From positions 1,375 through 26,749 of the IMG/VR virus record IMGVR_UViG_3300030329_003169: a stretch of 25,375 bases of DNA, one strand, 5' to 3'. Source of the stretch: a virus. Shown piece after piece: positions 1 to 25,375 of the stretch. A model generated the notes under the pieces. That model ran no database searches and was not told the origin of the DNA. It saw nothing but the letters and a program-made list of their open reading frames with translations. The position numbers and the translations under genes are program-made. Within the stretch, counting starts at the first letter, position 1. Every line of letters starts with the position of its first letter.

Positions 1-2
1 CG

Positions 3-104
3 GCTTATTTCGTTACTCCATTTAAGGAAGAGCGTTTTGACGCTTTGGAAAAGTGGGGGAAATATTTAAATCAGGACAGGGCAACTTTAAGTTTAGTTGC
101 ATAG
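3..104 (+). CDS. 3' end of a + strand gene, possibly tyrosine integrase C-terminus (partial)
   Basis: An open frame enters from the left edge and ends at TAG 102-104, giving 33 residues that begin AYFVTPFKEERFDALEKW and end SLVA. The pattern AY-x-x-x-x-x-x-E-x-R-x-x-A-L-x-x-W-x-x-Y-L resembles the C-terminal tail of many phage tyrosine recombinases, which follows the catalytic tyrosine. No catalytic residue lies inside the window, so this rests on a short tail motif only. The stop codon is followed at once by the ribosome-binding site of a small membrane peptide, suggesting one operon. It could be the end of some other early gene. Confidence 0.5.
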   Translation, partial: AYFVTPFKEERFDALEKWGKYLNQDRATLSLVA

Positions 105-112
105 GAGAAAAG

Positions 113-181
113 ATGAGTGATTTTTGGGGGTATTTTGCTTTAATAATCTGCTTTTTAATTGTTATTTTGCAACATAGCTGA
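113..181 (+). CDS. 22-residue single-pass membrane microprotein
   Basis: ATG 113 is preceded by a good Shine-Dalgarno (AGGAGAAAAG) that overlaps the stop of the upstream gene. The product, MSDFWGYFALIICFLIVIL followed by QHS, is almost entirely one hydrophobic segment (residues 4-19) with a polar C-terminus. Its TGA (179-181) directly abuts the stop codon of the convergent endolysin gene at 182, with no intervening base and no visible terminator. Small hydrophobic phage peptides can be holins, antiholins or membrane modulators, but nothing here assigns a function. The strong ribosome-binding site is the main reason to believe it. Confidence 0.5.
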   Translation: MSDFWGYFALIICFLIVILQHS

Positions 182-616
182 CTACGCAAACATTCTAACG
201 CCTGTTTTGTCAATTGTCAGAGCATTTTGCCTGGGAGGGTCTTTCGGGTCATTCGACACAGATATGTGTATCCAGGAATCATATTCGCAAATAATTTGAT
301 CAAATAAAATGCCAGATTTTTGAATGGCTTGAACACCTTGATGTGGAGATATGTTACTGATGCGAATATCAGCGGCACACCCAAGCAAGTGTTGTGAGGT
401 ATCTTTACTGCCAACAGCATCATTTAACGCTTTACACCGAAAACCACTATTAATAAAAACTGGTGCATTAAAATGGTCACGAACTTGTTGCAACAATTCT
501 GCCAATCGTCGCAGATTTTGCAACTGTGTGTCGTTGGGCGTGTTATTGATTTTTAAGCGAGCAGCCGTACCAGATGCCGTTAGCTCTTCTAAACTGAAGT
601 TTTTGGTTAATTTCAT
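182..616 (-). CDS. Endolysin, M15-family D,D-/L,D-peptidase
   Basis: This 144-residue protein carries the zinc signature of peptidase family M15A: S74-x-H76-x-x-G79-x-A81-x-D83 and, near the C-terminus, the W115-x-H117 motif preceded by E111. These give the two His plus Asp metal ligands and the candidate general base. The family cleaves peptide cross-bridges of peptidoglycan, and single-domain versions of this size are common phage endolysins. There is no signal peptide or membrane segment, so release to the periplasm would depend on a holin. The start codon overlaps the end of the holin gene by four bases, a classic lysis-cassette arrangement. It is the last gene of the late unit. Confidence 0.9.
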   Translation of the reverse strand: MKLTKNFSLEELTASGTAARLKINNTPNDTQLQNLRRLAELLQQVRDHFNAPVFINSGFRCKALNDAVGSKDTSQHLLGCAADIRISNISPHQGVQAIQKSGILFDQIICEYDSWIHISVSNDPKDPPRQNALTIDKTGVRMFA

Positions 617-999
617 TTTTTCTTAAATAATTTGGTTGCCGATCTAACTCCAAATGAGGCCGCAACAATTGTTCCTAAAATAATTTTGTAATAATCGGGG
701 GCTGCGTCTAATGCCTCAAAACCTCCAAAAACAATCTCACGGCCCCAATCTCCACAGAAGCATAGTATCAGGGGCAAACAGAAAACAATAGTTAACGCTT
801 CATCTTTAAGGCTATTTTGACTGCCTTGAGCCATAATTTTTTCCCAGTCAGCTTCGTGATTAGCGGCCTTTCGATAAACATCCGCTTCAGCCGATGCTTT
901 TATTTTGGCTAATTCGGTGTTTGACTTTTGACGCTCAATGCGTCCCTCTACAAATGTTCCAACCACATTGGCGATTGGACTAATTAAACTTTGCCACAT
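613..999 (-). CDS. Holin, resembling the GTA-type 3TM holin family
   Basis: This 128-residue membrane protein has a charged N-terminal half (residues 18-66, helical, Lys/Glu/Ala rich) and two clear hydrophobic segments at about 69-83 and 104-119, with a lysine-rich C-terminus. The block DWEKIMAQGSQNSLKDE just before the first segment followed by a short LPLILCF run matches what is known of the GTA_holin_3TM family (PF11351). It would form lesions in the inner membrane that let the M15 endolysin reach peptidoglycan. The SD AGGAGAGC precedes ATG 999. Its tail overlaps the endolysin start, supporting coupled expression. Confidence 0.8.
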   Translation of the reverse strand: MWQSLISPIANVVGTFVEGRIERQKSNTELAKIKASAEADVYRKAANHEADWEKIMAQGSQNSLKDEALTIVFCLPLILCFCGDWGREIVFGGFEALDAAPDYYKIILGTIVAASFGVRSATKLFKKK

Positions 1000-1029
1000 T
1001 ATTATGCTCTCCTATACTTTGCTGTTTTC

Positions 1030-1188
1030 TTAGCTATTTTGGTGAAGAAAAAATATCAACGCAGAGCAGCTATCGGTTGGTTGCTTGCCTTTCTTGATAT
1101 CTTCTCTCTTTTTTCTAGTAGTAGCTAAATATTCTATAGCCCTTGCTGAGTGTTTTTCACCCATTTTATTTTTTGCTTGTGTACTCAT
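1030..1188 (-). CDS. Small basic protein of unknown function (52 aa)
   Basis: The start ATG at 1188 is preceded by AAGGGATGAAA, a usable Shine-Dalgarno. The product is strongly basic in its first 37 residues (many Lys and Arg, including TRKKREDIKKGKQ) and ends with a short hydrophobic stretch ALIFFL near residues 43-48. It overlaps the end of the upstream 55-residue gene by 23 bases and stops about 30 bases before the holin start, so it fits the compact late operon. I do not recognise a family. A basic N-terminus and hydrophobic tail could suit a DNA- or membrane-associated accessory protein, but this is speculation. Confidence 0.5.
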   Translation of the reverse strand: MSTQAKNKMGEKHSARAIEYLATTRKKREDIKKGKQPTDSCSALIFFLHQNS

Positions 1189-1333
1189 TTTCATCCCTTA
1201 AAAACCTCAGAGCTTCATCTTTATTTTTAAACTCTTTAACTCTTACCCCATTGGGTATTTGCCAGTTTTTTTGAATACTGACTGCTCTCCAATTTTTAGC
1301 AGAATCTAGCCAGGCCAACCATCTAATCTCCAT
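1166..1333 (-). CDS. Hypothetical protein, 55 aa (start chosen at MEIRW)
   Basis: The frame is open from 1375, but the internal ATG at 1333 overlaps the stop of the preceding EF-hand gene in the sequence ATGGAGATTAG, the usual spacing in this operon, so I chose that start. The product has a tryptophan-rich N-terminus (W5, W8, W15, W23) and a charged C-terminus (KEFKNKDEALRFLRDENEY). The Shine-Dalgarno is weak, so expression may depend on translational coupling. No domain is recognised. The earlier GTG/ATG at 1375 would add 14 residues lying inside the upstream gene. Confidence 0.5.
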   Translation of the reverse strand: MEIRWLAWLDSAKNWRAVSIQKNWQIPNGVRVKEFKNKDEALRFLRDENEYTSKK

Positions 1334-1652
1334 TCTTTCGTTTTGACCAAGCACTTGTAGCCATAAATGAGCCAATTATAGCAAAATTAGAGACATAGAA
1401 AGTGCTTAACAAAGCTGAAATGGTGTCAATACGAGCGATTGGAACTAGAGGAGTCATAACAAGTGCTACACTCACAACGACACTCGCCAACGACACCCAA
1501 CACATTATCCTTTGCTGATCTGCCATTTTATCCGCATTTTCAATACGAATCATTTTTTCTTCACGCTTTAATTCTTCATCAGAAACAACGCCATCTCCAT
1601 CAAGGTCATGTACAGCATACCGACTATCAGGCTCAAATTTTTTCTGCGTCAA
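1323..1652 (-). CDS. Membrane protein with one EF-hand motif (TTG start)
   Basis: The product has a canonical EF-hand loop near its N-terminus, DLDGDGVVSDEEL, with acidic residues at positions 1, 3, 5 and 12 of the loop as in calcium-binding EF-hands. Two hydrophobic segments follow (WVSLASVVVSVALVM and a second one around FYVSNFAIIGSFM), ending in a basic KRK tail. The frame opens at GTG 1685, but a good Shine-Dalgarno (TAGGAG) lies eight bases before TTG 1652, so I prefer that start, giving 109 residues. EF-hand membrane proteins of this type recur in marine phage late regions; their role is not established. Calcium sensing at the membrane around lysis or adsorption is only a guess. Confidence 0.65.
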   Translation of the reverse strand: MTQKKFEPDSRYAVHDLDGDGVVSDEELKREEKMIRIENADKMADQQRIMCWVSLASVVVSVALVMTPLVPIARIDTISALLSTFYVSNFAIIGSFMATSAWSKRKNGD

Positions 1653-1678
1653 CTTTTCTACTCCTATAATAAATATGC

Positions 1679-2182
1679 TCACCACTTACCAGCTTTTTGC
1701 CCTGCTTGAATGGCAAAATCGATTAAAAACCAAATCATAAATCCACCAAAACCCAGGATGGCAACAATTGTTCCATAATGGATAATGTTATCGATTAGTG
1801 CCTGTTTTCGTTTTTTTTCAGCCTCTCTAGCTTCCTTTTCTTCTCGAATAAATCTAGCTCTATTTTTTAAAAAATCTTTGTAAACTTTTGCACCGTTCGG
1901 ATAAGACCAATACATTTTGTCTTTAAGCTCTCTCAACTGACGCTCAGAGTTCTCTTTAGCAACTGCCAAATCCATTGCCATTTGATTAATATTTTTGTTT
2001 TTTTTCTTGCTAGATTTTAATTCTTTCTCAGCTAACTTTATTTGATCTTGGGCTTCAAACAGTTTGCCAAGCCCACTCGTAACTTGTCCAATGTCAGCTT
2101 TTGCGTCTAATAATGTATTTGTTAATTCAGCGGCCTTTTTTACTCCCGTAATAATAAGCCCGATACTTGCAGGGTCTAGCAC
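1679..2182 (-). CDS. Coiled-coil protein with C-terminal membrane anchor
   Basis: This 167-residue protein begins with GTG at 2182 after a GGGGTGAT Shine-Dalgarno-like sequence. Residues 1-33 are Ala/Leu rich (MLDPASIGLIITGVKKAAEL), 34-85 and 105-130 are charged and probably coiled-coil, and residues about 136-157 form one membrane helix followed by QAGQKAGKW. The organisation (soluble helical body, C-terminal anchor) and its position between fibre genes and holin resemble accessory lysis or host-envelope proteins often found in marine phage genomes. I cannot name the family. It overlaps the upstream 53-residue gene by three bases at most. Confidence 0.7.
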   Translation of the reverse strand: MLDPASIGLIITGVKKAAELTNTLLDAKADIGQVTSGLGKLFEAQDQIKLAEKELKSSKKKNKNINQMAMDLAVAKENSERQLRELKDKMYWSYPNGAKVYKDFLKNRARFIREEKEAREAEKKRKQALIDNIIHYGTIVAILGFGGFMIWFLIDFAIQAGQKAGKW

Positions 2183-2187
2183 TCATA

Positions 2188-2349
2188 TCACCCCACAACA
2201 AAATTAGATGCCAACAACAAAAGCAAAGCCCCTGTAGCCGCCAAAAGACAGTGTTCAATGCGTTGTATTCTGTTAAATATAGTTTTCCACCTTTCATCAC
2301 ACTGAGCTTCGTGTCTCTTAAATGCTATTGTTAGCTCTTCAATATTCAT
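2188..2349 (-). CDS. XhlA-like small membrane protein (53 aa)
   Basis: ATG 2349 overlaps the stop of the upstream 38-residue ORF (ATGAATATTGA). The product has a charged helical N-terminus (MNIEELTIAFKRHEAQCDER, then WKTIFNRIQRIE) and a hydrophobic C-terminus from about residue 35 to 52 with a run of leucines. A short amphipathic helix followed by one C-terminal transmembrane helix is the plan of XhlA/hemolysin-like phage proteins that act beside holins. The sequence itself is not close enough for me to assert homology. It ends just before the GTG of the coiled-coil anchor protein, so it is part of the same membrane-protein run. Confidence 0.6.
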   Translation of the reverse strand: MNIEELTIAFKRHEAQCDERWKTIFNRIQRIEHCLLAATGALLLLLASNFVVG

Positions 2350-2455
2350 CTCTAAAATCCTGGTACGCCAAATAAATTAATCCGATTACAAAACCAAGCA
2401 GCCCTACTGTCAACAGTAATAAAAAAAATACGTCAAGTATGATTGGTTGATGCAC
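2339..2455 (-). CDS. 38-residue single-pass membrane protein
   Basis: The frame starts with GTG 2455, five bases after the stop of the preceding 63-residue gene, and ends at TGA 2339-2341, overlapping the next start by 11 bases. The product has a hydrophobic core (FFLLLLTVGLLGFVIGLIYL, residues about 10-29) between a short N-terminus and an acidic C-terminal tail (YQDFRDEY). There is no strong Shine-Dalgarno, so translation would rest on coupling. The tight overlaps on both sides are the main support. It could be a holin partner or a spanin-like microprotein, but no motif decides this. Confidence 0.5.
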   Translation of the reverse strand: MHQPIILDVFFLLLLTVGLLGFVIGLIYLAYQDFRDEY

Positions 2456-2459
2456 ACAG

Positions 2460-2651
2460 TCAATCTGCACTTTCGATTGCGTTTCCATCAATTTTTGCCC
2501 ACTCTGTCACCAAATCAAAATATAAATTCCCTGCAACCATTGGCACTGAAAATACTTGGTCATCTGCCATTGTTAGCTTAATAGACCCATTTTGATTTGT
2601 GATTGGTGACGTAACATATTTCGCTGATTTTATTTGAAATGTATTGTTCAT
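2460..2651 (-). CDS. Small tail-fibre-associated protein (63 aa)
   Basis: The C-terminal part contains the pattern VP-x-x-x-x-N-x-Y-x-x-x-x-x-W-x-x-x-x-GN-x-I-x-x-AD (VFSVPMVAGNLYFDLVTEW, then GNAIESAD). This resembles the short module found in many phages directly after tail fibres or at fibre C-termini (typically VPxDPxNxxYxxxxxWxxxGN...AD). Its role is thought to be in fibre assembly or tail architecture. The start overlaps the stop of the fibre gene by one base (TAATG), so the two are translationally coupled. No membrane segment or signal is seen. Confidence 0.65.
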   Translation of the reverse strand: MNNTFQIKSAKYVTSPITNQNGSIKLTMADDQVFSVPMVAGNLYFDLVTEWAKIDGNAIESAD

Positions 2652-3736
2652 TATAACTCCGCAGTGAAGGCTATGTAAGTGGTGGCATCATTTAAAGCCG
2701 CCAACGCTGTGCCGTTACCAGCTACTAGGGTAGTCGCAGACGCAGCCACTTGTAACGTAGCCCTTTGACTTGAATCTGTGTTGGTATCAATCGCAATCGA
2801 GCTAACTGTTGTTCCAGCCTCAGCAGATGTAAGAACAGCAAAAGTCCCACCCGTTTCTAGGGTTGGAATCCCACGCATCTGGGGGTAAAAATTTACAGGA
2901 TGACGGGAATCATCTGTGGTTACACAAAAGCCCATAAAGAATCTATCGTAAGGGCTTTCCGCTTGATTTTTTTGATAATATCTTTTGCATTTTTCTAGTG
3001 TTGCACCATACGGCTCGAACTCAAAATCGGTTCCGACTGTTCCTTGTTCAAGTTGCATCCCAGTTATGAGAACCTCGTTGCTAGTGCTACTAGCAATATT
3101 AATATTGGATGAAGACACCCGATTAGCACTTGTGGCAGAAGCCCAGCTTGTATTTAGCGTGCCACTGGTAAAATTACTTCCAGCTGCCATCCAAATAATT
3201 ACATACATACCAACACCATTGTCTGCACCAGGACTTCCTGTGGTGTCTCCAGCATAGGTTAATTCTTTTTTCTCCCATGTGTTGGCCGATGATATGGTAA
3301 ATGTCTTTGATATTTGGCGTGTATTGTCAGGGTCGTACAACTCTGCCGTCAGAGTTCCAGTTAAGTTACTTTTTATCCAGAACGACAGTGTTAACGCATC
3401 TGCCGAACTTGTGCCTTTCTTAATCCTAATTAGATTCTGTGCTTCGAGTGCTTGATACATATCTACTTGTGCGTTGGAAGCCAACGAGGTATCAGCGGCT
3501 GTACAATCAATTTTTGTGCTATAAGTAAAGCCAGAACCAGTAGGAACATCAGTGCTTCGTGCGATGGTGTATGTCCCATGTGACGCAATATCAACTCCAA
3601 AGCGATCTACAGTATAATAACCTCCAGTTGTTTTACCTGTCACCGAGGTTGACCTTTGCCAAACGTCTTGGCCTCCGTTGATTAGCAAATTTTTTGATCC
3701 AGAAGGAACGGGTGGATATATTTTTGTGATTGCCAT
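2651..3736 (-). CDS. Tail fibre / receptor-binding protein with carbohydrate-binding-like domain
   Basis: After a short leader the protein reads NLLINGGQDVWQRSTSVTG and then YYTVDRFGVDIASHGTYTI. This is the well-known start of phage tail-fibre domains of the form N-x-L-I-N-G-x-F-D-x-W-Q-R-G...Y-x-x-D-R-W, a jelly-roll carbohydrate-binding-like fold. The middle (LTLSFWIKSNLTGTLTAEL) continues this fold and is followed by the block MQLEQGTVGTDFEFEPYG and EKCKRYYQ, typical of its end. Residues about 255-361 form a separate C-terminal domain, which may be the receptor-contacting tip. It is the longest fibre gene here (361 residues) and closes the fibre array. Confidence 0.8.
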   Translation of the reverse strand: MAITKIYPPVPSGSKNLLINGGQDVWQRSTSVTGKTTGGYYTVDRFGVDIASHGTYTIARSTDVPTGSGFTYSTKIDCTAADTSLASNAQVDMYQALEAQNLIRIKKGTSSADALTLSFWIKSNLTGTLTAELYDPDNTRQISKTFTISSANTWEKKELTYAGDTTGSPGADNGVGMYVIIWMAAGSNFTSGTLNTSWASATSANRVSSSNINIASSTSNEVLITGMQLEQGTVGTDFEFEPYGATLEKCKRYYQKNQAESPYDRFFMGFCVTTDDSRHPVNFYPQMRGIPTLETGGTFAVLTSAEAGTTVSSIAIDTNTDSSQRATLQVAASATTLVAGNGTALAALNDATTYIAFTAEL

Positions 3737-3742
3737 TTGTGA

Positions 3743-4168
3743 TTATCCCGATGAAACTTTCAAGGCTCCCGAATCAGACCATATGGCTCCTGCAACTCCA
3801 GGGTCGGAGGTTGGAATCCCCGTAAGATTAATTTTTGAATGAGTGACTGCGTCTGCTGCCAGCGATGCCGTTACAACCGTTCCATCGGCTGGCACATTAA
3901 TGTCTCGAACACTCCCTAACGCTAAGATGTAGTCAATGGTATCAGAACTTGACAGCGTTTCAGTAAAAGTTAAAGTGTTTCCGCTAACTGTGTATGCCGT
4001 CACTGGCTCTTGTGTAACCCCGTTGACACTAACAATCAAATTTTGTGCCGTTGCCGGATAATATGCAGAAGACCCTTTAGTCAAAGTGTAGGCTGCTGTG
4101 GCACTAGCAGTCAAATCGTCCAAAAGATCAAATGCCCCGCTAACTGGTTCGTTTCCAATATATGCCAT
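3743..4168 (-). CDS. Tail-fibre-like protein with MAYIGN leader (141 aa)
   Basis: The N-terminus MAYIGNEPVSGAF is shared with the 64-residue gene at 4974-5168 and is a common leader of small marine phage fibre proteins. Residues about 40-90 (AQNLIVSVNGVTQEPVTAY...NTLTFTETLSSSDTIDYI) match the widespread phage beta-structured domain with the pattern NL-x-V-x-x-N-G-V-x-Q-x-P-x-x-x-Y. The C-terminus is Ala/Asp rich and ends with a short SGALKVSSG. It probably forms a segment of the adsorption apparatus. The gene lies six bases from the next fibre gene and is part of the late unit. Confidence 0.7.
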   Translation of the reverse strand: MAYIGNEPVSGAFDLLDDLTASATAAYTLTKGSSAYYPATAQNLIVSVNGVTQEPVTAYTVSGNTLTFTETLSSSDTIDYILALGSVRDINVPADGTVVTASLAADAVTHSKINLTGIPTSDPGVAGAIWSDSGALKVSSG

Positions 4169-4170
4169 TA

Positions 4171-4446
4171 CTAACCTTTCGGATACTTGTCTTTAATAGC
4201 CTTAATAGTTGCTTTCCATCCATCAATGCCATTGTGATACAGGTCGTCTAATTGATCTGTTATTGCTGGATACTCAGATACTCTGGATATTTTATAGGCA
4301 TCAGGATCAACCCAAGCGTTTACTTTATCCATATCTATATCAGTAACTAAGTTTCCATTGGCATCATAACATTTTGGATTAGTGTCACCATCAACTGTCC
4401 TCACGTTAGAATGCGTTTTTAGAATCGCTTTGTGTAAATCGCTCAT
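4171..4446 (-). CDS. Tail-fibre assembly-type protein (91 aa)
   Basis: The C-terminal half reads YPAITDQLDDLYHNGIDGW and ends with IKAIKDKYPKG. This resembles the phage module YPxxxxQLDxLW...G...W...I..VKxxYP, seen in tail-fibre chaperone-like proteins and XkdW-related proteins. The N-terminal half contains a DxDxNPKCYDANGN segment. The start overlaps the previous fibre gene by four bases (ATGA). It may help assemble or attach the fibres encoded on each side. The family assignment is by motif recall and is moderate. Confidence 0.65.
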   Translation of the reverse strand: MSDLHKAILKTHSNVRTVDGDTNPKCYDANGNLVTDIDMDKVNAWVDPDAYKISRVSEYPAITDQLDDLYHNGIDGWKATIKAIKDKYPKG

Positions 4447-4961
4447 GCCAAAATCTCCATTAGGGTCAGTGAACTGCTTGCCCTTCCATCGTATGCCGCA
4501 GCATCGTTATCCCTCTGGGAACGATTCACCCAGTAGCCATTCCCGTTGCTGTCCTTTCCTTTTACGGTATAAGTAATAGAGCTCGTTGATGAAGGGCTGT
4601 CCAAAAAAATCATACTTTGTGGCTGTTGGCTGTGCAAAACACCTTCAGTGTAAACAATCCCTGCCCCCGTTCTGCTACCTGCACTATCTCCAGCACCGAC
4701 TATTGTGCTGTCCCGATGAAAAGAAAAATAGGCATGGTTACTTTGATAATTATTAGTTAATGCCATAGAACATATCAAAAGCACTTTGCTGTTTGCCGCT
4801 GAAGGCGTGATGTCAGCAGTCAATATTGTGGTGTATGATGTGCTGGTTGATGTAAAAGCATCACTTTTAAAATGCTGGACGACTTGATTGATTTTACCGC
4901 CCCCTGTTCCCAATGCACTTCCGTCAACACTAACTCCTGACGCAGATATCACAACTGTCAT
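4443..4961 (-). CDS. Tail-fibre-like beta protein (172 aa)
   Basis: The region from residue 22 (GKINQVVQHFKSDAFTSTST, then SYTTILTADITPSAANSKVLL) follows a pattern seen in many marine phage fibre proteins: I-x-Q-V-V-Q...T-S-x-S-Y-x-x-I...I-T-P-S-x-x-x-S-K-V-L. The later half contains aromatic, Gly/Ser-rich beta-strand-like sequence (YTVKGKDSNGNGYWVNRSQ) and ends SSLTLMEILA, a common closing strand of this domain. A receptor-facing role is inferred from family context. It starts 12 bases after the preceding 64-residue gene with an AAGGG ribosome-binding site. Confidence 0.7.
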   Translation of the reverse strand: MTVVISASGVSVDGSALGTGGGKINQVVQHFKSDAFTSTSTSYTTILTADITPSAANSKVLLICSMALTNNYQSNHAYFSFHRDSTIVGAGDSAGSRTGAGIVYTEGVLHSQQPQSMIFLDSPSSTSSITYTVKGKDSNGNGYWVNRSQRDNDAAAYDGRASSSLTLMEILA

Positions 4962-4973
4962 TATTTTTTCCCT

Positions 4974-5168
4974 TTAAATTATCGTCCAAGTTTTGCCAGA
5001 TGGAATGGTTATTTGACCACCCGTTACAACTGTAATATCACCCATCGACACATGGTTATCATAATCCCCAAGTGTTATTTCACTGGCAATGGTTGAGTCA
5101 TGCCCCTCAATTCCAGGCGGCAAAACATATCGGGTTGTTTCGTCCGGTTTGTTTCCAATATAAGCCAT
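4974..5168 (-). CDS. Short MAYIGN-leader fibre protein (64 aa)
   Basis: The protein begins MAYIGNKPDETTRYVLPPGI and ends with the beta-repeat-like segment GDITVVTGGQITIPSGKTW. The ending VTGGQITIPSGKTWTI is a recurrent C-terminal strand in marine phage fibre proteins. It is very short and could be either a complete adaptor-like fibre piece or a remnant of a longer fibre whose middle has been lost. Its leader is shared with the gene at 3743-4168. The start is preceded by AAAGGGAAAAT. Confidence 0.65.
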   Translation of the reverse strand: MAYIGNKPDETTRYVLPPGIEGHDSTIASEITLGDYDNHVSMGDITVVTGGQITIPSGKTWTII

Positions 5169-5180
5169 ATTTTCCCTTTG

Positions 5181-5516
5181 TTAAGTTGAAATAGCATCGA
5201 CCGCACTGACAACCGCATCGATGCTTGATGCCGTGTCACTTTTTATGTAGAGGCGATCTCCCGATTGAACAACAACTTTTGCACCACCATCCAACAACTG
5301 CAAAGCACTACCCGATGGAATCGGAGCGTTTTTAATCAAATAATAATCGGTACTGCTGTTTTTTATATAAACATCGACATTGACACTACTAGTTACAATG
5401 TTTGCTAAATTTATGCCAACAATTGTGTCGTATGAGTCAAAATCCGACCCATTGGGAACGTCCACAGCAGAAGTTCCAATCGCCCGTTCAATGTATCTTC
5501 TAAAATTTTGTGCCAT
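5181..5516 (-). CDS. Virion structural protein, fibre-array member (111 aa)
   Basis: The segments YDTIVGINLANIVTSSVNVD, VYIKNSSTDYYLIKNAPIPS and VVQSGDRLYIKSDTASSIDA match a small beta-sandwich virion protein that occurs repeatedly in cyanophage and marine podovirus/myovirus genomes near the fibre genes. Its exact place in the particle is not known to me. The N-terminus MAQNFRRYIERAIGTSAVDV is also characteristic. It begins after AAGGAAATTTA and ends 12 bases before the next fibre gene. Confidence 0.65.
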   Translation of the reverse strand: MAQNFRRYIERAIGTSAVDVPNGSDFDSYDTIVGINLANIVTSSVNVDVYIKNSSTDYYLIKNAPIPSGSALQLLDGGAKVVVQSGDRLYIKSDTASSIDAVVSAVDAIST

Positions 5517-5526
5517 TAAATTTCCT

Positions 5527-6327
5527 TCATAAAGCGATAGACATCGCTATTGAGAATCCAGCAGAAACACCGCCTGATGCCCCAATATCAGACAACACCT
5601 CACTGGCACTTCGTCCTTCAATTTCTGTCCCATTGACTTTTAAAAAATCTCCTGTGGAAACGCCAGAAGTAAATTTTGGAACATTGGTATTCGATATTCC
5701 CGTATCTAATGTTGAAGCAGTCCCCAAACCTAAAGTTGTGCGTTGTGCTGAAGCATCAGCGTCATCAAGCAACGCCTTACCAGCAGTTGTTAGGTCATAC
5801 GTTCCAGCACTGCCGCTACCAGTCCATTGTATTCCTTTATCTGCTGCACTCGTTAATCCAGCTATTGCGGTTAAATCTGCATCAGCCGGTTGAGCCCCTA
5901 TGTCACTTAAAACCTCGCTTGCACTTCGCCCTTCCGCTTTCGTGCCGTCAATTCTGAGGAAGTCATTATCACTGACAGTTGCGTTAACTTGAACAATGTT
6001 ATCCTCACTGATCCCAACTGAAGGAATACCAGCAGCTGAGGCCGCAGCAGCAGTAGCCGAATCAGCCGCAGCCGATGCTGAATTACTGGCGTTTGTCGCC
6101 TGAGTCGAGGCAGTGCTGGCTGAAGATGAAGCCGAACTGGCCGATGAACTTGCCGCTGAACTTGAAGTCGAAGCACTGCTTTCAGAAGTTGCCGCAGCAC
6201 TAGCACTAGCAGCCGCTGCCGTAGCACTTGTTGATGCGTTGTTGCTGTACGTTAGGGCATTTTGTTCGCTAGTCGCAGCACTAACCGCACCTACTTGGTC
6301 GCTAACTACTCCTCTGTTGATTGCCAT
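5527..6327 (-). CDS. Tail fibre with long Ala/Ser coiled-coil stalk and repeated modules
   Basis: Residues about 28-100 are almost only Ala and Ser with a few Thr, Gln, Asn and Glu, a low-complexity heptad-like stalk typical of trimeric phage fibres. The remainder contains a domain with the widespread fibre motif DADLTAIAGL...GTYDLTTAGKALLDDADASA followed by QRTTLGLGTAS. It also has two copies of the module DFL-x-(I/V)-(D/N)-G-T-x-x-EGRSASEVLSDIGA. The last ten residues (GFSIAMSIAL) are short and hydrophobic, so the fibre tip is probably supplied by the separate proteins encoded downstream. The gene overlaps the upstream 68-residue ORF by 26 bases. Confidence 0.8.
   Translation of the reverse strand: MAINRGVVSDQVGAVSAATSEQNALTYSNNASTSATAAAASASAAATSESSASTSSSAASSSASSASSSASTASTQATNASNSASAAADSATAAAASAAGIPSVGISEDNIVQVNATVSDNDFLRIDGTKAEGRSASEVLSDIGAQPADADLTAIAGLTSAADKGIQWTGSGSAGTYDLTTAGKALLDDADASAQRTTLGLGTASTLDTGISNTNVPKFTSGVSTGDFLKVNGTEIEGRSASEVLSDIGASGGVSAGFSIAMSIAL
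5576..5970 (-). repeat. Two in-frame copies of a 22-24 residue fibre module
   Basis: Within the stalk fibre gene, about 5889-5970 and 5576-5652 encode near-identical modules ending EGRSASEVLSDIGA. The DNA has diverged at synonymous sites, so the duplication is old or under selection at the protein level. Confidence 0.7.
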
Positions 6328-6508
6328 TTGTTTTCCTTCTTCGCTTCGCTTCCTTGGTTACACTGTAAGCATCACCTAGCAACACTTGCGTGACATCGTC
6401 CAAGGGTTTCCAGTCATGTGAGTTTTTTATCATCTCGTGAACGTCCCAAGAATCTACTTCTATGACGCTCTTGTTTTTTCGATACTCAAACCTGTACTTT
6501 TTGTCCAT
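6302..6508 (-). CDS. Hypothetical basic protein (68 aa)
   Basis: The protein begins MDKKYRFEYRKNKSVIEVDS and ends with a very basic tail (TKEAKRRRKTNGNQQRSS). The middle contains WDVHEMIKNSHDWKPLDD. I do not recognise the family. ATG 6508 lies only about eight bases after a strong hairpin with a T-rich tail (6516-6537) and has no clear Shine-Dalgarno, so its translation would need read-through of that hairpin. The 3' end overlaps the start of the long fibre gene by 26 bases, which suggests it may feed ribosomes to the fibre gene. The basic tail is partly shaped by the overlapping fibre start region. Confidence 0.55.
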   Translation of the reverse strand: MDKKYRFEYRKNKSVIEVDSWDVHEMIKNSHDWKPLDDVTQVLLGDAYSVTKEAKRRRKTNGNQQRSS

Positions 6509-6509
6509 A

Positions 6510-6537
6510 TATAAAATAGGGGTGTTACCACCCCTAT
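6510..6537 (-). terminator. Intrinsic terminator-like hairpin before the fibre module
   Basis: On the minus strand a nine-base-pair perfect stem (ATAGGGGTG / CACCCCTAT) closes a GTAA tetraloop of the GNRA type and is followed by TTTTATAT. It lies between the probable decoration gene and the fibre module, so it probably reduces fibre transcription relative to capsid genes. Confidence 0.75.
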
Positions 6538-6544
6538 CCTCTGT

Positions 6545-6868
6545 TTACCAAGCTGGTCGCCCAACAATCACTTTTGCTGTAGCCGCACCAAGATTTTTAG
6601 CACCGCCAGTGTTGTTCAAGGCTTGAATGTTTAAAGTGTTAGCTGCCACTACCGTTGAGGTAATGGTCACATCTTCATTATCTATTGATAATGATACACC
6701 TAAAACCATATCTCCAAGGGCTAACCCGTCTACTGTTCCCTGATGGTCATTTTCATCACCATCAGCGATATTATCAAAATCAACAGCACACGTTACAACC
6801 CACATTTCACTAAATGCACCTGGAAATTGCTGGACACCCCTTGCTTGAGTAATGCTAGTTAAAGCCAT
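6545..6868 (-). CDS. Probable head decoration / minor capsid protein (107 aa)
   Basis: This protein directly follows the major capsid gene, the usual place for a decoration or head-stabilising protein. It starts MALTSITQARGVQQFPGAFS, is rich in beta-branched residues and contains DGLALGDMVLGVSLSIDNED and TVVAANTLNIQALNNTG, ending in VGRPAW. Such proteins recur next to capsid genes in marine podoviruses, but I know of no confirmed function. It sits between two intrinsic terminators, so it would be transcribed by partial read-through from the capsid gene and separated from the fibre genes. ATG 6868 is preceded by TAGGAGATAAAA. Confidence 0.6.
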   Translation of the reverse strand: MALTSITQARGVQQFPGAFSEMWVVTCAVDFDNIADGDENDHQGTVDGLALGDMVLGVSLSIDNEDVTITSTVVAANTLNIQALNNTGGAKNLGAATAKVIVGRPAW

Positions 6869-6879
6869 TTTTATCTCCT

Positions 6880-6905
6880 AAAAAAAGGGAGGGCAAAAGC
6901 CCTCC
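6880..6905 (-). terminator. Intrinsic terminator directly after the major capsid gene
   Basis: On the minus strand a seven-base-pair GGAGGGC / GCCCTCC stem with a TTTT loop is followed by CTTTTTTT. It begins about a dozen bases after the capsid stop codon. The T-tract merges with the ribosome-binding site of the next gene (TAGGAG), so read-through transcripts would still be translated. Confidence 0.85.
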
Positions 6906-6916
6906 AAGTGGGAATG

Positions 6917-7831
6917 TTAAGCACTCGTGATAAGAGCAATAGCAGCGTCATTTCTCATTTCTGCTACCCCATAGAGGGCATCCGCAGTTAGTAGATCAGC
7001 TAAATACTCTTGCTTATACTGTGTTTGTACACGAACATCTTGTTGCATGGCAAGCCCTAATGCTGACTTATGCCCCAACAAACAAGCTCTAGCTCCTGCA
7101 TTTGATGTTGTATCACAGTTTGAGCTAACAAACACAGACACGCCATACAAATCGCCAATACGACCATTTCTGATGGTATTTGCACCGCCAGATTCACCAG
7201 TAAAGGCTTGCTCAGTAAAACGAGACAATCCCATCAGGGTGTTTCTTGCTGATGGTGGAACAGTGAAAAAACGATCTTCCACTGGAACATCTGCATCATC
7301 AAGCGTTTGTATTGCTTTCCTAAAACCTGCATCGGTAATCGCATTCTCATTTCCAGAAGCATTGTAGGTCGTACTTCCGTCTCCTGCGATCACTCCAGCG
7401 TTATAGGCATTTGTACCATTTCCTCCTTGAACGCCTCGACCAAGCTGAACCAAATCTGTGTCGATTTGCTTTGCCAAAGAGTATCCTGCATCTTCGGTAT
7501 AATGCTGACGCAAAGTGTCTAGTGCCTGGACAGCCACAATATCCTCAAGCAATACACTATGCTCATAGTGCTTGTTGATTGTTATTGCCACTGTTCCGTG
7601 TGTCGGAGCTACCAAGGTAACTTGACTTCCTGCTGCTTTAGCAGAAGCACTTGAACGTGTAAATTTGGGGACGTTAATTGTGTCGCCACGCTTTCCCGTG
7701 TGATTAAAATTGGTTACTAGGTTTGCTAGAACCAACGCTTTTTTAAAATCGGCAACAACTTCGTCACTCCACAATTCAGGGATGAAATTGGCTGCCGTTG
7801 TGGTAGTTGTATTATCAGTACCTAAAGCCAT
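6917..7831 (-). CDS. Major capsid protein
   Basis: This 304-residue protein begins MALGTDNTTTTTAANFIPEL, then WSDEVVADFKKALVLANLV, as in HK97-fold capsid proteins of many marine and environmental podoviruses. Further family-like blocks are GDTINVPKFTRSSASAKAAG, HYEHSVLLEDIVAVQAL and a C-terminal LLGHKSALGLAMQQDVRVQ. It follows the scaffold gene in the late direction, as expected, and is followed by a strong terminator, consistent with high expression. The start ATG has an AAGGAAATAAG ribosome-binding site. No protease gene is seen, so assembly probably uses the separate scaffold without proteolytic maturation, as in P22. Confidence 0.9.
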   Translation of the reverse strand: MALGTDNTTTTTAANFIPELWSDEVVADFKKALVLANLVTNFNHTGKRGDTINVPKFTRSSASAKAAGSQVTLVAPTHGTVAITINKHYEHSVLLEDIVAVQALDTLRQHYTEDAGYSLAKQIDTDLVQLGRGVQGGNGTNAYNAGVIAGDGSTTYNASGNENAITDAGFRKAIQTLDDADVPVEDRFFTVPPSARNTLMGLSRFTEQAFTGESGGANTIRNGRIGDLYGVSVFVSSNCDTTSNAGARACLLGHKSALGLAMQQDVRVQTQYKQEYLADLLTADALYGVAEMRNDAAIALITSA

Positions 7832-7852
7832 CTTATTTCCTTAAAAAAAAAT

Positions 7853-8551
7853 TTATCTGACCCGACCTGTTTTATATAATTCCTCTACATTTAAAGAATT
7901 ATATAGCTCGGGATTACTATTTTTCATGTTGATTAACTCTAATCGGGTGTAAGTTTTACTTCCTGCATTAGCTCCACCAGAATGAACTTTGGCTTTAGAT
8001 AGGTCGCTTTTTGTCTTCACTTCTTGTTGAGCTTTTGCTTCGGCATTCTTTTGATTGCCAGTTCGCTCTTTCCAAGTTTCCAACAACTCATTTGCAGAGT
8101 CATAGTCGTATAGTTGATCTGCTTCTTGCAACAACCTAGTACGAATTTTTGACTTTCCTACCCAATCTTGAAACTCTTTTTGTTGAACGATCTCTGCATA
8201 ATCAGGATGTTCTGTTTTGAGTTTGTTCACACTTTCTAACTGCTGTATTTGTGTCAGTTTGCTTTCTAGCTCTTGTATCTTAGGGTTAGAAGTTATTTTG
8301 GTGTCTACTGCTTTATCAGGGTCTTCAAAGAAATCCACTGGTGGCTCTTCTTGCTTTTTACCCGCTAATAAATGGTCATCAACAACTTTCCGAAGTTGAC
8401 CAACCTCGAAACCTTGTTTTGTGAGGCTTCTTTCCTTCTCCAAGCGTAGCTCTCTTTCATGCTCGTATTTGGATTTGTAATCGACCTCTGGTGATTCTTG
8501 TGCTGCTTCCTCGTTTGCCTCAATCGGCTCGTTGGTCACTTCTTCTGACAT
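7853..8551 (-). CDS. Scaffolding protein
   Basis: The 232-residue product is highly charged, helical and rich in Glu, Lys and Gln, with an acidic N-terminus (MSEEVTNEPIEANEEAAQES), predicted coiled-coil stretches (about residues 24-50 and 85-110) and a basic C-terminus ending LYKTGRVR. Acidic N-terminus, coiled-coil middle and basic capsid-binding tail, encoded just before the major capsid gene, are the hallmarks of phage scaffolds. It would direct prohead assembly and leave before DNA packaging. The ribosome-binding site AAGGAGCTA is duplicated 49 bases upstream (see the repeat entry), an unusual leader for a stoichiometrically important protein. Confidence 0.85.
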   Translation of the reverse strand: MSEEVTNEPIEANEEAAQESPEVDYKSKYEHERELRLEKERSLTKQGFEVGQLRKVVDDHLLAGKKQEEPPVDFFEDPDKAVDTKITSNPKIQELESKLTQIQQLESVNKLKTEHPDYAEIVQQKEFQDWVGKSKIRTRLLQEADQLYDYDSANELLETWKERTGNQKNAEAKAQQEVKTKSDLSKAKVHSGGANAGSKTYTRLELINMKNSNPELYNSLNVEELYKTGRVR

Positions 8552-8553
8552 AC

Positions 8554-8631
8554 TAGCTCCTTATCATTTTCAGATGGTTTGCGTTATGAAATTAAACATT
8601 ATTAGCTCCTTATCCTTTTGGGATGGTTTGC
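8554..8631 (-). repeat. Tandem duplication of the scaffold-gene ribosome-binding region
   Basis: Two 29-base copies (8554-8582 and 8603-8631) share the minus-strand form GCAAACCATC-n2-AAAA-n-GATAAGGAGCTA and differ at only a few positions. The downstream copy serves the scaffold gene; the upstream copy places a strong Shine-Dalgarno before a nine-codon mini-ORF. Confidence 0.85.
8570..8599 (-). CDS. Nine-residue leader peptide upstream of the scaffold gene
   Basis: The upstream copy of the duplicated ribosome-binding region (AAGGAGCTAATA) is followed by ATG and the peptide MFNFITQTI, ending at TGA 8570-8572. The stop lies about 20 bases before the scaffold start, inside the second copy of the repeat, before its own Shine-Dalgarno. 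It could be a leader that feeds or modulates scaffold translation, or a chance product of the duplication. Confidence 0.4.
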   Translation of the reverse strand: MFNFITQTI

Positions 8632-8671
8632 TGTTTCTTACAAAAACTATTCATTTTAAAATTATTCGCTC

Positions 8672-11071
8672 TTATTGTGGCATTAACTGGATAGGTTGGT
8701 TTTTATCGCTTTCTTCATCATAAAAGTCTGTTAAGATTTGTGCCCCTATAAGCCCCAACGATCTAAACGTAAAATATGCTCTGTCCCTAGCTTTGCTTGC
8801 CGTTTTTGGCGTTCCTGCTCCCAACAATAATCTGTTAGCAAATTTACTGGTTATTAACCTACCTATACCCATATATTTTGCCAGTGTTAAAAAAGCTGAC
8901 TTAGATGGCCGTACCGCCACACCTGACGCTACTTCAGCACTTTGCAATGATGCACCCGAATCGACTCCTTCACTAAAAAGCTCTGTATAAAGCCTTTGAT
9001 TTCTTAACATACGAATGTCTTGTCGAGTCAAAAAACGCAAAAACCCTTTTTTACCATAATCTTGGATTGTGCTGTTTAATTTTTTGAAATCAATAACATT
9101 TCTTCCATCTTTAAAAACCACCGCTTGCCTCAACATATCGTCCACAATTGCCGACCTAAAACTTAACCCTATTCCTTTTTGTTTTCCGCCTTGTTTTTTT
9201 ATCTGTTCTACAAGAGTTTGCAATTGTTGTTTATTTCCTTGTTTTATTGAATTTAACGCATCTTTTGCAGTATTATCTGTTGATTTTAACTTTTGAGACA
9301 TTGAGGAAGCATTGCGAATAACCTCATCCCACTGTTTAAACGCTTGCAATTCTGCATTATCAAACAAAACTTCTAGCGTTTCGGAGTCCATATTTTTTAA
9401 ATACTTTCCAATAGCGTTTGGGTCTTTTTCTACTTTTTCTAATAAATCGTTATAAGCATACGATTTCAAATTTTGAAAAGTCTCTCCCTTGTCTGTTTCC
9501 TGCGACAACCTTTTAATCAAACGAAGCTCCATCATTCTATTGGGCGAGTTAAACTGTTCTGCTAATTGTTGTGGATTTGGGTTTCCTGTCGGTTTTGACG
9601 TAAACAACTGCTTGATAAAATACATATCCAAGACTTTGAATCTTTCTCTTGCTGCGTTAACAGCAGCCCTGTATTTATCTCGAAACTCTCTGTTTGCATT
9701 TTGTGGGTTTTCAATAACGACTGTTAATGCGTCCCTAACTTCTTTTGCTAACTTACCTTGGTAATCTACTCTGCCGCCTGACGGAATTGTCATGTCGTAC
9801 AATTCTCTTTTGAAGCCATCTAGCTGTTGCCACTCATCGACAACCACGTTTTTTTCTAACCCTTCTATTACTTTAGGACTGGGGTTCTCTAAAAATTTTG
9901 CTATTTTCCTGACAACTGCTGTTAACTCTGCCGTACCGGAGCCTGTTGACTTTGCTTTTGCTAAATTTTGTATCGTTTCTCCTATTTGCAATTTAAAGTT
10001 ATCATAGTTGAATTGTGGAGCCTCTACAGCTTTTGCAAGTTCGTAATATTCACTAACTTTTGCTTGAGAAACCTTTGACCACTTTTGAGCTAAATTTTGT
10101 AAGCCCTCTCCTGTAGCCGATTTTTTTTGTCCACCACCTTTAGCAAACAACTTTGAAACAATTGCATTTTTTGTGTTGTCTACTACTTTATTTAACTCCA
10201 TGTAAAAATTTGGAGCGTCTGTAGTTTTTAAAGTCATTAATTTTGACAAAGACTTGTCTTTTGCCATGTCAAAATAATTCATTATTGCCCCAGAAACACC
10301 TTGAGCTTGTTTTACCACTTTTTCTAAAACTGGAATGTTTGCAACTTGCGTAGGCAATGGAGCAGGTAAATCTAATTCTTTCGCTGCTCTTAATGCTTTT
10401 TCTCCTCCCTCTGTTGTGCCAACCAAGCCACCGCCACGACCCGTTGCTGCACTAAATACCCCCTCGCCCACTCTTGTAACACCCTGACCAACCGTGCCTC
10501 CAAGTCCAGCTACGACCGATTCGGGAGCTGCTCTTGATGCAATCTCGCCAAAGGTTTCTACGTTTTCCCCCATTATAGATTGTGTACCTTCTTTTGCGAA
10601 TTGACCACCAATGTTGCCTAATCCAGAAAGACCAAATGTTTTAAATAACGAGAAACCTGAACCAATGCCTTTTGTTGCTAACAACTCCCCCATTATTTGA
10701 AAACCATCTGATCCAACAAACTCTATAATGTCGTTACCAATATCACCTATTGTTGAAGGATCAACCATGCTATATTTTTGGTCTTTTGTTTTTCTAAAGA
10801 CAAACTGAGGCTCTGTATACCCAGGTAAATTTGAAACTGCAATATCACCTTCGGGGTATGCGTTACGAAAAGCTCTTAATTTTTCGTTAAAATTGCTACC
10901 CATAGCCATTCTTCCCCTAACCATCCCAGATAACGTATCATTCCCTAACGTGCTTTCGGTTAGAGTTGGAAACGTAATATCATCCGTTCCTATTTCGCTT
11001 GCTGATGGCACATTGTCAATTAAATGATAATATGTTTTACCTTTACTTTTTTCTTGCGTAGTGTTTGCCAT
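8672..11071 (-). CDS. Large internal virion / ejection protein (799 aa)
   Basis: This is the longest gene in the window. The N-terminal 100 residues include YPEGDIAVSNLPGYTEPQFV and FRKTKDQKYSMVDPST, a block I associate with internal virion proteins of marine podoviruses. Residues about 110-215 are Gly/Ala rich and moderately hydrophobic (LLATKGIGSGFSLFKTFGLS, ASRAAPESVVAGLGGTVGQG), which may allow membrane insertion during ejection. The remainder is long, charged and helical. No lysozyme or transglycosylase motif is visible. By position (after the nozzle gene and two other internal proteins) it corresponds to the gp14-gp16-like core proteins of T7. The 120 bases after its stop hold the leader of the scaffold gene. 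Confidence 0.7.
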   Translation of the reverse strand: MANTTQEKSKGKTYYHLIDNVPSASEIGTDDITFPTLTESTLGNDTLSGMVRGRMAMGSNFNEKLRAFRNAYPEGDIAVSNLPGYTEPQFVFRKTKDQKYSMVDPSTIGDIGNDIIEFVGSDGFQIMGELLATKGIGSGFSLFKTFGLSGLGNIGGQFAKEGTQSIMGENVETFGEIASRAAPESVVAGLGGTVGQGVTRVGEGVFSAATGRGGGLVGTTEGGEKALRAAKELDLPAPLPTQVANIPVLEKVVKQAQGVSGAIMNYFDMAKDKSLSKLMTLKTTDAPNFYMELNKVVDNTKNAIVSKLFAKGGGQKKSATGEGLQNLAQKWSKVSQAKVSEYYELAKAVEAPQFNYDNFKLQIGETIQNLAKAKSTGSGTAELTAVVRKIAKFLENPSPKVIEGLEKNVVVDEWQQLDGFKRELYDMTIPSGGRVDYQGKLAKEVRDALTVVIENPQNANREFRDKYRAAVNAARERFKVLDMYFIKQLFTSKPTGNPNPQQLAEQFNSPNRMMELRLIKRLSQETDKGETFQNLKSYAYNDLLEKVEKDPNAIGKYLKNMDSETLEVLFDNAELQAFKQWDEVIRNASSMSQKLKSTDNTAKDALNSIKQGNKQQLQTLVEQIKKQGGKQKGIGLSFRSAIVDDMLRQAVVFKDGRNVIDFKKLNSTIQDYGKKGFLRFLTRQDIRMLRNQRLYTELFSEGVDSGASLQSAEVASGVAVRPSKSAFLTLAKYMGIGRLITSKFANRLLLGAGTPKTASKARDRAYFTFRSLGLIGAQILTDFYDEESDKNQPIQLMPQ

Positions 11072-11078
11072 TTTTTAC

Positions 11079-12758
11079 CTACTGTGTAAAATACTGGATT
11101 CTTAAACGCTTAAATTGGCGATAATAATTGCCCGCCTCATTTTCGCTCATGCCATAATCTTCTATTAAACGACCAATTAACTCATTATCTAAATCTCGTT
11201 GTATTTTGGGATCGGGGTTTGTTTTAAACAATCTATTTTTTTGTTCTACGTTAAGATCAACTTCATTTCTGAAAATATCATTTAAAGTTACTTCTCTTAT
11301 AACCCGAAGTGCCGCTAACACTTCTTCTTTTCCTTGTCCAACCTCAAGTGCCGATAATACTTCTTTTGCTATTTGTTGCTCTCTGTCGGTATACCTTCCA
11401 CTAACATCACCAGTGGTAATTGGGGTTAAAGTAGCTATCAAAAGTTGCGATCTAGTTGCAACATCTTTAAGGTCTGCTGTGCCTACGCCTGTAATACCTT
11501 TTGAAATTAAATCTGATAACTGAGGCAAATTCACTGAACTAGCCGCCCCCGCAACCTTACGACCCAAAAACCCTAAAAACCCAACTGTTCTTGGGTTTGC
11601 TTGTATTTTGGCTAACAAAGACTGCACCCCATTCACAAGGTCTTTATTTGACCTTTGACTTTGCGTTAATTGTCGTACGTCTTTTCTGTCTGTAGCTTCT
11701 GTACCAGTTCCCTCTGCATACACATTAATTGTTTGATTGCCACTGGTTGCCGTTTTTTCTAATATTTCTAGTTCCGTTTTTTCGGATTCAGTAAGAGTTT
11801 CTTTGCTGCGTAACTCTAAAATCCTAGCCAAGTTTCTGTCAAATTGCGTTTTTGGCTCCTCTTTGAGTATTTTTTCAAGCACTGACGTTACTTTGTCCAT
11901 ATTCGCTTGGGTTCTCACAGACGCAAAGTTATTGTAAACCGCCTCATACATCTTTCTTTCATCTTCAGTTACATTTTGTAACCTTCCTGGCATAGGCAGC
12001 CGATTAAAAGCATCAGTAAACCCCTCATACGCTTGGTTTTCGGTGTTAACCTTAGTTTGTCGTTTAGCTAACTTGTTTTTTAAATCTGCTGTTGATGTTT
12101 TTAACGCACTTACTCTGTTTTCTAATTTTTCCCTAAAACTTGTTGACAACGGATATTCAGGGTGGGTCATTGCCAAATTGATTACCTTTATTTTATATTC
12201 GTTGTCGTGAATTTGTTGATTATAGAAATCAATTTCACTATCATTTGTTATTAGCCCAGTAAATGATGGAATATTTTTCATTGCAGCTGCTAAATGTTGC
12301 CTAGTACCTGTATCGTTAGTCTGTAATTCAACATCACGTGCCTTTTGATCCGCTTGCTGTATGCTGTCTGCGTTTTGCAATCTATATGATAATAATCCTT
12401 GCAATGGCAGATTATATTTTTTATATGACCGGCCTACAATGTCAAAAAACCTAGATGTGCCAAAAGGCACACCTTCCTTATCAGCAAATTTAAACGCTTC
12501 TTCTTCTGCTTTTTCTGTGTTTTTATTTTTTTGTTGTAACTTCCTAGCCTGAGTTATTAAAGGGTCTTCATATCCCGCTAACCTTTCCGCAATTCGGCCT
12601 AATGACTGCCCTGCTTGACCATACAATAAACCAATCGTTTGCCCTGGAGTCAAAGAAGCTCGTGCTATAAGGTCTTGTTGCTCCCTTGCCCTGACTTGTT
12701 GTCGTGCCAGTTCTACGGGGTCTACTGATTGTGCTTGTGGTGTGCTAAATAATCCCAT
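11079..12758 (-). CDS. Internal virion protein (559 aa)
   Basis: The protein is almost wholly charged, Gln/Asn-rich and helical, with coiled-coil-like stretches around residues 75-95, 190-240 and 300-340. It starts MGLFSTPQAQSVDPVELARQ. The segment GQTIGLLYGQAGQSLGRIAE near residue 42 is the kind of Gly-rich helix found in internal proteins. Around residues 395-450 there is a Gly/Ala-rich part (GFLGFLGRKVAGAASSVNL). It sits between a 352-residue and a 799-residue gene with spacings of only 7-12 bases. The likely role is in the ejected core or inner tail; the assignment is by position and composition only. Confidence 0.6.
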   Translation of the reverse strand: MGLFSTPQAQSVDPVELARQQVRAREQQDLIARASLTPGQTIGLLYGQAGQSLGRIAERLAGYEDPLITQARKLQQKNKNTEKAEEEAFKFADKEGVPFGTSRFFDIVGRSYKKYNLPLQGLLSYRLQNADSIQQADQKARDVELQTNDTGTRQHLAAAMKNIPSFTGLITNDSEIDFYNQQIHDNEYKIKVINLAMTHPEYPLSTSFREKLENRVSALKTSTADLKNKLAKRQTKVNTENQAYEGFTDAFNRLPMPGRLQNVTEDERKMYEAVYNNFASVRTQANMDKVTSVLEKILKEEPKTQFDRNLARILELRSKETLTESEKTELEILEKTATSGNQTINVYAEGTGTEATDRKDVRQLTQSQRSNKDLVNGVQSLLAKIQANPRTVGFLGFLGRKVAGAASSVNLPQLSDLISKGITGVGTADLKDVATRSQLLIATLTPITTGDVSGRYTDREQQIAKEVLSALEVGQGKEEVLAALRVIREVTLNDIFRNEVDLNVEQKNRLFKTNPDPKIQRDLDNELIGRLIEDYGMSENEAGNYYRQFKRLRIQYFTQ

Positions 12759-12770
12759 TATTGTCCCATC

Positions 12771-13829
12771 CTATGAAAAGTAACTAGAGGACATTGGGTC
12801 GATTAACGCCCCTGGTACTCTTTCTCTTTCTACAAGCTGTCTGCTTTCAATCGGAGCCGACCCCCCCCTATCTTGCATTTGGTCTTGTATGAACTTATCA
12901 ATAGCATTGCCAATGCCTTGCCCTGCTTCCTGATAAAACATACCTTTTCCTATTCCCACATCTCTTACGGCATCTCCCAATGCTCTACCTGCCGCAGCAC
13001 TTCCTGCTGTTGCTCGACCACCTAAAACACCGCCTTGGTCTACCAATCCCATTGCTAATTGATCCAAGTCCACAACACGACCCAACGCTTGGAATCTTCT
13101 ATCATCCAAGCCCAAAGCAGCTTGTAAACTGTTTAAACGGGATTGTGTCGTAGCATCAGCACCTCCTAACAATTGATTTGCCATACCAATCGCAGCCCTT
13201 TGTTGATCCAAGCCCAATTGCTCTGAAGCTATAATTCTTCTTAAATCTGCTTCGGACAACGCACTTTGCAACGCTTGCTGTCGCTGAGAGCCGCCTGTGC
13301 TTCCAAGCATACCTTGTGTCAGCAGTCTATTTTCTAACTCTAACTGTCTTCTTTCCTCTTCAGGAGCAGCTAATCGTCTAGTAGCGTCTAAAAAAGTAGC
13401 AGATGCTTGTGCAGGGTCAAATCCCAAAGCACTTTGAGCCATATCAAGATAAGTGTCTCTCAAATCAGCCAGCCTTGGGTCACTTGCTTGCCCCATAAGA
13501 GATGTCCTTATACTGGCAAGCTCTGGGCTTAATCCCTCAGCTTCGCTAAAATATTGATCTCTTATGGCCTGAAATTCAGGGTTAAGCATTCCTACCGCAG
13601 AGCCATAACCACCGTCTGGCGAATCATAAAATCTGCCTGTTCCAAAACCACTCCTAACATTGAAAGGACGGAATTGTGAGGCATCTGCCTGTATTTGAGC
13701 AGCCCTTTCCGTTGCTTTGGCCGCCTTCTTTCCACCCAAGTAACCACCCACTGCACCAATGACATCTCCGATAATAGATGGGTTTAAAAATTTGCTTCGC
13801 CCTAATAGAAAATCAATAAAAATGTTCAC
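12771..13829 (-). CDS. Internal virion / DNA-transfer-like protein (352 aa)
   Basis: Residues 18-50 read IIGDVIGAVGGYLGGKKAAK followed by ATERAAQIQADASQF, a Gly/Ala-rich amphipathic start often seen in phage internal and tail-tip proteins (P22 gp7-like or T7 gp14-like). The rest is Ala/Gln/Leu rich and helical, with repeated LLTQGMLGSTGGSQRQQALQ and LEAxLGLD-type helices. GTG 13829 overlaps the nozzle stop codon (AAGTGA) and has a good GAGGAAG ribosome-binding site eight bases upstream. It is probably ejected into or across the envelope with the genome. No enzymatic motif is visible. Confidence 0.65.
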   Translation of the reverse strand: MNIFIDFLLGRSKFLNPSIIGDVIGAVGGYLGGKKAAKATERAAQIQADASQFRPFNVRSGFGTGRFYDSPDGGYGSAVGMLNPEFQAIRDQYFSEAEGLSPELASIRTSLMGQASDPRLADLRDTYLDMAQSALGFDPAQASATFLDATRRLAAPEEERRQLELENRLLTQGMLGSTGGSQRQQALQSALSEADLRRIIASEQLGLDQQRAAIGMANQLLGGADATTQSRLNSLQAALGLDDRRFQALGRVVDLDQLAMGLVDQGGVLGGRATAGSAAAGRALGDAVRDVGIGKGMFYQEAGQGIGNAIDKFIQDQMQDRGGSAPIESRQLVERERVPGALIDPMSSSYFS

Positions 13830-15328
13830 TTCATTCTTCCTCGTTTTGCGTAAATATCAAATTTTTGTATGGCAAGTTCAGCCCCATTGACCGTTGAAAA
13901 AATACCCACTTGAATCATTTTACCAGCACTTTTACCTATTGAAGACACTTCATCAATAATACGACCCGATGAATACTCCGCTATATTATACTCTGCTACG
14001 TTGTATTCATGTGTTGTTCCACCGCCTACGCTTTGCTGTTCTGTAAACTCTGTTCCTGAGTAGTCGTAACTGTGTCGAACTGTAAATACACTCGCTGAAC
14101 TTCCTTGCATTGTAAAGTTTATTTTCTTTAAAATCTTTTGAATAAAAGGCTCACCAAAACTTATCCAAGCCGTTAAATAGCTCATATCAAAGCCACTGGT
14201 GTTGTCCTGATAACCAAAATACTTGCCGATAATGCCTGTTTGCCCAAACAATAAATCACCATTTATTCTTGTAATCATTGACTTAGGATTAATTGTATCC
14301 CATGTTGTAACGGGAGATGCCCCGTTGGGCAACACCCTCGATATGTCAAAGCAAAAGGTAATGCCGTTTTGCGGAAAATTGCACAAATAAAATCGTTCTT
14401 TTTCATTATAGGTAGACGTTACTTTGCTAATATCTGTTTCTGCACCTATATAATAAAGCATTTCATTGCGAATATTGCTTGAAATGTCACGCATTGGCAT
14501 AGACTTTTCTTGGATCGTGCGTTGCAAACTCCTGACTCCCGTGTCTGACAGAAACAATAAATCTGTTCCTATGTCCTGCACCGTATCTCTTGCTACACAC
14601 CCAATACCCTTAATATGCTCCACTAGCGTCATTGACGAAGGGTTTGTTGCACCAGAATAAATTAAAATGCTTTTTCGACCAAATATAACCAGATACCCAT
14701 TGAAAGCAGCCAAAGCGGATATGCTGTCCATTCCCTGCGTCCAAACTGACTTTAAATCAACACTGCCACTAGCTCCTCCTGTCCAAATGTGTCCAGCTAG
14801 GGTGTCAGAGTAATACAAAACTGTTTTGTCTGTTGCTACATCTCCAACCCACAACCGCCCATACGCACCTAGTACCGCATTTGCTTGCGGTGGCGTTCCA
14901 GCCGCACTGGTCATAGCCGTCACAAGTTTCATTGTGGTTCCATCCCAACTTAACGGTGCGTGACCACTCTGAAAAAGCCAGAGAAAGTTGTTAAAGTTAA
15001 CCATTTGCCAACGATTTGCTGTTACAGACGTACTATACTTGCTTGTTAGGGTTGAGGTTCCTTCGTACAAATTATTGTTAGCTGCACTTATAATTTGAGT
15101 GCTACCATCAATTTTAAGGTATTCGCCAATAGCTTGTATGTCATAACTGCCTATTGATGAGCTTGTTACGGCACTATACCCTTTGCGACTGGCAATCCGA
15201 CCCTTGCTGTCAATAACACAATTTACCGCCTCTAGAGCATAACCTGGCTCGAGGTCAACGGATGACGACTGCTTGTTCAACCCCTTAAAACCAGGGGCTG
15301 AAACACTTACAGGTTGTAAAGGTTCCAT
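13826..15328 (-). CDS. Tail nozzle protein (T7 gp12 / P22 gp10-like)
   Basis: The 500-residue protein starts with the block GFKGLNKQSSSVDLEPGYAL, EAVNCVIDSKGRIASRKGYS. This form (G-x-N-x...D-x-x-P-x-x-A-x-x-x-x-N-x-x-x-x-x-x-G-x-x-x-x-R-x-G) is typical of tail tubular B / stabilisation proteins. The body contains beta-propeller-like repeats (NNFLWLFQSGHAPLSWDGTT, GRLWVGDVATDKTVLYYSDT, FNGYLVIFGRKSILIYSGA). It forms the distal tail tube in short-tailed phages. It begins directly after the adaptor stop codon (TAGATG) and its last codons overlap the next gene. Length and order agree with the assignment. Confidence 0.85.
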   Translation of the reverse strand: MEPLQPVSVSAPGFKGLNKQSSSVDLEPGYALEAVNCVIDSKGRIASRKGYSAVTSSSIGSYDIQAIGEYLKIDGSTQIISAANNNLYEGTSTLTSKYSTSVTANRWQMVNFNNFLWLFQSGHAPLSWDGTTMKLVTAMTSAAGTPPQANAVLGAYGRLWVGDVATDKTVLYYSDTLAGHIWTGGASGSVDLKSVWTQGMDSISALAAFNGYLVIFGRKSILIYSGATNPSSMTLVEHIKGIGCVARDTVQDIGTDLLFLSDTGVRSLQRTIQEKSMPMRDISSNIRNEMLYYIGAETDISKVTSTYNEKERFYLCNFPQNGITFCFDISRVLPNGASPVTTWDTINPKSMITRINGDLLFGQTGIIGKYFGYQDNTSGFDMSYLTAWISFGEPFIQKILKKINFTMQGSSASVFTVRHSYDYSGTEFTEQQSVGGGTTHEYNVAEYNIAEYSSGRIIDEVSSIGKSAGKMIQVGIFSTVNGAELAIQKFDIYAKRGRMK

Positions 15329-15988
15329 CTATACGACATTCCATATAATTTCGTCTTGTGCTATATGAGCATCTTGAGATATAGCGTCATTTAAAGCGTA
15401 ACTATACAACTGATAGGCTTCTGATGTATTTTGACCACCATCTTCACCTCTTTCCGATATTGCCTTTGCCCAAGCACCTAAAAGCACAGGGTATTCGTTC
15501 ATAACTAACTCATCTGTATCTGAACTTAAATCTGCTTGTGGAATAATAAGGTTGAACCTCATCGAGTAAACTTGGTCGGGAACAGGATAAACATCCACTT
15601 TAGCGTCACCTGCTGAATCGTAGCCGTTAAACCCGTAATTGGTTGGAGCACCTTTTTGTGTCACCCCAAAGTAAAAACGCTGATTAAGTTGATTCATCCC
15701 AACTAATTTCATTTCGATGTCTTGAGTGTCGTTAAAAGCGTCAATAACTCGAAATCTTTTTTGTGACGTTGTTAATGTGTAATTAAATGTGTCTGCTACC
15801 GTATCTACGGTTATTGTACTTCTGAGTCTATTCCAGTTCCAAGCATCTTCAACTTCCCGTTTAGCCTCATTAATAAATTTTCCAATTAGACTGGAGTAAG
15901 AATTGTCCGATACACTCGTTACCTCGCTTTCTCTTAAGCGGGCAAGTACGTCATTCACCAGAGTAAGGTAAGTTTTGCCTACTGCCAT
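15329..15988 (-). CDS. Head-tail adaptor (T7 gp11 / tail tubular A-like)
   Basis: The 219-residue protein begins LTLVNDVLARLRESEVTSV (preceded by MAVGKTY), which matches the start of gp11-like adaptors (L-x-N-x-V-L-x-x-L-R-E-x-x-V). Further typical parts are INEAKREVEDAWNWNRLRST, an RFRVIDAF block and DVYPVPDQVYSMRFNLIIPQ. It forms the ring joining portal and nozzle. A clear AAGGATTGATAA site precedes ATG 15988, which lies inside the end of the upstream cysteine-rich gene (38-base overlap). The nozzle gene follows without a gap. Confidence 0.85.
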   Translation of the reverse strand: MAVGKTYLTLVNDVLARLRESEVTSVSDNSYSSLIGKFINEAKREVEDAWNWNRLRSTITVDTVADTFNYTLTTSQKRFRVIDAFNDTQDIEMKLVGMNQLNQRFYFGVTQKGAPTNYGFNGYDSAGDAKVDVYPVPDQVYSMRFNLIIPQADLSSDTDELVMNEYPVLLGAWAKAISERGEDGGQNTSEAYQLYSYALNDAISQDAHIAQDEIIWNVV

Positions 15989-16226
15989 TTATCAATCCTT
16001 GTAAAATATTTTCGTTATTTTTGACCATTTCATTTCTGAAACTTTCTACCGCACTTCCAGTCTGCCGTTGTTGTTGACTGTTTTCCACCAACAGCATTGG
16101 CATCCATGTCATCGAACACCCCCACTGGTCAATCTCCTGACCTGTATTGGGGTTTGTTCCTCGCAAATGAATGTACCAGGCACAGTCATGTTCCATACAT
16201 TTTTTTTTGATGAGTGGACATTTCAT
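15951..16226 (-). CDS. Conserved cysteine-rich head-tail-region protein (91 aa)
   Basis: The N-terminus has C3-x6-C10-x4-C15 and a fourth cysteine at about residue 37 (DQWGCSMTWMPMLL), a spacing suited to binding Zn or an Fe-S cluster. The second half, NSQQQRQTGSAVESFRNEMV, is helical. I recall very similar proteins (start MKCPLI..C.EH.C.W, later QQQRQTG.AVESFRNEMV) in environmental podoviral genomes near the adaptor gene; their role is undescribed as far as I know. The gene is joined to the collar gene by an overlapping TAATG and overlaps the adaptor by 38 bases, so it is embedded in the structural operon. Confidence 0.7.
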   Translation of the reverse strand: MKCPLIKKKCMEHDCAWYIHLRGTNPNTGQEIDQWGCSMTWMPMLLVENSQQQRQTGSAVESFRNEMVKNNENILQGLINGSRQNLPYSGE

Positions 16227-16912
16227 TAAGATTTAGTGCAGATGATGACATCAACATAGCTAACATCCAAGTTGATGGCACTTCCTGTAAAAGTCAGCCC
16301 TGTAGCCCCGTGAGTGTGGCCTCCACCACCGCCTGTGTTTTCAATTTTTCCACTGGAACTTGAGGTGGCACTTTGATGGAGAGAAGCTGTCGCACTTGAT
16401 CCAGCAGCAAATACACCGCCATCTTGCTTGTGTCCGTGTGAGTGGCTTGGTATCTCACTCACTGTAAGAGTGTGGCTTGCTGTGTTTCCACCGATGCTAC
16501 CTGCTGGTGTCTGTGAAGCAAATGCCGTTTCAAAGGCCACACTACCTCCTGAACCACCGCCTGATCCTGAAACAACTCGAATTGCTTTGTCGTTATGTGT
16601 TGTACTTTTTGTCCAACCGCTTGGAGCCGATGCTTGATAGAACAACATAACTGAGCCTGTTGGAATCAGTGCTGAACTCGCCCACGCTGACCCATTTGAC
16701 ATCAGGACGTTCCCGCTTGTTCCAGCCGCAGTCACCCCTGTCCCGCCATAAGCCACGCCAAGGGTTGCTGTCGCATCTTGTTTTGTTGCTACGGCTGTTG
16801 CAATGTTGTTAAACTCAGTATCAATTTCCGTTCCCTTGACCACCTTGTTGGCATCGCCAGTCGAAAGAGAATCTTTGCTGGCAAAATTTACTGATTTTGT
16901 ATAATTACTCAT
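16226..16912 (-). CDS. Tail-collar-domain fibre protein (228 aa)
   Basis: Residues 1-45 (KSVNFASKDSLSTGDANKVV, then KGTEIDTEFNNIATAVATKQ) match a common fibre N-terminus in marine phages. From about residue 83 the sequence IPTGSVMLFYQASAPSGWTK is the signature of the phage tail collar domain (PF07484: P-x-G-x-x-x-x-x-x-x-x-x-P-x-G-W). A Gly/Ser/His-rich region follows (SEIPSHSHGHKQDGG, GGGGGHTHGATG), typical of collar proteins; the histidines may bind metal. It ends in DVSYVDVIICTKS. It lies among the head-tail joining genes rather than with the other fibre genes, so it may attach at the neck. Confidence 0.85.
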   Translation of the reverse strand: MSNYTKSVNFASKDSLSTGDANKVVKGTEIDTEFNNIATAVATKQDATATLGVAYGGTGVTAAGTSGNVLMSNGSAWASSALIPTGSVMLFYQASAPSGWTKSTTHNDKAIRVVSGSGGGSGGSVAFETAFASQTPAGSIGGNTASHTLTVSEIPSHSHGHKQDGGVFAAGSSATASLHQSATSSSSGKIENTGGGGGHTHGATGLTFTGSAINLDVSYVDVIICTKS

Positions 16913-17127
16913 CTATATTGTGCCTTTTTTTCGTGCATAACAGCCCATTTGTCGGCTGCTGTAGGGTTGCCACTGGGGTCTACCCCCATGTGCAAATAAT
17001 CTATATATGGGGCTGATATTCGGTATTGTGCATACCCTCCACAACCACATTTTATTGACAATTGCTTTTTAAACATAAACTTTTCTGTAATTTTGCCACA
17101 ATCACATTGATACTCAAACATCGGCAT
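16909..17127 (-). CDS. FmdB-like zinc-ribbon protein (72 aa)
   Basis: The start MPMFEYQCDCGKITEKFMF followed by KKQLSIKCGCGGYAQYRI has the layout of the FmdB-type zinc ribbon (MPxYEYxCxxC...CxxC). Here both knuckles are compressed to C-x-C (CDCG and CGCG). The C-terminal part, HMGVDPSGNPTAADKWAVMH, is unlike standard FmdB proteins. Zinc-ribbon proteins are found in many phage head operons, with unknown roles. A strong Shine-Dalgarno, GGAGGAGCTAA, lies inside the upstream gene, so it may be made in quantity. It overlaps its neighbours by 4 and 14 bases. Confidence 0.65.
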   Translation of the reverse strand: MPMFEYQCDCGKITEKFMFKKQLSIKCGCGGYAQYRISAPYIDYLHMGVDPSGNPTAADKWAVMHEKKAQYR

Positions 17128-17347
17128 TTAGCTCCTCCATTGTTTCTAGGGTTTGTTGCTGAAGATTAAGAATCCACTTAATTATGCTTAACTCACCCTG
17201 TTTGAAGTCTACGTTCTCTGGTGTTACGCCATCTAGGGTGTCTACCGTTTTTTCCATCGCCTTTACGTCTTCCACCAAGTCAGCCCATCCTTTGGTGTCG
17301 AACATCGACAACCTCGCATCGTAGTATTTTTCAAGATCAGGAGACAC
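17114..17347 (-). CDS. Small helical protein after the portal gene (77 aa)
   Basis: The protein starts with GTG 17347 inside the last codons of the portal gene and has a modest ribosome-binding site, so it is probably coupled to portal translation. It reads MSPDLEKYYDARLSMFDTKG, then WADLVEDVKAMEKTVDTLDG and ends in LNLQQQTLETMEELNADV. It is acidic and predicted helical. Similar small proteins follow the portal gene in environmental podoviruses, but I know no function. A role as portal or packaging accessory is inferred only from position. Confidence 0.6.
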   Translation of the reverse strand: MSPDLEKYYDARLSMFDTKGWADLVEDVKAMEKTVDTLDGVTPENVDFKQGELSIIKWILNLQQQTLETMEELNADV

Positions 17348-19211
17348 GATCTAAAATCTTTTCTGCCATTCTTGAATCCATCTTGCCTGATTCTATCTGA
17401 CTCTTTAAATACAAGCCTAGCTCGGCTATGTCGTTTTTCTGTGCTGCATCGGAACGCTTGCCTTCATTTTCATCACGCTTTAACCTCAAAGCCTCACCTT
17501 TCAAAGCAAGCTCTGCTGATTTAAGCTGAACATCGGCTGCGTCTTTTCTCGCCTTTAAGTCGGCTTGTTTGTTTTGAACTTCGACTTGAGCCATGCCCAC
17601 AGGGTTTGGCTGCGGTCTTTGAGGCTCTTGAGATTGTTGCAACATTTGTTGTAGAGCATTAACCATAAGCTCTCGATTTTGGATAGAAGAGTTTTCATAA
17701 ATTGATTGCAATATAATCATAAATACAGGTGAATTAGGTTGCGTAACTTGCAAGAGTTGAATAAGTTGCTGTGTTTCAAACTCCCTAGCCATTAAACCTA
17801 ACGTAGAATGAGGCTTGAATCGGTAATCCATTACCGGATACCTTTCTGAATCAAACTGCATAAAGCGTGAAGCACATTTTTTCAAAGAAGGTATTAAAAA
17901 ACTACTCTGAAAGTTCTGTAAGGTGCGTTTCTGGCGTTTTATAGAAGCACCCATCATCATCGACATACCACCCATTGTCGCATTTCGAGGATTAACCCCC
18001 AGTGGGGCAGCCGAATCCATCGCTCCTGTGGACATTGTAATCATTCTCTCTAACTCAGCCGACTCTTTATAACTTACTGTATTAAGCTGACCGTAGTTAA
18101 AAGGCATTAAAATAGTCTTAGGATCACCGTTTGTTAGTATAGTCTGCCCAGGGCGAACTTTAGGTTTACTTCCTCTTGGTAGTCTTGAAGCATCCACCGC
18201 CATCATAGGGTGGGTTGTTAAGGCAAGAGCGTCAGCCCTTGCTCTTAATTCAGCATCAAGAGCTTTTTGAGCGTTGTATCCCTTCTCGACAATGCCTCTA
18301 CCGTAAAATCTCCTCGGTACTCGGTCATGTTGGTACGCTACTACAGGGCGGTCTTGCATTAAATAAGGTGATTCAACCGCCTTTATAATCTCTGAGTCGT
18401 TAGCGATCACAACAATAGCCTCAACCATGTCATCATCGTCCTCTTCACCGTCTACAAGGTAGTGTTTGGGTACTTTGCCGTAGTATTTGCACAACTTTAT
18501 CGTATTTTCACTGGGAATTTGCTTTGTTTCTCCCGAATACTGGTCTTCATACGAAACACTGGCATTTCCTAAGTCCACATCCTCGTAAACACCATCTTTT
18601 ATGCCCTGAACGACTAAATGTCGAGGCACTAATTCGTCTATGGCAACTCCCATAGCGTCATCTACCGTTGTTGCCGCAGGGTCAATTGAGAAATTAAAGG
18701 GCGATACGGGCTTGAGCTTAACGCAGACATAGGTACGGGTCGCCACACCTCTCTCTGTCAAATCTGTGCCTTCTATGGGCTGTTCAACAGCGTATAATTC
18801 TTCTTTTTCCTCGGTTAAAATCTCAGCTATACCCGTACCATACAAACAACCATTGAGCATTGTCTCGCAGATGGCCTCTTTCCAGCCTTCTTTCTCCAAA
18901 TCCTCTTTCATAAGGTTTCGTAAGTAAAGAATGTCGTTTTTATTCGGGTCTAATACGTCATCTTCCAAGTCAAACCATACATCCCTGCCAAAAGTAGCCT
19001 CTTCCAACTCTGCTACAGTCGATTCAACCGCTTGTTGGGTGGCTGGCGATATAAGCCTTGAACGCTCACTTTGCCTTTGTCTGTCGCTCTCATCCCAAAT
19101 ACCACGCCAGATGCGATAATATTCTTTGTATTTTTCGTCATAGTTGGAAGAACGGTATTGTCTCCATTCGTCAACTTGGCTCATTATCCAACTTAATAAA
19201 TCTTTATCCAT
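17337..19211 (-). CDS. Portal protein (P22-like)
   Basis: The 624-residue protein begins MDKDLLSWIMSQVDEWRQYR and contains YKEYYRIWRGIWDESDRQRQ and RSRLISPATQQAVESTVAEL, typical of the P22-type portal family of short-tailed phages. The middle includes YGTGIAEILTEE, the DRVPRRFYGRGIVEKGYNAQ block and a region of Met/Gly-rich sequence (NATMGGMSMMMGASIKRQKR). The C-terminal 100 residues are Gln/Lys-rich and helical, matching the barrel of P22-type portals. It forms the dodecameric ring through which DNA is packaged and ejected. Its place after the large terminase and before head-tail genes agrees. Confidence 0.9.
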   Translation of the reverse strand: MDKDLLSWIMSQVDEWRQYRSSNYDEKYKEYYRIWRGIWDESDRQRQSERSRLISPATQQAVESTVAELEEATFGRDVWFDLEDDVLDPNKNDILYLRNLMKEDLEKEGWKEAICETMLNGCLYGTGIAEILTEEKEELYAVEQPIEGTDLTERGVATRTYVCVKLKPVSPFNFSIDPAATTVDDAMGVAIDELVPRHLVVQGIKDGVYEDVDLGNASVSYEDQYSGETKQIPSENTIKLCKYYGKVPKHYLVDGEEDDDDMVEAIVVIANDSEIIKAVESPYLMQDRPVVAYQHDRVPRRFYGRGIVEKGYNAQKALDAELRARADALALTTHPMMAVDASRLPRGSKPKVRPGQTILTNGDPKTILMPFNYGQLNTVSYKESAELERMITMSTGAMDSAAPLGVNPRNATMGGMSMMMGASIKRQKRTLQNFQSSFLIPSLKKCASRFMQFDSERYPVMDYRFKPHSTLGLMAREFETQQLIQLLQVTQPNSPVFMIILQSIYENSSIQNRELMVNALQQMLQQSQEPQRPQPNPVGMAQVEVQNKQADLKARKDAADVQLKSAELALKGEALRLKRDENEGKRSDAAQKNDIAELGLYLKSQIESGKMDSRMAEKILDRVS

Positions 19212-19215
19212 ACTG

Positions 19216-19377
19216 CTATTTCTTACCTTTTTTCATCATCTTGTCGAGCTCTTTCATTACATTGGCTTGCTGCCTCGGCCCTAACAAATCAAACCCACCT
19301 AAAAAATACGCTTCCATTGGGTTTTTTTTAGCCCTTGCTCTTATTTTGTTCTGATTCTTTTTTCCTATATCTGCCAT
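19216..19377 (-). CDS. Small basic protein between terL and portal (53 aa)
   Basis: ATG 19377 has a strong TAGGAG ribosome-binding site and sits nine bases after the terminase stop. The product MADIGKKNQNKIRARAKKNP, then MEAYFLGGFDLLGPRQQANV, ends in a lysine-rich tail (KELDKMMKKGKK). The strongly basic ends suggest nucleic-acid contact, and the position between terminase and portal suggests a packaging accessory. No family is recognised. Confidence 0.7.
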   Translation of the reverse strand: MADIGKKNQNKIRARAKKNPMEAYFLGGFDLLGPRQQANVMKELDKMMKKGKK

Positions 19378-19386
19378 TTTTTTCTC

Positions 19387-20634
19387 CTAATATCCACTCA
19401 CTAAGTCAAAAGGTTCATAATCGTCTAATTCCATGTCGTTATCGTAAGGCGTAAAAGCTACCTGATCTGTGTAAGCTAAAGCATCAACAAGGTCGTCATG
19501 GGCTAGGGGGTTTGGAAAATCGAGAAGCTGCGTTATAAAGGGCTGATTCCAATGCCCCTTATTTAGGGTGATAACCCCTCGCTCAAAGCGACCTTGCAGT
19601 GCCCATACTACACGATCTACCTTACTTTTACCGCCATGCGACACACTTTCTATTCTCGGGTAAAAACCGATTCGCCTCATCTGGTCTTCCATATAAGGCA
19701 TAACAGCATTCATTAAAGCCCCCCTCTCAATAGCAATACATCTTGCTCCTGTTTGTTGGGCTAAACGAAGTAAACGAACACTTGTCTCCCTGGTATTCCA
19801 CCTTCCATGCTCTAAATCACCAAGAAACCAGCCCCCTTCATGGACTTTAACCGCCCATATCGCTGTTTCATCCAATTTTGCTGTTGTAATGCCACGACCT
19901 TTAGTCGCTGCCTCAAATCCAGCCAAATCTGCCACCACATACCAATCCCCGTCATCTGGCTCTTCGCCATAGGTAATCCACTCTTCTTTGAAAATTCCCG
20001 AATTAAAGCTCTCGAAAGAAGCTTCTAATTCCTGTCTCGCTACTTGTGTCGAAAGGCTGTCGTAGCTTCTTTGGACTTCTTTTGCATCTAAAAAGGGATT
20101 GTCCATTGATTTAAACTGATAAGCTGACCAATCATCGGCTTCAATGGCATAGTTAAATAATTGGAAAAAATGGTTCTTCCCATTGGGAGTCCCAATGAAC
20201 AAACACGACCCTTTCGAGTCAATCAAAGCACTACGGACAATCTCCTCCCATATCATGGGCTTGATTGAAGCATATTCATCAATCACACAGTGAGCCATAG
20301 CCACACCACGCAAACTGTCAGGACGGTCACTTCCTGCTATGTGAATCTCACGCCCGTTAATTAAACGCATAGTCGCTGTGTTTTCATGGGTAAACTCAAT
20401 TAAACCCTTACCAACCTCTTTCATGGAACGCCACATAATACGCTTTCCCTGCTCAAAGGTCGGAGCTATGTAATACACATCATGGTCTTTAGAGCGTAAT
20501 GCCTCAATAAAAAGCGTATATAAAGCCAGACGGGATTTGCCCCATCTTCGCCCTGCCACAACAATCTTAAACCTAGAAGGGTCGTTATAAACATCTAACT
20601 GTTGTGGGTGTAGAGATACCTTAAAATCACTCAC
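19387..20634 (-). CDS. terL: Terminase large subunit
   Basis: The ATPase has Walker A A27-GRRWGKS-34, with the Arg-rich form usual in terminases, and Walker B VIDEYA with D119 and E120. The coupling motif LFIGTPNGKNHF is near residue 145. The C-terminal nuclease has acidic candidates in VVADLAG (about 230) and DDLVDALAY (D380, D381, D384). The protein docks on the portal, pumps DNA and cuts concatemers. GTG 20634 is the first possible start since an in-frame TGA directly precedes it. It has no good Shine-Dalgarno of its own and overlaps a 29-codon upstream ORF by eight bases, so translation is probably coupled. At 415 residues it is short but plausible for this group. Confidence 0.92.
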   Translation of the reverse strand: MSDFKVSLHPQQLDVYNDPSRFKIVVAGRRWGKSRLALYTLFIEALRSKDHDVYYIAPTFEQGKRIMWRSMKEVGKGLIEFTHENTATMRLINGREIHIAGSDRPDSLRGVAMAHCVIDEYASIKPMIWEEIVRSALIDSKGSCLFIGTPNGKNHFFQLFNYAIEADDWSAYQFKSMDNPFLDAKEVQRSYDSLSTQVARQELEASFESFNSGIFKEEWITYGEEPDDGDWYVVADLAGFEAATKGRGITTAKLDETAIWAVKVHEGGWFLGDLEHGRWNTRETSVRLLRLAQQTGARCIAIERGALMNAVMPYMEDQMRRIGFYPRIESVSHGGKSKVDRVVWALQGRFERGVITLNKGHWNQPFITQLLDFPNPLAHDDLVDALAYTDQVAFTPYDNDMELDDYEPFDLVSGY

Positions 20635-20716
20635 TCAAATGGGTTTCAACCTCTTCTGTCTCATGATGAGCATAAACCGGAAAACACAACATAAATATTA
20701 ATAGTATTTTAAACAC
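20627..20716 (-). CDS. 29-residue signal-peptide ORF upstream of terL
   Basis: GTG 20716 follows an AAGGGATG Shine-Dalgarno-like sequence. The peptide MFKILLIFMLCFPVYAHHET, then EEVETHLSE, has the plan of a Sec signal peptide: a basic residue, a hydrophobic core (residues 4-12), a helix-breaking Pro and a V-Y-A cleavage box before H17. The mature part would be a 13-residue acidic, His-containing peptide. Its stop overlaps the terL GTG by eight bases, so it could also serve as a translation-coupling leader. The quality of the signal-peptide pattern argues against chance, but no homologue is known to me. Confidence 0.5.
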   Translation of the reverse strand: MFKILLIFMLCFPVYAHHETEEVETHLSE

Positions 20717-20744
20717 CACACATCCCTTCGTTATTAAACAAGGC

Positions 20745-20772
20745 AATACTAGCATAAAAAGGGGCAAGGCTT
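20745..20772 (-). promoter_or_regulatory. Repeat copy 1 with extended -10-like TGCTAGTAT (minus)
   Basis: On the minus strand the 3' arm of paired-arm element 1 and a T5 tract are followed by ATGCTAGTATT. TGnTAGTAT resembles an extended -10 element; no -35 is seen at proper spacing. A start near 20738 would give a short leader holding the ribosome-binding site of the 29-residue ORF and terL. The same sequence recurs at 20870-20900. Confidence 0.4.
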
Positions 20773-20850
20773 ACAAGATAAGCAAACGTCCAAATTTTGG
20801 TGTCATTTTACTTTTATTGCTATTTTAACTTGTACACAGAGCCTCGCCCT
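20761..20850 (-). repeat. Paired-arm element 1 (inverted arms, T5 tail on minus strand)
   Basis: The arms at 20840-20850 and 20761-20771 can pair in the minus-strand RNA (AGGGCGAGGCT with AGCCTTGCCCC, including a G-U pair), followed by CTTTTTATG. The loop of 68 bases contains the near-palindrome CCAAATTTTGG. It resembles a terminator with an oversized loop, or a protein-binding inverted repeat. Confidence 0.5.
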
Positions 20851-20869
20851 CTATCTCGCATCATAAAAT

Positions 20870-20900
20870 AATACTAACATAAAAAAGCAGGGCAAGGCTT
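20870..20900 (-). promoter_or_regulatory. Repeat copy 2 with extended -10-like TGTTAGTAT (minus)
   Basis: This direct repeat of 20745-20772 shares AATACTA-n-CATAAAAA and GGGCAAGGCTT in the + strand. On the minus strand it gives CTTTTTT, then ATGTTAGTATTAT. TTGCCC lies 16 bases before TATTAT, a second possible promoter reading. Confidence 0.4.
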
Positions 20901-20942
20901 GGAAAGGTTGGCTTTCCCAAAGTAGGAGGTTGCCTTACCCTG
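20888..20942 (-). terminator. Paired-arm element 2: terminator-like structure at the end of terS
   Basis: An 11-base arm pair with one mismatch (20888-20898 with 20932-20942) encloses a six-base-pair internal hairpin (GGAAAG/CTTTCC, 20901-20917). On the minus strand it is followed by TGCTTTTTT. The right arm overlaps the terS stop codon, so this probably ends or attenuates the terS transcript. Confidence 0.6.
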
Positions 20943-21177
20943 ACTCTATAACCCTCTTAGCTGACTCAACCTGTATATTAATAGCTATAGGACGACTACC
21001 AGCCGTATCATCAACAGCCTTCTGTATAGGCACTAGACGATCCATACACATCTTAATAGCCTCTAACTGCTTGGGGTGGTCATCATGCAAAGCAATCTCT
21101 ACCAGCCTCGAAGCTATCTTAGGAGCATTGTGTGCCAGTGTCTCCATAGACTCTGTCTTAAATTTTGCTATTTTCAA
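20935..21177 (-). CDS. terS: Probable terminase small subunit (80 aa, TTG start)
   Basis: The first gene of the late strand lies just upstream of terL, where the small terminase is expected. It starts at TTG 21177, five bases after a strong AGGAG; an in-frame TGA shortly upstream and the absence of ATG leave this start. The 80 residues (AHNAPKIASRLVEIALHDDH, then LEAIKMCMDRLVPIQKAVDD) are helical with the pattern A-P-x-I-x-x-x-L-V-x-x-A-L...A-x-K-x-x-x-D-R-x-x-P, as in short TerS-like proteins of environmental podoviruses. It would recognise the packaging site. It lacks an obvious N-terminal HTH, so it may be a reduced form. The call rests mainly on position. Confidence 0.65.
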   Translation of the reverse strand: MKIAKFKTESMETLAHNAPKIASRLVEIALHDDHPKQLEAIKMCMDRLVPIQKAVDDTAGSRPIAINIQVESAKRVIESG

Positions 21178-21267
21178 ATTCTCTCCTGATGTTTGTGGGA
21201 GGTATATTCATAGGTACATACTACTACAAGACCCCCCCACCCCTCAAGAAGCCCACTACCTCGCTAC

Positions 21268-21284
21268 AAGTCTAGGGTAGACTT
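21268..21284. other. Hairpin AAGTCTA/TAGACTT with GGG loop
   Basis: A seven-base perfect inverted repeat with a three-base loop is seen. No T-tract follows on either strand, so it is more likely a binding site or RNA structure than a terminator. Confidence 0.5.
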
Positions 21285-21304
21285 CGCCCGCTCAACCATC
21301 TCAC

Positions 21305-21327
21305 GCTTTCCTAGGCGTAGGAAAAGC
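21305..21327. other. Hairpin TTTCCTA/TAGGAAA with GGCG loop
   Basis: A seven-base stem extended by GC pairs across a one-base bulge lies 20 bases from the previous hairpin. Both stems end in CTA...TAG beside a G-rich loop, so the two may be recognised by the same factor. Confidence 0.5.
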
Positions 21328-21445
21328 ACAGCGGATGACCTAAAGCGAGTTACCTAAGCCCACAAACCTAGCACAGCTTGCGAGAGTTGAGCAAAAAGGC
21401 GTTTGATTGTAGCTCACACAACCTAATTTATTCCTTATATATCTA

Positions 21446-21474
21446 TTGACACTTGTAACTGATACAGGCATAAT
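21446..21474 (+). promoter_or_regulatory. Sigma-70-type early promoter
   Basis: TTGACA and CATAAT are separated by 17 bases, close to the bacterial consensus. The predicted start near 21481 is about 38 bases upstream of the first early gene and its GGAG site. It would let host RNA polymerase drive the early operon at once after entry. Confidence 0.85.
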
Positions 21475-21518
21475 CGGGTTGTGTTTGACGACACCTATAT
21501 TAAAAGGAGTAATTAAAA

Positions 21519-22136
21519 ATGGATAAAATACATATGAGTGTTATGTCGGGTAAGCTAGACGGGTTACGTGCCATTAGCACGAACACTAAAAGCAACAGTT
21601 TTTGCCAGAAAATGTTCAATTCAGGTAAAAAAGATAATATATGTACGGTCTGCTATTCTAATAAAATGCTACGCACATATCGAAAGAATATGGAACCAGC
21701 ACTTCAACGCAATTCTGATTTATTGAGTAAACCTGTTTCTGATGCCATTTTAAAGGCCACTAGGATTCTAGATAGCTTTTTACGCATTAACGCTCATGGT
21801 GAGCTAATCAATGAGCAACATCTAGCTAACATTGTCAGGCTTGCAGAGTTAAAACCACACTGTAATGTAACATTGTGGACTAAACGAGCCGATATTGTGC
21901 GTAAATACTTTGATAATCATGATAAGCCTGAAAATTTGATATTGATATTCAGTAACAGTCTCATAGGTAACATCATGACAAAACCACCTCGGCATTTTGA
22001 TAAGACGTTCAACAACGTGCCGGAGTCTATGTATAAAGACAAACAAAATTGTACGGGTCAAAAGTGTGCAGACTGTCTCTTATGCTATCAACACAATGGA
22101 GTAGACACAATCGTAGAAAAAGTTAAAAAATATTAA
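21519..22136 (+). CDS. GP88-like cysteine-rich protein
   Basis: The 205-residue product has cysteine pairs at both ends: C29 and C42-x-x-C45-Y near the N-terminus and C-x4-C-x-x-C-x-x-C-Y near the C-terminus (NCTGQKCADCLLCY). Between them lies FLRINAHGELINEQHLANI and VTLWTKRADIV. This agrees with phage GP88-type proteins (PF17338) as I recall them: early CxxCY, a R-x-x-x-x-G-E/D-F/L block, a (Y/W)TK motif and a late Cys cluster. The function of that family is unknown; the cysteines suggest a bound Zn or Fe-S cluster. It is the first gene after a strong promoter, so it should be made early and abundantly, suiting host takeover or defence evasion. Confidence 0.65.
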   Translation: MDKIHMSVMSGKLDGLRAISTNTKSNSFCQKMFNSGKKDNICTVCYSNKMLRTYRKNMEPALQRNSDLLSKPVSDAILKATRILDSFLRINAHGELINEQHLANIVRLAELKPHCNVTLWTKRADIVRKYFDNHDKPENLILIFSNSLIGNIMTKPPRHFDKTFNNVPESMYKDKQNCTGQKCADCLLCYQHNGVDTIVEKVKKY

Positions 22137-22154
22137 TTAACAGGAGCTTAAAAA

Positions 22155-22247
22155 ATGGAATTTTTGATATTTTGGATTTTTATCGGGGCTATGCTTGTCC
22201 CAATTGCAATTTACTTGGATAAAAAAAGGAGTAAAAAAAATGATTAA
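22155..22247 (+). CDS. 30-residue membrane microprotein
   Basis: ATG 22155 has a CAGGAGCTT ribosome-binding site. The product MEFLIFWIFIGAMLVPIAIY, then LDKKRSKKND, is one hydrophobic helix (residues 2-20) with a basic cytoplasm-type tail. It overlaps the start of the next microprotein, whose Shine-Dalgarno lies in its last codons. Function is unknown; superinfection exclusion or holin control are possible roles for such early phage peptides. Confidence 0.6.
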   Translation: MEFLIFWIFIGAMLVPIAIYLDKKRSKKND

Positions 22248-22350
22248 AATCTTACTGGAAATGACTGGGGCTATTTTATGCCTGGTCGCATTGTGGGCGA
22301 TTTGTTGTCTTTTATTTGTTGCTGAAAATAAAATTCTTGGAGTCTATTGA
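22240..22350 (+). CDS. 36-residue membrane microprotein
   Basis: ATG 22240 follows AAAAGGAGTAAAAAAA and overlaps the previous ORF by eight bases. The product MIKILLEMTGAILCLVALWA, then ICCLLFVAENKILGVY, holds one membrane helix (about residues 9-27) with three cysteines. Its stop codon falls in the loop and 3' arm of a hairpin (22336-22357). The two adjacent microproteins may act together. No family is recognised. Confidence 0.6.
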   Translation: MIKILLEMTGAILCLVALWAICCLLFVAENKILGVY

Positions 22351-22357
22351 CTCCAGG
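22336..22357 (+). other. Hairpin over the stop codon of the 36-residue ORF
   Basis: CTTGGAGTC and GACTCCAGG pair (one G-T wobble) around a TATT loop. No T-tract follows, so it could be an mRNA stabiliser or processing site rather than a terminator. Confidence 0.5.
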
Positions 22358-22412
22358 CAATATTTAAATTATCATCAAAATACTTTGACGGGTTAAAAAA
22401 GGAGCAATCAAA

Positions 22413-22595
22413 ATGGATGATCCAAAAATTATTAAAATAAAAATCATATGCTTTTACGGTAGAGACTTGCTGTATCCCGAAAACGACACAGGCAAAATCT
22501 TTGCCAAAATGCTAGGCGTGAAGACCTTTAACAAGTTTCAAATTAATTGTTTGAAAGAGCTAGGCTACAAAATAAATAACCGTCATCTTTCATAA
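22413..22595 (+). CDS. Hypothetical protein (60 aa)
   Basis: ATG 22413 follows AAAAAAGGAGCAATCAAA, the ribosome-binding cassette shared by much of this operon. The product MDDPKIIKIKIICFYGRDLL, then YPENDTGKIFAKMLGVKTFN, is basic and ends LKELGYKINNRHLS. The final part could be a small helical domain. No family is recognised. It stands alone between 62- and 12-base gaps and belongs to the early operon. Confidence 0.65.
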   Translation: MDDPKIIKIKIICFYGRDLLYPENDTGKIFAKMLGVKTFNKFQINCLKELGYKINNRHLS

Positions 22596-22607
22596 GGAGC
22601 AATAAAT

Positions 22608-22679
22608 ATGTTTACCGAAGAAGCAATCTCCATTCTTCGCCAGATGTTTACCGAAGAAGAAATCTCCATTCTTGAAAAA
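22608..22679 (+). repeat. 36-base tandem duplication including the start codon
   Basis: Bases 22608-22643 and 22644-22679 are copies: 29 of the first 30 positions are identical, and only the last six differ. The near-identity implies a recent event. Confidence 0.9.
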
Positions 22680-23234
22680 AAGAGTAACCAAATCAAGAAA
22701 TGGTTTTTTATACCAAATGAAGACCCGGAAAACGCCTACAGATTTGATGGTGATAATTTGTTAACAGCCACTGTGAATCGCTGCGGGATTGCCGAGGACA
22801 CCGAGAGGCTAATCGAGGCAGAAACCTTTAAAACCGACCGAGAATTTGAGGATTTCGTACAGTCGGCAAAAGATGCGAATGAAGTTAAACAACTGCAAGA
22901 GCGTTTAGAAACATTTGTAGAGGCTAAATTTCGGCATCCAGAAATTACCAGTGTGAATGATTTATTACACATTTTGCGAGAAATTGATGATTTTAACGAA
23001 TTGCATGAAAGCGATTTCCCTGATGTCTGCGGAAATCAAGGAGTGTTGTTTAGCTACGATAACAGCCCTCCAATCGATTACAATGACTTGGTTTCCGATC
23101 TGCCAGTTTTTGACGCTGAGCCCGATTACACAGAAGGCATTTGGTCATGGGATAAAGAACACGTACTGGAACACGATGCTAGCGAGGGATGGTGTACCTT
23201 TACCCGCAAAGAGTGGGAAGAATGGCATCAATAA
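22608..23234 (+). CDS. Acidic hypothetical protein with duplicated N-terminus (208 aa)
   Basis: The first 24 residues are a tandem duplication: MFTEEAISILRQ followed by MFTEEEISILEK. The body is acidic and helical (TFKTDREFEDFVQSAKDANE, EVKQLQERLETF) with a Asp/Pro/Trp-rich C-terminus (DNSPPIDYNDLVSDLPVFDA, WTxFTRKEWEEWH-like end). High acidity is shared by phage DNA-mimic anti-restriction proteins, but no specific motif supports that here. The first ATG has the strong AAGGAGCAAT cassette; the second lacks one, so the longer form is expected. Confidence 0.7.
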   Translation: MFTEEAISILRQMFTEEEISILEKKSNQIKKWFFIPNEDPENAYRFDGDNLLTATVNRCGIAEDTERLIEAETFKTDREFEDFVQSAKDANEVKQLQERLETFVEAKFRHPEITSVNDLLHILREIDDFNELHESDFPDVCGNQGVLFSYDNSPPIDYNDLVSDLPVFDAEPDYTEGIWSWDKEHVLEHDASEGWCTFTRKEWEEWHQ

Positions 23235-23290
23235 TTAAGGGCTGAAACACATATATTTTAATTTATTACAACAAATAAAGGAGCAATAAA

Positions 23291-23623
23291 ATGAGTAAAA
23301 ATAAGTCATCTCGCCTTACCAAAGAAGACATCCGCTCGTGCTTTGCAGAAAGAACGGGCCTCGATGTCAGGCTAAAAGATATTAGAGTCAGGGGCAACTG
23401 GCTTTTTCATCGAGAGTATGATGATGAAATCCTTTGCTACGATGTTAGGGACGCACGATATAACTCTGGTGTACTTTGCATGGAAGCATGGGATACTTGC
23501 ACCTTGGGCGAGTCCCCGTTCGTTACAAACAACAAGGAACGGGTCGTTGCAACATTAGAACGACTAGACAAAGGTTATCAAAGATACTTAAAAGAAATGG
23601 AAGCTATGTTTAACGAAGATTAG
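23291..23623 (+). CDS. Hypothetical protein (110 aa)
   Basis: ATG 23291 follows AAAGGAGCAATAAA. The product starts MSKNKSSRLTKEDIRSCFAE and contains VRGNWLFHREYDDEILCYDV and MEAWDTCTLGESPFVTNNKE, ending KGYQRYLKEMEAMFNED. A charged helical start, a beta-rich middle and a helical end suggest one compact domain. No family is recognised. A strong hairpin with a short T-run follows it. Confidence 0.65.
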   Translation: MSKNKSSRLTKEDIRSCFAERTGLDVRLKDIRVRGNWLFHREYDDEILCYDVRDARYNSGVLCMEAWDTCTLGESPFVTNNKERVVATLERLDKGYQRYLKEMEAMFNED

Positions 23624-23630
23624 TTAAGGT

Positions 23631-23664
23631 GGGCTGGGTGTTGACGCACCCAACCCGTCATTTT
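23631..23664 (+). terminator. Terminator-like hairpin (weak T-tract)
   Basis: GGGCTGGGTG and CACCCAACCC form a ten-base stem with one mismatch and a TTGACG loop, followed by GTCATTTT. It lies between the 110-residue gene and the HTH genes and may partly terminate early transcription before the regulators. Confidence 0.55.
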
Positions 23665-23677
23665 GGAGCAATTCAAA

Positions 23678-23731
23678 ATGATGAAATTCAATATTAATGA
23701 AAAGGAGCTAAAATGTCAAAATGTGAACTGA
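23678..23731 (+). CDS. Possible 17-residue leader peptide before the HTH genes
   Basis: An ORF with the operon's standard cassette (TTTTGGAGCAATTCAAA) encodes MMKFNINEKELKCQNVN and overlaps the start of the HTH gene by 19 bases in another frame. The Shine-Dalgarno of the HTH gene (AAAAGGAGCTA) is within it. It may be a leader that couples translation, or a remnant of a lost gene. Confidence 0.35.
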   Translation: MMKFNINEKELKCQNVN

Positions 23732-23880
23732 GCATCCGGCAGCTTTGTAAAAAATTGGGGCTGACCAAACAAAGAATCAGCGTCCTAATTTCCCAGGGCA
23801 GAATCAAATATCGCAAAATTGATAATTTTACAGTCATTACAGACGATGAGATTTTGCCACCACAAAAGGAGAAAAAATAA
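23713..23880 (+). CDS. Excisionase/MerR-type HTH DNA-binding protein (55 aa)
   Basis: The product LSIRQLCKKLGLTKQRISVL, then ISQGRIKYRKIDNFTVITDD, follows the excisionase/MerR-like pattern: S-x-x-x-x-A/C-x-x-L-G-(L/V)-(S/T)-x-Q-R-(I/V)-x-x-L-I-x-x-G-R-(I/L) with a winged strand after it. At 55 residues it is a minimal single domain. Such proteins act as Xis, AlpA-like regulators or repressors. It ends at TAA 23880 and the next HTH gene starts at the adjacent base, with its Shine-Dalgarno inside this gene, so the two are expressed together. Confidence 0.75.
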   Translation: MSKCELSIRQLCKKLGLTKQRISVLISQGRIKYRKIDNFTVITDDEILPPQKEKK

Positions 23881-24624
23881 ATGGTTGCTGCAAGAAAATA
23901 TTACAAAGTAAATGAATCCACATTACTTATGATTAGAAACAAATCGGGTTGGGACGGGGTGCAAAAAACCTCTAGGGCTATTGGAATAGACGCAAGAACT
24001 TTAAAAAAAGTTTTTGACAGACATCATGTTGATAAACCAGTTATACGAAAGCTGTCTAAGTATTTAGATATAACTTTTGAAGATATTATTGGTGACGATG
24101 ATGGAAAATACACTGGGAATAATCATAATCGACAGCAGCAATACAAAAATTATGATTTTGTTTTAGGTCGCAAAACCGATTTGTCAAACATACAAAGTCA
24201 AGTTGGTTCATCTCGAAGTAGCTTTGTAAACTCTATCGCAAAACGTATTTCTTATTATGACAATCAAATTTTTCTGAAATGTGCAAAACTAAAAACGATA
24301 TTGAGGTTTAAAGATTCCTGCATTGCCGAATTTGCCGATTTAGACTATGGGATCGACTGGAACAAAAAAGTTTTCGATTTTGTAAACAAATTTGAAAAGA
24401 AAACTTGGACGATTTTAGAACAAAACGAATCTACCAATTTGGACGAAGCCTTTACATTTCGCACGTTTTTAATGATCAAGGAATTTTTCCATTTGTTGAT
24501 TGAGAACGGCTTATTTAGATTGTACATTATCCATTTAGTGGCAGAAAAAAAGTCGAATCAAGAATATTGGGCTTGGAGAAGTCATTACGAAGATATGTTA
24601 ACCAAACAGGAGCAATCAAAATGA
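23881..24624 (+). CDS. XRE-like HTH protein with unknown C-terminal domain (247 aa)
   Basis: Residues about 12-70 (LLMIRNKSGWDGVQKTSRAI, GIDARTLKKVFDRHHVDKPV, IRKLSKYLDITFEDII) match a Cro/CI-type HTH: L-x-x-x-R...G-W...A-x-x-x-G-I-x-x-x-T-L-x-K-V...V-x-x-x-x-x-x-K-L-x-x-x-L-x-I-x-x-x-D-I. The C-terminal 150 residues are aromatic and helical, with no S24 protease or other known sensor motif. It might be a lysogeny or timing regulator. The start directly abuts the upstream HTH stop, with AAAAGGAG in the upstream gene. The C-terminus overlaps the next gene by four bases. Confidence 0.65.
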   Translation: MVAARKYYKVNESTLLMIRNKSGWDGVQKTSRAIGIDARTLKKVFDRHHVDKPVIRKLSKYLDITFEDIIGDDDGKYTGNNHNRQQQYKNYDFVLGRKTDLSNIQSQVGSSRSSFVNSIAKRISYYDNQIFLKCAKLKTILRFKDSCIAEFADLDYGIDWNKKVFDFVNKFEKKTWTILEQNESTNLDEAFTFRTFLMIKEFFHLLIENGLFRLYIIHLVAEKKSNQEYWAWRSHYEDMLTKQEQSK

Positions 24625-24878
24625 AACCATCAATTTACATCGAAGACGCAAAAACTACACATATTGTTCGTAAAACAAAAACTTGGAACAAAAAAACCAA
24701 AAAATGGAAAGTGTTAAAAACCCCCATTCTGGAGAAACAGGAGTCTGTTTTACTTCGGAATTGCCATGATCTTTGGGACTTGATTGCAAAGGTTCGAGAA
24801 GAAGCGTATGACCTCGAATACGATCCCCACGGGGATACGACTTTAGAAGTTACTTTTAAGCTAGGAGTTTTTTATTAA
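24621..24878 (+). CDS. Hypothetical protein (85 aa)
   Basis: I choose ATG 24621 because it follows CAGGAGCAATCAAA, the operon's standard cassette; a longer frame from 24567 lies inside the upstream gene and has no such site. The product MKPSIYIEDAKTTHIVRKTK, then TWNKKTKKWKVLKTPILEKQ, is basic at the start and ends with GDTTLEVTFKLGVFY. The layout suggests a small beta-rich fold. No family is recognised. It overlaps the HTH gene by four bases and may be coupled to it. Confidence 0.65.
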   Translation: MKPSIYIEDAKTTHIVRKTKTWNKKTKKWKVLKTPILEKQESVLLRNCHDLWDLIAKVREEAYDLEYDPHGDTTLEVTFKLGVFY

Positions 24879-24891
24879 AGGAGCAATTTAA

Positions 24892-25065
24892 ATGAAACAT
24901 ATGAAAATAAGAGCATACCGTGAGTTAAAACGGGGTGAGGCTGAAGCTAGGCAGACTGCCCACAATTTGCTAACCAACGAGCAAAAGATTGCCAAAGCGG
25001 TAAGCCGCAGAGGGCAATCCGCTAGAGAGCTTGAAAAACTAAGGGGTAACAAACATAGTCAATAA
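24892..25065 (+). CDS. Small basic helical protein (57 aa)
   Basis: ATG 24892 follows TTAAAGGAGCAATTTAA. The product MKHMKIRAYRELKRGEAEAR, then QTAHNLLTNEQKIAKAVSRR, ends GNKHSQ and is rich in Arg, Lys and Glu. It is probably one or two long helices and may bind nucleic acid. It is the last gene of the early operon in this window, followed by a strong terminator. Confidence 0.6.
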   Translation: MKHMKIRAYRELKRGEAEARQTAHNLLTNEQKIAKAVSRRGQSARELEKLRGNKHSQ

Positions 25066-25090
25066 GAACAAGAAGAATGATGTTGCGGAA

Positions 25091-25123
25091 AAAAGACCCA
25101 AGTTTAAATTCTTGGGCCTTTTT
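25091..25123 (+). terminator. Bidirectional intrinsic terminator
   Basis: CCCAAG and CTTGGG (25097-25116) pair around TTTAAATT and are followed on the + strand by CCTTTTT. On the minus strand a T6 tract also follows the stem. It lies between the early operon and the convergent AT-hook gene and would stop both transcripts. Confidence 0.8.
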
Positions 25124-25143
25124 GACCATCCCACCCAAAATAG

Positions 25144-25254
25144 TCAATAAGTCTTTCTTGTTTTCTTTGCTTTGCTTTTGGGGGTGTTCCCTAGCTTCTG
25201 CTTTCCTGATGGCCGTCCACGCTTTGATCCATATGTACCAGCACCTTTTGGCAT
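25144..25254 (-). CDS. AT-hook-like basic peptide (36 aa)
   Basis: ATG 25254 has a strong GAGGAGGAAGGTA ribosome-binding site. The product MPKGAGTYGSKRGRPSGKQK, then LGNTPKSKAKKTRKTY, has the AT-hook core RGRP flanked by basic residues and is very basic overall. Peptides starting MPKG.GTYGSK.GRP recur in marine phage genomes as far as I recall, without an assigned role. It probably binds AT-rich DNA. It is the only minus-strand gene in the early region and is enclosed by a terminator on each side. Confidence 0.7.
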   Translation of the reverse strand: MPKGAGTYGSKRGRPSGKQKLGNTPKSKAKKTRKTY

Positions 25255-25275
25255 TACCTTCCTCCTCAATTAAAC

Positions 25276-25302
25276 AAAAAAAAATCGCTCAAAAGAGCGA
25301 TT
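25276..25302 (-). terminator. Strong intrinsic terminator (minus strand)
   Basis: AATCGCTC and GAGCGATT (eight base pairs, four-base loop) are followed on the minus strand by a run of T through 25276. It lies 22 bases upstream of the AT-hook start codon and only about 20-45 bases downstream of the predicted promoter. Confidence 0.9.
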
Positions 25303-25329
25303 ATCGCAGGGCGAACTGTCCCACACACG

Positions 25330-25357
25330 ATTTTACCAAAATTTAAAACTTATGCAA
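25330..25357 (-). promoter_or_regulatory. Minus-strand promoter, extended -10
   Basis: On the minus strand TTGCAT and TAAAAT are 16 bases apart and the -10 is preceded by TGG, giving an extended -10 (TGGTAAAAT). Transcription would begin near 25323 and meet the strong terminator within about 50 bases. Confidence 0.65.
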
Positions 25358-25375
25358 CATTTTTTTCCGCTACAT

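Follow-up and report, generated by a model that had tools for sequence, protein, structure and literature searches.

In the late operon of this virus, the space separating terS from terL holds two tandem elements. We think it probable that each is an intrinsic (rho-independent) terminator acting in one direction and joined to a sigma70-type promoter with an extended -10, and that together they would form a transcription boundary within the operon. The material analyzed is a 25.4-kb window, meaning the whole stretch of DNA under study, within a 29.6-kb uncultured virus record; seven virus contigs (L001 to L007), with TerL identities of 78 to 99%, served as relatives for comparison. The minus strand of the window carries the head and tail genes, running from a terS-like gene (21177 to 20935) to terL and on to the portal and capsid genes. 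The terS-terL spacer is 300 to 311 nt long, with a G+C fraction of 0.375 versus 0.409 and otherwise no marked shift in base composition. Read along the minus strand, it holds element 2 (arm, nested hairpin, arm, CTTTTTTATGTTAGTATT), element 1 (arm, loop, arm, CTTTTTATGCTAGTATT), a micro-ORF, and then terL. The features are as follows.

20935 to 21177, minus strand: terS-like gene, 80 aa, TTG start, preceding terL; homologous to the pre-terL gene of L001 and L002 (95 to 96%) and to more distant loci
20861 to 20944, minus strand: element 2, an 84-bp insertion in the alignment with L001, L002, and L003; the relatives pass from GGGTTATAGA directly to the next terS codons
20932 to 20942, minus strand: 5' arm of element 2 (L2), CAGGGTAAGGC, forming an 11-bp stem with 20898 to 20888; pairing probability 0.96 to 1
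20898 to 20920 (bounds approximate), minus strand: nested hairpin within element 2 (GGAAAG CCAAC CTTTCC region), from the RNA fold
20888 to 20898, minus strand: 3' arm of element 2 (R2), GCCTTGCCCTG, pairing with L2
20879 to 20887, minus strand: T tract of element 2, CTTTTTTAT, a predicted termination point
20870 to 20881, minus strand: extended -10-like putative promoter of element 2, TATGTTAGTATT, predicted start at about 20864
20840 to 20849, minus strand: 5' arm of element 1 (L1), GGGCGAGGCT, forming a 10-bp stem with 20771 to 20762; pairing probability 0.95 to 1
20762 to 20771, minus strand: 3' arm of element 1 (R1), AGCCTTGCCC, pairing with L1; AGCCTTGTCC in L003
20754 to 20761, minus strand: T tract of element 1, CTTTTTAT, a predicted termination point
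20745 to 20756, minus strand: extended -10-like putative promoter of element 1, TATGCTAGTATT, predicted start at about 20739; also kept in L003 and, in the form TGTGTTAGTATT, in L001
20627 to 20716, minus strand: unannotated micro-ORF of 29 codons, VFKILLIFMLCFPVYAHHETEEVETHLSE*, which begins like a signal peptide and overlaps the start of terL; L003, L005, and L007 carry homologues
19387 to 20634, minus strand: terL, GTG start; PHROG terminase large subunit (3e-33) and Pfam Terminase_6N (4.7e-15)

The 80-aa TerS-like protein has no match above cut-off among the PHROG or Pfam families; the gene in the terS position of a distant relative, L015, bears a DUF5681 domain, unlike the window protein. 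The micro-ORF product may be secreted or membrane bound. Four of the six changes in the L003 homologue of the micro-ORF are synonymous.

The earlier note had described four cores of alternating orientation arranged in two inverted-arm structures, and a core scan with GGGCAAGGC, allowing up to one mismatch, confirms this arrangement on the late-gene (minus) strand. Copies of the GGGYRAGGC core lie, in plus-strand coordinates, at 20762, 20841 (reverse), 20890, and 20932 (reverse). These four in the 311-nt spacer compare with a dinucleotide-shuffle mean of 0.08 (maximum, 2), and just three more copies are found in the remaining 25 kb of the window. Stem and T-tract units with stems of at least 10 bp appeared at least once in 14 of 1,000 dinucleotide shuffles and twice in none of the 1,000; a scan of the whole window returned few further units of this size, one of them at 6538 to 6515. 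The stem of element 2 has 11 bp, seven of them G-C, and that of element 1 has 10 bp, with seven G-C pairs and one G-T pair. The loops measure 33 nt (element 2) and 68 nt (element 1), and both contain inner stems, that of element 1 being ACAAG/CTTGT. RNA folding gives the arms pairing probabilities of about 0.95 to 1, save for 0.54 at the outermost pair of element 1 in a longer transcript, and the fold of the 216-nt region has a z score of -3.3. Element 2 does enclose the nested hairpin (GGAAAG/CTTTCC) and overlap the terS stop as had been noted, the TAA codon (20937 to 20935) falling within arm L2. The proposed duplication holds for the right halves of the elements (arm, T tract, and tail), which align over 31 columns with 27 identities, a single substitution, and two short gaps; it does not extend to the loops, which are mutually unrelated. 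Recombination may have given rise to the second copy.

The G+C-rich inverted arms, followed on the transcribed strand by a T tract (CTTTTTT in element 2 and CTTTTT in element 1), are those of an intrinsic terminator. The T tracts adjoin the arms only in the late-gene direction, with none beside the arms on the opposite strand. Unlike the usual intrinsic terminator, the elements have longer loops with inner hairpins, stand two in tandem between late genes, and carry an attached promoter-like tail. Loop length counts against our interpretation, since 33 and 68 nt are long beside the typical, though not strictly required, 3 to 8 nt, and a standard terminator scan (loop of 3 to 8) missed both elements. 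The same arms, however, form short-loop terminator-like hairpins with T tracts in the unrelated bacterial contigs L301, L303, and L313 (AGAGGGCAAGGCTAAAGCCTTGCCCTCTTTTT in L301 is an example), so the arm sequence appears to be simply a good terminator stem, and the suggestion that the arms are more conserved than a simple terminator would require is not upheld. A further point against the interpretation is that terminators within a late operon would be costly if no working promoter lay behind them.

Behind each T tract is TATGYTAGTATT, a tail of the TATG(C/T)TAGTATT type, so that the T tract and subsequent ATG(C/T)TAGTATT first noticed on the minus strand are indeed present at both elements. 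At the level of sequence match, TATGCTAGTAT and TATGTTAGTAT both fit the sigma70 extended -10 pattern of TRTGn plus TAnnAT. The hexamer TAGTAT matches the -10 consensus at four of six positions, and no good -35 was found at the tails, except for TTGCCC/TATTAT at element 2. The pattern TRTGnTAnnAT has two matches in the whole window, each directly behind a T tract, against a chance expectation of about two; because of this expectation and because the two copies are related, the argument for promoters comes mostly from position and retention. Promoter function is thus the weaker half of the terminator-promoter proposal. The imperfect -10 match, and a loose motif expected about twice per window by chance, would also suit a plain double terminator, in which the ATGYTAGTATT tail is shared only because it was copied as part of the right half and no promoter exists; most of the conservation is explained by the stem and T tract on their own. 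We regard this explanation as unlikely. It would leave terL behind two terminators with no start, and L001 retains the tail (as TGTGTTAGTATT, in the context TGTGTTAGTATTGCC) though the hairpin is absent. The L001 tail differs by an A-to-G change at the second position of TRTG, where the extended -10 consensus allows A or G (PMC2613000), and this retention without a hairpin, with a permitted change, is the best indication that the tail may act as a promoter.

Comparison with the relatives displays a series of states, from none in L002 to the tail alone in L001, one element in L003, and two in the window. L002 (TerL 98%, TerS 96%) has no spacer; its terS overlaps terL, and both the arms and the micro-ORF are absent. 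In L001 (TerL 98 to 99%, TerS 95%), a 225-aa ORF of no known family (805 to 1482, plus strand) lies between terS and terL where the micro-ORF otherwise sits. The TerS proteins of L001 and L002 differ from that of the window in one internal residue and the last residues; neither contig has arms at the junction, and no arm with fewer than two mismatches occurs in their records. L003 (TerL 94%) has a single element homologous to element 1 of the window, with arms GGGCAAGGCT/AGCCTTGTCC. Its arms, T tract, and tail are retained with one mismatch in 49 nt, and its loop is altered and 25 nt shorter (about 43 nt, compared to 68 nt in element 1 of the window); such change in the loop, with the other parts conserved, is the pattern expected of a terminator. 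The L003 junction is locally very close in sequence to that of the window, including about 48 identical bp of terS, and the conservation of the tail between the two may come partly from recent recombination. The insertion of element 2 is clean and is flanked by GGGTTATAGA and TGCGAGATAG, the latter being similar to the end of the L003 terS. In L005 and L007 (TerL 79%) the junction holds nothing but a micro-ORF, again of the type with a signal peptide and then HH. Other relatives with enough upstream sequence have no hairpin with a T tract between the upstream gene and terL, although in some of them the closest ORF on that side may be a gene other than terS. Covariation of the arms could be followed in three sequences only, in which three pairs vary, each kept by G-T wobble with no double change. 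Taken with the stem-loops, the late-direction T tracts, and the TRTGnTAGTAT behind each, the presence or absence of whole units among relatives supports the earlier description of a duplicated terminator-promoter cassette.

The arms and tail were found only at the terS-terL junction, both in the 29.6-kb record and in the L001 to L007 records, which rules out a genome-wide regulatory repeat in these records. Pattern scans for an element common to other phages or hosts returned only L003, unrelated terminators, and coding matches. No Rfam RNA family reached the gathering threshold, and sub-threshold matches were weak. A search of genome contigs for a prophage that would point to the host yielded no TerL relative.

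The location between terS and terL and the four-fold repetition of the core had also raised the prospect of a pac or cos site, with the paired arms bound by TerS and the concatemer cut at the junction. The pac site of P22 lies within the TerS gene and is an asymmetric sequence of 22 bp, and cos is a sequence-specific nicking site (PMC9611059). The present elements resemble neither in sequence type; they are like P22 pac and lambda cos in lying beside terS, but they are dyads with T tracts and are absent from phages with near-same TerS. Phages using a near-same TerS should keep a pac or cos site, yet L001 and L002, with TerS 95 to 96% and TerL 98 to 99% identical, have no arms at the junction, and a packaging site therefore seems very unlikely. 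Arm spacing and loop also differ between the window and L003, a change in loop length that a fixed protein-binding dyad would probably not easily tolerate, and a DNA site needs neither T tracts nor strand polarity. Three of the seven close contigs (L003, L004, and L005) do end within about 260 bp or less of the junction, as real DNA ends might, but assembly breaks at a strain-variable site explain these ends equally well and are the likelier cause, and contigs L002, L007, and the window run uninterrupted through the junction. A phi29-type packaging RNA is likewise disfavored by the absence of the elements in phages with 98 to 99% identical TerL.

Four alternating arms can also pair in a nested alternative (R2:L1 inside L2:R1), computed at -56.4 kcal/mol against -58.9 kcal/mol for the two terminators, and the junction might on that basis hold an attenuator whose re-paired arms allow read-through, or RNase III-type processing hairpins that separate the terS and terL mRNAs. 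Such a role appears highly improbable. The alternative pairing follows automatically from four alternating copies and is impossible in L003 with its single element, and during transcription arm L2 would encounter R2 first. The loop of element 1 contains an 11-codon ORF that L003 lacks, so that no conserved leader peptide is seen and a leader-peptide attenuator was rejected.

With the two elements as tandem terminators with promoters, transcripts of terS would enter the first hairpin, whose 5' arm holds the terS stop codon, and would end at its T tract; the second hairpin would be met by read-through and by transcripts from the first promoter. Transcription would then restart at TATGCTAGTATT (about 20739) and cover the micro-ORF for the putative secreted or membrane product, followed by terL and the remaining late genes. 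We propose that a restart downstream of the terminators would uncouple terS dosage from that of terL. The unit itself would be accessory and perhaps mobile, being gained, lost, and doubled along with the small gene content of the junction.

In these respects the unit is reminiscent of the signals that flank a moron, or of a promoter/stem-loop (PeSL) cassette. The morons of lambdoid phages are ORFs inserted between phage genes together with a promoter and a terminator (PMC1524935). As with morons, a small extra gene stands with a promoter-like signal and a hairpin between core genes and varies among relatives: the micro-ORF is present in the window, L003, L005, and L007, absent from L002, and replaced by the 225-aa ORF in L001. 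Unlike morons, the terminator here precedes the small gene, and there is no marked shift in base composition beyond the lower G+C of the spacer. The hairpins lie upstream of the micro-ORF rather than after it, and no terminator follows the micro-ORF because its sequence overlaps the start of terL. PeSL cassettes of T4-type phages (Arbiol 2010 and Comeau 2014, as cited in PMC4503421 and PMC3950731) are, in those citing descriptions, likewise compact units of promoter and stem-loop placed where gene content changes, and by sequence the present elements have the same two parts. Compared with what the citing papers describe, the elements occupy a single site in the genome record, in the late region and with a different promoter sequence, rather than being scattered in many copies through the shuffling regions of a T4-type genome, and the genes seen in the window give no sign of a T4-type phage.

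With one element or none in the nearest relatives, the elements are best read as ordinary, swappable control elements, a further instance of an already known kind. Rather doubtful is a more far-reaching view, in which the unit is a small terminator-promoter cassette that recombines, occurs outside the T4-type phages, and by spreading creates a hot spot of gene gain between an otherwise abutting terS and terL; in its doubled state it may also be a two-state RNA switch, given that the nested alternative folds nearly as stably as the two terminators. The junction suggests how a core operon that is usually tight, with terS often overlapping or abutting terL, can acquire a small accessory gene along with a boundary in transcription, and three or four intermediate states of such a gain are visible among close relatives. 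It also advises caution, as dyads beside terS are readily mistaken for packaging sites; comparison with relatives that have near-same TerS can argue strongly against such a site.

On the early side, divergent from the late operon, the window has a gene at 21519 to 22136 (plus strand) with a Pfam GP88 match (2.7e-11), and a strong sigma70-like promoter match, TTGACA-17-CATAAT (11 of 12 positions), lies ahead of the rightward genes at 21446 to 21474 (plus strand). The unit at 6515 to 6538 (minus strand) is a short, perfectly paired hairpin, GATAGGGGTG/CACCCCTATT, with a T-rich stretch behind it; it lies just past the gene at 6545 to 6868, which is itself downstream of the major capsid gene, and is a probable terminator.
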